A stretch of 64,000 nucleotides of DNA from Beroe forskalii (lineage: Eukaryota > Ctenophora > Nuda > Beroida > Beroidae): assembly GCA_011033025.1 (NCBI GenBank), contig WFMF01000408.1, positions 99,675 through 163,674 on the forward strand. The letters are read 5' to 3'. Of this stretch, positions 1 through 64,000 are shown in pieces (position 1 is the first letter of the stretch; the number at the start of each line of letters is the position of its first letter). A model generated the notes under the pieces. It was given only the letters and a program-made list of their open reading frames with translations, was not told the origin of the DNA and did not search any database. The translations under genes and the position numbers were made by a program.

Positions 1-679
1 ATCATTATAGGCAGGTACTCTGATTCATAATTTTTAGGAAAGGCAGGTCACATTCCATTTCTTGTCATAGATGGCTTTAATATGCATACATTTGCTTTTT
101 TAAATTTTCTAATTTCTCTGCGGCATATCGCATTCAAAGCCTCAAAACAGTGTTTTTCAACTACCATATTTTCGGAGAAAACCCCACTTACCATCGTAAA
201 ACACAACACAACGCCCATTTAGGTATATAATTCGATGCCAGGCTGGTCCAAGCACAAGGAGTTTGTCTACACGGGTCTACTTGGCTAAACAGCATTTAAA
301 ACCTTGGTCGAGGTTTGGTGGTAACCATTTTGTACGATGCATGACTGCCGTATTTCGCGAAGTCAGATTCTAGACGACTCATGTTGGGTCAATTAGTTAA
401 TTAGGTTATGTATGTAGATATGCTACGTACCTAGATACATTTTAAATTGAGCATTGGCCTCCACTCTTTCTTGAATTCTTGAGAAAAATATTTCTCGACT
501 TCTTGAGCCATGGTCGACGGCGCTAGCTCATGAAGCGTGGTAAATTTTAATTAATGCTGAGCCGCGCACTCGATCCAGCGCGTTTGATCTCAATTTTATT
601 TTCGCGGCAGACGCGTATGTGCAAAAACATGTGCCAAAATTTCCGCAAAATTGGAGAAATTGGACTTGATGACATATAT
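1..679. other. no gene recognised
   Basis: AT-rich sequence without a convincing exon, splice-site pair or repeat. Open frames are short and lack coding character. Confidence 0.5.
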
Positions 680-1960
680 CTGAGAAAAAAAGTGGATCAA
701 TCTATGTTGATTTGCACTTTTGTACTGGATTTTGAATTTGGATTCCCTCGTTTGGCCATTTTGTCCAAACTGTACATCCTATCACCCTTGTCCCATTTTC
801 TCAAATTCACCTGATATGCCATGTTGGTATGCATTTTGTGAACAATAACATGTCACATCTGACAGGTGGCCAATTGGGTTCCAAACTCATCATTTTGGTT
901 CTAATAGAACTATATGTCAAGGGCTTTTGTTCCAAAGTTAAACGATATTTTCATGCCTTGAATTTGGTTGAAGCATCCCATGTGAAATCATTTATGATAA
1001 CATTCTGTTCAAACTCATGACATGAAATGTAAACATTTTTGTTCATGAAAACGATCCATTTCTTCATTGTTTCATTTTGTTCATTTTGTTCATTTTTTTC
1101 CAAATGCGCATTCACTCTTATTAACGGTAACTATATTGGTGCAATTATTATGGATACAAGTAGCTATCAATACATAAACACTCGCCTGGATCAGACATAT
1201 TGATTCCCTTTGGTTAGAGTCCAAACAGGATACATCCTCGGCTGCACTCAGGCATCCCAAAATCTCAAAGTGTACCTGATAGGCATGTCTAACCCAACAA
1301 TGAACCATCTGACAGGGTTCATATATTGAAATTTCAATCAATGCCGACTTGTTCGCTCTGAAATACGGCCCTTGTTAGAACTAATAGAACTATAATTATT
1401 GAAGAATTGAGCTTTGTTTATTAAAGTTAAACTATATTTTCATGCCTTGAATATGGTTGAAGTGAATCGCACGTCAAATGACAGTACTATGATAACATGG
1501 CATTTCAAACTCATGACATGACATGAAAACGATCCATTTCTTCAATGGACATCGAATTACTTGTCATTGTTTCATTTCTTAGCATTTGCTCATTTGGCAT
1601 TCACTAAAATGTCCATCCAATTCCTTTCCCAGCAATATATATGCACTCAAATGCCAGTAGCCGTCATTATGTATCGTTTCGCTCGGAACTTGTTTAGCTA
1701 GTAAGCTAGTAGCCAACACGATGCAAGGATTGAATATGCAGTATTCCATATAACCCATCTGAACCATATGCAGGGCATATACCCGAAGTGAAATGTTCAG
1801 CAAGCCACAGACGTGCTGGCTCGAACTGACTCGCATTCAGACACATTTTCGATCTGTTTATTACGTAATAACATATCGTATAAACAGTATATGCTTTCCT
1901 TTTCTTCACTGCACAACAATATAAAGTAACGAAGTTAGCCATTTATGTATGCCTTAAAGT
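680..1960. repeat. old diverged tandem repeat, about three units
   Basis: Blocks recur in the same order at a spacing of roughly 450-500 bases. Shared landmarks are the text around 'ttttcatgccttgaat' (near 950 and 1438), 'aacgatccatttcttca' (near 1049 and 1529) and a 'catctgacagg' block (near 857 and 1307). A weaker third copy follows from about 1640. The units are well diverged, so the array is old. Open frames on either strand do not match between units, so I see no coding role. Confidence 0.55.
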
Positions 1961-2467
1961 TTAAATGTTATTTCTGAATGTAATTAGAAACTCAAAGCGA
2001 TTCAAAGCATTTTTATTATACGACCACAGACCCGAATCTGAAATATTCGAAATATAAAGTCGGAAATGGGTTAATCATTTCGATTACAGGAGTCATTTAA
2101 GAATTCCTTCCGTCATTCGATATGTTTTTTCCTGAGATATCTTTGGTTCCACCACGATAGAACCGAATAGTCAGGGCGAACTTAAGCTGTATAAAATAGA
2201 GCTGTATGTGAGAAATCATGCTTTATCATGTATAACTGGAACTTAGCCAGAGTGAAAGGTCAATCATAATTTGCAAAATTACTACCTTTGTTAAATTTCT
2301 GAGCCTATATACGGCCGTAAAGTAAGCAATAAACATGCATTTACAACTAACTATCTTTCCTCGAGAGTCTTAGAAGGTGAAGCAACCCTTATTCCAGGAT
2401 ACCAGTGGGCACAACTCTTGTTATTAATATTATCCAAAATAAACTGGATAACGACGCTTTGGTTGAC
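1961..2467. other. 3' flank of minus-strand exon, no gene seen
   Basis: No coding exon recognised. This would be the 3' untranslated region of the minus-strand exon that starts at 2468. A TTTATT (AATAAA on the minus strand) lies near 1857. Confidence 0.4.
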
Positions 2468-3205
2468 TCACACTGTGTTTAGAAGCACTTTAGTCGCCGC
2501 AAACTTGAACTTATTCCCGAAGCTCTTGGGTGCAGGTTCTTCCTTCGGTTTCTCTCCTCCATTCGGGATATTTTCCGTGTTTTTATCCCCATCACTCTTC
2601 ACCTCCTCTTCCTTCTTATCTTGATCCTGTGCACTCGGTGGCAGCATCCTCCTTTCAAACAGTGCTGTAGGTGCAGGTGGCAATGGTGCTGAAGGAGTGA
2701 CTGATGTGGGTTCGATAACAGCAGTGACATTGGCAATTACAGTGGAGGAGTCTTTGTCGCTGTCACTAGGATCCACGCTTATCACAGCGTCCTTCCCGTG
2801 GGGGTTAGGAAGAGGTGGCAGGAGTCAGGACCGGAGGGGAGGAGGAGGAGGTTGGACCATGGGTACTGTACGGGTTTTCTTCGTCTTAGACTTCCTCTTC
2901 CTTACAGACCGTCTCTTAGTACTCTGTGTCGGACCGGTGTTTTGTTCGTTATTAGACGATTCATGTTCCGTATTGTTGTTATTGTTTGGTGTTTCTGGTG
3001 GTGGTACAGCAGCTTCTTTGATCTGATCCGCTGCGGTATTTCCGATCTGACCATTCACCGGATCAGGGGTCTTTTCTTCGCCGGGGTCTTTGTTTCGTCG
3101 GGGGGCCACAGGTACATGTAGGAATGGTGGCGGTTGAAGGGTGGTCCGACGGTTGTGGGGCAACGGTGGTAACTTCCTGCCATCACTCGACTGTTGGGGG
3201 TTCAT
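2468..3205 (-). pseudogene. terminal exon of unidentified proline/serine-rich protein, interrupted by in-frame TGA
   Basis: On the minus strand a good 3' splice signal (pyrimidine tract ending TTTTGTTTTGTCAG) is followed directly by an ATG at 3205, and one reading frame runs to a stop at 2468. The frame is broken once by TGA at 2827-2825, and the 13 codons after it continue in the same frame. The product is low-complexity: a basic patch (KRRSVRKRKSKTKK), runs of proline, an Asn run, then an acidic lysine-rich tail. This looks like a disordered region of a larger protein, and I do not recognise a family. Removing a 40-base GT-AG segment around the TGA would shift the frame, so a small intron does not explain it. 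It could be a decayed exon, a stop polymorphism, or readthrough (UGA followed by C). Confidence 0.5.
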
Positions 3206-4789
3206 CTGACAAAACAAAATAGTTGCAACTCATTAATAAGAAAAGACGCCGATTTTGAAATGGAAGCGATTATGTAGATCATTCTTAGGGTAGCTATGGA
3301 GATGGCTGGTAATGAGGAAGAAAACGGAGTAAACGATTTCAATGACCAATGTAGTGGGCTTTCCCAGCCGATATAAGTACTCAGTCATGCCCCACCGTCA
3401 TGACAATGAGGTGGCATTTATTTGAATTACTGTGCATTTTTCGGGATTCGAAAATGCATAAGTTCTCTAAATCATATGAAGTTAGTATGGTCGTTTGTAT
3501 CAATGTATATTATATTTATTCTGCGCGTATATAAAATTTTTATGTAACTTCACAGCATATTTTATTCACTTCTGGAGCGATATGTATGCTTATATATGTA
3601 TGTTGGATCCTCAAAATGTGCACAGTAACCATTTGTTACGAACCATTTCATGCTCTTATACTTAGTCAAGTTTCACCGTTCATGCTATATGATGCTACCT
3701 GATCTATTTATTATCATACACTTTAACCCTGTTGGGGTTGTCACAGAAAAATTTGAAAAATCGTTAAAAGGTTGCTTAGACCCTTGGTTTGTATTGTTGA
3801 TGACTTGAAATGTTTTAACCACGTGTGTTCCATGCTGCGATAAATAACCGATAGTTTGGATATATTTCTGGTTGGCTCGCTTAAATAGATCGTTATGTAT
3901 TATATCCACTATATTCACATACATATTGAGATATTGGACTAAAGTATATATCACAACGCATTTAGGAGATATATTGGATCAAAGGTGGAACGAATTCATG
4001 GAAGTTGGCGCATATGAAATGAGAAAATGTTCATATAACCCATTAAAATTGGTTCTTGATGATTTATGATGCAGGTATCTTAAATCGGATCAAAAGTTAT
4101 TGATGAATCTCTCTTCTAAGTGAATTTAATTTCAGGTTTCGTAAGACTTTAGAGACATGAATTTGCGACATTTGACCCATTGACACTTTACATACCCGAC
4201 ATGACATCATCCGACATTTTTGGAAATAAATTTTGGAAGTAATCCACTCACGGTGACACGGTAACTCTGAAAGGTATCGGGGCATCCATCACTTTGCACC
4301 GATTCTTCATCGTACAAGACCAAACGTTCTATCAATTACAAAACGAACAACTATCACATATAAGCTACACAAAACATGCATCCGAAAAGTTATTAAAGTA
4401 TTTATGAGACGCACAAATTTAATAATTGTGGAGCGACAAATAAGTATGATGTCCTAAGGACGAACTCATAAAATAACGGTTTATTTTGTTTTGCCTGTGT
4501 TTTGTAAAGTTGTAAAGCATGAGGATAACAAACAATATAAACATGTCTCCATTTATAACTCACAAGAAAAGGAGTACAAAGAATAAGGATGGTTAAGTCA
4601 GGTGCCGTCTAATGAATTTACCTTCTTTTGTGTCACACAAAGTGCATAATGGTTAGTGGTTTCTGAATAGCTTGCCTCACAAATGAGCATAACTTATAAG
4701 GATACTTGGCGAAAACTTGTACACAATACCCAAGTGGGTACTCAGCTTCCGAATAAGATCATCACATACCTTATACACAATTTCTACAT
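3206..4789. other. probable intron or intergenic, no exon recognised
   Basis: AT-rich. A minus-strand open frame at 4097-4285 lacks supporting splice signals and is not annotated. At least one further exon may hide here, because the flanking minus-strand exons do not share a phase. Confidence 0.4.
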
Positions 4790-4862
4790 TTAAGGACAGT
4801 TTAACGACATAATAACGACATTTTAACTTTTTAACGACAATTTAACGACAATTTAACGACAG
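4790..4862. repeat. short tandem repeat of (AATTTAACGAC)n type
   Basis: Five or six imperfect copies of an 11-base unit containing TTTAACGACA lie immediately downstream of the splice donor of the minus-strand exon ending at 4882. Confidence 0.7.
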
Positions 4863-4881
4863 CTGCCAGTTCTATCCTCAC

Positions 4882-5583
4882 CTGACAAAGGACGAGGTCT
4901 GCATGAGTTCGGGCCCTGACGCCCTGATGAATCCCACGTAGTCGTCCCTGAGGATGTCTGGCACCCTGCCAGTTTCCAGCAGGGGCAGGTTGACTGAGGA
5001 TGATCTTCTCAGGGAGCCTGTATAGCTGGCCCTCTTGCTAGGAGGACACAGGACCAGAGAGTGGACTGGGAGGCTGTTATTATGGAATGTGTGGTTGCCG
5101 AGTTGCCTGGGTTTCAAGGACAGAACTTGGTTGTTGTCAGTCAATTCTTGGCTGTTGTCAGTCAATGCCTTGTCATCGCCGACTCAAATATCATCCATCA
5201 GTCCACAAATCTTGGTTGTTTTCAGATAAAGCTTGATCGTCCAGTTCTTCATCATCACGCGTTTCTGACTCTTCACCTTGTTCTACTATCTGCCCGTCCT
5301 CTGTCATCTTGACGATACGTCAACATCAAGGTTCATCCCCTTGTTCCATCACCACTCTGAAATATCATCATCCTCAACAAAAACCATGTTGTCGATAATT
5401 GCCTCATCAGCTTTTGTTGTTGTCTGCCCCGTTTTGACCATCCAAGCTCGGATCGTCTAAACGATATCATCTGACGATACTCGACTGTGTTCTAAGTTAT
5501 CACCATCTGTTGTAGAATCCTTGCTTGACCCTCCTTGACTCCTTTCGCCCTCATCAAAACCAACGGATTGTTATTTAAAGGCA
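4882..5583 (-). pseudogene. decayed minus-strand coding exon with intact donor
   Basis: The last about 90 codons are open (about 5165 down to 4882) and end GTC AG before a good GTGAGG donor, phase 2. They encode a serine-rich segment with a PKA-like RRSSSV motif and a small repeat (LTDNSQ / LTDNNQ). Upstream, coding-like acidic stretches persist (for example FVEDDDISEW and EQGEESETRDDEELDDQ), but they fall in different frames or are interrupted by TAA, TAG and TGA. From a possible acceptor at 5584-5585 the block is 702 nt, a multiple of three, and the frame of its first part is the same as that of its open end. This suggests a former phase-2/2 exon with compensating indels and several stops. 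I do not recognise the family. The acceptor is uncertain. Confidence 0.45.
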
Positions 5584-6627
5584 CTAAGTATGAGATCACA
5601 AATGAACAACCGACATCTTAACAAAAAGGGAATTATATAATATATATAGATTACCACTCGCACCACAGAGGGCCCTCCGCTTCTGGATGGATTGTTGTTA
5701 TAAACCCCTAAAGACACTAATATATCACAGTTACTTTCCTCTCAAACGTCATAGTGTCATTCAGTGGAATGTAAATGGTACAATTAACCCTGCCTGTCAC
5801 CGATTTCATCTGGATGTAGACTATAAACCTAATATATATACTTAATTTACAGAACAAAAGATTCAGTGGAATATAGGTGAACATGTTTTAGTCACCAAAA
5901 TCATGATTTGGGCTCTATGAAATTAAAAGACGCAGTTTACTGGATGCAATCGTAAGGCAACCAAAACTTATTTTGGGCTCTGAAATAAAAGACGAGTCGA
6001 TATTATGCAATCAGAAACACAGCTCAGCTTTTACTTGATATATTAATAAACACTGAACTTTGGCAAAATTCTATCATGAACCATGCAAGAAGTCTGTAGG
6101 ATCAAATGGCAGTGCGAGAGCCTCAATTCATATGTTTTATTTCATCTAGAAACTCGGAAGTGAACTGAAAGCGACTATTTCTTACTGAATATTTATCATA
6201 AATATTGAAGAAAATGATATATAGCAAGGTTGATTGCATACTAACGATGTGCTCAAAATAAGTTTAAAATGTATTGTTGTCGCCTATTGTTATCGAAGAA
6301 GGTGTCGAGTAAAGCGTGAAGAATTGAACTAAAAGGTTTTTGATTGTTGTTTTCTTTATCACCATTCTGTTAAAGTTAGCATTTGTATTATTTTTAGGTC
6401 TAACAGTGGTCTGTCGAAAGTAACAGAATAAGAATAACTACTAACTAGTGTAATAGGTGTTGTTGAACGAAACTAATCGATTCAGCATGGCTAAAAAACT
6501 TACAAGATTGTAGGAAGTTCTTCAAATGATGAATGTAGCAACAAATTTTTCTTCCACTTTCCTCTTGAAATTTGCTTAAATCTAAAATAATTAATGAATA
6601 TTAAAAGAAAGAATAAAATTCGCTTAC
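5584..6627. other. probable intron, nothing else seen
   Basis: AT-rich sequence between two minus-strand exons. It starts with a GTAAGC donor on the minus strand at 6627. No repeat or exon recognised. Confidence 0.45.
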
Positions 6628-7254
6628 TCAAAAGCCCACTTCCGCAGCAGCTTCTTCGTTGTATCCTCTGCAGCATTATCCGTGATCACACCCAGAGAAT
6701 TAGTGCTTCCCTTACCCTCAGGAATATCACTCACTACTTCCTCGCTTGATAGGGATTCAGGGGAAGCAGGTCGTATCTCAATCAGCGGGATGCTCACATC
6801 CCCCTTCCTTCTCTCAATCCCCCAATCACTCACCTTCCTCTTCATGTTTTGACCTCCCTCACTCCCCATGACCTCTATGTCTCTTTCCCCCGCACTCCGT
6901 TTCCTCAAATCACTCGTACTCCGCCTCACATCGCTCATACTCCTTCCCCTCTCCAGCTCCCAGCCATGATCAGATATCGGGAACCCCATCCTCACATCCT
7001 CATCTTCCTCCTCTCCATTTTCCAAACCACCACTCTCAGTTTCAGTCCCGTCATCGATAGGGCTGGAGATGGTGATGTCTCGGATTTTGGGGTTGTTGTA
7101 TCTCTCTCTGAAGTCCAGGATCTCATCAGCAGATGCGTTGGATATCCGGACGGTTTGAAGTCGGGGTATGGGAATGCAGTTAGGGTCGGACATATCATCC
7201 CATTTGTCGTGGTGTCAACAGCTTATGTTGCCATGTGGAGGGATGGGTCGGATT
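6628..7254 (-). pseudogene. 627-nt phase-2/2 exon of unidentified phosphosite-rich protein, one in-frame TGA
   Basis: The minus-strand exon is bounded by an acceptor (ATTCGAATCAG) before 7254 and a consensus GTAAGC donor after 6628. It is 209 codons long with phase 2 at both ends. One TGA (7217-7215) interrupts the frame near the 5' end; after it, 189 codons from the ATG at 7193 are fully open. The product has an N-terminal KWDDMSDPNC segment, an acidic EEEDED patch, and repeated basic-Ser motifs (RGRSMS, RRSTSD, RKRSAG, KRKVSD), which look like kinase or 14-3-3 sites. KWDDM resembles KWDSM in the 75-nt exon at 40159-40233, which hints at a common origin. An alternative reading is a first coding exon that starts at ATG 7193, in which case the TGA would lie in the 5' UTR and nothing would be broken. 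Family unknown. Confidence 0.55.
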
Positions 7255-8658
7255 CTGATTCGAATAAACACGGTTGATTATCAATAAATAAAAATAATAT
7301 CAAGAAATGAAAATAATATGAAATTAACAAAATAAAAGATTAATTGTATAGGCACACCCTCAAACGAATGTGGCTGTAACAGGATTACGTAATACGTATA
7401 TAACTGTAACGTATATAACTTCCAAGTGGTCCTTATGTTTGGGGTATTCAATATTATTCATTATTCAAGTAAAGTTACAGAAACAGTTATAAGATTCAAC
7501 GATCAATAACAAGCAGAAATTTTGTTAATTCTTCAATTTCCTCTATCACAGCAGTAAAAGAGTAAACAAGTGCCCTTCGTGGATAGATAGCAAACGTTGA
7601 AATTTGCTGTGCGTGCACATCAGAAAATTGGAAATGTAAGAAAGGGTTTCAAGCACTTTCTGAAAATTTATATGCATGAGCGTATGTATCATATTATATT
7701 TTCATAATTCATATCACTTATGATGCATAAATCATAATCTGGAAAATTACGGTTCGCACGCAAAAATTATGCAAAACTCAACGTTATTCATTACGATTTC
7801 ACTACTGAGCCTTTTTCTCTTCGTATGATTGAAATGTTTTACAATCCACAGCAGCAAAAGACAGAACGAGAATCAAGAGGTAAACTCGGGATCGTTTTAG
7901 GAAGTGAAATAATGGAGACAAGGAGGATCTTCTATTTATAGAGACTGAAATTACAACCTCGATCATAGCTCAGCTGAATATAAAGAAATTGAAAATTCAG
8001 TAACACTTCCAGCTATCGAGAGGTATAATTCCCAGTTGGAAACCATTACGTGATGAAGAAATATAAAATAATAGTTATAAAGAAACAAAATTTGGTTCGG
8101 AAAATTCGTAATTCAATTAAACTAGAAGTCTGCGTAGTTATGTAGTTATTAAATCAAATTCACAAAAAACTCCTAGTATTCGCAATCGAATCATGGCGAC
8201 TATAGAACTGAAGCCTGGCCAACTTTACTGCATATTTCGCCACATTTCCGAATGATATTCGGGATGATATTCCTGATTTATATCACCTCGGCCAGCATGG
8301 TTACTCCCCGAGATCATATGAAAAATGCCGTCTAGATCTCCCACTCATCACTGTCGCAAACTTGCGAGTCTTACAATTCTACTACGCCTGTCTATAATCC
8401 GATCATATTTAATCCATGTGACATTATGCTGCATAATACTATGAAAAAACTATGGCATGTGGTTTGCTGCGTCCTTGATTCGTCGTTACAAACCAGGAGA
8501 AACGCGTCACCTATCAAACATATTATTCTGCACGTGCAAAGTTTATGCCGACTCTGTTCCGAGTTAGATAAGTAGATAAAACGTGGCTCATCTATTAGCT
8601 TTAATAGCGACATAATACGTAGCGAATACGTAGAATAGTCAGCATTTTATTCTAAACT
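7255..8658. other. no gene recognised
   Basis: AT-rich, without a convincing exon or repeat on either strand. Confidence 0.4.
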
Positions 8659-8751
8659 CCGCGCAGGAGAAATGGCGGTTTGGATGACGTCATTATCATA
8701 GCTCAATATAGTGAGTTGATGACGTTGAACCGCCTATTCCTCGCGCGCGGC
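8659..8751. repeat. 90-bp foldback element, copy 1
   Basis: The arms contain AATGGCGGTT on the left and AACCGCCTATT on the right, with a middle holding GATGACGTCATTATCATAGC. Outer sequences (GCGCAGGAGA and TCGCGCGCGGC) extend the pairing. The same design recurs near 40.8, 42.1, 43.1 and 56.8 kb, so this is a dispersed small inverted-repeat element. Confidence 0.65.
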
Positions 8752-10522
8752 GTTTAATAAAATGGTGCAACATATAGAAAGTAAGGTTGTTGACTCGTGA
8801 TCTCTTTGTTTCATCTATTGACCTAAATTAAGACTCAATCAACTCAGGTATGCTGCTTGTACGTCAACTCGCCAGGTATTTGATACATGTACATTGCAAT
8901 TATTAGATTGCTTTCAAAGATACCAAAACGTGCCTATACCTTTGATTTAATGTTATTTGAATATGTGTTACTCAAACCTACGAGGAAAATATGGTGGGTA
9001 GGTTGAAGATATCAGGTCAGTTACTAAGTGCGAGGATCAATAAATATCTCAGAGCGCAATTGTAAACTTAAACCGAAAATATGAAATGACAATAATTGTT
9101 AATTAATAAGGTCGGGTCATAACTCTCTCTCAGTCGGCGTACGATTATACCTTTCTTCTTGAAATTTGCGATTTTTGTCAAAATCGCTCAAATCTAATGC
9201 GTATAATCATTAATGAAATTATCATAATGATGATAATAATGATAAATCGCACAATTTAAGAATTATAGTGAGCACAGAACAAGTGCCGCACCATGTTTTC
9301 ACATTGAGAGCTGTGCAGATGTCGCCGAGACGAAGTCGAGGCGGTTGTACAACTCGAAAAGTGAAAAGGTATTGATTATCATCATACTGGACGGATTAAG
9401 AAAGTCACGTTTTTCAGGAGCCGATAAACTTGGTAGAGAGTTCCAAGGTATCATTAGATATTACAGGAGAGAGTATTACAATTATTAATTATGACTATTA
9501 TTAAGTATTACTATTATTAATTATGAGTAAGGCACACTTTTCATGGATTAGGTATTTGAGAATCAGAATACTTTACAGTTGACAAGGACGGGTAACCTTG
9601 GGTGTTACTCGTCCAAGGATTGACCAAGTGCCCAAGTACTGATTTAAGTGTCCAAGTGACGAGTATCCAACCATCCAACTGTGTGTTGGCTTTATTCCAA
9701 ATACCCTACGAAATGCATGAGTGGTGAAAATGTGCCACAGAGCGGATATAGTTCAAACAGTGTTTCAACGAATGCGTTTACTAAATTAATATTTTTACTG
9801 AGCTACAGCTAATATCCTAATTTGAAAATAATTCTAAATGCCTGTTATTGGTATATCCTTGTGTTCCGACTACCATGTGTACCTATGAATGAAAATTACA
9901 CTAATTTAAATCCACGAATATGACAGTAATTCGAATGAACTTGAAAGAACTGCTGCCCATTAATACATGAATCACTCCCCTGTTGTAGAGTATTTATCAA
10001 CCACGCCGTTGTTACATATTTTACCTGAAGACGATACAATCACATGATTTTCGGAAGCTTCTCATTACAATTATCTCGTATCACTTATTTCGTTTAAACT
10101 TCAATCTCTTGAGAATTTTACCTATCTCCGGCCAGGCTTCCCCCCTGGGTGTGGCTGTGAAGTGTGATCCTTCCTGATCCTCCTGGAACTGTGAAGTTCA
10201 GAGATCCTGTTGACGATCCTCCTAACTATTACTATGAAGCTGATCTCGATGGAAGAATTTCTGTGCACGCTCCAATATATGCTTGTATGGGTTCAATCAG
10301 CACAATGTGTTAATTTGAAGCAATTTGCACTCGCGATAGTCATTTATTTCAATTTCAACTGCTGCTGTTGCAGCTGGAAGCCCTCTATGAAAAATAACAA
10401 AATATATAAATTTCATCGATATGTGTGCTGCAATAATTATAATATAAAAAAATTTTCAATGAGGGAAAAACCATTTATCATCCAGTCGAATTGTTGATTG
10501 ATTTTAAACTTTTGAACAGCAT
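8752..10522. other. no gene recognised
   Basis: AT-rich. Short frames such as the one at 10210-10497 have no splice or domain support. Some low-complexity AT stretches (9200-9260 and 9470-9530) are present. Confidence 0.4.
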
Positions 10523-10641
10523 AAGGATTACTGGTGGTGATTGAAATGCATTTTTAGTTGCAAACAAAGCCCCAACAATTAAAGGATTACTGGTGGTGAT
10601 TGTAATGTCTGTTTCGTTGCAAACAAAGCCCCAACAATTAA
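10523..10641. repeat. 59-60-bp tandem repeat, copies 1 and 2
   Basis: Two adjacent copies contain GGATTACTGGTGGTGATTG and GCAAACAAAGCCCCAACAA. A third copy (12731-12790) lies on the far side of the large palindrome, which therefore inserted between copies 2 and 3. The junction of copies 1 and 2 (CAACAA TTAA AGGATT) shows the uninterrupted target with a single TTAA. Confidence 0.8.
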
Positions 10642-12730
10642 GGGGGGGCACACTTAAATTCAAGTTGACCGGCCCGCTCAGATGAGTTCATATGCTCATT
10701 CTGCAGCATACAAGGGGTACTTTACCGGAAAATTGTGATTTTTCTCGGACATTTTTGGGAATGGGCGGGCAAAGTTGGTATACTATTTCACTGTCAAAGT
10801 TTGTTGGTCCATAGCTTAATAACCATACCAGTTTCATGTATGAAAAATTTGCATGCATGTAGATCAACATGTCCACTATATAAACCCAAAGGTTTGTTTG
10901 TCAAATCATAAAATTGACTGAGTTATGGCCATTCTTGTAAGGGTACCAAATTCTAAGGAAAAGTTTGCTAGCTCCGTCATTTCTGAGCTACGGTAAGTTC
11001 CACATATGGAAATGTGTGCCTTTAGAAGCTCTACATGCGTACCAAAGGGCTAAGCCGGACATCAGTTATATCTCACATGATTATCAAATAAGTGGCAAAA
11101 TTTAACATTTTGCTGTAATTTATACACAAATATTTCATCATCCCACAATGAATAATTTCCACCGAGAACTAAATATACTTCATTTGATGTAAAATTTCAT
11201 GCTGTTCAACTTCCCGGAGCCAATTTTGGATTTTCTGTTTTTTATTTCTTGATATAACCATTTTTAAGGCCCAAAAATGCGTGTTTTGGCTATTTTCAGC
11301 CTACGAATATCGTAGAGACTTCGTTTTTTGGGCGCAAACAAATCGCAATCATCGAGTTTATATGTGACTTGTGAACAAACATATACTCTAAATCGCTCAG
11401 GAAAAAAGTTACGGGCCAAAAACTGATTTTGGTCGTTTCTGGCTTATAAAAGGTAAAGAAATCGTATCTCAGCCCAGGAAGGTCGTCTTCGTTTGGGAGC
11501 AAACGAATCGGAAACATCAAGGATTTATTTGTAACTTGTGAATCAACATGTGCTCTAAAATGCTCAGAAAAAAGTTATGGGCCAAAACCATTTTATTGAC
11601 CCAAATATGGCCCTATCTCGGCCCAGGAGTATCATAGTGACTCGATATTGGGCTCAAAATATTTCGAGAGGTCATATTTATATATGACTTGTGAACAAAC
11701 ATATAGCTTAAAACGCTCAGGAAACGAGTTATGGGCCAAAACCTTCAAACCATAATTTTATGTGATGTCAAAAATGATCTTAGAACAGTTTTTGGCTCTT
11801 AGCTCGCTTCCTGAGCGTTTTAAGCTATATGTTTGTTAAAAAGTCATATATAAATATGACCCCTAGAAAAATTTTGAACCCAAAATTGAGTCTCTATGAT
11901 ACTCCTGGGCCGAGATATGGCCATATTTTGGGTCAATAAAGTGGTTTTTGGCCCATAACTTTCTTTCTGAGCATTTTAGAGCACATGTTGATTCACAAGT
12001 TACAAATAAACTTGATGTTTCCGATTCGTTTGCGCCCAAAACGAAGTCTCTACGATGTTCGTAGGCTGAGGAATAGCCAAAACACGCATTTTTGGGCCTT
12101 AAAGATTGTTATATCAAGAAATTAAAGGCAGAAAAACCAAAATTGGCTCCGGGAAGTTGAACAGCATGAAATTTTACATCAAATGAAGTTTATTTAGTTC
12201 TCGGTGGGAAATTATTCATTGTGGGATGATGAAATATTGTGTACAATTACAGCAAAATGTTAAATTTTGCCACTTATTTGATAACTATGTGAAATATAAC
12301 TGATGCCCGGCTTAGCCCTTTGGCACGCATGTAGAGCTTCAAAAGGCACACATTTCCATATTATGTGGAATCCCACTGTAGCTCAGAAAATGACGGAGCT
12401 AGCAAACTTTTTCTTAGAATTTGGTACCCTTACAAGAATGGCCATAACTCAGTCAATTTTGCGATTTGACAAACAAACCTTTGGGTTTATATAGTGGACA
12501 TGTTGATCTACATGCATGCAAATTTTCATACATGAAACTGGTTTGGTTATCAAGCTATGGACTAACAAACTTTGACAGTGAAACACTATACCAACTTTGC
12601 CCGCTCATTCCCAAAAAATGTGTCCGAGAAAAATCACAATTTTCCGGCAAAGCACCCCTTATATGCTGCAGAATGAGCACATGAACTCATCTGAGCGGGC
12701 CGGTCAACTTGAATTTAAGTGTGCCCCCCC
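10642..12730. mobile_element. 2.1-kb giant palindromic (foldback) element with TTAA target duplication
   Basis: The element begins with seven G then CACACTTAAATTC and ends with the exact reverse complement. It is flanked by TTAA on both sides (10638-10641 and 12731-12734). The two halves are inverted copies of each other over at least 900 bases with only scattered mismatches, leaving a loop of about 70 bases near 11732-11800. The left arm holds three diverged copies of a roughly 160-base internal repeat (landmark ACTTGTGAA.CAACAT, then GGGCCAAAA) and the right arm two, which explains their unequal lengths. No transposase or other protein is visible. TTAA duplication is known for piggyBac and Kolobok transposons, so it is probably a non-autonomous member moved by such an enzyme. 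If transcribed across it would fold into very long double-stranded RNA. Confidence 0.9.
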
Positions 12731-12790
12731 TTAAAGGATTATTGGTGGAGATTGAAATGTCTGTTTGGTTGCAAACAATGCCCCAACAAA
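12731..12790. repeat. 59-60-bp tandem repeat, copy 3
   Basis: Starts TTAAAGGATTATTGGTGG and ends GCCCCAACAA. It is separated from copies 1 and 2 by the palindromic insertion. Confidence 0.8.
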
Positions 12791-13970
12791 ATAATTGCTG
12801 TTGTTTGGATCGCGCATATTTCAGGGTTAGTAAGGCAACATAATATGGTTGGTGTTAAACAAGGCGCCCAGTTCCCACATCGAAATTAGGCAGAATGTGT
12901 TAATTTATTATCATTTATTATTCTTTTAGATTGCCTCATATTAAGCCACGTTTCGTCTTACTGAAATTAAATGCCATACTGATAAGTGCTTGAGTTCATG
13001 ACTTTTGTAACAACAGCTGACGACGATTATCACATGATTTTTAAAAGCTTCTGGTTACAAATCTCGTGTATCAGTTATAATTAAGTGATTATAAGTAGAA
13101 CGACGAAACACCTCGTTTGCATTTGTACTTGTACCATTAAGTCAAAAGAAAATAAGTAAAGTACTCATTATAAAAAAATTGTACTTATGGGACTCTTATT
13201 CAATGACCCGATCCGTGAAATCAGTATACTCAACCGTTTGCCTTTTCGCCTCTAAAACTCTATTTGTGCTGGTGCCGCTTGATTAGTACTACCCCTCTAT
13301 CATCTCACTATTCCGTTGGCAAATATTCCAGGAATTATGGTAATATTATAATTTAAACTTTATAATATTCATAAAACGTTTGAGGGCTTTGTCCCAGATA
13401 AAGTTTGAAGTCTTTGTCCCCATCTCAAATGAACGGAGAGCGTTTTGTTTATCCTACTTAACGGAGCGGAGAGAGCTTTGTTATTTGCCCCAGCTCATAA
13501 TAGAATATTTTGGTAAAAAGAGCTATAATAAACATTAAACTATTATCCCATGATAATAAACTTCCCTTTGTCATAATTCCCAATAATATTTGGAAATTAA
13601 CAATTGAGTTATAATTATGCTGCTCTCCGGGCCTACTGTCTCTGACAGATCTTACGTCACCCCGACACCATATCTTGAGAACAACCTAAGAGATGGCTTA
13701 AAACTTGGAGCTCAATGTGAACCATCTGTTTAGCCATCTTTCAGGTTTTTTATGTCTATTTCTTGCAAAATATCTTGAAACCTGTTCACTGTTGTTGTCA
13801 TTGTTTTGAACTTTATTTTTCTAAGCAACTGCTTGAATTTTTGAATTTAGTCTTTGGAAAACTGGTTTACGAGCTCATCTGGAGTTAAACTGGTTTTAGG
13901 ACCACCTGGCACTTCAAAAAGCATTGTTGCCCGAATTTGCAACAAATTTATGTTTTTGATCTTACCATTT
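12791..13970. other. no gene recognised
   Basis: AT-rich, with a few phrases repeated locally (GGAGAGAGCTTTGTT, TTTGTCCC). No exon is supported. Confidence 0.4.
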
Positions 13971-14016
13971 TGGCCACTTTTAATAGATAAATATTTGTTA
14001 TATATCCAGCAATGTC
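13971..14016 (+). repeat. duplicated fragment of the MATE gene leader
   Basis: TGGCCACTTTTAATAGA, then AAATATTTGTTATAT, then CCAGCAATGTCC recurs almost exactly at 15119-15162, immediately around the proposed MATE start codon. Here the ATG is followed by a different sequence, so this is a relic or displaced copy of the 5' end and not a start of its own. Confidence 0.7.
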
Positions 14017-14669
14017 CTCTTCTAGAGCTTTTGTTTAACAAATTTGAAATTGGCAGCCCACTATTCATTCTTGAACGATTTGCAGCCCCAACATAAATAC
14101 TTCATTTCCGCTTTGAACTCCTTCTAGCAAATCCTTCTAGCAACCGGTTCATAACCACTGAACGGCGGCTTATAGTTAGAAAATTTAATTGCTGACAGGG
14201 AAATAAGTTATGAGAATTATTATCAAAATCTAAGTTACCACAAATCTTTTATGCATCCTAGACAGTCATTAGCTTTTTTGAATATTTGTCTATTTACTTA
14301 TTTACAAGCTTTAGACTGTGACAGGAAATGACGAACAACACTATAATGTTATTAAAAGTTTTCGCCCTATAAATACTCAAATTTCTAATTCTCAGGAAGT
14401 ATTCACAGTTTTAGTAATTGAAGGACCTTTGGTCCAACAAAATTGTCCAACACGTTTGAAACATGGTTTCTTTTATGCTTAGTATTATTACTAGTTATAT
14501 ATAAGATTACCTACTGTAAGTATTTAGTATATTTTTTCTTATTCTGAATTATTCTTAAGTCCTAAGTGATCTCATCTATTATGAATTTACAAGCATATGC
14601 TATATCATGAACATCTTTGTTTTTAATAACTTTACGGTCTATTGCAATATATTAGCATATTAGCATATT
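14017..14669. other. no gene recognised
   Basis: AT-rich sequence between the leader relic and the minisatellite upstream of the transporter gene. Confidence 0.4.
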
Positions 14670-15098
14670 ATGCAATGAACTTTGACGGTTTTTGGACGGG
14701 TTTTGGATAAGTCTTGGACGGGTTTTGGACGGGTTTTGAATAAGTCTTGGACGGGTTTTGGACAGGTTCATGACGGGTTTTGGCCGGGTTTTTGGCGGGT
14801 TTTAAACAGGCTCATGGCGGGTTTTTGACAAGTTCATAACAGGGTTAAAACAGGGTTTGACAAAGATTTCGACAGTTTGGGACAGGTTGTGAACGGGTTC
14901 TTGACAGATAAGGAACATTTTACGGACAGGTTCTAGACAGGTTTAGGTCAGGTTATTGACAGGTCTTGAACGGGTTTTCGATTTAATTTAAAGAAGACTG
15001 GGACGGGTTCTCAATAGGTTTTGGACAGGTTTGTGACGGTTTTAGACGGGTTTAGGGCTGTTTTTAACTCAATTGAGACAGGTTTTGACGGGGTACCG
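14670..15098 (+). repeat. degenerate GACGGGTTTT minisatellite upstream of the transporter
   Basis: About thirty imperfect copies of an 11-13-base unit (GGACGGGTTTT and relatives such as GGACAGGTTC), all on the plus strand, end some 60 bases before the MATE start codon. Regular GGG runs every 11-12 bases could form G-quadruplexes. Lying next to the 5' end of the gene, it may form part of the promoter or leader; that role is inferred. Confidence 0.8.
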
Positions 15099-15157
15099 TG
15101 TGTCAGGAGGCCTCATTATGGCCACTTTTAATAGAGAAATATTTGTTATATCCAGCA

Positions 15158-16752
15158 ATGTCCGGTGTGAAGGAATTTCTGAAGAAGGAATGGGAGTTCC
15201 TCACCCTTTCTGCCTCCTTCTCCTCCATGTTCCTCATCTATGTCATGATGACCTTTGTCACGCTGGTCTTTGCTGGCAACATTGACGCGCCTCACCTATC
15301 TGGCGTGGGACTGACCCATTCTGTATACGAACTGTTTGTCACCTCAATCTCGGTAGGCTACTCTTCAGTTTTTGACACCTACGGGCCTCAAGTTTATGGG
15401 TCTGGGCCCATTGAGCAGGGTCGAGCCAAGGGTGAATTAGGGGTTGTTTTGCAGAGGTGTCTCTTGCAGGGAGTCCTGATTAACTTGATCATAGCAGGAC
15501 CCTACCTTAACTTCGTGTACATCATTGACTTGCTGCCAGACGGTGGGATCTACCCTGGTGACCTTTCTGCTGCCGGAGAAGGCTCTGATTATCGGGATAT
15601 AGCTGTTCAGTATCTGAGGATTATTGTAGTGGTTGAGTACCTTGACTATGCTATCATCATGATTTCAAAATACTTTGCTATCCAGGGCTACAATAGGTTT
15701 GTATTCTTGGTTTCGGTTGTGATGATTACTGTCCACATTGCGGCTAACTATGTTTTGGTAAGTGTTTTCCAGTTGGAGGCAATAGGCCTAGGCCTTGCTG
15801 GCATCATAAGTAGGATTGTTCCATTAGTTGTTTCTTTGGTAGTGTGGACTATCCTAGCCAAAAAAGGAAATCTTGATTGGGATGGTTTCTCTAGCCGTGC
15901 TCTTCTTGGATGGAAGCCAATGATGAAACTGGGTATATCTGGGGCAATTTATGGTGTTGCTGACTACATAATGTTCGAAGTGGCCATATTCTTCAGCCAG
16001 TTTGATGGCAACGCAGCGTTACAAGTTGTTATTATCATGATGCAGTATTGGACAGTCCTGTGGTCTTTAGCCATGGGCATGGCAAGGGCATCAGCAACCC
16101 TCATTGGATCGGCTTTGAGCAAAGGATTGAAAGATGAAACACGATTCCATATGAAACTTTCAGTTGTTAATATGGGAATCTTCGCTTCTGTGGTAGCTGG
16201 TGTTAACTACTGTTTGAGGAATACGAGGTTCGCATATTTGTCTCTTCTGATGCTACTGATACTGAGAATTTGTTTGTGGAAACCTACTGGATCTTTTGCG
16301 TCTGCGTCGTTATGGATTACATGCAAGTGGCTCTCAACCAAGGCATTCTGGTAGCATTTGGTGCTCAAGTCTTCACAGCCTGGACTCAAAGTATCGCTTG
16401 CTACGTGATCGGGATACCGATAATTCTAATCACAATCTTCTTAACGGACTTGGACGTTGTGGGAACATTTATTGGTATTGGTTTGGTTGCCGTAACGATG
16501 TTTGCTACAGCATCGTTTAAAATATGGAAGACAGATATAGGTGAAATGGTAGAAATGTCACAAGAGAGGGTGACTGGCACAACTTCAACCGCTGAAATAA
16601 ATTCAACTAACGAGGCTGCTGATACGACTCTACTCGTAGGAATGACTGAAAAGCAGAAGGAAAAAAGGGGAGTTGTTATTGCGTTTATTGTTGCTTCTGT
16701 CATTCTGGTTATTCTAGCGTGTATTTCCTTTATCAGAGATTTAACTAAGTAA
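15158..16752 (+). CDS. MATE-family (SLC47-like) multidrug/organic cation transporter, one frameshift
   Basis: About 530 codons encode an integral membrane protein with a dozen or more hydrophobic segments. Recognisable family features are the N-lobe block around GPQVYGSG and VLQRCLLQG, and the C-lobe opening GWKPMMKLGISG. MATE proteins export organic cations in exchange for H+ or Na+ at the plasma membrane. The frame is open from ATG 15158 to about 16212, then continues one frame over (FEEYEVRIF...) to the stop at 16752. The shift falls at a TTT run (16213-16215), so one missing T explains it. It may be a true lesion or a homopolymer sequencing error. The last helix (VVIAFIVASVILVILACISF) matches animal MATEs with an extra C-terminal segment. 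Where human MATE1 has a key glutamate in TM7 the corresponding position looks like Asp (VADYIMFE), but this is my unaided alignment. No introns are visible. The ATG was chosen over upstream codons because the protein family starts near there. Confidence 0.85.
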
Positions 16753-17053
16753 AAGTGATTGATTAATTACAAATTTCTTTATGATCCGAGCATAAACAAT
16801 TTTCAAATTACCAATAGCAATGTCTTTTGTGATCTCTTCATTTTAATTTAAGTGTAGGTTTTATTAACAGCTGGAAAGCACCGGAATGAGATGCTTTCAA
16901 GCCTCTTCCAGATGGCTACATAGTACAGTTTAAAATGTATTATAGTCTCTGTGCATGTTTAGTTATTCAAATGTTTTTATAGTGGTTCTTTTTGAATTGG
17001 GATAGGATTGGGTATTACAGCAATTGTCATTATTTTTGTTCCCTAACATGAAA
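16753..17053. other. 3' flank of the transporter gene
   Basis: No further coding. The first AATAAA downstream of the stop lies at about 17071, just inside the large duplication, and also occurs in its second copy. Confidence 0.5.
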
Positions 17054-17465
17054 GTGCGAGGGAATACCTTTAATAAACATGCGTATAAGCGTATAATAGA
17101 AACAGCATTCGACAAAAATAAAATACCGTGTCAATTGTAAGTGAAACCAACGGATTTCAAAACAAAATTCTTTGAATCTGTTACGTTTTCAACGAAATAT
17201 AACTCCGGAACCGAGTCAATCTAACGCTCAGAGTGCATGCATTAGCACTTACATCAAATATGGTTGAAGTTAATTCAGATGTGCCCTCTAAATCTGGCAA
17301 TACATTCCACCATATTATAATATTACTCAGCAGCAAAAATTGACACAGTCTTTCCTGAGAATTTATAAATCTTACAGAAGCAAACATGCGATGTTCATAG
17401 GTATAGGAAAGTGAACCCTATACAGTATACACCCGTGCACAAAGTAAGGTAATCCCTACTTCTTC

Positions 17466-17573
17466 AGAAGAGGAAAATTAAGGGGGTTGCTTATTGCGTT
17501 TATTATTTCTTCTGTCATCTTCGTTTTTCTGACGGGTATTTCTTTTATCAGAGACTACTTACCGATTAACTGA
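17466..17573 (+). pseudogene. relic of the MATE C-terminal helix, copy 1
   Basis: The frame ending at TGA 17571-17573 reads KLRGLLIAFIISSVIFVFLT, then GISFIRDYLPIN. This aligns with the end of the transporter at 15158-16752 (KRGVVIAFIVASVILVILA, then CISFIRD). Nothing of the rest of the gene is upstream, so this is a fragment left by an older duplication. It is repeated in the second large unit at 24585-24692. Confidence 0.8.
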
Positions 17574-18008
17574 ACTTCATTAACTGAACTACATTAGAAT
17601 TTTCAAATCCAAACATAGAATGGCAAAATATTTTTAGCGATTTTTGTGAAAATGTTTAGTCAAGCAACTGAGTTTTTAGTGCACATCAGTAAATTAATTT
17701 CAGTTTGATTTTAGGCATTTACTCCTAAACCTAAATGATGCATGTCAAAGTCGCTTACAGAAGTACAGATTGCTTATGTTTTGCTGTATCAGTGGCTTTA
17801 ACGCTTTGTCTTGGTAGGGGATGGACAGTGGACACTGAACAACGCGTTGCTCCGTGCATAACTATTACTTTTAACTTACATAATAATACGAAAAATTTAA
17901 AATATATTTCGACATTCTTAGCTTAGTAATATCACAAATATATTCGACAAAAATAAATAACATGTGTATCAATTGTAAGTGAGGGGGGGGTCCACCGGCC
18001 AACGGCCA

Positions 18009-18046
18009 ACCGTCTAAAAAATTTGCCGTTTCGGCCAATTGGCCGT
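18009..18046 (+). repeat. core of left terminal repeat, in direct orientation with the right end
   Basis: ACCGTCTAAAAAATTT through CCAATTGGCCGT lies between inverted GGCCAAC and GTTGGCC copies. The matching 38-base block at 20436-20473 reads in the same direction, although the sequences outside it are inverted. One end has therefore had its core flipped. Confidence 0.8.
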
Positions 18047-18689
18047 TGGCCGGTTGGCCGTTTTTTCCATTTTTATCCCTGGTTTCTGCCAGAAGCATTT
18101 TAGTTGAAAGTTGTGAGAGAAAAAGTTGTTACAATCTCTATGACCAACATTTTCCCACTAATTTGATTGGTGGGGGGTGTCAAATGTGTCAATTGAGGTC
18201 GTTGAAACAGTTGAAATTTGCCCTTATGCTTCAAGAAGGCTCAAGCTCCATGCATTTTTATATAATCAAAGAAAGTAAGAATTTTGAAAGTTTCTAAAGG
18301 TCTAGGACATGTAGTTCAATTGGTGACCATCCCTACTGTCATTTTCTTCTCTTATAGCTTTATAGTCACATAAATCAATTCCAGAATAGTCTAGTCATAT
18401 TGCTTTATCCCTGATTCCCTTCCAGGTTCCACACCTGGAACTATTTCCTGTTCATGTATGAAACACTCGATTCTATTGACTGTCTCCGTGCATTTATATG
18501 ACCTAGGGAAGATTATAGTTCAATGGCCTTCTACTACCCCCGCTGCCCCCACCGAAATCCCGCCGACCCCTTGTGAACTCCTTATTATGACGCTTCACCT
18601 ATTAATTAGGTACCTAAGTTAGTTATGACAAACATAACTAACACAGTAACACAAGTAAGTAAGTTAGAAACACAAGTAAGTAAGTTAGA

Positions 18690-19640
18690 AAGTTGGGGTC
18701 ACCAGGGGGTCAGTAGGGGACTAGGGGTTAGTGGGGGTCACCAAGGGGTCAGTAGGGGTTCGCCAGGGGTCAGCAGGGGTACGTATAGGGAGTTCACCAG
18801 GGGTCAGCAGGGGTTCAGTATGGGGTCAGCAGGGGTTCAGTAGGAGTTCACTAGGGAGTCAGCAGGGATTCACCAGGGGGTCAGTAGAGGGTCAGCTGAG
18901 GACACCAGGGGTTCAATAGGGGGTCACCAGGGGGATAGTGGGGTCACCAGGGGGTCAGTACGGTAAGTAGGGGTCACCAGGGGGTCAGTAGGGGTCAGTA
19001 GGAGGTCACCAGGGGGTCTGTAGGGGTTCACCAGTGGTCACCAGGGGGTTAGTACTAATAGTAGTTAACCAGGGAGTCAGCAGGGGTTCAGTAGGGGTTC
19101 AGTATGGGGTCAGTAGGGGTTCAGTATGGGGTCAGCAGGGGTTCAGTAGGAGTTCACCAGGGAGTCAGCAGGGATTCACCAGGGGGTCAGTAGAGGGTCA
19201 GCAGGACATCAGGGGTTCAATTGGGGGTCACCAGGGGCATAGTGGGGTCACCAGGGGGTCAGTAGGGTAAGTAGGGGTCATCAGGGGGTCAGTAGGGGTT
19301 AGTGGGGTCAGTAGGGGTTAGTGGGGGTCAGTAGGAGGTCACCAGGGGGTCTGTAGGGGTTCACCAGTGGTCACCAGGGGGTTAGTACTAGTAGTAATTC
19401 ACCAGGGAGTCAGTAGGGGCTCAGCAGGGGTTTAGTAGGAGTTCACCATGGAGCCACCAGGGGCTAAGTAGGGTTCACCAGGGGGTCAGCAGGGGGTCAG
19501 TTCCAGGGTTCACCAGGGGTTTGTAGAGGGTCAACAGGGGGTCAGCAGGGTTCAGTTAGGCTTCACCAGGGGTCATTAGAGGGTCACCAGGGGGTCAGCA
19601 GGGGTTCAGTAGGGGGTCAGTATGAGGTCAGTTGGGGAGT
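18690..19640 (+). repeat. G-rich minisatellite inside the insertion
   Basis: About 950 bases of variants of GGGGTCACCAGG and GGGGTCAGTAGG (11-12-base units), with higher-order copies of about 290 bases (for example the block ending TAGTACTA appears near 19050 and 19390). The plus strand carries GGG or longer in nearly every unit, giving strong G-quadruplex potential. Open frames through it only read the repeat. Confidence 0.9.
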
Positions 19641-20435
19641 GGACTAGGAATCCATTGGGAAGGGGCTACAGAACAGGAGGAAAAGACTGAGGAGGAGACT
19701 GGGTAGAAGACTCAGAAGGAAGTTGAGGAGCAGTGGCTGGTCATGAGGAATCATGAGGCCAAGGTACTAACTTCTAACGCGAGACAAGGCTTTAATAAGG
19801 AATGCATGGTACTATAGTGTGAGGGGCACTTTCAGGGCTAAAAAGGGGCAAAGAGCATAGGAATGTACTGGAAAGAAGGGCGGTGGAAGAATGGAGGCAG
19901 GAGGTGAAGCTGAAGGAAGCACTGCTGTTGTAGTAGGTGATATTAGTTGTGGTAAGGTGATATTAGTGGTGGAAATGCCCGGACGTGGGAGCAGGAGTGG
20001 ATTTCACTGGTTGCAGGGACTTGGAGTTGACAGAGATATGGAAATTGGGAAGCCAAAGTTAGCTCCAATAGTCTATTGACAATGTCAGCTCTGTGCTGCA
20101 GTCTTTACTGGCAAGCCCTATCATCAGAAGTAACTGTAAGGAGCGCTCATACAAGGACATTTCCTTCAAGCACTCCAATACTTTCCTGGCCACTGGAAAC
20201 TATTCAATGCCTCTTTGTGAAAAGCTATTGAGATTTTAAAAGTAGGATGATCCTGTTCTTTGAGCTAAATTATCTTTAACACCACATTTTTTCGTGATTT
20301 CGATAACAAGTGTCTTCAAATGTACTCAGGTGTGTTCTTAGAACTATAACAAGCAACTTTCTCTCTGGGAGTTTCTTGATTGGACCCCCCTAAAGAGGGG
20401 TAAATATCAAAAATAGAAAAACGGCCAACCGGCCA

Positions 20436-20473
20436 ACCGTCTAAAAAATTTCCAATTTCGGCCAATTGGCCGT
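20436..20473 (+). repeat. core of right terminal repeat
   Basis: Matches 18009-18046 in the same orientation with a few substitutions (TTTCCAATTTCGG against TTTGCCGTTTCGG), inside an otherwise inverted pair of ends. Confidence 0.8.
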
Positions 20474-21103
20474 TGGCCGTTGGCCGGTGGACCCCCCCCC
20501 AGTGAATATCCCACGGAATCCGAAACAGCACAAAAAGTAATCCCATAACCGAGTAAAATTTACGGTCGGAGTGAATGCATTAGCACTTACATCAAAGATT
20601 CAGATAGTCGAAGCTACTACTACAACATACGCCTTCAGACTTTATTTCACTATGTTACACAGTGACAAAAATAGTATACTCAGCCTTTCTTGAAATTTTA
20701 TTTTCCTTCCAGGAGTAAACATGGTGCTCATGAGTATGTAGATGTGAATGCACCTCGTGCGCTCTAAAATAGGGGTCCCATCCTCATCATCATTTAACCA
20801 CTTCGAGCCTTGATAATGACATCATTCTAGCCAACTATTTATGTATTTAGAAGGCGCGCCAATGTTATCATGAGTGTTGGGGGTGTATGTGCAGAGTCAT
20901 TATATACCACTTGGTGTAGGGCACTGGTGTACAGAGGCACTGGTATGTAGGGGCACTGGTGTGTGTGGTGGCAGCCTCGGAACCGATTGTTTTTTCACAA
21001 TTACCACCGAATAAAGAGGAGAGCTGTACATGGTGCTGCGGTACGATATATCGATATGTGGTAGAATGTTCAGATGTAAGGCAGGGTTGCGAGGCGCGCC
21101 AAT

Positions 21104-21285
21104 ATGCGCACTTATTTGCGCACTTATTTGCGCACCAATATGTACACCCATATGAGCACTTATTTGCGCACCAATATGTGCACCAATAGGCGCGCCAATA
21201 TGTACACCAATATGCGCACTTATTTGCGCAACAATGTGTGCACCAATGTCTGCACCAATAGGCGCACCAATGTCTGCACGATATG
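21104..21285 (+). repeat. minisatellite of GCGCACCAATATGTGCACC type
   Basis: Alternating GCGCACTTATTTGCGCACC and TGCACCAATATG phrases. The equivalent array at 25672-25825 in the second large unit has a different arrangement, so it changed after duplication. Open frames through it are products of the repeat. Confidence 0.8.
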
Positions 21286-21686
21286 CATCAAGAGTTCGAG
21301 CCGTGTGGCTACATGGTGCCGATTAAAGTATGAAAGTATGAAACAATATCGGCATATCAATATTCATTCAAAATAATTTGTATGTAATTGGACGAGGAAC
21401 AGCCGAGTCTTAGATCCACACTATGCATACACAACATTTCAGTAACTACGCAAAATTCCGTATTGCATATGCATCCGAAACGAAAACAAACTTAACTCTT
21501 CAGTTATGCGCGAGGGATATGCCTCATTGCGGATTATATTATGGTATAAAATGTTTCTATTCTACCCATGCGGTGGTCAAATGTTCTCAAAGACCTTTTT
21601 TCGAACGGGGCGTTTTTCATTTTAGCGGCAATAAAAGGTTCAACCGATGTGCTGATGTGCACGTGATTAACTAGAATACTCAAGAA

Positions 21687-21960
21687 ATATTAACTAGAAT
21701 ACTCAAGAAATATTAAAATCATTGAATCTCCTTTATTCATACATTTTGACACTTGCATAAATCTATGAGCATGATATGAGCATGATATCTAATTACTCCT
21801 TTTATTATTTTTGGAAAGAAATATTAACTAGAATATTAACTAGAATACTCAAGAAATATTAAAATCATTGAATCTCCTTTATTCATACATTTTGACACTT
21901 GCATAAATCTATGAGCATGATATGAGCATGATATCTAATTACTCCTTTTATTATTTTTGG
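21687..21960. repeat. 150-bp tandem duplication
   Basis: TACTCAAGAAATATTAAAATC through CTCCTTTTATTATTTTTGGA occurs twice in a row with almost no differences. It lies in a stretch (about 21689-22028) absent from the second large unit. Confidence 0.85.
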
Positions 21961-24584
21961 ATTACTAACTATAAAGACTTGGTGAACAGACTTCAGCAAT
22001 TCTGTACTGTAGTTTGTAGATAAAAATACAAGTTAACATCGCTGCAATGGACCAGCTAAATGTCTAGTAAAATTCCGACGAATTGAATATTTATGTTAAC
22101 GTTACTTCGTGTGATAGTGCAAAGTGTGATAGTTGACCGATGTTGATGGTTAGAATGTAGATAATTTGCTTTTATTGATTTATCTGAAGGGACTAGTGTA
22201 CCCAATTCATTAGCCATTGTTCATTCAGTACTGATTGTTGCCATGTACCCTTGCTGTTATGTGCCCTTGTATCACCAAATCTCATTACCATGATTATGCA
22301 TACAAATTATGCATGCATGAATAATGTTTGCATGGATCCCTCGCTGACAATTTATCTGCTTTATGGCGTGAATTCAGGGATTAAAAATCATGGCGTTTAA
22401 ACCGATTTGGTATGCGATCATATTAAATACGAATAATTCAAAGCAATATACCGAAGTGTAGGATATTAAGTAAGCAAAAATGTTTAAGTTGGTATAACGC
22501 AAAAAATTGATTTTTATGAGAACTTCAGTACAAGTTACCACGATATGTTAGTTGCAGCGAATTTTCATCAAAGCATTATATGTCATCATCAGGCTGAAAT
22601 TGTATCGGCATCTATATCGCACACGCAATCATATAAATATGTATAACCAATAACTCAATAACATGAATTCAAGCTAAACTATCAGGCTATATGCGGAATG
22701 GCTATTTTTTAATTTGTTGTTGCATTCTTCCTTTTTTGAATTTTTGAACTCGTATGGTAAGGTTAAGTAGTTTAGTACAGTAGTTAATTCACCAGAGATA
22801 GCTGGATACGGTTGGGAATGATTTCTGTAATCCATGGCAATTTTGTAAATTTTCCGAAGCTGGCTACTATCACTTATATAATTTATAATCACCTAGTAAA
22901 GCCTTATACTTTCTAGTTCAGTCACAGAATTCATGCGTTGACATGAAAATCCAGCTCTACTGTTATACACTGTGTAATATTTTGCTACAACAGAAGGATC
23001 GTGGTCTTTCCCCGTTGGAATGCACTGTAATATCGTGGTCTTTCTCCCGGGTTGGAATGCACTGTAATATCGCCACGTACCTGACAAAACAATCCTCACA
23101 GCTAGTAGGGCTGATCCTCGGTTCACTGTCAACGTCTTCAGGAAGCAGCATTCGACGGCAGGCTTCTTTGTTAGGTTACAAGGATATAACGGTCAGAACT
23201 TAGGAAGGGTGACGAACGGGTGAAGTTAATTGAGACGAGCCACTTATATATATCTAGGCAAAAAGAATAGGAAAAATCGTGATAATCGTAAAATTCCCAA
23301 TGTAAAATCTGATATTACTATCGAAACAGCTGTGCCAAGATAGAAAGCAATATCGTTGCAAATTATATTGACGAAGTACAGCTGAATTCCCTGAAAGAAC
23401 GGTGATAGAATCAACGAAAGATGATAGAATCAACGAAAAACAGTTCATAAGCCAAGAGAAACAATTCCCTGCAATCGTACTTTTAAAAGTATAGGTATCA
23501 CGCGAAGGCAAAGAAAAATGTAAAATTGAATTGGGCATAAAATTGGATATTATGTTAGATATTATTATAAATTGTTTGTGAATAATGCTGAAATTACGGA
23601 TTATCCTTATCATCATGATTTTATTGGCTTATATGATGCCATGTCAAATTGTGTTTATTGCGTTGAATAGTTGCTAAAATCACGCGTTGAATTAATGGAC
23701 GACAAGAGAAAAAAAAACTTCGTTGCAGGAGGCAATATGGTCGGAATGACACAAAATTATGGAAGCGCTAATGTTAAAGCAGCTGATCGTGATAATTTTA
23801 TGGATTTTCACAGGTGGTAGGTACCCCCTTTCATAGCATCAAATAATTGTTATATGGGATTCACCTATTCTCAAATTTCAGATATAATAAGCAATTTTGT
23901 ATTCCCAATTTCTGAATATTCAATATTTGTATTATAACTATTATAACTATCGTTCGGGAAAAACGGTTATAACGAAAATTGATGAATGACGCGGAGCAGC
24001 TGTTACTAGTGTAGTAGTACAGAATCGTACATAGCTGAATTATAAAAAAAACAATCGATTTCTTGTTCCATATTCTTATATTGTTAATATTTTATTGCAT
24101 AAATTTCTTGAAACGCTGCGCAATTATGATTGTCGCATGCAAAATTGCAAAAGATATTCATTGCTTGTGCGAGGGAATACCTTTAATAAACATGCGTATA
24201 AGCGTATAATAGAAACAGCATTCGACAAAAATAAAATACCGTGTCAATTGTAAAGTGAAACCAACGGATTTCAAAACAAAATTCTTTGAATCTGGTACGT
24301 TTTCAACGAAATATAACTCCGGAACCGAGTCAATCTAACGCTCAGAGTGCATGCATTAGCACTTACATCAAATATGGTTGAAGTTAATTCAAGATGTGCC
24401 CTCTAAATCTGGCAATACATTCCACCATGATATTATAATATTACTCAGCAGCAAAAAATTGACACGGTCTTTCCTGAGAATTTATATATCTTACAGAAGC
24501 AAACATGCGATGTTCATGGTTATAGGAAAGTGAACCCTATACAGTATACACCCGTGCACAAAGTAAGGTAATCCCTACTTCCTC

Positions 24585-24692
24585 AGAAGAGAGAAATTAA
24601 GGGGGTTGCTTATTGCGTTTATTATTTCTTCTGTCATCTTTGTTTTTCTCACGTGTATTTCTTTTATCAAAGACTACTTACCGATTAACTGA
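24585..24692 (+). pseudogene. relic of the MATE C-terminal helix, copy 2
   Basis: LLIAFIISSVIFVFLTCISF, then IKDYLPIN and TGA at 24690-24692, aligned with copy 1 and with the functional-looking gene at 15158-16752. It is shared because the whole unit was duplicated. Confidence 0.8.
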
Positions 24693-25671
24693 ACTTCATC
24701 AACTGAACTACATTTCATTTTCGAATCCAAAAATAGAATGGCAAAATATTTTTAGCGATTTTTGTAAGAATTTTAGTGAAGCAACTGGATTTTTAGTGCA
24801 CATCAGTAAATTAATTTTAGTTTGATTAGGCATTTGCTCCCAAACCTCCTTGCTGCATGTCAAAATCGCTTACAGAAGTACAGAATGTTTATGTTTTGCT
24901 GTAACAGTGGCTTTAACGCTTCTTCTTGGTAGGGGATGGACAGTGGACACTGAATAACGCGTGGCTCCGTGCATTACTATTACTTTTAACTTACATAATA
25001 ATACGAAAAATTTAAAATATCTTTCGACATTCTTAGCTTAGTAATATCACAAATATATTCGACAAAAATAAAGAACGTGTGTATCAATTGTAAGTGAATA
25101 TCCCACGGAATCCGAAACAGCACAAAAAGTAATCCCATAACCGAGTAAAATTTACGGTCGGAGTGAATGCATTAGCACTTACATCAAAGATCACGATGGT
25201 CGAAGCTACTACTACAACATACGCCTTCAGACTTTATTTCACTATGTTACACAGCGACAAAAATAGTATACTCAGCCTTTCTTGAAATTCTATTTTCCTT
25301 CCAGGAGTAAACAGGGTGCTCATGAGTATGTAGATGTGAATGCACCTCCTGTGCTCTAAAATAGGGGTCCCACCCTCATCATCATTTAACCACTTCGAGC
25401 CTTGATAATGACATCATTTTAGCCAACTATATATATATGTATTTAGAACGCGCGCCAATGTTATGAGTGTTGGGGGTATGTGCAGAACCATTATATACCA
25501 CTTGGTACAAGGGCACTGGTATGCAGGGGCACTGGTGTGTGTGGTGGTAAGCACGGAACCGATTGTTTTTTCACAATTACCACCGAATAAAGAGGAGAGC
25601 TGTACATGGTGCTGCATGTTGTATACGATATGTGGTAGTATTTGCAGATATAGGGCAGGGTTGCGAGGCAC

Positions 25672-25825
25672 ACAAATATGTGCACCAATTTGCACTTTAA
25701 TATGTGCACCAATATGCGCACCAATATGTGCACCAATTTGCACTTTAATATGTGCACCAATTTGCATTATGCGCACTAATTTGCGCACAAATATGCACAC
25801 CAATATGTGCACCAATGTCTGCACG
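25672..25825 (+). repeat. minisatellite, counterpart of 21104-21285
   Basis: TGTGCACCAATTTGCACTTTA and GCGCACCAATATG phrases. Copy number and order differ from the first large unit. Confidence 0.8.
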
Positions 25826-26827
25826 ATATGAATCAAGAGTATGAGCCAAAAAAGTATGAAAATATACAATAGTGTCGGCTGAATTATGATAATTGGACGA
25901 GGAACAGCCGAGTTTTGTATCCACACTATGCATACACAACATTTTAGTAACTGCGCAAAATTTCGTATTGCATATATGCATCCGAAACGAAAACAAACTT
26001 AACTCTTCAGTTATGAGCGAGGGATATGCCTCATTGCGGATTATATCTTATATATAATTTCGTAAGAGCACGTGAATAATGTATGTCTGTGCTTCCGTAC
26101 ACAATTAAATTTGAGCTTGCCAAGAAAATATCAAGAGAAACGAATGCAAACGGGAAAAAAGAGGTGCCGTTGCTATGGAAACCAATTTAAGTGCACGTGC
26201 AGATTATCATCAGTTCTATGCGAGGGCTTTCTATTACGCAACTACTTTTAAATGCTGCGCTGTAGTTTTTGAAAAGTTGAAAATATGACGTTTCCTTAAC
26301 TTCAAATTCAAGATCTCAGGATGGAGAATGGATATAACTTGAGTAACGGAGGATATTTCAGATGGATTGTTATCATAAAACTGTGGCAGAGTTCGGTTGA
26401 TAATCAATGCTTAGTGATCGGTGATAACATTAGTAACTGTAATTTTGAAATTGAACGTTGAGAGAAATCTAAGGTTTACAATAGTGTACAATTTATTCGA
26501 GTTGAATATAGGTGAAGCAGATTACGAAGAATTGATCCTGGCCAGGATCAACGTGAACAAAACAAAGTTGTTCAATGTCGATATTCAGAGAATCAGTCGT
26601 CAGAATTAACATCATCCTGCGGAACAAAAACGGAACAAAAGTCACATGGTTTAGCACAACTGAGACTAATCGTCGAACTATTTTTCACTCTGCTCCTTCA
26701 TAAAATTCGTTGCTCAATAACTACTAATTTGATTGCAATTTTTTGATGCAGTAAAAAGTATCCGATCAATTTGAATGGTAGTGTTCAAAATTTGCGAACG
26801 CGTAGCAGCGCCGAGTGAGCTGTGTGT

Positions 26828-26849
26828 GCAGGCCCAACGGGCCTGCTAG
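26828..26849. repeat. hairpin palindrome GCAGGCCCAACGGGCCTGC
   Basis: Stem GCAGGCCC/GGGCCTGC with loop AAC, at the end of the first monomer. Near-identical palindromes end the second monomer (27663-27683) and occur at 50301-50320, each next to CTAG. Confidence 0.85.
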
Positions 26850-27662
26850 TCTTAAATATAAAGTAAATTCACACGTGAATAATGTTTGTCTGTGCGGGCG
26901 CACACCATTAAATTTGAGCTTGCCAAGTAAATATCAAGAGAAACAAAGGCAAAAGGGAGAAATGAGGCGCCGTTGCTATGGAAACCAATGTTCGCACGTG
27001 CAGATGATAATCAGTTCTTTGAGAGTGCTTTCTATTACGCTACTACTGTTAAATGTTGTGCTGCAGTTTTTGAACTTTTGACATTCTTTTTACTTCAAAT
27101 TCAAGATCTCATGATGGACATAACTCGAATAAAGGAATAAAGGAGGATAATCCAGATAGATGGTTTTCAAAAAGAACTGCGGTAGAGGTCGGCCGATAAT
27201 CAATGCTCGATCGGCGTAAATGTAGTTTTTAAATTAGCCGTAAAGATCAATTTAAGGTTTACAGAAGTTCTATTTAACCGAGTCGGATGAATTAGCAGAT
27301 TACGAAGACCATTCCTGGTCTGGATCAATGTGATCAAAACAAAGTTATTTTGATCACAATGACAGTAAGTCAGTATGAGAATCACTATCAGTTATCAGAA
27401 TCAACATCATCTTGCAATCAACACGGAACAAAACGCACATGGTTTTGCACGACTAAGATTGACCGAACTACTTTGCACTCTGCTCCTTCATAAAATTCAT
27501 TATTTCGTTTAAGTTAATAATTGGATTGCTACATAAGGTTTAATATTCCGTTCTTTTTTCAATTTCAAAATTTGCGAACGAGGTGGCGCGAAGCGCCGCC
27601 GAGTGAGCTATGTATCCATTTATATATTGTTCTAGCAGGTCCATCATTAACATATTATTCCA

Positions 27663-27683
27663 GCAGGCCCAACAGGCCTGCTA
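27663..27683. repeat. hairpin palindrome, second monomer
   Basis: GCAGGCCCAACAGGCCTGC with one mismatch from the other two. Just upstream, GGCGCGAAGCGCC (near 27585) is another perfect hairpin. Confidence 0.8.
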
Positions 27684-28461
27684 GTTATGGTATAAAATGT
27701 TTCTATTCTATCCATGCGGTGGTCAAATGTTCTCAAAGACCTTTTTTCGAACGGGGCGTTTTTCATTTTAGCGGGAATAAATGGTTCAACCGATGTGCTG
27801 ATGTGTACGTCATTAACTAAAATACTCTAGAAATATACAAGTTAACATCGCTACAATGAACCAGCTAAATGTCTAGTAAAATTCCGACGAATTGAATATT
27901 TATGTTAACGTTACTTCGTGTGATAGTGCAAAGTGTGATAGTTGACCGATGTTGATGGTTAGTATGTAGATAATTTGCTTTTATTGATTTATCTGAAGGG
28001 ACTAGTGTACCCAATTCATTAGCCATTGTTCATTCAGTACTGATTGGTGCCATGTACCCTTGCTGTTATGTGCCCTTGTATCACCAAATCTCATTACCAT
28101 GATTATGCATACAAATTATGCATGCATGAATAATGTTTGCATGGATCCCTCGCTGACAATTTATCTGCTTCATGGCGTGAATTCAGGGATTAAAAATCAT
28201 GGCGTTTATACCGATTTGGTATGCGATCATATTAAATACGAATAATTCAAAGCAATATACCGAAGTGTAGGATATTAAGTAAGCAAAAATGTTTAAGTTG
28301 GTATAACGCAAAAAATTGATTTTTATGAGAACTTCAGTACAAGTTACCACGATATGTTAGTTGCAGCGAATTTTCATCATAGCATTATATGTCATCATCA
28401 GGCTGAAATTGTATCGGCATCTATATCGCACACGCAATCATATAAATATGTATAACCAATA

Positions 28462-29288
28462 CACTCAGTTTTTTTTATAAGAAACTTATTGAAATCCTAG
28501 GCTACAAGTTTCTTATTTTTTCACGATTTTGAGCCTAAAAGTTTCTTAATCGGTTTCTTAATTCTATATACCGACATATCGTACGAAAAATGTCTACGAA
28601 ATTTCCAACATAGGAACCTACTGTGTAGACTGTAGTTGAGGATTAGAATCGAACCTTCTGATTTTCAGTTAAATTATACACTTTTAAGCATGTACCTATC
28701 TTAAAAGATTTGTGCAGCTGTATACAATAATGTTCAGGGATCTTCATCAAGATTGTTCTTCCAAAAAAGTTTGAAATTTTGAAATTTAGATAACATCTAA
28801 ATCCTATAATGCTTGGAACTTTTGGAAATAGATATGGAACTGTAATAGTGTCCTGTCGCAACAACAATTTCTAAATTTCTGTTTTGTGCTTTAGTATCTG
28901 GCATGTTACTTTAAACCGAAAAATCATGAAAGGTTCATTTTCTAAATTTCTATTCTATATTATGATCAATTATCACATATCCAGTGTAATAATACTGTAA
29001 TAGAAGTTCAATAGAAGTACTAAATTATTATCAGAATGTTCACAATCAAAAGTACGGGTCTGGGGGCGCAGCCCCCATAAACTCAAACGTATCATGTTAA
29101 AAGAATTTCAGTTGCAATAGGATTTTATACACAAATTTCAAAATTCTAGGCTAGAAGTTTCTTAATTTCTTAATTGTAAATCAGTGAAGTTTCTTAATTT
29201 TTCCGAAATTCTAGGCTAAGTTTCTTAAATTTTCGGAAATCCTAGGCTAAGTTTCTTATAGACAGTTTCTTATAAAAAAAACTGAGTG
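28462..29288. mobile_element. 827-bp Tc1/mariner-like MITE with TA target duplication
   Basis: Terminal inverted repeats start CACTCAGTTTTTTTTATAAG and are flanked by TA (28460-28461 and 29289-29290). The empty site in the first large unit (22641-22665) reads CCAATAACTCAATAAC, i.e. a single TA. Further internal copies of AAGTTTCTTA(AT) surround the ends. The only open frame (74 codons on the minus strand) does not look like transposase. It holds a GGGGGCGCAGCCCCC hairpin near 29061. Confidence 0.92.
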
Positions 29289-30781
29289 TAATTCAATAAC
29301 ATGAATTCAAGCTAAACTATCAGGCTATATGCAGAATGGCTATTTTTTAATTTGTTGTTGCATTCTTCCTTTTTTGAATTTTTGAACTCGTATGGTAAGG
29401 TTAAGTAGTTTAGTACAGTAGTTAATTCACCAGAGATAGCTGGATACGGTTGGGAATGATTTCTGTAATCCATGGCAATTTTGTAAATTTTCCGAAGCTG
29501 GCTGCTATCACTTATACAATTTATAATCACCTCGGAAAGCCATATACTTTTTAGTTCACTCACAGAATTCCAGCGTTGACATGAAAATCCAGCTCTACTG
29601 TACTCTGTAATATTTCGCTACAACAGAAGGATCGTGGTCTTCCCCCGGGTTGGAATGCACTGTAATATCGCCACGTACCTGACAACGTACCTGACACGTA
29701 CCTGACACGTACCTGACACGTACCTGACAAAACAATCCTCACAGCTAGTAGGGCTGATCCTCGGTTCACTGTCAACGTCCTCCGGAAGCAGCATTCGACA
29801 GCAGGCTTCTTTGTAAGGTTACAAGGATATAACGGTCAGAACTTAGAAAGGGTGACGAAAGGGTGAAGTTAATTGAGACGAGCTACTTATAGATAGCTAG
29901 GCAAAAAGGATAAAAAATTCGTGATAATCGTAAAAAAGTCGAAACAGCTGTGCGATGATAACAAGCAATATCGTGGCAAATTATATTGACAAAGTACAGC
30001 TGAATTCCCTGAAAGAACGGTGATAGAATCAACGAAAGATGATAGAATCAACGAAACACAGTTCATAAGCCAAGAGATACAATTCCATGCAATCGTACTT
30101 TCAAAAATATAGGTATCACGCGAAGGCAAAGAAAAATGTAAAATTGAATTGTGCATAAAATTGGATATTAATATAGATATTATTATAAATTATTTGTGAA
30201 TAATGCTGAAATTACGGATTGTCCTTATAATCATGATTATATTGGACTATATGATGGCATGTCAATTTTTGTCAATTTTTGAATAATTGCTAAAATCACG
30301 CGTTGAATTAATGGACGACAAGAGATAAAAAAAAACCTCCATTGCAGGACGCAATATGGTCTGAATGACAGAAAATTATGGAAAAACTAATGTTAAAACA
30401 GCTGATCGTGATAATTGTCTGGATTTCTACAGGTGGTATCCCCCTTTCATAGCACCTAATAATTGTTATATGGGATTCACCTATTCTCAAATTTCAGATA
30501 TAATAAGCAATTTTGTATTCCCAATTTCTGAATATTCACTATTTGTATTATAACTATCGTTCGGGAAAACGGTTATAACGAAAATTGGAAAATAACGCGG
30601 AGCAGCTGTTACTAGTGTAATCTTACATTGCCGACTTTCATGACAAAATAATTATTTGAAAAAATCAATCGATTTCTTGTTCAATATGCTTATATTATTA
30701 ATATTTTATTGAATAAATTTCTTTAAACGCTGCGCAATTATGATTGTCGCATGCAAAATTGCAAAAGATATTCATTGCTTC

Positions 30782-31065
30782 TTATAAACTATACTAAAAT
30801 ACACGGCACTTTTTAAACCAGATTTATTTCTCGCTGTGAGTTATTTCAGCTGTTAGAATTTTATTTTAACGCAAGTATGCTCTATATGTTATGTAGATAG
30901 TAGTTAACCAAAATATTTTTGGTTGCAAAAGAATAATCACAAACTCTGCGTATATTGGAAATTGGCACATCACTGGGTCACCACACGCTTTCCTCACGTG
31001 TGATCACCTTTTTGTGTCTGCTTCAACCGTCTGATATTTGTAATCTTCCACACAAAGGTTATCAC
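30782..31065. other. 3' flank of minus-strand ORF
   Basis: No gene. A TTTATT near 30823 gives an AATAAA on the minus strand about 240 bases after the stop at 31062, a plausible polyadenylation signal. Confidence 0.45.
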
Positions 31066-32162
31066 GTGAGAGGCAGTGGAGTGACTGGCAATGCGCCAAT
31101 TTTCAATAAACGGACTTGAATCTTCAAACCTGAAGTACTGGATGAAGGGATCCAGTAGAGATATCCTACGCTTCTTTTCCCTCCTCCGCCACCTCCACTT
31201 TTATTAGACAAGTTATACTTTGCCGCTTTCAGGGGATCTCCATGATCCATAATGATGCTGAAGATGAACTTGGAATTGTCTGTGTTGGTTACTTCGAATG
31301 TCTCGCTCCTGTGTCTCCTTAGTATGGCTCTCTTCCTGGTCTCCTCTGTCATTACAACGTCTGAAGCACTGCTTCCTGCTGCTGTGTTAGTGCTAATCTC
31401 ACTTTTGTGTCGCCTCATTAACGCTGCTTTCTTCCCTCCCGTGACACGGCCTTCATCTATTCCATCACACCAGGGAGTCTGAACTCTTACTACTCCATGG
31501 AAGGGTTGTTCAGTGTCATCCAGTGACTCAACTGACTCAATTGTCAAACTGTCTCTGTTCATCGCTGGGGGCAGTGGTCTTGTTTTCACAGTAAGAGGGT
31601 CTTTTGTCACCTCAAGGTGATCTCTTTTCACCTCAACACGGTCTTTTGTGTTCACTTGAAAATGGTTTGTTGTAGACACTTCAGGAGGATCTCTTGTCAC
31701 CTCAAGATGCTCGCTTCGTTTCTCTCCGAGCTGATTGTCTCTAATTGCCCCCACTTCAGGATCATTTCTCATTGTCACGTCGGAAGGAAGGTCTGCTGTT
31801 CTCATTTTAGAGGAGACATCATCTTTTGTTCTCATTTTAGAGGAGACATCATCTTTTGTTCTCATTTTAGAGGAAACATCATCTTTTGTTCTCATTTTAG
31901 AGGAGACATCATCTTTTGTTCTCATTTTAGAGGAGACATCATCTTTTGTTCTCATTTTAGAGGAAACATCATCTTTTGTTCTCATTTTAGAGACAACATC
32001 TTTTGTTCTCATTTTAGAGGAAACACCATCTTTTGTTCTCATTTTAGAGGAAACACCATCTGCTGTTCTCATTTTAGAGGAGACATCATCTTTTGTTCTC
32101 ACTTGAGGGGCTGGTTCGATGGTTATTCTACGAGGAGCCGGACTAACTGCCGGTCTATTCAT
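31062..32162 (-). CDS. unidentified basic/serine-rich protein with ten 10-residue repeats
   Basis: An open frame of 366 codons. Residues about 22-130 are ten copies of SSKMRTKDDV-like repeat; then come a charged region, two similar phosphosite-like motifs (LMRRHKSEIS and ILRRHRSETF), a poly-Gly run, and a hydrophobic tail. Low complexity and duplicated basic-Ser motifs suggest a disordered scaffold or regulatory region. No catalytic domain or signal peptide is seen. The start ATG follows an in-frame stop five codons upstream and no clear acceptor, so it may be the true start. A GTGATA at 31065 could be a weak donor, so the C-terminus is not certain. The motif style resembles exon 6628-7254, but homology is not shown. 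Confidence 0.6.
   Translation of the reverse strand: MNRPAVSPAPRRITIEPAPQVRTKDDVSSKMRTADGVSSKMRTKDGVSSKMRTKDVVSKMRTKDDVSSKMRTKDDVSSKMRTKDDVSSKMRTKDDVSSKMRTKDDVSSKMRTKDDVSSKMRTADLPSDVTMRNDPEVGAIRDNQLGEKRSEHLEVTRDPPEVSTTNHFQVNTKDRVEVKRDHLEVTKDPLTVKTRPLPPAMNRDSLTIESVESLDDTEQPFHGVVRVQTPWCDGIDEGRVTGGKKAALMRRHKSEISTNTAAGSSASDVVMTEETRKRAILRRHRSETFEVTNTDNSKFIFSIIMDHGDPLKAAKYNLSNKSGGGGGGKRSVGYLYWIPSSSTSGLKIQVRLLKIGALPVTPLPLT
31801..32097 (-). repeat. coding minisatellite, 10 x 30 bp
   Basis: Ten head-to-tail copies of a 30-base unit (one copy is 27 bases), all in frame, encoding MRTKDDVSSK with Asp/Gly, Lys/Ala and one codon-deletion variants. Length steps of 30 or 27 keep the frame, so copy number can vary between individuals without breaking the protein. 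Confidence 0.95.
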
Positions 32163-32165
32163 AGC

Positions 32166-32250
32166 GTCTAGAATTCACACTCCAGAGCTTTTACGCAGCT
32201 ATCACAGAGTCTAAAATTCACACTCCAGAGCTTTTACGCAGCTATCACAG
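32166..32250. repeat. 43-bp tandem duplication next to the start codon
   Basis: GTCTAGAATTCACACTCCAG through GCTATCACAG occurs twice with one difference, directly upstream (minus strand) of ATG 32162, so it would lie in the 5' UTR or promoter. Confidence 0.9.
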
Positions 32251-32992
32251 TCACTTGTGATACCAGCGGTATAAACTGCAGTTTACTACAAAACTAAAAC
32301 ACGATAATACGGACTAATTTTTCGATAGATGGGATTTAACACCATTATTAAACACAAATTGCGGTTTATTAAAATTCAATGCTTGATTGTGCATGCTGCA
32401 AAACATAGTTCGTTTAAAATTGAAAAACAAGAGTTAAATCTGTCACATAAGTGGTCAGGATCCTCTTCTTTTGTTTGACCGATAAGCCGATTTATTAGGG
32501 CTATCATCAAGCTATTTACTCAAGATAATATTCTAATATTGCACTGCTTGTCACAGTGTATCCTTGCGGGAGCATACCATTATTGTTTACTGCGGTACTT
32601 GATAGCTATGTGATTGTTTGCTAATTCTCTAAATTGTAAGCAATAAATAAATCCTCTGAAGTCCCGATAACGTTTCAATATGAACTTTATCGGGATACTC
32701 ATCTCATAAGGGATACAGTAATTGTTCTGCAAGATCTCATGTGACATTCCTCAGAATAAATCTGGATTGGTATTCCTCGGATAAAAGCATTTGCCAAGAA
32801 AACCCTCACGCCCACTTCATGATGAAATATTCTTGCATTAAATGCCCGTCCACCAAAAAGGTCCTGTGAGTTAGAATAAAGGAATTAATTACTTGAAAAG
32901 CATTTGAATAAAAAATGTTAATAATCTAAAAAACTATGGGTAAAATGGCAAAAGTACATGTGACGACTTGGCGTCTATACACTCGTCACCGT
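32251..32992. other. no gene; 3' flank of the secreted-protein gene, duplicated at 35.5-36.1 kb
   Basis: The part from about 32520 (ACTGCTTGTCACAGTGTATC) resembles 35547 onward and belongs to the tandem duplication of the secreted-protein genes. Confidence 0.55.
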
Positions 32993-33937
32993 CTATAAAA
33001 GGCGCTTAGCAGCGCCTGTAGGCGGTGTATAAACGCCTTCCAGCACTGAATCGGTGAATAACGCAGCTTCTGTCTTCCTGAGATAGTCCAGACCTTTTAG
33101 GCCTTGATAACGGGTGCTTTCTTTCCACTCTATCTTGAAATAATCGGGGCAGTAGTAGTTTTTATGCACTCCGCTTTTGAAGTGGATCGCATCGAATACT
33201 ATCCGCACTTTCTTCGCTCGACTAATCCTCTCTTCATAACAGCTGTAGGTGTCCTTGCGATCTTCGGAGAACGAATACGACTCTTCTAAGCTCTTACCCT
33301 TCGCAGTGAAAGAACCCTTGATATCAGACGTTGTGGTAAAGTTTGTAAAGTCCCTTAAGCTCGTCAAATTCATGTCCTTTTCTGGATCCCGAACTAGGCA
33401 GGATAGAGGGTCAGGGTTTTGTATGTATGCTCTGCTAAGTGCAATGCCCTCCCCGTTGATTTTAGTGTATTCGAGAAAAGTTTCAGCCACCATGGTACCG
33501 TTTCCGTCAAGACTTTCGATAATGTGTCGTAACATAAAGGACCCCTCGTCATCTGGAAAGTCCGGAACAGGATTAATTCGGACAGTAAACACAATGTTCT
33601 CCCCAGCTGCTACGTCTACATCAAACTCCTCGCTGGAAACCAGCCAATGCTTATAAAAGCGGTGATCTTCTGTAGGACTATCTCTGTCAGGCCATTCCAC
33701 TTTCCTCCACTCATCACCGCTCACACACTGGTACCCACCACACTTCTCAGCTCTTCGGAGCATCCTTTTACATTGCTTGTTTTCTTTAGGGGTAGGGGTG
33801 CCATCCCCCGTCTCGCAATTGAGAATCGCGTAGCCCTTACTCCGGCACTTTTCCAGGTTCTTGAAAGTCTTCTTGCAATATTTCCCTTCGACTTCTGCAC
33901 AAAGAAGCAAGGTGCCCAGAAGGATCTTCCAAATCAT
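32993..33937 (-). CDS. secreted cysteine-rich protein, paralogue 1 (314 aa)
   Basis: Single-exon frame with a clear signal peptide (MIWKILLGTLLLCAEVEG), then a compact six-cysteine region (Cys 21, 31, 41, 56, 66, 71) and a beta-rich C-terminal part of about 230 residues with possible N-glycosylation sites (NGT, NLT, NFT). It is probably secreted. I do not recognise the family. A paralogue lies about 3.15 kb upstream on the same strand (36234-37088); the first 85 residues and the NLTSLRDFTNFTTTSDIKGS block are nearly identical, while the middle differs strongly. The start ATG is shared by both copies. The frame ends with TAG at 32993-32995. Confidence 0.85.
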   Translation of the reverse strand: MIWKILLGTLLLCAEVEGKYCKKTFKNLEKCRSKGYAILNCETGDGTPTPKENKQCKRMLRRAEKCGGYQCVSGDEWRKVEWPDRDSPTEDHRFYKHWLVSSEEFDVDVAAGENIVFTVRINPVPDFPDDEGSFMLRHIIESLDGNGTMVAETFLEYTKINGEGIALSRAYIQNPDPLSCLVRDPEKDMNLTSLRDFTNFTTTSDIKGSFTAKGKSLEESYSFSEDRKDTYSCYEERISRAKKVRIVFDAIHFKSGVHKNYYCPDYFKIEWKESTRYQGLKGLDYLRKTEAALFTDSVLEGVYTPPTGAAKRLL

Positions 33938-34156
33938 GCTCCTGTCCCTTGTAGTGTCTTGGTCCGTGGGCTTTACCTAAATCATGGAATTCATTGTGTC
34001 GGATCTATTTGCTCAAATTCATCATGCTTCGTTTTAACATTTCAAAATTAGAAGAGTGAATTTCATGTCATAGGTCACTTTGCTAAAGATAGAAAGACAA
34101 TGATAGGTAAATATACAGTTTAGAAATGAAGAAATCGTGATGTTGTGTTGCATCCA
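33938..34156. other. 5' flank of secreted-protein gene 1
   Basis: Similar to the flank of gene 2 (37089-37320), for example GTGGGCTTTACCTAAATCAT and AATTTCATGTCA, so the promoter region is part of the duplication. No TATA box is clear. Confidence 0.5.
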
Positions 34157-35086
34157 GGGGAAATTTGCGGCAAATGGGACAAAAATTTGAGATGAACATT
34201 TTGAATGAAAGTATCTACGCTTTGTGTTGAATTTAAATTCCAGGGTACTCAAATTGTTAAAATATGTTCTTATGCACCTTCCAAGGTTATTAATATGAAA
34301 CGTTTCTGAGATAAAGAACTGTCCCATTTGACAGTCAGTGTCCCATTTTCCAAGTGCCATAATAACCAAATGGGACACCCTATCCTATCACAAAAACCCA
34401 GTCCCCATAGTTAGATAAGTAGTTGTTTACTGCCTGATATTTGATGTTTGATGCCATTTTGATATTTTCGAGCACTAAAAATGGACTTTTCGGTCATATT
34501 TGAAAAAAAATCGTGCAAACAAGCCATAATCAGTGTCAAGCCTGGAATAAGAGATAAAATTTTCGAAGTTGATGAGAAATGCCAAATACACCAGAAAGGC
34601 TGTTCCATGATGAAAAATACGCTATTTCTATTTATTCAAGATGGTCAAAGAGCAATAATTCGTCTAATGAGATGGGAATATTCTGCCAATAGGGTGTCCC
34701 ATTTTCCAAATTTCGACCTGTCCCATTTCACTATTTCACATGGAATGCATACTTCGCATGATATATTCTAAACATTAGAGAAGTAACGTTTTTTGACGTT
34801 TGAATAACATTATAAGATGTCTAATATCGGCTATAAAACCGAAAAAAGCGGCCTGAAAACAGTTATGCGAACACAACAGTCGAAAGGAAAACTCAACTTC
34901 CTAGTTCTGTCGACTTCGTTTACCTTAAACCATGATTTTAATTGCATTCAACGCTTGCAATTCAATTCCCAGCTACGTTCCACAAATAGGAACATATTTA
35001 AAGGTCTCATGTTATGAAGTGATCATGAATCTGTGATATGAATCTGTCCCATTTGACAAACTGTCCAATTTGCCGTCTATCTCCCC
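34157..35086. mobile_element. 0.93-kb inverted-repeat element upstream of gene 1
   Basis: Ends GGGGAAATTTGCGGCAAAT and the complement of GGGGAGATAGACGGCAAAT match at about 19 of 24 positions. Inside, TGTCCCATTT or its complement recurs at least six times. The matching flank of gene 2 runs on without this block (around 37310-37340), so it was inserted in copy 1 or lost in copy 2. No clear target duplication and no transposase are visible. Confidence 0.65.
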
Positions 35087-35592
35087 TACAAGCAGAAATG
35101 TCGGAAAATGCAGTTTGGAAGTCAATAGAAAATTCATCATTGACATTGAATATCTTGATTCAATTATTGAAAGAGTGGTATTTTCTAGCAGAGACATGAG
35201 TTGGTCCAATCACTGCGGCGATGTACTGTGTTTTTAGGTTAATAGATGGAAAATAAAGGGTTTATCGTCCGGATTGTATGCATTAATCAGTGCAATCAAC
35301 AATGAGGTGAAGGCTTAATTTTTAATCGAAACGATTATGCATTAACTTCCGTCGATGTACATGAGCCAAACGCTTAGGTGAACCAAAACCACAAGATTTT
35401 GTCGGTGTGTACTTCCGGTAAATGGTTTAATAAACCCTTAATCATGCTTCTAGTTTCTTTGTCAGTGGGATTAACCAAGATCATATTGACATGGCTGAAC
35501 AGACTGCGGCAATTCTGTACTGTAGTTTGTAGATAAAATTAATATACTGTACTGCTTGTCTAAAGTATATCTTTGCGGGGAGCATTCCATAA
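35087..35592. other. no gene; flanks of the duplicated unit
   Basis: 35095-35200 matches the flank of gene 2 around 37340-37465 (TATCTTGATTCAATTATTGAAA). From 35499, GCAATTCTGTACTGTAGTTT also occurs at 21994 in copy 1 of the large duplication, a separate dispersed repeat. Confidence 0.5.
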
Positions 35593-35769
35593 AATACATA
35601 GACACGCGCCTATCGGGTCCATTGTGGGATACTGCCCGAGGGCGTAAGCCCGAGGGTGGTATCCGGTTTTGGCCCGAGCCCGTAGGGCGAGGGTCTAAAC
35701 CAATATGGACCCGATCGGCGATCAGGCAAGTGTCTATATATTATAGACCCGCATGAAAACTGCAGAGGG
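35593..35769. mobile_element. 177-bp foldback element with 8-bp TTCCATAA target duplication
   Basis: TTCCATAA occurs at 35585-35592 and 35770-35777; the corresponding place in the flank of gene 1 (about 32571-32582) is uninterrupted. The inserted DNA pairs with itself: TAGACACGCGCC...TATCGGGTCCAT against ATGGACCCGAT...AGGCAAGTGTCTA, with a GC-rich centre of CCCGAGGGC-like repeats. An 8-bp duplication is typical of hAT transposons. A relative is at 51095-51262. Confidence 0.85.
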
Positions 35770-36121
35770 TTCCATAATGGTTTACTGCAGAACTTGTTAA
35801 CTATGAGGTTGTTGCTAATTCTCTTCTTTGAACAATGATGATTTAAATCCTCTTCAGTGCCGATGAGATTCAATATGGATGTTATCGGAATGCTCGCCTA
35901 AAGGATTGTGTTAATTGTTCTGTAAGATCTTATGTGATATTCCTCGGACTAACCTCACGCCCAATTTTTATAGAACATTCTTGCATTTGAAGAAAAACCT
36001 GCGAAACTTTTGGAACAAAACATAAAATGTTCTCAGTCAAAAAAGCAAAAACATTAAACAATGGGCTAAATGGCGAAACGTACATTTGCCGACTTGGCAC
36101 CTATAAGCGCCTTTACACCGT
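35770..36121. other. 3' flank of secreted-protein gene 2
   Basis: Similar to 32580-32990 downstream of gene 1. No separate gene. Confidence 0.5.
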
Positions 36122-36258
36122 CTAAAGAAAGCGCTGATCAGCGTCTGTAGGCGGTGTAAAAACCCCTACAAAGGTACCGAATCGGCAAATGTTCTTATAA
36201 CAAAGCTTGTCTTCGTGAGATATTCCAGACCTTTCAAGACTTGATAACTTGTGCTTTC
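36122..36258 (-). pseudogene. out-of-frame remains of the C-terminus of paralogue 2
   Basis: After the frameshift, the nucleotide sequence still resembles the end of paralogue 1 (GTTTTTACACCGCCTACAGAC), and the alternative frame ends at the equivalent stop. At least two indels separate it from a continuous frame. Confidence 0.7.
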
Positions 36259-37088
36259 CACTCCATCTTGAAGTAATCGGGGAAGTAGAAAATTTGATTG
36301 TACCAACTGTACCTGCTTTTGAAGGTCTCGGTATTGAATACAATCCGCACTTTCTTTGCTCGAACAATCCCATCTTCATAACAGCTGTAGTTGTCACTTT
36401 GATCTTCAGAGAACGAATACGACTCTTCTAAATCCTGGCCCTTTGCAGTGAAAGAACCCTTGATATCAGACGTTGTGGTAAAGTTCGTAAAATCTCTCAA
36501 GCTCGTCAAATTCATCGCATTGCTTGGAGCAAAAGGCGAGCAATAAGGAACTTGATTATACCCAGGGTTACTCAGAAAGGCGCTGGTACCTGAAATGCGC
36601 CTCTTGTTGATTCTCGTGTATGAGAGAAGAGAATCTGCCACCACAGTTCCATTGTCGTCAAGACCTTCCACCCATTGAGTTAACTGAAAGTCCTCTCCGT
36701 CCGGCGCAATGCCCCGAAAAGGATTCATTCGGACGGTGAACACAATGTTTTCCCCTGCTGCTACATCTACCGGAAACTCTTTGCTCGACACCTGCCAATG
36801 GTAGTAAGAATATGTTTCGTCGGTGGGGCTATCTCTGTCAGGCCATTCCACTTCCCTCCACTCATCACCGCTTTCACACTGGTACCCACCACACTTCTCA
36901 GCTCTCCGAAGCATCCTTTTACATTGCTTGTTTTCTTTAGGGGTAGGGGTGCCAACCCCCGTCTCGCAATTGAGAATCGCGTAGCCCTTACTCCGGCACT
37001 CGTCCAGGTTCTTGAAAGTCTTCTTGCAATATTTCCCTTCGACTACTGCAGAAAGAAGGAAGGTGCCCAGAAGGATCTTCCAAATCAT
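36234..37088 (-). CDS. secreted cysteine-rich protein, paralogue 2 (284 aa, C-terminally truncated)
   Basis: Same plan as the gene at 32993-33937: signal peptide MIWKILLGTFLLSAVVEG, the six conserved cysteines, and a glycosylated beta-rich part. Compared with paralogue 1, four bases are missing near 36255 (GTGCTTTCCAC against GTGCTTTCTTTCCAC on the plus strand), so the frame leaves the family sequence after the EWKA residues and stops at 36234. About 40 C-terminal residues are replaced by a few. It may be a working shorter variant or a young pseudogene; codons upstream are fully open. The middle third is much more divergent than the ends. Confidence 0.8.
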   Translation of the reverse strand: MIWKILLGTFLLSAVVEGKYCKKTFKNLDECRSKGYAILNCETGVGTPTPKENKQCKRMLRRAEKCGGYQCESGDEWREVEWPDRDSPTDETYSYYHWQVSSKEFPVDVAAGENIVFTVRMNPFRGIAPDGEDFQLTQWVEGLDDNGTVVADSLLSYTRINKRRISGTSAFLSNPGYNQVPYCSPFAPSNAMNLTSLRDFTNFTTTSDIKGSFTAKGQDLEESYSFSEDQSDNYSCYEDGIVRAKKVRIVFNTETFKSRYSWYNQIFYFPDYFKMEWKAQVIKS

Positions 37089-37600
37089 GCTTCTTTAATT
37101 GCTTTGTCAGTGGGCTTTACCTAAATCATAAAATCATAGTGTTAAAGAGTGTCCGGGTCTATTTATTTGCTCGAATTCATCATGCTCGGTGTTAACATTT
37201 CAAAGTCAGGAAATTAAAAATGTTCCGTATTGAATTTCATGTCAATGGTTACTATTCTAAAGAGATAGCTGAAAATTGATTCAAATCAGGAAAAATCGTG
37301 GTGCTGTGGTGGCATGTTATACAATTCAAGCAAAAATCTAAGCACATTTAGTTAGTTGGAATTATCGACAAAATTGGTTAGGAAATAATATTAACAAAAT
37401 AATAAAATATTCATCTTTGACGTTAAATATCCTGATTCAATTATTGAAATAGTGGCATTTTAGATGGTTAATCAATCCGTAACTATTTGTAATTACCAAC
37501 AGTAGTTCCTTGAGTTTTACTTACCGCGAGTAAATTTTGTCAGGCGTTGCGTGACCCCCTCGCGCGCGCCACGACTCACGTCTGACAACGTCAGACAAAG
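37089..37600. other. 5' flank of paralogue 2
   Basis: Resembles 33938-34156 plus 35087-35200. No further gene. Confidence 0.5.
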
Positions 37601-37713
37601 TAAATTCGTGCAGTAATACGGTGAGTAATTATGTCGAGCCTCAAAGGGGCGAACCATTAGAACGTACAAATACTGTAATCTCGAGTGGTTTCGAAAACCA
37701 CTCGTTTTTTTTT
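37601..37713 (+). ncRNA. possible small RNA gene ending in hairpin plus T9
   Basis: CGAGTGGTTT-CGA-AAACCACTCG (37682-37704) is a perfect 10-bp stem followed at once by nine T, which would stop RNA polymerase III. The stem-loop has a GGTTTCGA core similar to a tRNA T-arm/B box. The upstream limit is a guess, and no full tRNA cloverleaf could be drawn. It may be only a chance palindrome. Confidence 0.2.
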
Positions 37714-38310
37714 GCAACAAAATATATCCAAATATATTATGGCAGTTGCAGTATTAAGAGTGTTATGATTAAAGATTCTCACCTCCTGAGGGAGTTAGAG
37801 GTCCCACCAATATAAACATTTCATGTGATGAAAATATTAACTAAATAATTCAATAATTCTTTGAATTATTTTTCCCTCATAAATGCTTGACTCTTGCCAA
37901 ACTATGGGCAGTGGGCGTGGTACTGCCACGTTTCGAAGGCGATGGAAATTGTGTCCTTTGTGGCCGCAGAGTTAAATACCCCGTAGCAAAAAGATAATAG
38001 TACTACAAATGTTAAAAAGTGGGTGTTGTAGCTGCCCTACCTTGCATCAGCTCGGGAGATACAGCTCCTGTGACAAGATTCAAAATACCCTGTTATTTAG
38101 CCAATTTTACTGCTATTTGGCACTGATCTTATAAGGCCAAGGTAAACCGCCAATGAGATTTGCGCGACGCAACGTATTACTATTTGTATAGGGTCTTTCA
38201 TCGAAAGACATCATAACCCTGCTACCAGCTGTGTCAGACTGAAGCATCATAGTTTTAATTTCGAGGTGAATTTTGAGCTTAAGTCGACCCACAACATCTA
38301 ATCTAACCAT
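37705..38310. other. no gene recognised
   Basis: Nothing convincing on either strand. Confidence 0.4.
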
Positions 38311-38523
38311 TTCTTCTCCCTATCCTTGGAATTTTGGAAGGCTTACTAACCTTTTCTTGTCCTTATCCTTGGAAGGCTTACTAACCTTTTCTTCTCCTTG
38401 TCCTTGGAAGGCTTACTAACCTTTTCTTCTCCCTATCCTTGGAGGGCTTACTAACCTTTTCTTCTCCCTATCCTTGGAGGGCTTACTCACCTTTTCTTCT
38501 CCTTATCCTTGGAAGGCTTACTG
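38311..38523 (-). repeat. 35-bp minisatellite made of exon end plus splice donor
   Basis: Six copies of AAGGTNAGTAAGCC(T/C)TCCAAGGAN(A)... on the minus strand. The first copy contains the 3' end of the exon at 38491-38682 (coding SKPSKDKEKKR) and its GTGAGT donor. Later copies repeat the exon end and donor (AAAAG|GTTAGT or GTTAGTAAG), so several equivalent donors follow each other. Confidence 0.85.
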
Positions 38524-38682
38524 CTGCCCATTCTATCACTGATCTGCACCTCCTATTCTATTTGCAGGTGCACATCACACGGACTGCCAGTCTCTGCAAC
38601 TGGAGTAGAAGGGACAGGTCCTTTCTTAGCCTGGTCCGTCCTGCCCAGGACTTCAGGCATCACCAATTCCATGTCCAGGGAG
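38491..38682 (-). pseudogene. 192-nt phase-2/2 exon, interrupted by TAG
   Basis: Acceptor TTTCTAACCAAACTGCAG precedes 38682 and donor GTGAGT follows 38491. The incoming single base completes the codon left open by the exon ending at 39020, giving ...KKGFED-SLDMELVMPEVLG. The frame is open for 42 codons, then TAG (38555-38553), then open again (EVQISDRMGSSKPSKDKEKK) to the donor. If the TAG ends the protein, this is its last exon. If not, the length (a multiple of three) and phase fit an internal exon with a lesion. The downstream MGSSKPSK resembles an N-myristoylation start, so a separate start there is a third possibility. Family not recognised. Confidence 0.6.
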
Positions 38683-38935
38683 CTGCAGTTTGGTTAGAAA
38701 TGAGATAAATGAGATAATATTCTGTATATTTTAGAGATAAGATATGACGAATGTGTTAAGAGATAGTAGAAATGTGTTAAGAGATAGTATTCTATAATAT
38801 TAGAGATAACATATGAAGAATGGCCCAAAGCTTAGTGATGGATCACTTCATTCGTAACGTCACTAAAATTAGAAAACTTATTCCTAGTCATTTTTACTGA
38901 CTGCAACGAACCTCAGTTCTTTGAGTGAGGAATTT

Positions 38936-38998
38936 GATGAGTTAATGTTGATGAGTTAATGTTGATGAGTTAATGTTGATGAGTTAATGTTAATGAGT
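38936..38998. repeat. 16-bp tandem repeat GATGAGTTAATGTT
   Basis: Four near-perfect copies of TTGATGAGTTAATG lie just downstream (minus strand) of the donor at 39019. Confidence 0.9.
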
Positions 38999-39019
38999 TT
39001 TAACTTTAAGAATACTCAC

Positions 39020-39079
39020 TCGAATCCTTTCTTCAATCTCCCGGACTGGTATTCATCAAACATCCTGTCCATAGGGGTT
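39020..39079 (-). CDS. 60-nt phase-2/2 exon of unidentified protein
   Basis: Acceptor CTCTCTCAGACAG precedes 39079 and donor GTGAGT follows 39020. It encodes TPMDRMFDEYQSGRLKKGF with one base at the start and two at the end shared with neighbours. It joins in frame with the exon at 40159-40233 (completing Arg) and with 38491-38682 (completing Asp). The peptide is charged and probably helical. Family not recognised. Confidence 0.65.
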
Positions 39080-40158
39080 CTGTCTGAGAGAGCTGGGAGA
39101 ACTGTTCCTCGTGATCTCATCATTTTGATCACGTGACTGCTTGTCAATCACGGGACTGTCTTTTGATCACGTTACTTCAGTTTAGTGATCACGTGACTGA
39201 CCAGTACTTACGTGACAGTCCGGTTTTCACTCTTGTCCCGGTTGTGCTCGTGTATCTTTCCCTCGGATTATATCTTGTGACACGGCTTGATCTTATCTCT
39301 GTTTCTCTCTGCTGCCCAAACACTGTTGTTTAGTCTTCCTTCAGATTTTCTTTCAGATGCACTGCCATTTGTATTTCACATGACTACAATAAAGAAAATT
39401 CAATAAAAGTTGAGTAAATATTATCGTCCAAGTCGCAGATATTCATTTTAAAACGAACCTAAATGAAACGTAAACAATAACGCTGCAGAGCAATTCAAAT
39501 TTGACAACCGACGGAGGCTAAATTGACCTTAAACCTATGAAGAGAAGTTTTGTTTTGTCCAGGTTAACAGAAAGTCAGTAAGTCCACAGACCGTAGCTAG
39601 AGGAATACCTCTTAATCGCTCGAAACAACAGCAATTGCTGATTATGATAATTTTCTAACAACAGCAATTGGTGATTATGATAATTTTCTAGCCCTCGCAA
39701 TTCAAAGTTTGTACACTGAATTAAGAAAGTTGGAGCACCGAATCACACTCCCCACTTAACTTACTTACTTATAAAGTTAAGTACCGTGACTCTCAATTAT
39801 GCTCATACTTGTGTGCTCGATAAAAGGGTTTAAACTCTCAATTTTATCGTGTGTGAATGAATGACAGTACTGTGGTGTAATCGATAGATTGAGGGAGGGG
39901 GTAACATATCGTGGTCCCTATGGTCTATTGGAACAAGATACAAGTATGCTCGCTTCCCTCCTAAGTATATTGTTCATATCTCCTCCAATCATCCATATTT
40001 AAACTGCGCTGATTCTATCCTAGTTCAACAATATATTCATAAGTTAATTTAATTAACTAATGAATATGTGGGACTTTGAAAAAATCAGCGCAGTTTTAAC
40101 GAGATTAAATGGAGGAAAAATGAACAATTTAATAATTTAGAAGGAAAAGCTTAATTAC
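39080..40158. other. intron between minus-strand exons
   Basis: Contains the direct repeat ACAGCAATTG(C/G)TGATTATGATAATTTTCTA (near 39628 and 39661) and the inverted pair around 40029-40070 (AATATATTCATAAGTTAA / TTAACTAATGAATATGTGG). No exon. Confidence 0.5.
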
Positions 40159-40233
40159 CTGACCATGCTGTCCCACTTAGTTTCATGGGCTGAGATAATA
40201 GACAGTTCATCCTGGGAGACAGTATCCTGATCG
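40159..40233 (-). CDS. 75-nt phase-2/2 exon of unidentified protein
   Basis: Acceptor TTTGTGTGTTTCAG precedes 40233 and donor GTAATT follows 40159. Encodes DQDTVSQDELSIISAHETKW, then DSMV. Phases match the exon at 48753-49133 upstream and 39020-39079 downstream. KWDSM resembles KWDDM of the exon at 6628-7254, both followed by a Pro-containing segment. Function unknown. Confidence 0.65.
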
Positions 40234-40807
40234 CTGAAACACACAAAGATTTATCCCGGACTTATACCACAGTATCACAAAACCTCTTGAATGATTCTTT
40301 GCGGAAAAATTGTTTTTGAAATTAGTATTTAACCGAATAACAAAGGTTGCTTTGTCACTGGATATTATAATAGCCACCTCTCAAAAATCAACTGAATGAT
40401 GACGCCTCACGTCAATGGGAATTCAGAATGAACCCACGTAGGGGCTTGGATAATACCCTAAGACGTGTGACACCTTGTAACAAATGACAAGTATTACCTC
40501 AGACTGCAGATACTCGGCTGATACTGAATCATGATATGTCACTTTTCAGAAGATCAGTTCACTTCCTCACTTTTCAGCAGAAGATCACCTTCTCCGTCTT
40601 GTACAGTAAAACCCCATTCAAACCACCGTGTTAAACGATCAGTGTAACAAACACAAGGACTTAGGACTTTGTACAAGTTAGCAGGTAGTCATGTACCGGG
40701 GGACGGTATCTAACCAATCCAGATTAGATGATGATGAAACATGTCCGATATATTGCTTGAGCTATGGGCTGTTCAGTTTGGCATCATAATCCTGGCTTAG
40801 TACGCCC
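40234..40807. other. intron sequence, nothing else seen
   Basis: No exon or repeat recognised. Confidence 0.4.
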
Positions 40808-40893
40808 AAACGAGAAATAGGCGGTTTAGATTTTGCCATTATCATATCTCAATGTTGTAAGTTTATGACGTTCGCCTATTTTTCTTGTGGCGC
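40808..40893. repeat. 90-bp foldback element, copy 2
   Basis: CGAGAAATAGGCGGTTT ... CATTATCATATCTCAAT ... GTTCGCCTATTTTTCTTGTGG. Same arms and the same inner phrase as the copy at 8659. Confidence 0.7.
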
Positions 40894-42067
40894 AGGGTTT
40901 ATAATGCCAACTTGGTGACGCCGAACTGTCTACTCCTCTCCCACACATCCTAGAGATCCATCCCGCACTTGTCAAATAACCGTATATTTTATATTTACCC
41001 TGGTAACATGTTATATTCTAGAAGGTGATGTGGCACTAACCCTGCAACTATTTCATTACTGGATGCGCCAATTAATTTACAATTCCAATGTATCTATTAT
41101 TTACTACTGCACAGATAACCATGGCATTTCTGTGTCATCATTGAGATTCTGTAGAGGACTTTTTTATGAGAGACTTGCGAGCTGGGAATTGCTAGGAGGA
41201 CTTTTTGCTGTTTGCTAGAGTTAATGTACTTAGCTCACCGGGTTTCTGGTCAACTGAAATATCTCAATATCAATCACGACTGCAGCTGAAGAGCCTATCT
41301 ATTTGTCCATCAACCTCTCATCTTAAAGAATAAAAGCAAACGAACCTTTCTTTCAAATGGAGATATCTTTTGCTCAGAGATCAGGATACTGTCTTAGGAT
41401 CCCCTGATATCAAAACTCTGGCAGTGATATGGGTTAGTTGTTATGAACCAGATGAAAGAATCGGCTATAATGATAAGTTGAAAAATGAATTATACCCAGA
41501 CGTGAAATGAGATGTAAAAACCCACGAAAGCAAAGAAGGCCAAATTGTATTCGAAAAACATGCACCTCGAATCGTATTACCAAACGTTGTCAATTTTGGG
41601 GGAAAATTATCTATTCCATTCGCATAGGTGGCATATATGATGAAATTCAAGGAAAATTTATTCTGGGTATTGGATTGAATATTGTATTCTTTTTTCTTTA
41701 GAAGCCAGCTTCGAGGGTCTTATAATATATCCTGAATATTATCCTAAAAACCTAAAACCAGAGAACCATTTTTGTTTTTACAGCTATCTCTAGACCTTGA
41801 TGCAGAGGCAAGGGACAATTTGATGTCTTAATGTGTCGTAAAACATGACAATTTTACACAACAAAGCAGAAGAAAGTGCCAATAATAACACACTTATTAT
41901 TGCAGATGAGTACCCTATTAAAATATACAAAGAAATGAGCGGGCTACTTATTATTAGCAAGCTACTTATTATTACTCATGTGTTTATTATTTAATACGTT
42001 GACGAGTTCTATTAATGCGCAATTTGGCAGGAACTGAGCATGCTAAGCAGACTGAATGTTGTGGGTT
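40894..42067. other. no gene recognised (intron of minus-strand gene)
   Basis: Open frames at 41465-41701 lack splice and domain support. Confidence 0.4.
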
Positions 42068-42146
42068 TAGAATAGGCGGTTCATCATAATCAACTCTCCA
42101 GTCTAAACCATGTCAATGACAGTTTTCTGAACCGCCAGTTTTTCAT
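42068..42146. repeat. 90-bp foldback element, copy 3
   Basis: TAGAATAGGCGGTTCA and TGAACCGCCAGTTTTT arms around a middle containing CATGTCAATGACAG. Confidence 0.65.
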
Positions 42147-42719
42147 TCACGACGAGTAAATTAGAATTAGAATTTGTCTAAGAGCTCTTCTCAAACTAGA
42201 CAGCTGTCCTCAGGCAAAATTTACTTCCCAAGTTTCAGGGTCGTTTTAGGGGAACGCTCGTTCTCATTGGTTCACAGCCTTCTGGTTTCGTCAAAGTTCC
42301 TTGGCTCTGTCATTGAGGTGAACTGATGCACGTGCTGAAATCAAGAGGCAGATCAATCGACTGTTAATTGTTGCTTGGCTGTTGATTGCTGTTTTCACTC
42401 CTCCGTCATTCGGTGCCCAGAAGTTTGTGTTTAAACACTTCTGCTTTCGTCATGCCCTCCCCCTTCTTAGCTTGTGCAAATGAATATATTGAATGATGGG
42501 TATATATCAGACGCCCTCGATATGAAATTAATCCTACTCAAGTTGTGACTGGTACTGATTGGCTGATAGTTGGATCAATTAATCTGGTTTGAAATTAGAA
42601 TATTATCGATTGCTCGAGAGTTGAATATATCCAATATTTATGATTATTTGAAAGTTGAATTCAAGGAATAAAGGAATAAGCAAATTTGAAGTAAGGTTTC
42701 ATGCAGGCAAATGATGCTC

Positions 42720-42900
42720 AAGCGTCAGAAGGAACAATTGTTAATCTTCAGGAGGAACAATCATCATGAGGAACGATCGTGACAAGAAAAAATTGTCACA
42801 AGGAAAAATTCTTCCCAAGGGAAACAATCGTCGCAAGGAACAGTCGTCGCAAGGAACAATCGTCGCAAGGAAAAATCGTTGCAAGGAAACCAATACCCTC
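42720..42900. repeat. minisatellite of AGGAACAATCGTCGCA type
   Basis: About ten imperfect 16-17-base units. The last four (from about 42820) are nearly perfect. Open frames through it are repeat products. Confidence 0.85.
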
Positions 42901-43099
42901 TCCCATATAAAAGGAAACAAACTCAACTCAGGCTCACTCATCAGCCGCTCAACTTAGAACTCATTCAATCTAAAAACATTAATTTGTCTCCCAGTAGACT
43001 ATACTGTAGTCTGAGCAATATTACTTATGCCTTTTAAAAGGATACATATAAAGTGCAGCATCTCTGAGGTGGTCCTTCCAACTACTATACTATACCCCG

Positions 43100-43191
43100 T
43101 GCTCGAAAAATGTGGCGGTTATATTTCCAACAGTTTAGCAACGACCAGAATGTAAGTGACTTCGCATTGGACCGCCTATTTTTTCGGAGTG
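43100..43191. repeat. 90-bp foldback element, copy 4
   Basis: GTGCTCGAAAAATGTGGCGGTT and ACCGCCTATTTTTTCGGAGTG arms. A 63-codon frame running through it (43110-43301) is not considered a gene. Confidence 0.65.
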
Positions 43192-44606
43192 AATATTATG
43201 AATGGACATTGGACCTGCAATATCACATTCACGAGGAAAATGGAGACATTGCTGACTCCGTGAATTCACCACTTCAAAATGTGGTCTTGACATCACTATA
43301 AGCTGCCTATACATCGGTTACGAGCAGTGCTGGGGTTGGACGAGAGGTCTTCTTTGGAAAGAGTATTAGAACAACACTTGGTTCGGTTCATGGGAAGATC
43401 ACTATTGCAATAACAACGGTCAAGGAGTTTAAACTTTAATAATTAACAGTGTTCGTTCCCAACTTTTATATATGGCGAAATGTGAATGATTATGTTATCT
43501 AAAAGTTGCCGGAAGGTTTTATATCTTTGATGTAAATTGTTATGTGATTATGAATCAAGTTTATAATTTTCTGAATAAGCCCGTCTTTTTGCCGTTGAAA
43601 TGGTACCTACCACTACAATCAGTAATTAATTAATTAAAGATTAAAAGGTTAACAAAAGGAACCGATTATTCCTAATTTAACAAACTCTATACTTGCCAGT
43701 CCTAAGTTTAACTTCCAAGTTAGTTTCGTTGAACGAAACAGGGGTTTTTGTGACACATGGTCTATATATGTTCATAACATGAATTATTATTCCGTTATCT
43801 AAAAGGTTGGCACGACCAAGCTACCGGTCACATCAACAACATTGTTGCAAGACAACATTGTTACAATACCACGTGACCCTCCGATTTTAATTAATTCTTA
43901 AAGTCAGATCGTTACGGTGCTTGGTGCAGAGTGTGGTGAATTACTGAGTAACAAAGTAACAACGACCCCTGCCAAGCCGTTAACATTGTATGGTTGCATA
44001 TAAGTGCTAACGGAAATCGAGATGTTGAGCTCAGTTTTAACGCTGGATGGACAGCTTAGCTGTCTGCATTTCAAATCCTTGTTGCCATAATTATATCTGT
44101 GGCTACTTTTAGTAAACAGCAGATAGCTTTTTTGAAAATTATTCGCGGTCGTTATATATTTAACGTTTGTATGGTTTCAAAGATTATTTGAAAAAGATGG
44201 CAATTATTTTGTGAATTATGAAGCGCGATTATATTCTGTTCTAAAATTAAATTGCGTATGTGTTTTCGTCAGAAATGCGCAACACTTTCGTCAGAAATGC
44301 GCAACATTTCGGTTAAAAAGCCATGTGGTCCCAGGCCTAAGGACGGTGGAAAAGACGGTTTCCTTTCAGAATGAACTGTTTCCCATCTATCTATAGAGCT
44401 GAAGACGACAACAAATAGAACTGTTGCATATATTTTCACTTGGCTCTTTATACCAGCCCTTTTTAGCACTTGAGTCTTGAATGCCCTTTCGAGGTGTTGT
44501 TGTTGATGAAGAGCTCAAATAGCAGTAAATTGGAACTTGTGAAAGTTGAAGGACTTTAATTTATGCCATCAGAACACATCGACTTAGAACTGATTTGACC
44601 CACCCA
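43192..44606. other. no gene recognised
   Basis: Contains a 23-bp direct repeat of CGTCAGAAATGCGCAACA (44268-44309). Otherwise AT-rich. Confidence 0.4.
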
Positions 44607-45623
44607 TTGTATTGTATTGTATTGTATTGTAGGTTCCCCAAACTCGGAAGTAAGGGGGACAGTACCCTTAAGGGCACTGCCAGCACTGGGGCCACGGGAC
44701 ACCACTTATAGCGACGGCAAGTTGCCACTGGTACCCACTGGGTGCTCTGGCTTTATTGGGAACAGCATTTCAGTGACATTGGCTTGGTGAACTTCACTGA
44801 GCAATGGGGGTCCGGGTGTTAGGGCCAGACAAGCCGCCTTTTACTGCTGCACACTACAGTTTGAGTCAACTATATCTCTGTCCAAAGCACAGAAAATAGA
44901 TTTACTCTCTCTGTCCACATTGCCATGGGTCAGTCAAAAAGTCATAAAGGTAAGCGAAGTTTTGATGGCATGAGCTGGGTTGCCTTCGGTATCAGGTAAT
45001 TAAAAACAGTGGTACGGGTTTCATGTTATGGTAGATTATCAAAATGTCAGGACCCTCCTGCTCTCCTTCCATTATTGTCTTGATTAAACTTGATTATCGT
45101 CGTCTTTTGTTGTTAGTTACTTTGTATGATTTGGTTGAAAAGGATTATCCTGGTATTGGGTTAACTGGTCCTTTTTCCCTTTCGGAAGAAGGGCCGGGTG
45201 AACTGTCTCTATACACGGTTAACGTTCGAGACAGTTCCTGATCTCTAGGGGTTTATGGATCAGTTTGCATTTTAAGAGAGAAAATACACAACGGCTGAAA
45301 GCTTTAAGAGACTGGAACCTCACTGGTAGATCTGAGGATTTTTTTAGTTCTCATCCGGCTGAAAGCACAAAGAACTATTGACTTTAAGAGAAAAGACTAA
45401 TGGCTGATACAGCGCTAGTCTGTTAGGTTGCACATTGTTCTTATACTCCAAGAGCATAAGTTGGCAGCCTACTTGTTGCTTCTTGGTCTTAACGCACCAT
45501 CGCTGTAGTATTAGCAAGCTAATCTACAGACTACGGCCTCGGGAGCAGCAACGAAGCTCCGTTCCAGGGAATCTCACCGATGTTCTGATTTAACGGTATG
45601 GTGCCCGAATCATCAGAACCTGG
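44607..45623 (-). mobile_element. 1.0-kb retroposon-like insertion with 11-bp target duplication and (CAATA)n end
   Basis: TGACCCACCCA occurs directly at both flanks (44596-44606 and 45624-45634). The left end starts with five TATTG units, i.e. a (CAATA)n tail if read on the minus strand. A variable-length duplication plus a simple-repeat 3' tail is the pattern of LINE or SINE insertion. The interior is more GC-rich than its surroundings. On the plus strand it also has a small coding-like frame (45044-45241, MSGPSCSPS...) and GCCATGGGTCAG near 44922, so the true direction is not settled. Confidence 0.6.
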
Positions 45624-46421
45624 TGACCCACCCAATCAACTAAAAAATAAATATTAAAAGAAAACGATATAATATGAGTTGGTTTGATAAAAGGTGAAAT
45701 TATTTGTAGCAAAGTTGAGTTATTTAGCTGTTGCGAGACAATAATATTCACTCCCGATGCAGATATAGCAGACGAAAAATCTGAATAATTTTGATAAAAT
45801 TATATTTTTACCACAGTTTATTGCCTCAACTGTAACAGGCGGTTCTCAGAATTGCGATGAAGGACATTTTACTATTTTACTATTGTTGCTTTACATAGCA
45901 GCACAGATTATAGAAACCGACAAAAACTCAAAAAGGCACGCCTCCACGGGTAAATTCACCTGAATATGTTACCAAAGTGTCAATCCCAAAACTTCAAAAG
46001 AACCTCTGAATTCGAACTCACGCATATGAATTTGCATAGAAGATATAGTACACATCGGTTGACTTGAAATCACTATCATAGCACTAAGTGGTGAATTGAC
46101 GACGTTGAATTTCCATATTATTTGCACGTGGTGTTAATTCAGAGTCGTGAGACAGTGTTAGAGTCCACAGCAGTTGCGATAAAACCGCACACCGAAGGAA
46201 TGCCAGCTAAGTGTCATCAATTGATCATTTTAAGCTATGATGATGATGTCATTCTCATCTGCCAGTTGTTCTTTTGCAGTGAGCATATAACTGACATTGT
46301 TTTAAAACTCAACAGACAAATTTTCGCTGGCCGTCCTTTAAAGTTGTAACCATAAGTGATATGTAGTAACATAAAAACCTATCGGACTATCCAAATTATT
46401 ATTTATTATGAAAAAAATAAT
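45624..46421. other. no gene; partial relative of the 90-bp foldback near 46070-46140
   Basis: ATCACTATCATAGCACTAAG, then GACGACGTTGAATTTCC resembles the inner part of the copy at 8659 but without good arms. Confidence 0.35.
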
Positions 46422-46454
46422 AGTACGTGGTCTTTTTTTATAAGACCACGTACT
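46422..46454. repeat. perfect 13-bp-stem hairpin
   Basis: AGTACGTGGTCTT and AAGACCACGTACT around a 7-base T-rich loop. Confidence 0.9.
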
Positions 46455-48497
46455 GAATTCCCAACCCGAGGCCATTAATGAGCTGCAGTCTGCACATTTA
46501 TGAATGCTTTTAATTTTGATGCATGAAAGATAACAGAATATTATGATTAATGATAGATCAACAAACTAGCAATTATAGATGAACATAGTTGATGAATTAA
46601 CTGAAGAAACGAAATTCACATAAATGAAAAAGTTTTCAATAGGTTGCATTACTGAAAACTCGAGTAAATAGTCTTATCTGATCATGTGATCCAGTACTTC
46701 AGTAGCTTATTTATTTTTCCGGTAGAATGGTTTCATTTTGCTTGCTTATAAAAACACCTCAGAGTTAGACAGATTACAATGCTAACATTAATATGCGCAC
46801 CGACGGAATAAAAGAAATAGTATGGCTTCCACCAGAAAATTTTCTCTTGAATTATTCGTACCGTAAATGTAGGAATCTCGATAATCTGAATTTCCTCCCA
46901 AATTTTGAACACCGAGATTGAGTACAGTAGAATCAGTCGAGATTCGTTCGAGATTTAGTTGAAATTCAGACAAAAATTGACCAACTAGATTAATTTATAA
47001 AGTCGAGAATAGCCAATATAACTATAAGTCGCGAAAGGTCCAATTGGGTCTGGTCAAAATAGTCACTTAACAAGTATGAAGCATATCTCAAGATAAAACG
47101 TCAATCTCTAAAAATAATTTCTTCGATTCTATCAAATTCATGATTTATTCTTGTGGCTCGTGCAAGAAAAGCGTTAATTGACATGTTTATTTTAATTTCT
47201 ATTGTACAAGAGATTGACATACTACTACATGATCTGTGGCAGCTGCTGTCAGTACCTATTCCATATCCGGGGTTGGATATATATTTATATTTTCTGGGTT
47301 TTATTAGCAGTGCCTGATAAAGTTATTTCTCCTGACATTTACATGTCAAGAGAGATGCTTGTCAAGGTATTAGGTCATTCCTTACCCGCCAATGACGTGT
47401 AGTCTTGAACTGATGCATCTTTAATCGTTTCTTATCTCGGACTCTTATCTCATATAATTCTTATCTGACTTTCAATTTTTCAAAAATGTGTTTAAATGAC
47501 ATGAGATTTCAAATGCGCAATGAAATGTTCACAATGATCATCTTTGAAAATGACGTAGGAATGGCTTTTTATGAAAGCAGATGCCTTTCCTTTTTGGTTG
47601 ATTGGAAGTTTATAATTTTGGTGAGCAACATTTTGGTGATGCGAAAATGTGGAGGCAATTCCTTTGAAAACCCCAAATTTTTCCCTGTTGCCCATATAGA
47701 TATAGACATTCCTCGTAAGGTATAACAAGAAATGCGCCTGCCGGTGCTTTTCTTGTTTTCCATTGTTCCCATATGCAGGCGCTTAATTTCCCTCTCCTAT
47801 GTGCTTGATTTAGCGCGCGCATGCACGTGGACGAATGATCGGTCCGGATGCACGTGGCGAAATCTATGCGCGCGCAATCACCACAATTCGTACAACTCTG
47901 AAGATTCGTTTGTTGCGTGCCGTTCCCAGTTTCTGGTTTCATAAGCAAGGGGTTCGTTTTTGTTACGCGTTACATTTTCTTTGCTGTTGGTATTAAGCCG
48001 TCGCACCTTATTGTTGCATCCCGACTTCTTTTGCATGAATTCAAGAGGTCAATATAAACATGAAAATAGAAATGATGGGCAGGTACCGGAATGGAAAAGA
48101 TTGCAGATTTGTATATAATAACGCGGATAACTTTAATCAATTCCTTGGACCAATCATCATGATCCATCGTGGCAGTCAAGTCTCAAATCATTAATCCATT
48201 GTCAATTCATAGATGCTCAAGCTGAAAAAAGACTAAATGTTTCAAACTCCAATCGAAACTGTGAAAATCAATAAATATTTTGAATTCACTATTTTATCGT
48301 GAAAAGATTCGATGAAATCGATCTAGCAAGGTTTTAAAAAAGAATCAATTTCAAAGTGAGAATGACGTGAGCATTGAACCCAAATTCCTGTCAGCTACCC
48401 GCAGTGTTCAGTTTCACTCGATGCCACTACACCAAAAACTCCAAAATACCCCTGACTTGACTGATATTATAAAGGAGCATTTGCATGATTTCTTACG
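46455..48497. other. no gene recognised; GC-rich inverted repeat near 47735-47880
   Basis: Around 47735-47880, GCGCCTGC/GCAGGCGC and AGCGCGCGCATGCACGTGG / TGCACGTGG...GCGCGCGCAA form a CpG-rich foldback in otherwise AT-rich DNA. Overlapping frames at 47492-47948 are not supported. Confidence 0.4.
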
Positions 48498-48582
48498 CCA
48501 TTTGTGGAATTTCTCCCCCATTTGTGGAAATTTCTCCCCCATTTGTGGAGATTTCTCCCCCATTTGTGGAGATTTCTCCCCC
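48498..48582. repeat. 21-bp minisatellite CCATTTGTGGAGATTTCTCCC
   Basis: Four copies with one-base length variation. It lies downstream of the minus-strand exon donor, so probably intronic. Confidence 0.9.
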
Positions 48583-48752
48583 ACCCGGGCACTTTTCAGA
48601 ATTACAGTACTGATAAAGGTAGTATACACAATTTCTTCCAAAATCCTCCAAACCACGATCTCTGCTAACCCTCTCATTTGCCTTTTTGTAAAACAAAAAC
48701 GCAATTGGAGAGGGAAAAAATGTAAAAGAAACAACTCTAAGATCTCTCTGAC

Positions 48753-49133
48753 CTGATTGCAGCTCGGACCCACAGGTCCCTATGATGCGGTATGATCTCC
48801 GATTGCTTGCTATCATCCTCCCCTCCTCCCCCTCCTCCTCCTCCTCCCCCTACTCCACCACAAGAGAACCTGCTTTCTCCCACCACACCGTCTATAACTA
48901 ACTCCTCATTCCTGTCTCCCGCTGAGGATTTTACTGAGGATCTCTCTGAGGATTTTGCTGAGAATCCCTCTGAGGATGCTGAGGATCCCTGGTCAGTGCT
49001 AACGCTTAGTATCTCCTCCACTTCTGTTCTGTGGTGGTTGTTACAGTGTACCTTGTTGCTGTTGTTAAGGTGGAGGATGGTGACTGGGGTGTCCTTGCAT
49101 TCCTCCGAGATTATACTGAGATCTTCTAACTCC
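48753..49133 (-). CDS. 381-nt phase-2/2 exon of unidentified serine-rich protein
   Basis: A strong acceptor (CACTACAATATTTCCTCAG) precedes 49133. The frame reads ELEDLSIISEECKDTPVTIL, a histidine/asparagine-rich stretch, EVEEILSV, a Ser-rich part (SSERSSVKSSAG) and a poly-Gly run coded by GGN triplets. The GTCAGA donor after 48753 is weak, but it gives a 127-codon exon whose phase fits the next exon (40159-40233). Without it the frame stops at 48737. The upstream join to the 27-nt exon gives ...HVQ-R-ELEDL. Family not recognised. Confidence 0.6.
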
Positions 49134-49417
49134 CTGAGGAAATATTGTAGTGAGATACAAAATGAAAATAGTCTAAGAGTGGCATAATTGGGGTCACGAG
49201 CTTTTCATGCGCGAAAATGTTGACTGTTGGTAATGAATGGTCACTGTACTGAAACCGAAATTCATGAGCTGATCTCAGCATTTTTGTTGAGCATAGATTA
49301 TCAATAACGTAAATGGATGATTGTGTGTAATTCCATGCACCATTTCAGGTTGACAAGGCTGAAAAGATGGAGATAACAACAAGCTTACAATAGGACACGG
49401 CGTTACTAACCTCTCAC
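49134..49417 (-). other. intron
   Basis: GTGAGA at the 5' end and TTTCCTCAG at the 3' end (minus strand), 284 nt. Confidence 0.5.
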
Positions 49418-49444
49418 CGTTGCACATGCTGGTCAAGGGGGATA
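49418..49444 (-). CDS. 27-nt micro-exon, phase 2/2
   Basis: Acceptor CTCACCTCTTCTAG precedes 49444 and donor GTGAGAG follows 49418. The nine-codon exon reads IPLDQHVQ with shared codons at both ends, and completes Arg with the first base of 48753-49133. It is supported by both splice signals and by matching phase. Confidence 0.5.
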
Positions 49445-49639
49445 CTAGAAGAGGTGAGACGAGAACTGTATTCTTATCTTCTGTCATGTTGTACATCAAA
49501 CCATTTCACATATCTCAGCTCATATACCACACTTCATATCACACTGTATGTATATTGGCAAGGTATCTAGAGCTGTAGTCGGGTTGACACTAAGAGCACT
49601 TCACACTTTGACACCTTTATGTCATCCTGTAGGAACAGA

Positions 49640-49805
49640 ATATATTTTTCAATATAGAAGGTGTATTTGCTTACCCGTGGGATCTGAAAGTCGTTACTTG
49701 ATCGTTTATCGACCAATCAGTGCGTGAGTTTAGAGTAGCCATGCGCGCTGATTGGTCCATCTCAAATGGGCGTGTGGGTAAACAAATACGCCGTCGAAAA
49801 TAAAT
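49640..49805. repeat. 165-bp nested inverted repeat (MITE-like)
   Basis: Outer arms GGTGTATTTGCTTACCC (49660-49676) and GGGTAAACAAATACGCC (49776-49792); inner arms GACCAATCAG (49711) and CTGATTGGTC (ending 49757). A similar inner pair occurs near 53568-53612 (GACCAATCTG / CTGATTGG). Confidence 0.7.
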
Positions 49806-50281
49806 GATCCTTGATAAAGTGTGACAATGTGTGAAATATTGTAGCAAAATATAAAAACACCTGTGCGTAGGATCATGCCTGTCGCCTGATTACTGAAAGC
49901 TATGCGTGCGACTTATCAGTGAACACACAAATTGACTGAACACGTCAATTAACTAATCAATCTGCAAAATCTCTAATTGTGCACCAACGGAATTAAATTG
50001 ATTTTCGAACTGTAGGAGTTCTAAAGGATTTATAAACTGATTGATAGATTTTTTAAAAATAGAACGAAAGGCAGACAGAAGTACATTTCTTCCTGAACTT
50101 TTTCCTACTTTTCCCGAATTGTATGCAATTTGGGAATTAAGTAATTAGACCAGCACTCAGCTGCAGCACTCTACCAATTACTCACACTTCAGTGCGCTCT
50201 ATTTTCCTATTTTCTGATTTGCAAATACAAGATAAAACTTCACACGATCTGCCGAAGATGGCTGCGACATGATATAGCGAT
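49806..50281. other. no gene recognised
   Basis: Nothing supported on either strand. Confidence 0.4.
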
Positions 50282-50300
50282 TTTTCTTGAATAGTATTGG

Positions 50301-50330
50301 CAGGCCCAACGGGCCTGCTAGGCTGCTAGC
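50301..50330. repeat. GCAGGCCCAACGGGCCTGC hairpin, third copy
   Basis: Same palindrome as at 26828 and 27663, followed by CTAGGCTGCTAG. Here it stands without the rest of the 0.8-kb monomer. Confidence 0.85.
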
Positions 50331-51094
50331 GTTTAAGTATTTCTACGAAATCAAGAGGCGTAATGGCGTATACATCAAAGCAAATCATACAAATACGTGC
50401 AGAGGCATCCTGTACGGTACCCTGCGGCATCAGTTCCTTGCAGTTTTACAAGCCGTACAGCAAGGACTTCCACCACATTAGCCAGGCAAGGCACACGCCA
50501 CATGGATTCTCGCCACAACAAAATGTTGCCGTATAATACAGCTGTTACGTAGGATCTATTTCATGGAAAGCAGCTAATTACAGTGGATTCCATAGCATAA
50601 TTGGAAAACTATGTCGATATGAAAACCGATTGTCACTTTGATGCATGGCATGTGTATCACGTTGAGTTTGGCTAAATTTTGACTGTTGCCGTTTGGATTC
50701 CAACCATGGAACAAATTTTCAAGACATCTCAAAAATTGGCATTGCAGTGAACAACGAAAATCAGAAGATTACGCAAGAAAATTTTCAACCAATAGTTTCA
50801 AGGTCGATACTAATAAACGATGATTTTTTTTGACTAGTATCTATGAAGGTGTCAACTGCCATTATCTTAGGAGCTGTTCAAGAAAGGAAGGCAGTCGAGA
50901 GTTACGTCAATATGAAGAGTTAGCACATGAACTGATGATTTCATTCAACCTTCATTTCATTCAACCCTGGTTAAGGAGTAGTTTATTGCCTCCCAATGAT
51001 TCCTGGAACTGTGAAATACTGTACGTATCAACAGGGTGCTCAGGGCTCCACTGAAAGTACGGTATATTGAGCACGTGCTATGATTCGTGATTTT
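50331..51094. other. no gene recognised
   Basis: Frames at 50287-50481 and 50830-51054 have no splice or domain support. Confidence 0.4.
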
Positions 51095-51262
51095 ACAAAA
51101 TACATAGACACGTGCCTATCAGGATCATTTAGGCATACTTCCTGAGGTCGCAGCCCGAGGGATGTATCCAGTAGCCCCACAGCCTGAAGAGTGAGGGTCT
51201 AAACCAATATTGACCCGATCAGGCAAATGCCTATGCATTATAGACAGCGATTAAAACGTCAG
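51095..51262. mobile_element. diverged relative of the 177-bp foldback element
   Basis: Shares TACATAGACACG.GCCTATC, GGGTCTAAACCAATAT, GACCCGATC and AGGCAA.TG with 35593-35769 in the same order. It is more diverged and its target duplication is no longer clear. Confidence 0.75.
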
Positions 51263-52149
51263 AGGGCTCAATGAACGGTTAAATTTGAGAGTCTAACTGA
51301 ACACGGTGAACTTAATTCTAGACTTAAACTTAGACGGAGAACTAGGTAAACGTACTCCTCAATCAGGAATTATTGCTATCACAGTTAAAATCGAGCTGAA
51401 ATTACATCGCAAAGCAATGTTATATGGCATACGAGTCTCTGGAATTTGTTACGGAAAAACCTGTTTTAAAAAAATCTATAAATCGGATTCGATTTGAACC
51501 ATATTTTCAAAAATTAAAATTATTCACATTTTTTAGAATAATTTTATGAAACGATTTCTTGGAAAGCATATTACTATGACAACAGTATAAATCGGCGTAT
51601 TTTCTGTAGTGTGGGGGCACCAAGCTCTTCAGATTAGACAGAATCTAAGTGTAGCAGTTTCAAATAACAGACTGTTCAAACTCATCAATTTACTAGTTTA
51701 AATCATGGAAATAACACGCAGTCGAACTGGCTATTTCAGATTTCTGATTGAGGTCGTTGATTGGATTATATGAACTCCTTGAACTCCTTAAAACATGCTT
51801 TAGAGACAGTGGTTTCGAACGAATAGTAATTCTAACTAAAATCAAATACATCGTACTAGAGGCTGATAGTGAAAAGTGGGCGGTTTGGCGTGATCAACGC
51901 TCCACATTAAACCCTAGTAATAACGTCACAACTTGCAATTTATCCTGTGTAGCATAACCCGTGTTTTGCTGCCTCAACGGTACGTACGCTGCATTGCAGA
52001 TGAACAATAGCATCCCACAGCAATCACTTGGTAACTGCTCAGCAGTCACTTGGTAAAGGATCAGTAAATTACTCAATTAAATTCCCAGTAACCACTACAA
52101 CAGCCCGATGTGAAACGAAGCAGACGCAGATGTAAAAAGATATGTCGGG
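51263..52149. other. no gene recognised
   Basis: Short frames only. Confidence 0.4.
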
Positions 52150-52390
52150 TTGTGTCAATTTGATAACGGTGTGACATGGTGTGTATACGTCGGTGTGATA
52201 TGTTCGAATGGCCGAGTTTGTCTGTGTTATGTCAGTATGTCTCTGTCTGTGTTATGTCAGTCAGTGTCTGTCTGTGTGTTTGTCTGTGTTATGTCAGTGT
52301 GTTTGTCTGTGTTATGTCAGTCAGTGTATGTCGGTGTGTCAGTTTGTCAGTGAGTGACTATCTGTATGTCAGAGTCTGTAAGAGCGTTAG
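52150..52390 (+). repeat. minisatellite of TGTCTGTGTTATGTCAGT type
   Basis: Degenerate tandem copies; overlapping frames on the plus strand read only repeat peptides (SVLCQSV). Confidence 0.85.
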
Positions 52391-54860
52391 AGTAGACAAT
52401 AAGAGCCGTGTCTTGTAATTTGAATAATTACACGGAATGCGTTGCAGCAATTGTTGACGGTCAAGTAACAATGTACAGATTATAAACACGATAAAGCGAG
52501 GTATTATTATCTAAAATCCTCAGTAAGATTTGAGGACAGCTAGAGGTCCTTGCCCATGTTGAGTGTTAAATCTAATCCCGATGAAGGTTATTGACATGAA
52601 GTGAAATTTGCTGGGCGGTCTTTGAGCTATCAGGTAACCGTTAAACCTCTGTCTACAGTTTGAACGTACACTGGCACATGAATATCGGATAGAATTAGCG
52701 ATGATCAAATCACAAATCTACTAATGTCAAAAGAGCTGAGAAAAGTTCAGAATCTTGTTTTACATGCTCAAAATAATTCCAGACACTATAGTTGAACAAA
52801 AGCATTTTAGATTAAAATAAGCTTTACCTAAAATAGCAAACATGCACAGAATATAATAATTGCATGTTTCACTACTCTTACAAGCAAAGTGGCACTTTCT
52901 CGACATAATAAAGGATGCGCTTCGAGCTAAAGATGAAGTTCTGCCATGAATGCCCGAGGAAAATCACTTCATTAAAACAATTTAACGATTAAAATCGGTA
53001 GTTACCGCTGAGTTCGCAGCAGAGAAAACATCCGATAAAACAGCAAATGTAAGAAGTAAAGTGAGTTGGCACATAATGCGTAGCCTTCTAAGCTTCTACT
53101 TTGGAACAAAACGCCTCGTTAACAATAATAAAAGGGGCGGGCAAGCTAATTAAAAACTGTTTCAACTTATAAAGAAAGATCTGATGTATTGTTTCCAAGT
53201 ATAAAATTAACTGGCGTCATCCATTCAGCATTTTCAACTATGATCATGAAATCACCCTGAAGTCTAAACTGCCTGGTTTCAAGAGACATTCAGATTCAGT
53301 CGACTCATTAAGAACCTTCAAGAATATATCATCCTTTCTCCTCCCAGAGAGTCAGATAACAATGGTCCTACAAGTTATCTCTGTAAAGATGACTTGTGTA
53401 GGATTGCCAAGAGATGGTGCAAGGAACATTCCTTTGTTAAATATTAAGTACACACCTTATCATTTTATTCATACGCCTGATACGACTGGGGGACGGGGGT
53501 CTCTTACCCTCTTTTATTGTAAGGCCAATTGAATGTTATCAATGGGTCTCAAGCATACCTTGGCTTGACCAATCTGCACGCAGTCTACTAGAATTCTCTG
53601 CTCTGATTGGTAAATCCCCAGCACCCTGAGAGTAAACTAATACGACGCTGAATATAATAGTATCATGTGATCATTTAACAGTCCCCTATTGACCTAGTCC
53701 GACTATAGGACCGTCGTCCGTCACAAGAATAGTAATGATATATCGTAAAGAAGATGGGGAGAGAGGGAAGAGATAGAATTCTAAGTGCAAGAATAACCTG
53801 TAACTAAATAACCAACCAACCACGATTTGCTGTTTACAGTCGACATTTCTACGGAGTTTAGGCTTATAAATATGAGTTAAATCTCGGACAACAAAGGAGA
53901 ATAATTCGGTCCATAAAGTCCAGTGTATTATGTAATCTCTACACAGAATTAACTTCAAGCAATTTATGCGAAAATACGGAATTTAACTGTGTATTTGTGT
54001 GTTTCTTTTCATCTAGATCCTGCTCCTTAGTCCAATTACCCTTCATTCCCAATTAGTGAATCTGTTGCCCAGTCTGGAATAGAAAGTTAGCTCAACGACC
54101 TGGTATTCATGGAAGAAGACCTCATAAAATTTTCTAATCTGTACATCTAGTCATTTATATTTATTAAGGATCACTGAACTTTCAATGTTGAATGTTTGAA
54201 TACCGCTTAGAGCAAAGAGAGACTCGTAGTACTCGAAAAAAAAACAATCTCCAAAGACTTGAAGAAGCTGACCCTGGCACGAGAATGTGAAATTAATGTG
54301 AGAACAGTTCCATTGTGCGAGTTTACTGATTGACTTTGCTCTCTGACAAGTGACAATGCAACACCTTTGCCAAGGTCTCTGAATGGAGTCTTACAACAAT
54401 ATGAAATATTCAATGAATATTTCATGATCACGATTTTCCATGAATAGAAAAAATATAATTTCGTCAAGATACGAAAATTAAGGGAGAATTGGCACGCAGA
54501 AGTGGTGTGTCCCAAGTTTTCGGCTGTCATTTAGTTATTTGAAAGCTTCCATGAGTCCAAAATGTACATGGAATTGTTTCATATCAGACAGTTTGGAAAT
54601 GAAATAGTACTGTGTTGGCGCTTATTTTCGTTCCATTCCGCTGAGGATATAAATATAACTTCTGTCGTTGTAGAAATAGCTTTGTGCCTTACACGCTGCG
54701 CTCATCAAAGAATAAAGATCCTTGCTGCACGGCATACTAAACAAGGAATCGAAACTGAGGGGCTCTGTTTAGGTCATTGCTACCTCATTAAATGTGGTTA
54801 TAGCCTCATTAATAGCCTAATAAATTAGGTTATTCGTACCGATGTTGAAAACAATTTTTC
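52391..54860. other. no gene recognised
   Basis: Minus-strand frames at 53686-53958 and 54207-54530 were examined; neither has clear splice signals or a known motif. Confidence 0.4.
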
Positions 54861-54886
54861 AGGTTTTAAGCAATTGCTTAAAACCT
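54861..54886. repeat. perfect 26-bp palindrome
   Basis: AGGTTTTAAGCAA joined directly to its complement, with flanking AATTTTT/AAAAAATT extending the pairing. Confidence 0.9.
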
Positions 54887-56467
54887 AAAAAATTGATCTT
54901 GCAACCTCTAAGAGCGGACCCTTAACTGAGATAAGCGAGTTAAAATGCTTAAAACATTGATATATGCTGATGGTTACGTGCTTGAAAAATGCTATTTTTG
55001 CATCCCCTAGATATCTTTCTGTAGAAAAGTACGTGGTGACATTAAGCAACTTGTACAGCACATTTGAACTACTTTCACGATCACAAATTAAGCATCTAAT
55101 ATATATTGTCATTGCCATGGCATGAGAATCTGAGAAGTTCTGACGTTTAAGAGTCTCCGAGCATGCAAATACTCAACTATAGAAATGGTATATCAGTGGT
55201 AGGGTAGAACTTGATACGAGGCAGAAGTTAATATGTTTAAAGTTAATACGTGTAAAATAGGGGTTTCTTCGTCAATTTAATCATAAATAGGACGAGAAGA
55301 GTGGTTACGAACATCTTTAACAAGAACACGAAGTTTTAATTGTTACAATTATCAAGTAAATATTACTTATTTTACTTATTACTATCCTACCTTTGCTTTC
55401 CTACCTTTCGAGGGTTATTATATCTAGAGTACTAAATATGGATTCTGCCCGCATACCACTAAGAAACCATGTGGGCAATGTTTCCGGAAGGATATGGTCG
55501 GGCAAATATGTCCTCCAATCCTGTGTGTTGGGGGCACTATGGGGGCTTTAGTAAGCCTTCCGTCAACTATATACCTCTCTATATGGAGCATGCTTTGAGA
55601 TTTGGAGAAAAAAGATTCCACAGTTAGGCACTGAAATTTACCTTATACCTATCCAATTTATACTCCCAAATCAAGAAGTTAATTTCTTCCTTTTTTTAAG
55701 AATTATACGAACCCTCGCTATCTATACAGCAAAACTTTGCATGGAATATGATCAAGTTTGTAAAAAAATCGCTGGTCCCCAATACCCTTTTTTCTCATAG
55801 GATTTGGTGTATTTGAAAGGATAGCCCATATTTCATCAAATAAACACCAAAATTTAAAGTAACAAAATAAAAGCCGACATAGAAAATTAAATAACCCTCA
55901 TAAGGTATTTAATTGGAAGCAAAATTATAATGAAAGTATGAATTTAACTATATGTACACAACTCCTCTGAAGATAAAGGACAACAATGAACAATAATGAA
56001 AAGTTGAGGTTTTCCCACTCAGTTTTGGTAGCTCAGCAGTAACACTGAGACCATTCAAATACAACACTATTAGCAGCAATATTTGGAGCCCTACAATGAA
56101 GTAAAGTGGCATTACTAATACACACTCTTATTTTACTAAACTTGAATTATGTTGATTTTACTGATATTTTCGCTAGGTCTCAAACTCTCAAATTTTGATG
56201 AAATGCCTAATCGTAGCTGATAAAATATACCTTACGAAACAAATTTATAAGGTCAGAAATTTGGGGATTTCTTGAAAGAAAACCCAATAATTTTGTTCCC
56301 CACTAAATTTCAAAATGATGTCATCATCATCATACTATATACGTTAAAATGCGAAATATTCCCAAAAATATCTCCCAAAATTTTGATCCCCGGAATTATT
56401 CTTCCTCGTAAATTTATTTCATAAGGTGGGGTGTTTCATCCAGAGTGTAAGCTTTAATCAGTTTATT
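54887..56467. other. no gene recognised
   Basis: AT-rich, no supported exon. Confidence 0.4.
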
Positions 56468-56691
56468 TTACGATGTAATGAATTTGACCGAAGTCCGAAT
56501 TGTTAAAATATTTCTACGAATGCATTCAATAACTTCCGACGCTTCAATCGAACAAACGTAGACGATTTGTTTGTGATTATCGCGGTGAACGGATAAATTT
56601 TGGAAGGTTTGTTTCCCTACAGAAAGTTGACAAAGCGAAGTATGCAGATTGCAGAAGTACAGAAGACTGCCAGGACCCACTTCATGCGTCC
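56468..56691 (-). CDS. possible terminal exon of unidentified protein
   Basis: Acceptor ATGCATTTGCAG precedes 56691 and AATAAA directly overlaps the end after the TAA stop at 56468. The 73-codon frame (…VGKQTFQNLSVHR…VYVCSIEASEVIECIRR…) has more CpG than its surroundings. A second frame starting at ATG 56685 reads MKWVLAVFCTSAIC, signal-peptide-like, but stops after 22 codons. Either reading is tentative and no family is recognised. Confidence 0.35.
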
Positions 56692-56826
56692 CTGCAAATG
56701 CATAACACTAATTACTCAAGCAGGATATGTTTTCAACAGGAAATAATATTCGCAGCAAATGCAGCTTACCATATTCCTTGCATTACTGAGAACGTATATC
56801 CATAGACATGTCATAGATTTCAGGAG

Positions 56827-56922
56827 TCGTTCATGAAAAATAGACCGGTAATCGTCATCAATTCACAGTTCTAAACTATGGTAATGACGTCACTCTCAAC
56901 CGTCTATTTTTGGTGCTCGACC
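56827..56922. repeat. 90-bp foldback element, copy 5
   Basis: TGAAAAATAGACCGGT and AACCGTCTATTTTTGGTGC arms, middle containing ATGGTAATGACGTCA. Confidence 0.65.
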
Positions 56923-58869
56923 TCCAACGTATAATAATATACATGATTGGATGATGTTATTAATATTGTACAGATCTCTTAAACAGACTTTAAGTCTTGG
57001 ATCACAGCTTGGATTCCATATATAAATTGACACACTATTAGATTCTCTAAACTCGAATAGAATTTCCACTCTTGTCAACAAAAGCCCGTACGTCTGGATA
57101 GTTCCCAGTCTCACTCACTCTCAAGCGCGTGCTTAATTGAATTAAAAAGTAGCTGGGTATTTACTACTTTTCAGCATTATTTGTAGTTTCGTGGACATCA
57201 TTTTATTCGTTCATTCCACCAAGGAGCACTGGCAAATCGATGCGAGAAGTTCCAGTAGGTACCTTAACACTAAAGCAAAATAGGAATTTGCATGAAGAAA
57301 CACATAACCTATCAATCCTGAATGACCAGAGAGGCAAGCTGTAAAGTTCAAGTATATTTTATCCTATCGAATATACTGTTACTAGAAGGCCCGTTGGGAC
57401 TTAGGCCTTCTGGGTCACAGGACACCCGACCCTTTCAATGCTGACCACAGGGCAACACCATGCCACCATATAAGTATATAATTACCCTAGTCAAGAACTT
57501 TGTTGCTAAGACGTGAAAAGTTGAAAAAAGTTGACATTAAAGTACGCAGTATTTTCCAAATTCGTACGCAGATAATTCATAAATATTGAATTATGAAACT
57601 TTATGACAAAACAAGTGAAACATATGAAAGAAATAACAAAATTGGAAGTTTGAATGTCAAATGTGATATTTAACACCAGTAAGTCATTGATGCAATTTTT
57701 TGCTACTGGGGGAGGGGGTGCAACGTAACGAAATTACGAAAATTCACATGAAGGCTTTGAAAATAAATAAAAATATAGACCAAATTTTACGGTTGCATAT
57801 TAACCTCGAACAGCTGTTAAATAAGAACTCAAGAATAATGTTTTCTAAACTAAAGTTCAGATAAGGAGAATAGATGGGCAACAAATTTGAATCCGAGCTC
57901 ATTAAAATCAAAATTGTTTGCATTTTTATCACTTCTAGCTTCAGTAAATATGAATTACTCATTCCGTCGAATTCTCGCAGCAAACCATCGAATTTCTTTT
58001 TTGAACGAATTATCGCTAATTTTCACAATTAGCGATGATAAAACAACTCTTATCAATATCATTTCTCCTAAGCTCCAACAACAGTGATAAGAGTAAGTCT
58101 TCTGTCAAAAACTTTTACCGGACTCGAAAAGTCCATTGGGAGCGTAAATTGAATTTCAATATAGTTTCAAAATACACAATAACGAAATGGCAGATTCTTC
58201 GTGAAAATGCAGTTTGCGCGCTAGCCCATGTATCCAACGCGCTCAACTGGTGAATCAAATCTAAAACTCGATCATGACTTTTCCAACTTTGAGCGTTAAC
58301 CACAAAAATCTAGCCTTTATTCAAAAAGAAGAATGTAGCAATACGAAGACACCTTTTTTCTACCACCCTGCAAAAAATCGCGGTTTTTCAACTCCTAGTT
58401 TGTCAGATTTTCTGGGAGAGCGGAGGCTCCTACTTATAACTACCTCTCTCGATTATAATAATAGATTTCGGAGAACTTTTAAACAACCTCACAGCAAAGA
58501 TCGCTCTATGTTGCTCTTCAAAACCCACACAATCAAACACTTGCACTTCTAACATAAGCGCTTTTAGAAGTGCTGTTACTGGGTGAGATTATCTAATATA
58601 GTTGACATGTTACGTCATCAATTCAGCATTTCAAGCTCATGACAATGCTGACAATGTCAGCCTCCCACCTTGGGCAGATGACCTGCATATAACTACGAGC
58701 AGCTGTTTGATAGCACCTAAGTGGTATACTTCCCTAGTTAGTTACACAGTCAGTGTATGCAGTTAGTGCAAGGTGTACGAAAAGTAAATTGATTTATTGA
58801 ACCTTTGACCTTTAGTGATACCCCTGGCATCCACAAGCCCATTAACAGAAAACCACTCATGGTAAAGAG
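56923..58869. other. no gene recognised
   Basis: AT-rich. AGAAGGCC...GGCCTTCT near 57385-57412 is a short inverted repeat, and GCTAATTTTCACAATTAGC near 58015 is a small hairpin. Frames at 57887-58552 are not supported. Confidence 0.4.
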
Positions 58870-59030
58870 CTTGAAGTAAATTGGATTTCAATCATCTACG
58901 TTGATTTTCATTCCATTCATCGCTGTTAATGCGATCCCATTATCTCCTTTGATTTGATTCCAATCATCGTTGCTGATTGGATTCCAATTATCGCTGTTGA
59001 TTGGATTTCAATCATTGCTGAAACTTTGCA
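58870..59030. repeat. degenerate repeat of TTGATTGGATTCCAATCATCGCTG
   Basis: About six imperfect units of 24-30 bases. Confidence 0.75.
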
Positions 59031-59636
59031 GGCCATTCAGCTAAAACCTGAGTGAGACATTAGTGAAGTTACAACTCCGAAATCACCCATTTATTGTTAT
59101 TGAGATTGGAGGGAGAAGTCGCGTTTGTCGGGCAAAAAGGCTGTTTTTGACCCTTTTGACGCGTCATGTCACGATTAGGGTAACTCACAGATGACGGAGT
59201 GTGTGAGGGAGCACTGTTGGAGGATCTGATCCACTGTAACATCCTCAACGTATTTACAATCCATCCTAAATAACGGAATGTTTAGTGGGAAAAGTCTTTC
59301 CTACGTTTCCAACGAATTGAATTATACTCGATGGGAGTAAACCAATGCTTTCTGTTGAATGTTCTGTTGTTATAAAAAATAAATAAATAATAAAATAAAT
59401 AAATAATAAAATAAATATAAGAATGAAGTAAATCTTAAGGTGAGTAGTAAAGTTGCCATCCTGCCATTTACAATTCTTCATGTTAGTTCGAGATACTAGC
59501 ATTGCATTTACATTATTTGCATTCTTCTGTAATAGTTCGTTACGATTAACCGAAGCAATACTTGGTGCATATTCTCACAATTGAAAACGTTACATTCGTC
59601 AGTTTTTGTTCTTGAACTCCTAATAACACACATGGG

Positions 59637-59666
59637 ATGGTGATACTCCTGATTCTGCTACTCCTT
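59637..59666 (+). CDS. signal-peptide exon of the Notch-ligand-like gene
   Basis: ATG GTG followed by eight hydrophobic codons (MVILLILLLL) and then a consensus GTGAGT donor, phase 0. The next exon begins in phase 0 after TGTCAG at 60256, so the two join to MVILLILLLL-VPTHQSGTG, a typical signal peptide running into a mature N-terminus. The exon is far too short to be seen as an open frame. The transcription start is unknown. Confidence 0.7.
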
Positions 59667-60256
59667 GTGAGTATGATCCTTAGAATTGATAACGTTTCCT
59701 AAATATAGATTACAAATTCAAATTTCATTCATTTGAGTGGTATAAACTCTGTTCATATTTAGACAACTACCAAGGTCATAATAATACCAAGAACCGGAGT
59801 AACATTGGGTATTTTGTATTTGTCATGCTTGTGGAATCTATCCTCCTTCTTCTCCACTTAGTAAGTAGCTATGATTGACAACTCCCTAAAACGTGGTTTT
59901 AACCTGACTTAAGACTCAGGAATGTAAAGCCTCTGGCGTCTCTCAATTTTAAAATAAGAAAGCAACTATATATCAGATTGATAAACAAATTTCATACATG
60001 AACTTTGCACTCATGAACTTCATTTCAACTTCATGACCCTGAAAATGAAAACCTTAGAGTAAAAAATATTTTATTATAAAGACAAATTTTTTTGAATCGC
60101 ATTTCAATCAATACAATGTATTGATTGAAATGTCATATCAGTACATTTTTAAATTTCGATTCATCAACATAATATAATAGTCTAGTAGTCTACGACTACG
60201 TATTAATACAATGCAAAACGCAGCAACCACTAAGTTTTACTCAATACTCATGTCAG
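59667..60256 (+). other. intron 1 of the Notch-ligand-like gene
   Basis: GTGAGT...TGTCAG, 590 nt. Contains a perfect hairpin at 60100-60132 (CATTTCAATCAATAC / GTATTGATTGAAATG). Confidence 0.65.
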
Positions 60257-63166
60257 GTACCAACACATCAATCTGGGACTGGCTACATAAAGTTCGTAGA
60301 ATACCACGACAAATCAAATTGTGACAGCGGTTCAGACTGTGATTTCTACTTCTATCAGCTGGAAGTATACGATTCTACAAGGTCTCAGCTGGTATATGTT
60401 AAGACCACTGATGATGCAGGCAACAGAGATACAGTTAATTTTGAAACTGATATACCAGAGATCATGTCACAGTACAGCTTCACAATGAAAACCAATGACA
60501 GTGCTATAATGCTGCGTACAGAGGTGTGGGATGTGGACAGTGGTTTGGGTCAGAAAAATGATAAGATACGTGATTTAGATGAACTTGTGATACCCTACAA
60601 TGACATCACAGCCACCAGTTCATGGATCGATCATCAATTTACTTTAAGCAATCCATATGGGTATTTCCGAATAAAGATCAAAATATCATGTTCTGAACAC
60701 TTCGAAGGCAAGGGTTGTAACTTCTGCTCAGATAACTACTACACAAGTACATGTGACAAATTCTGCCAAAGAATAGGTAATTACACTTGCAGTTCAGATG
60801 GAGATGAGATATGTGTTGAACATAAGACAGGAGAGAACTGTGATGTGTGTGAGGTGGGATGGGCTGGCTTGGATTGTAAGGAATGTTCAGACAATTATTT
60901 CCCAGATGGAGTCTGTGAAAAGTTCTGCAAATCAGTTCAAGGTAGCTACACCTGTAGTGCAGAAGGAGATAAGATGTGTACTGAACATAAGACAGGAGAG
61001 AACTGTGATGTGTGTGAGGTGGGATGGGCTGGCTTGGATTGTATGGAATGTGCAGACAATTATTACCCAGATGGAGTCTGTGAAAAGTTCTGCAAATCAG
61101 TTCAAGGTAGCTACACCTGCAGTTCAGAAGGGGATAAGATGTGTGTTGAACATAAGACAGGAGAGAACTGTGATGTGTGTGAGGTGGGATGGGCTGGCTT
61201 GGACTGCTTGACATGTGCAGTCAATTATTACCCAGATGGAGTCTGTGAAAAGTTCTGCAAATCAGTTCAAGGTAACTACACCTGCAGTGCAGAAGGAGAT
61301 AAGATGTGTACTGAACATAAGACAGGAGAGAACTGTGATGTATGTGAATTAGGATGGGCTGGCTTGGATTGTATGGAATGTGCAGACAATTATTTCCCAG
61401 ATGGAGTCTGTGAAAAGTTCTGCAAATCAGTTCAAGGTAACTACACCTGTAGTGCAGAAGGAGATAAGATGTGTACTGAACATAAGAGAGGAGAGAACTG
61501 TGATGTGTGTGAAGTGGGATGGGCTGGCTTGGATTGTATGGAATGTGCAGACAATTATTTCCCAGATGGAGTCTGTGAAAAGTTCTGCAAATCAGTTCAA
61601 GGTAACTACACCTGTAGTTCAGAAGGAGATAAGATGTGTACTGAACATAAGACAGGAGAGAACTGTGATGTGTGTGAAGTGGGATGGGCTGGCTTGGATT
61701 GTAAGGAATGTGCAGACAATTATTACCCGGATGGAGTCTGTGAAAATTTCTGCAAATCAGTTCAAGGTAACTACACCTGTAGTGCAGAAGGAGATAAGAT
61801 GTGTACTGAACATAAGACAGGAGAGAACTGTGATGTGTGTGAAGAAGGATGGACTGGCTTGGATTGTATGGAATGTGCAGACAATTATTACCCGGATGGA
61901 GTCTGTGAAAAGTTCTGCAAATCAGTTCAAGGTAACTACTTAACTACACCTGTAGTTCAGAAGGAGATAAGATTTGTGCTGAACATAAGACAGGAGAGAA
62001 CTGTGATGTGTGTGAAGTGGGATGGACTGGCTTGGATTGTATGGAATGTGCATACAATTATTACCCGGATGGAGTCTGTGAAAAGTTCTGCAAACCAGTT
62101 CAAGGTAACTACACCTGTAGTTCAGAAGGGGATAAGATGTGTGCTAAACATAAGACAGGAGAGAACTGTGATGTGTGTGAAGAAGGATGGGCTGGCTTGG
62201 ATTGTAAGGAATGTGCAGACAATTATTACCCGGATGGAGTCTGTGAAAAGTTCTGCAAATCAGTTCAAGGTAACTACACCTGTAGTGCAGAAGGAGATAA
62301 GATGTGTACTGAACATAAGACAGGAGAGAACTGTGATGTGTGTGAAGAAGGATGGAATGGCTTGGATTGTATGAAATGCGCTGACAATTATTACCCAGAT
62401 GGAAACTGCACTGTGGAATGTGTACAACAGGTTGGGAAGTTCAACTGCTCTGATAAAGGACAAAAAGTTTGCTATGAAAACTGGTCAGGTTTGGATTGCA
62501 ATGAGTGTGCTGAAAGAAGGGAAGGGGACAATTGTGATCAGTGCATTGAGGGCTGGGGTGGCACTAAATGCCAGGAATGTGAAGAGAACTATTATCCTGA
62601 AGGATTCTGTAATGTCACATGCAAACCAGAGTTAGGAAGATACAACTGCTCAGATCAAGGCCAAAAAGTTTGCTATGAAAACTGGTCAGGTTTGAATTGC
62701 TCTGTGTGTGCTGAAAGATGGAAAGGGGAGAATTGTGATCAGTGCATTGAGGGCTGGACTGGCGCTAAATGTCAGGAATGTTCAAAAAACTATTACCCTT
62801 CAAGATTCTGTAATATCACATGTATAGAAGAGTTGGGAAGGTTCAACTGCTCAGATCAAGGTCAAAAAGTTTGCAATGAAAACTGGTCAGGTTTGAATTG
62901 CTCTGTGTGTGCAGAAAGAAGGAAAGGGGATGATTGTGACCAATGTATTACGGGATGGGCTGGAAATCAATGTCACAAATGTGCAAAGAACTATTATCCA
63001 GAAGGCAATTGTAGTGTGAAATGTATCGAAGAAAAGGATAAATTCAAATGTGATGAATATGGTAAAAAGGTTTGCAATCATAACCGGAACGGTACAGACT
63101 GTGTGGAATGTGCAGACAATTATTACCCTGCTGGAGTCTGTGACAAGTACAGCAAACCATTTGAAG
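60257..63166 (+). CDS. Notch-ligand-like protein: N-terminal domain plus about 14 tandem DSL-like modules; frame broken by an 8-bp duplication
   Basis: The exon starts in phase 0 and reads GTGYIKFVEYHDKSNC..., about 150 residues resembling the MNNL/C2-like N-terminal domain of Delta and Jagged. From about 60690 there follow cysteine modules of 55 residues with the DSL plan: C..NYYPDGVC, YTC, G..C, then GENCDVCEVGWAGLDC. Ten are of this type and nearly identical to each other. Three to four later ones are about 67 residues, with an extra W..LNC..CAER segment. In animals DSL domains bind Notch receptors; one per ligand is usual. TAACTACT/TAACTACA at 61933-61948 is an 8-bp tandem duplication that shifts the frame in module 8; afterwards the array continues in the new frame. 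The exon may end at GAAG|GTAACT (63166); otherwise the frame stops at 63207. No transmembrane segment is in view. Confidence 0.8.
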
Positions 63167-63637
63167 GTAACTATATCTCTATTGCATTGGGAGATAACAT
63201 ACTGTAATTTCCGTATTTTTCACGAAAATTTGTATGAATAGGTATGATTTATGAATTTGCTAGACGACATCGAATAGGTATGATTTATGAATTTGCCAGA
63301 CGACATCGAACGTCAAAATAAGGTGACGAGAGTTCTCATAATATTCAAACATAAAACATTATTTGTCAATCATTTAAAACACTTGTAACGGCAGTAAGAT
63401 CACCGAAAATATAAAATATAGCAGTGGACATTACATTATAGTTTTACAATTATGTAACACTATGATAAGATGATGATAATAATACTAAGTACAGATTCTT
63501 CTTAGTATGAACTCATTAGTAAAAAACTATTAACTCAGTCAGTCATTAGTATAAACTCATTACTATAAACCAGCTTTCCTTAACCCAGAAATCATAAGGT
63601 CTGATTAATTACTGAGATAATGCTATTTATCATAAGA
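63167..63637 (+). other. intron or 3' region with a 37-bp direct repeat
   Basis: AATAGGTATGATTTATGAATTTG, then GACGACATCG type unit occurs twice at about 63236-63309. No exon. Confidence 0.55.
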
Positions 63638-63912
63638 CAGCAGAGAACTTTGATGTGTGCGAAGTGTGATGGGCCGGTTTGGATTGCCAGAAAAGTGCTA
63701 TGAACTATTACTCTGATGGAGTGTGTAACAATTAGGAATTTATTCCAAGTGTAAAAAGATACACCGGAAAGGACAATGAAAACAAAATATGGTGTTTCCG
63801 CAATTGGGTTGGTGATGATTGCAACACCTGCGCTGCAGGGTATTACGGAGTGGATTGTGGAACGCCATGTTTCCCAACAGAGCAGTACTATTGCAGTGCA
63901 ACAGGAAAAAAG
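63638..63912 (+). pseudogene. decayed DSL-like modules at the 3' side of the array
   Basis: KTAENFDVCEV-stop-WAGLDC and MNYYSDGVCNN-stop show a unit with TGA and TAG. Then a more divergent segment (IWCFRNWVGDDCNTCAAGYY, GVDCGTPC, EQYYCSATGKK) leads to a possible GTAACG donor at 63912. The last part alone could be a living exon; the first part is clearly disrupted. Confidence 0.6.
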
Positions 63913-63916
63913 GTAA

Positions 63917-63940
63917 CGCGCAGTTCTGAAAATAACTGCG
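63917..63940. repeat. GCGCAGTT/AACTGCGC hairpin
   Basis: 8-bp perfect stem with an 8-base loop, at the window edge. Confidence 0.8.
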
Positions 63941-64000
63941 CGAAAAACTCACCAATTGATGCCGCAGCTTTGGTCCGCACGGTTTCATTCTTTTGACAAT

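Follow-up and report, generated by a model that had tools for sequence, protein, structure and literature searches.

A near-complete palindrome inserted at TTAA in Beroe forskalii represents a multi-copy transposon family, probably moved by a Kolobok transposase

A stretch of 64,000 nucleotides from the ctenophore Beroe forskalii (contig WFMF01000408.1, positions 99,675 to 163,674; referred to below as the window) contains an element of 2.1 kb that is complementary to itself over nearly its whole length and is bordered by TTAA. Such a structure raises the question of whether it is a genuine mobile element or a product of sequencing and assembly and, if it is mobile, which enzyme moves it. The analysis presented here demonstrates that the element is a real, multi-copy palindromic transposon whose family is new but whose kind is already known. 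It is most likely a non-autonomous class II transposon of the foldback type that is moved in trans by a Kolobok transposase, a reading to which a probability of about 0.74 is assigned.

The palindrome in the window and its insertion site

The features of the element and of its flanks are as follows (positions in the window; strand given where it applies).

10523..10640, plus strand: two 59-bp tandem units (starts 10523 and 10582) whose junction is the uninterrupted target; from the repeat family
10638..10641: left target-site duplication TTAA, read in the sequence
10642..12730: palindromic non-autonomous transposon, 2089 bp; from self-comparison and the 44 end matches in the genome, its own two counted
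10642..11741, plus strand: left arm, 1100 bp; boundary set against the copy at C580; 95% identity with the right arm where the two align
10642..10661, plus strand: left terminus, the 20-mer GGGGGGGCACACTTAAATTC, which has ACTTAAA in common with intact Kolobok ends
11357..11744, plus strand: arm subrepeats of ~160 bp, marked by three diverged 68-bp matches (11357-11424, 11524-11591, 11677-11744); present in other copies too
11742..11789, plus strand: asymmetric spacer, 48 bp, including AAACCATAATTTTATGTGATGTCAAAAATGATCTTA; recognisable at 20 of the 31 loci scanned
11790..12730, minus strand: right arm, 941 bp, ~160 bp shorter than the left, the shortening accompanying a fused subrepeat
12711..12730, minus strand: right terminus, the left 20-mer inverted; from the end-sequence match
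12731..12734: right target-site duplication TTAA, read in the sequence
12734..12792, plus strand: third 59-bp unit, beyond the insertion; from the repeat family

An earlier, sequence-only reading of this DNA described nearly the whole element as self-complementary, and the measurements agree with it. When the two arms are aligned, 865 positions are identical and 43 are mismatched (95% of 908), with 185 gap positions, most of which correspond to a single stretch of ~160 bp that is absent from the right arm. Moreover, 504 of the 2068 distinct 20-mers of the element recur in its own reverse complement, the maximum among 200 mononucleotide shuffles being 0. The predicted single-strand fold contains 894 pairs between the two halves and has a minimum free energy of -1537, compared with -476 to -489 for five shuffled sequences. 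Long inverted arms thus make up most of the element and carry internal subrepeats, which is the architecture of a foldback transposon. The element has no coding capacity, as its longest frame comprises 92 codons.

The insertion at TTAA described by the same reading is likewise confirmed, as is the presence of an empty site in the neighbouring 59-bp repeat. Joining the flanks over a single TTAA gives ...CCCCAACAATTAAAGGATTATTGG, which matches the junction of the first and second units save for the repeat's own differences; the similarity is 91% over a stretch of 115 bp that spans the junction. This empty site had been called dated, but nothing in it dates the insertion. Of the 11 joins tested, only that of the window has an empty site; the sequence compared yielded none for C802 or for any of the nine further complete copies.

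The window also holds features outside the palindrome. Two overlapping frames with tandem DSL (Delta/Serrate ligand) domains, with 7 and 6 matched stretches, are located at 60173-63207 on the plus strand and coincide with tandem repeats in the DNA whose units measure 165 bp and 201 bp; a single DSL domain is the usual number in Notch ligands. A frame with a MatE transporter domain is found at 15089-16752 (plus strand; 15089-16351 searched). Minisatellites are present at 14680-14843 (unit GACGGGTTTTG), 18695-19631 (unit GGGGTCAGCAG, in a 2-kb bin of 50% GC) and 21094-21271 (unit GCGCACCAATAT).

A dispersed family and the likeness of its arms

A lack of other copies had been named as grounds for giving up the first reading of the element, and copies proved to be present. 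In the genome searched (216 Mb, 1134 contigs), the terminal 20-mer occurs exactly 31 times and, within two mismatches, 44 times on 31 contigs, while the reversed control gives 0. A search with the left arm found at least 89 matching stretches, a lower bound given that 40 of 1238 first-look candidates were scored. The copies compared below are 35 places of left-arm match on other contigs, together with the window.

The expectation of TTAA at other insertions was also borne out. Of the 43 family ends examined (the 44th, at C637, was left out), 41 have TTAA immediately before them, the two exceptions being ATAA at C558 and TTAT at C292. Both sides carry TTAA in 12 of the 14 elements with both termini located, namely the ten complete copies and those at C802, C558, C292 and C666; C556, whose right terminus is altered, is among the 14. 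At C789, two palindrome copies abut on one TTAA.

Ten copies, including that of the window, are complete and uninterrupted, measuring 1642-2274 bp with both TTAAs counted, and their arms are 91.7-99.1% identical to each other. The usual form of the family consists of two arms of ~1.1 kb and an asymmetric spacer of ~50 bp, about 2.26 kb in all, with three subrepeats of ~160 bp on the inner side of each full arm. On the contigs the spacer occurs in either orientation (20 of the 31 loci scanned; the other 11 have no recognisable spacer). Interrupted copies are found at C802, C558 and C666. The copies at C259 and C791 have the same truncated-centre junction at different flanks, and a palindrome was therefore still mobile after it had been shortened.

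These observations bear directly on the idea that sequencing or assembly created the palindrome as an artefact, by joining a foldback read to itself. At C1:1470800 and C111:454400, one arm is 17-19% diverged with few shared changes, which looks like uncorrected base-calling error, and base-calling error at inverted duplicates is an effect reported for nanopore sequencing in the passages cited from PMC7229812. Such an artefact would account neither for the 12 elements that have TTAA to their left and right at different flanks, nor for the asymmetric central spacer, nor for the 5% by which the arms of the window copy diverge. Because the terminal 20-mer occurs 44 times on 31 contigs, with none in the reversed control, misassembly is rejected and retains hardly any probability.

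In a second family, with GGGG..CACAC ends, a short TTAA-flanked element is located at C616:62301-62894 and ends in GGGGCTGCACACACGTGG / GGGGGTGCACACACGTGG; several more ends of this kind (GGGGCTGCACAC-type) are present in the genome.

Relatedness among the arms was considered with a tree of 49 sequences from 31 loci, labelled by spacer orientation, in which there is no two-clade split by side. Within copies, the mean residual of arm identity is 0.025, compared with 0.000 (sd 0.004) under random pairing, and none of 5000 random pairings reaches this value. This test covers 19 elements (minimum 300 shared columns), the copies at C802 and C558 each being assembled from two loci, and both the tree and the within-copy identities include the fused-subrepeat columns. 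Because the arms of a copy are closer to each other than arms paired at random, it appears that repair by way of hairpins or gene conversion sometimes homogenises the two arms. This is a tendency only: the residuals are negative in three copies (C373, C1 and C111), and there are several copies whose arms resemble many arms from elsewhere in the family more than they resemble their own partner (37 of 94 comparisons for the window). The palindrome as a whole appears to move as one unit.

A chimeric origin of the window copy was considered, because in the tree the right arm of this copy falls together with C666 and C192. Almost all the changes in question lie in the fused subrepeat: of the 13 that the window right arm shares with C192, 12 are at columns 843-920, as are 10 of the 12 shared with C666, and elsewhere only columns 235 and 112 are involved. 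These common changes are explained if that subrepeat was lost independently, and the claim was dropped.

The strongly diverged arms form a separate observation. In C1:1470800-1473900 and C111:454400-457300, the changes of the one affected arm are scattered and lie mainly in the outer two thirds, the inner third being near normal. Of the changed sites, 22 are derived and shared, 96 and 110 are private, and 24 are changed in both arms but differently. Judged from this pattern, the scattered changes are probably sequence error rather than biology.

The source of the transposase

The first reading held that another element's transposase must be used, and the present results concur: since no enzyme is encoded and the family is dispersed, the palindrome is moved in trans. 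In the proposed mechanism, a transposase made elsewhere would recognise the identical ends GGGGGGGCACACTTAAATTC, and the same enzyme would excise the palindrome by cut-and-paste and insert it at TTAA, duplicating the TTAA. This enzyme is most likely a Kolobok transposase of the Kol0 type, with THAP and DDE domains.

Kolobok is favoured because of the TTAA duplication and the RR..YY ends, a common subterminal ACTTAAA motif and the presence of intact Kolobok genes in the genome. According to the passages cited from PMC9587614, TTAA duplication together with 5'-RR..YY-3' ends is the signature of Kolobok that separates it from piggyBac. The palindrome family duplicates TTAA, and its GG..CC termini follow the 5'-RR / YY-3' rule, the ends read showing a run of G immediately inside the target site. 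An intact Kol0 Kolobok is located at C1:635547-639757. It encodes a transposase with THAP (1.8e-14) and Mutator-like DDE (4.6e-14) domains and, divergent to it, KolX/P2RX7_C (8.4e-13). It is flanked by TTAA and ends in AGGACGAGTGTACTTAAAAT / AGGACGGGTGTACTTAAAAA, being delimited by TTAA and the terminal inverted repeat. ACTTAAA is common to its ends and those of the palindrome. The similarity is moderate, with 11 and 12 of 18 positions agreeing at the best offset between the palindrome end and the two C1 Kolobok ends; among the window's 892 TTAA sites, a score of 12 of 18 is reached by 2, both of which belong to the 218 sites that are followed by RR. KolX itself has 76 matches in the genome and none in the 14 control genomes.

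On the favourable side, 7 of 46 ends of the C1 Kolobok's AGGACG type (picked among 100 places listed) have a KolX match no more than 10 kb away. Many pairs of AGGACG-type ends about 2 kb apart were observed in the genome. Several results count against this reading. None of the 44 palindrome ends comes that close to KolX, the nearest match being at 16 kb, although a Kolobok without KolX could escape this search. A tblastn search with the C1 Kolobok transposase over the window and the compared loci matched its own source alone. Taken with proximity to KolX and piggyBac matches, it gave no transposase between palindrome-type ends. The looser pattern TTAARGGN{5,9}ACTTAAA showed no enrichment (121 matches vs 121 in the reversed control).

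The sequence-only reading had proposed piggyBac or Kolobok as the partner. A piggyBac-superfamily transposase likewise targets and duplicates TTAA, as seen at nearly all examined ends of this family, and the piggyBac domain PF13843 has 15 matches in the genome, several with long open frames, the best two of 958 and 992 codons. However, none of the 44 palindrome ends lies within 10 kb of a piggyBac match. Moreover, piggyBac ends begin with CCY. The GG..CC ends of the palindrome are of the Kolobok type, not the piggyBac type, by the distinction cited from PMC9587614. Movement by piggyBac is thus considered unlikely, and Kolobok is the half of the proposal that fits the ends better.

When KolX and piggyBac matches were compared with the 44 ends, no autonomous element bearing the ends of the palindrome came to light, and the partner therefore has to be inferred. 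The same result would suit another TTAA-targeting superfamily, such as Sola3, which targets TTAA, or an autonomous element that is lost and extinct. The ACTTAAA motif in common with a resident Kolobok counts against both, and this explanation is rated somewhat below piggyBac, leaving a Kolobok transposase as the preferred partner.

Several loci were examined as possible autonomous copies or relatives and rejected. The C802 locus (11.6 kb) is instead a palindrome copy interrupted by an insert of ~9.4 kb, and the C558 locus (22 kb) is interrupted by a retroelement that carries integrase domains, as well as by other sequence; neither has a match to the C1 Kolobok transposase. The C802 insert (C802:1445875-1455266) comprises a 52-bp minisatellite array between its own 687-bp inverted repeats, which are 94% identical and partly resemble the palindrome subrepeats. 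The C255 locus (815-bp inverted repeats, 94%) is a different object, though it contains a diverged relative of the palindrome arm. In C255:77156-88900, its repeats are about 10 kb apart and the arm relative inside is 78% similar. At C483:38593, an end starting with GGGGGGGCACAC has, beyond the 17 terminal bases, matches to the window element of at most 12 bases, a length expected by chance (621 bases read).

Relation to known foldback and Kolobok elements

The statement in the first reading that most foldback elements have short arms and unrelated middles was too sweeping. In Galileo, an element of the P superfamily in Drosophila, non-coding copies consist of almost only long arms (PMC4168063, PMC2775673, passages cited); for example, one copy of 9021 bp is made of terminal inverted repeats of 4246 and 4680 bp (PMC4168063). 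According to the same passages, some Galileo arms carry internal tandem repeats, arm length varies, the ends are more conserved and target-site duplications are present, in all of which the palindrome family is similar. In contrast, Galileo has 7-8-bp duplications and a P-type transposase, and the palindrome has TTAA and probably a Kolobok enzyme.

Among TTAA-targeting elements, Kolobok (Kol0) and the Xenopus T2-MITEs resemble the palindrome in their TTAA duplication and purine-purine 5' ends (PMC9587614, PMC6004289, passages cited). The T2-MITEs, presumed to be non-autonomous, were assigned to Kolobok by TTAA and RR ends (PMC6004289), the same features as those used here. Xenopus Kolobok elements and T2-MITEs differ in that the ends given for them in the passages cited start with AG, whereas the palindrome ends start with GG, and the passages that describe them report no near-total palindrome, unlike the element of the window. 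KolobokP, as described in PMC9587614 in the part cited, is a composite of the Kolobok lineage with long repeats at both ends, but these are direct, in contrast to the inverted repeats of the palindrome. Among the papers listed in a literature search for palindromic or foldback Kolobok elements, none dealt with such an element as far as titles and the beginnings of abstracts show. Foldback architecture and TTAA chemistry are thus each already known, and their combination is not evident in the literature searched, which is not proof of absence.

A further, more tentative idea is that this is a Kolobok-dependent family reduced to its inverted arms that keeps itself palindromic. Loss of the centre would give shorter, still mobile palindromes, such as those with the common junction at C259 and C791, and hairpin-templated repair would match the arms to each other again. 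If this is true, such a self-maintaining palindrome family would be, to our knowledge, the first known foldback lineage for Kolobok.

The family adds a near-complete palindrome to the DNA transposons that target TTAA, and its copy number allows the survival of long inverted repeats and the likeness of their arms to be studied. Near-perfect hairpins of kilobase length could plausibly give rise to double-stranded RNA and to breaks in DNA, and genome assemblies may carry one-arm errors at such places.
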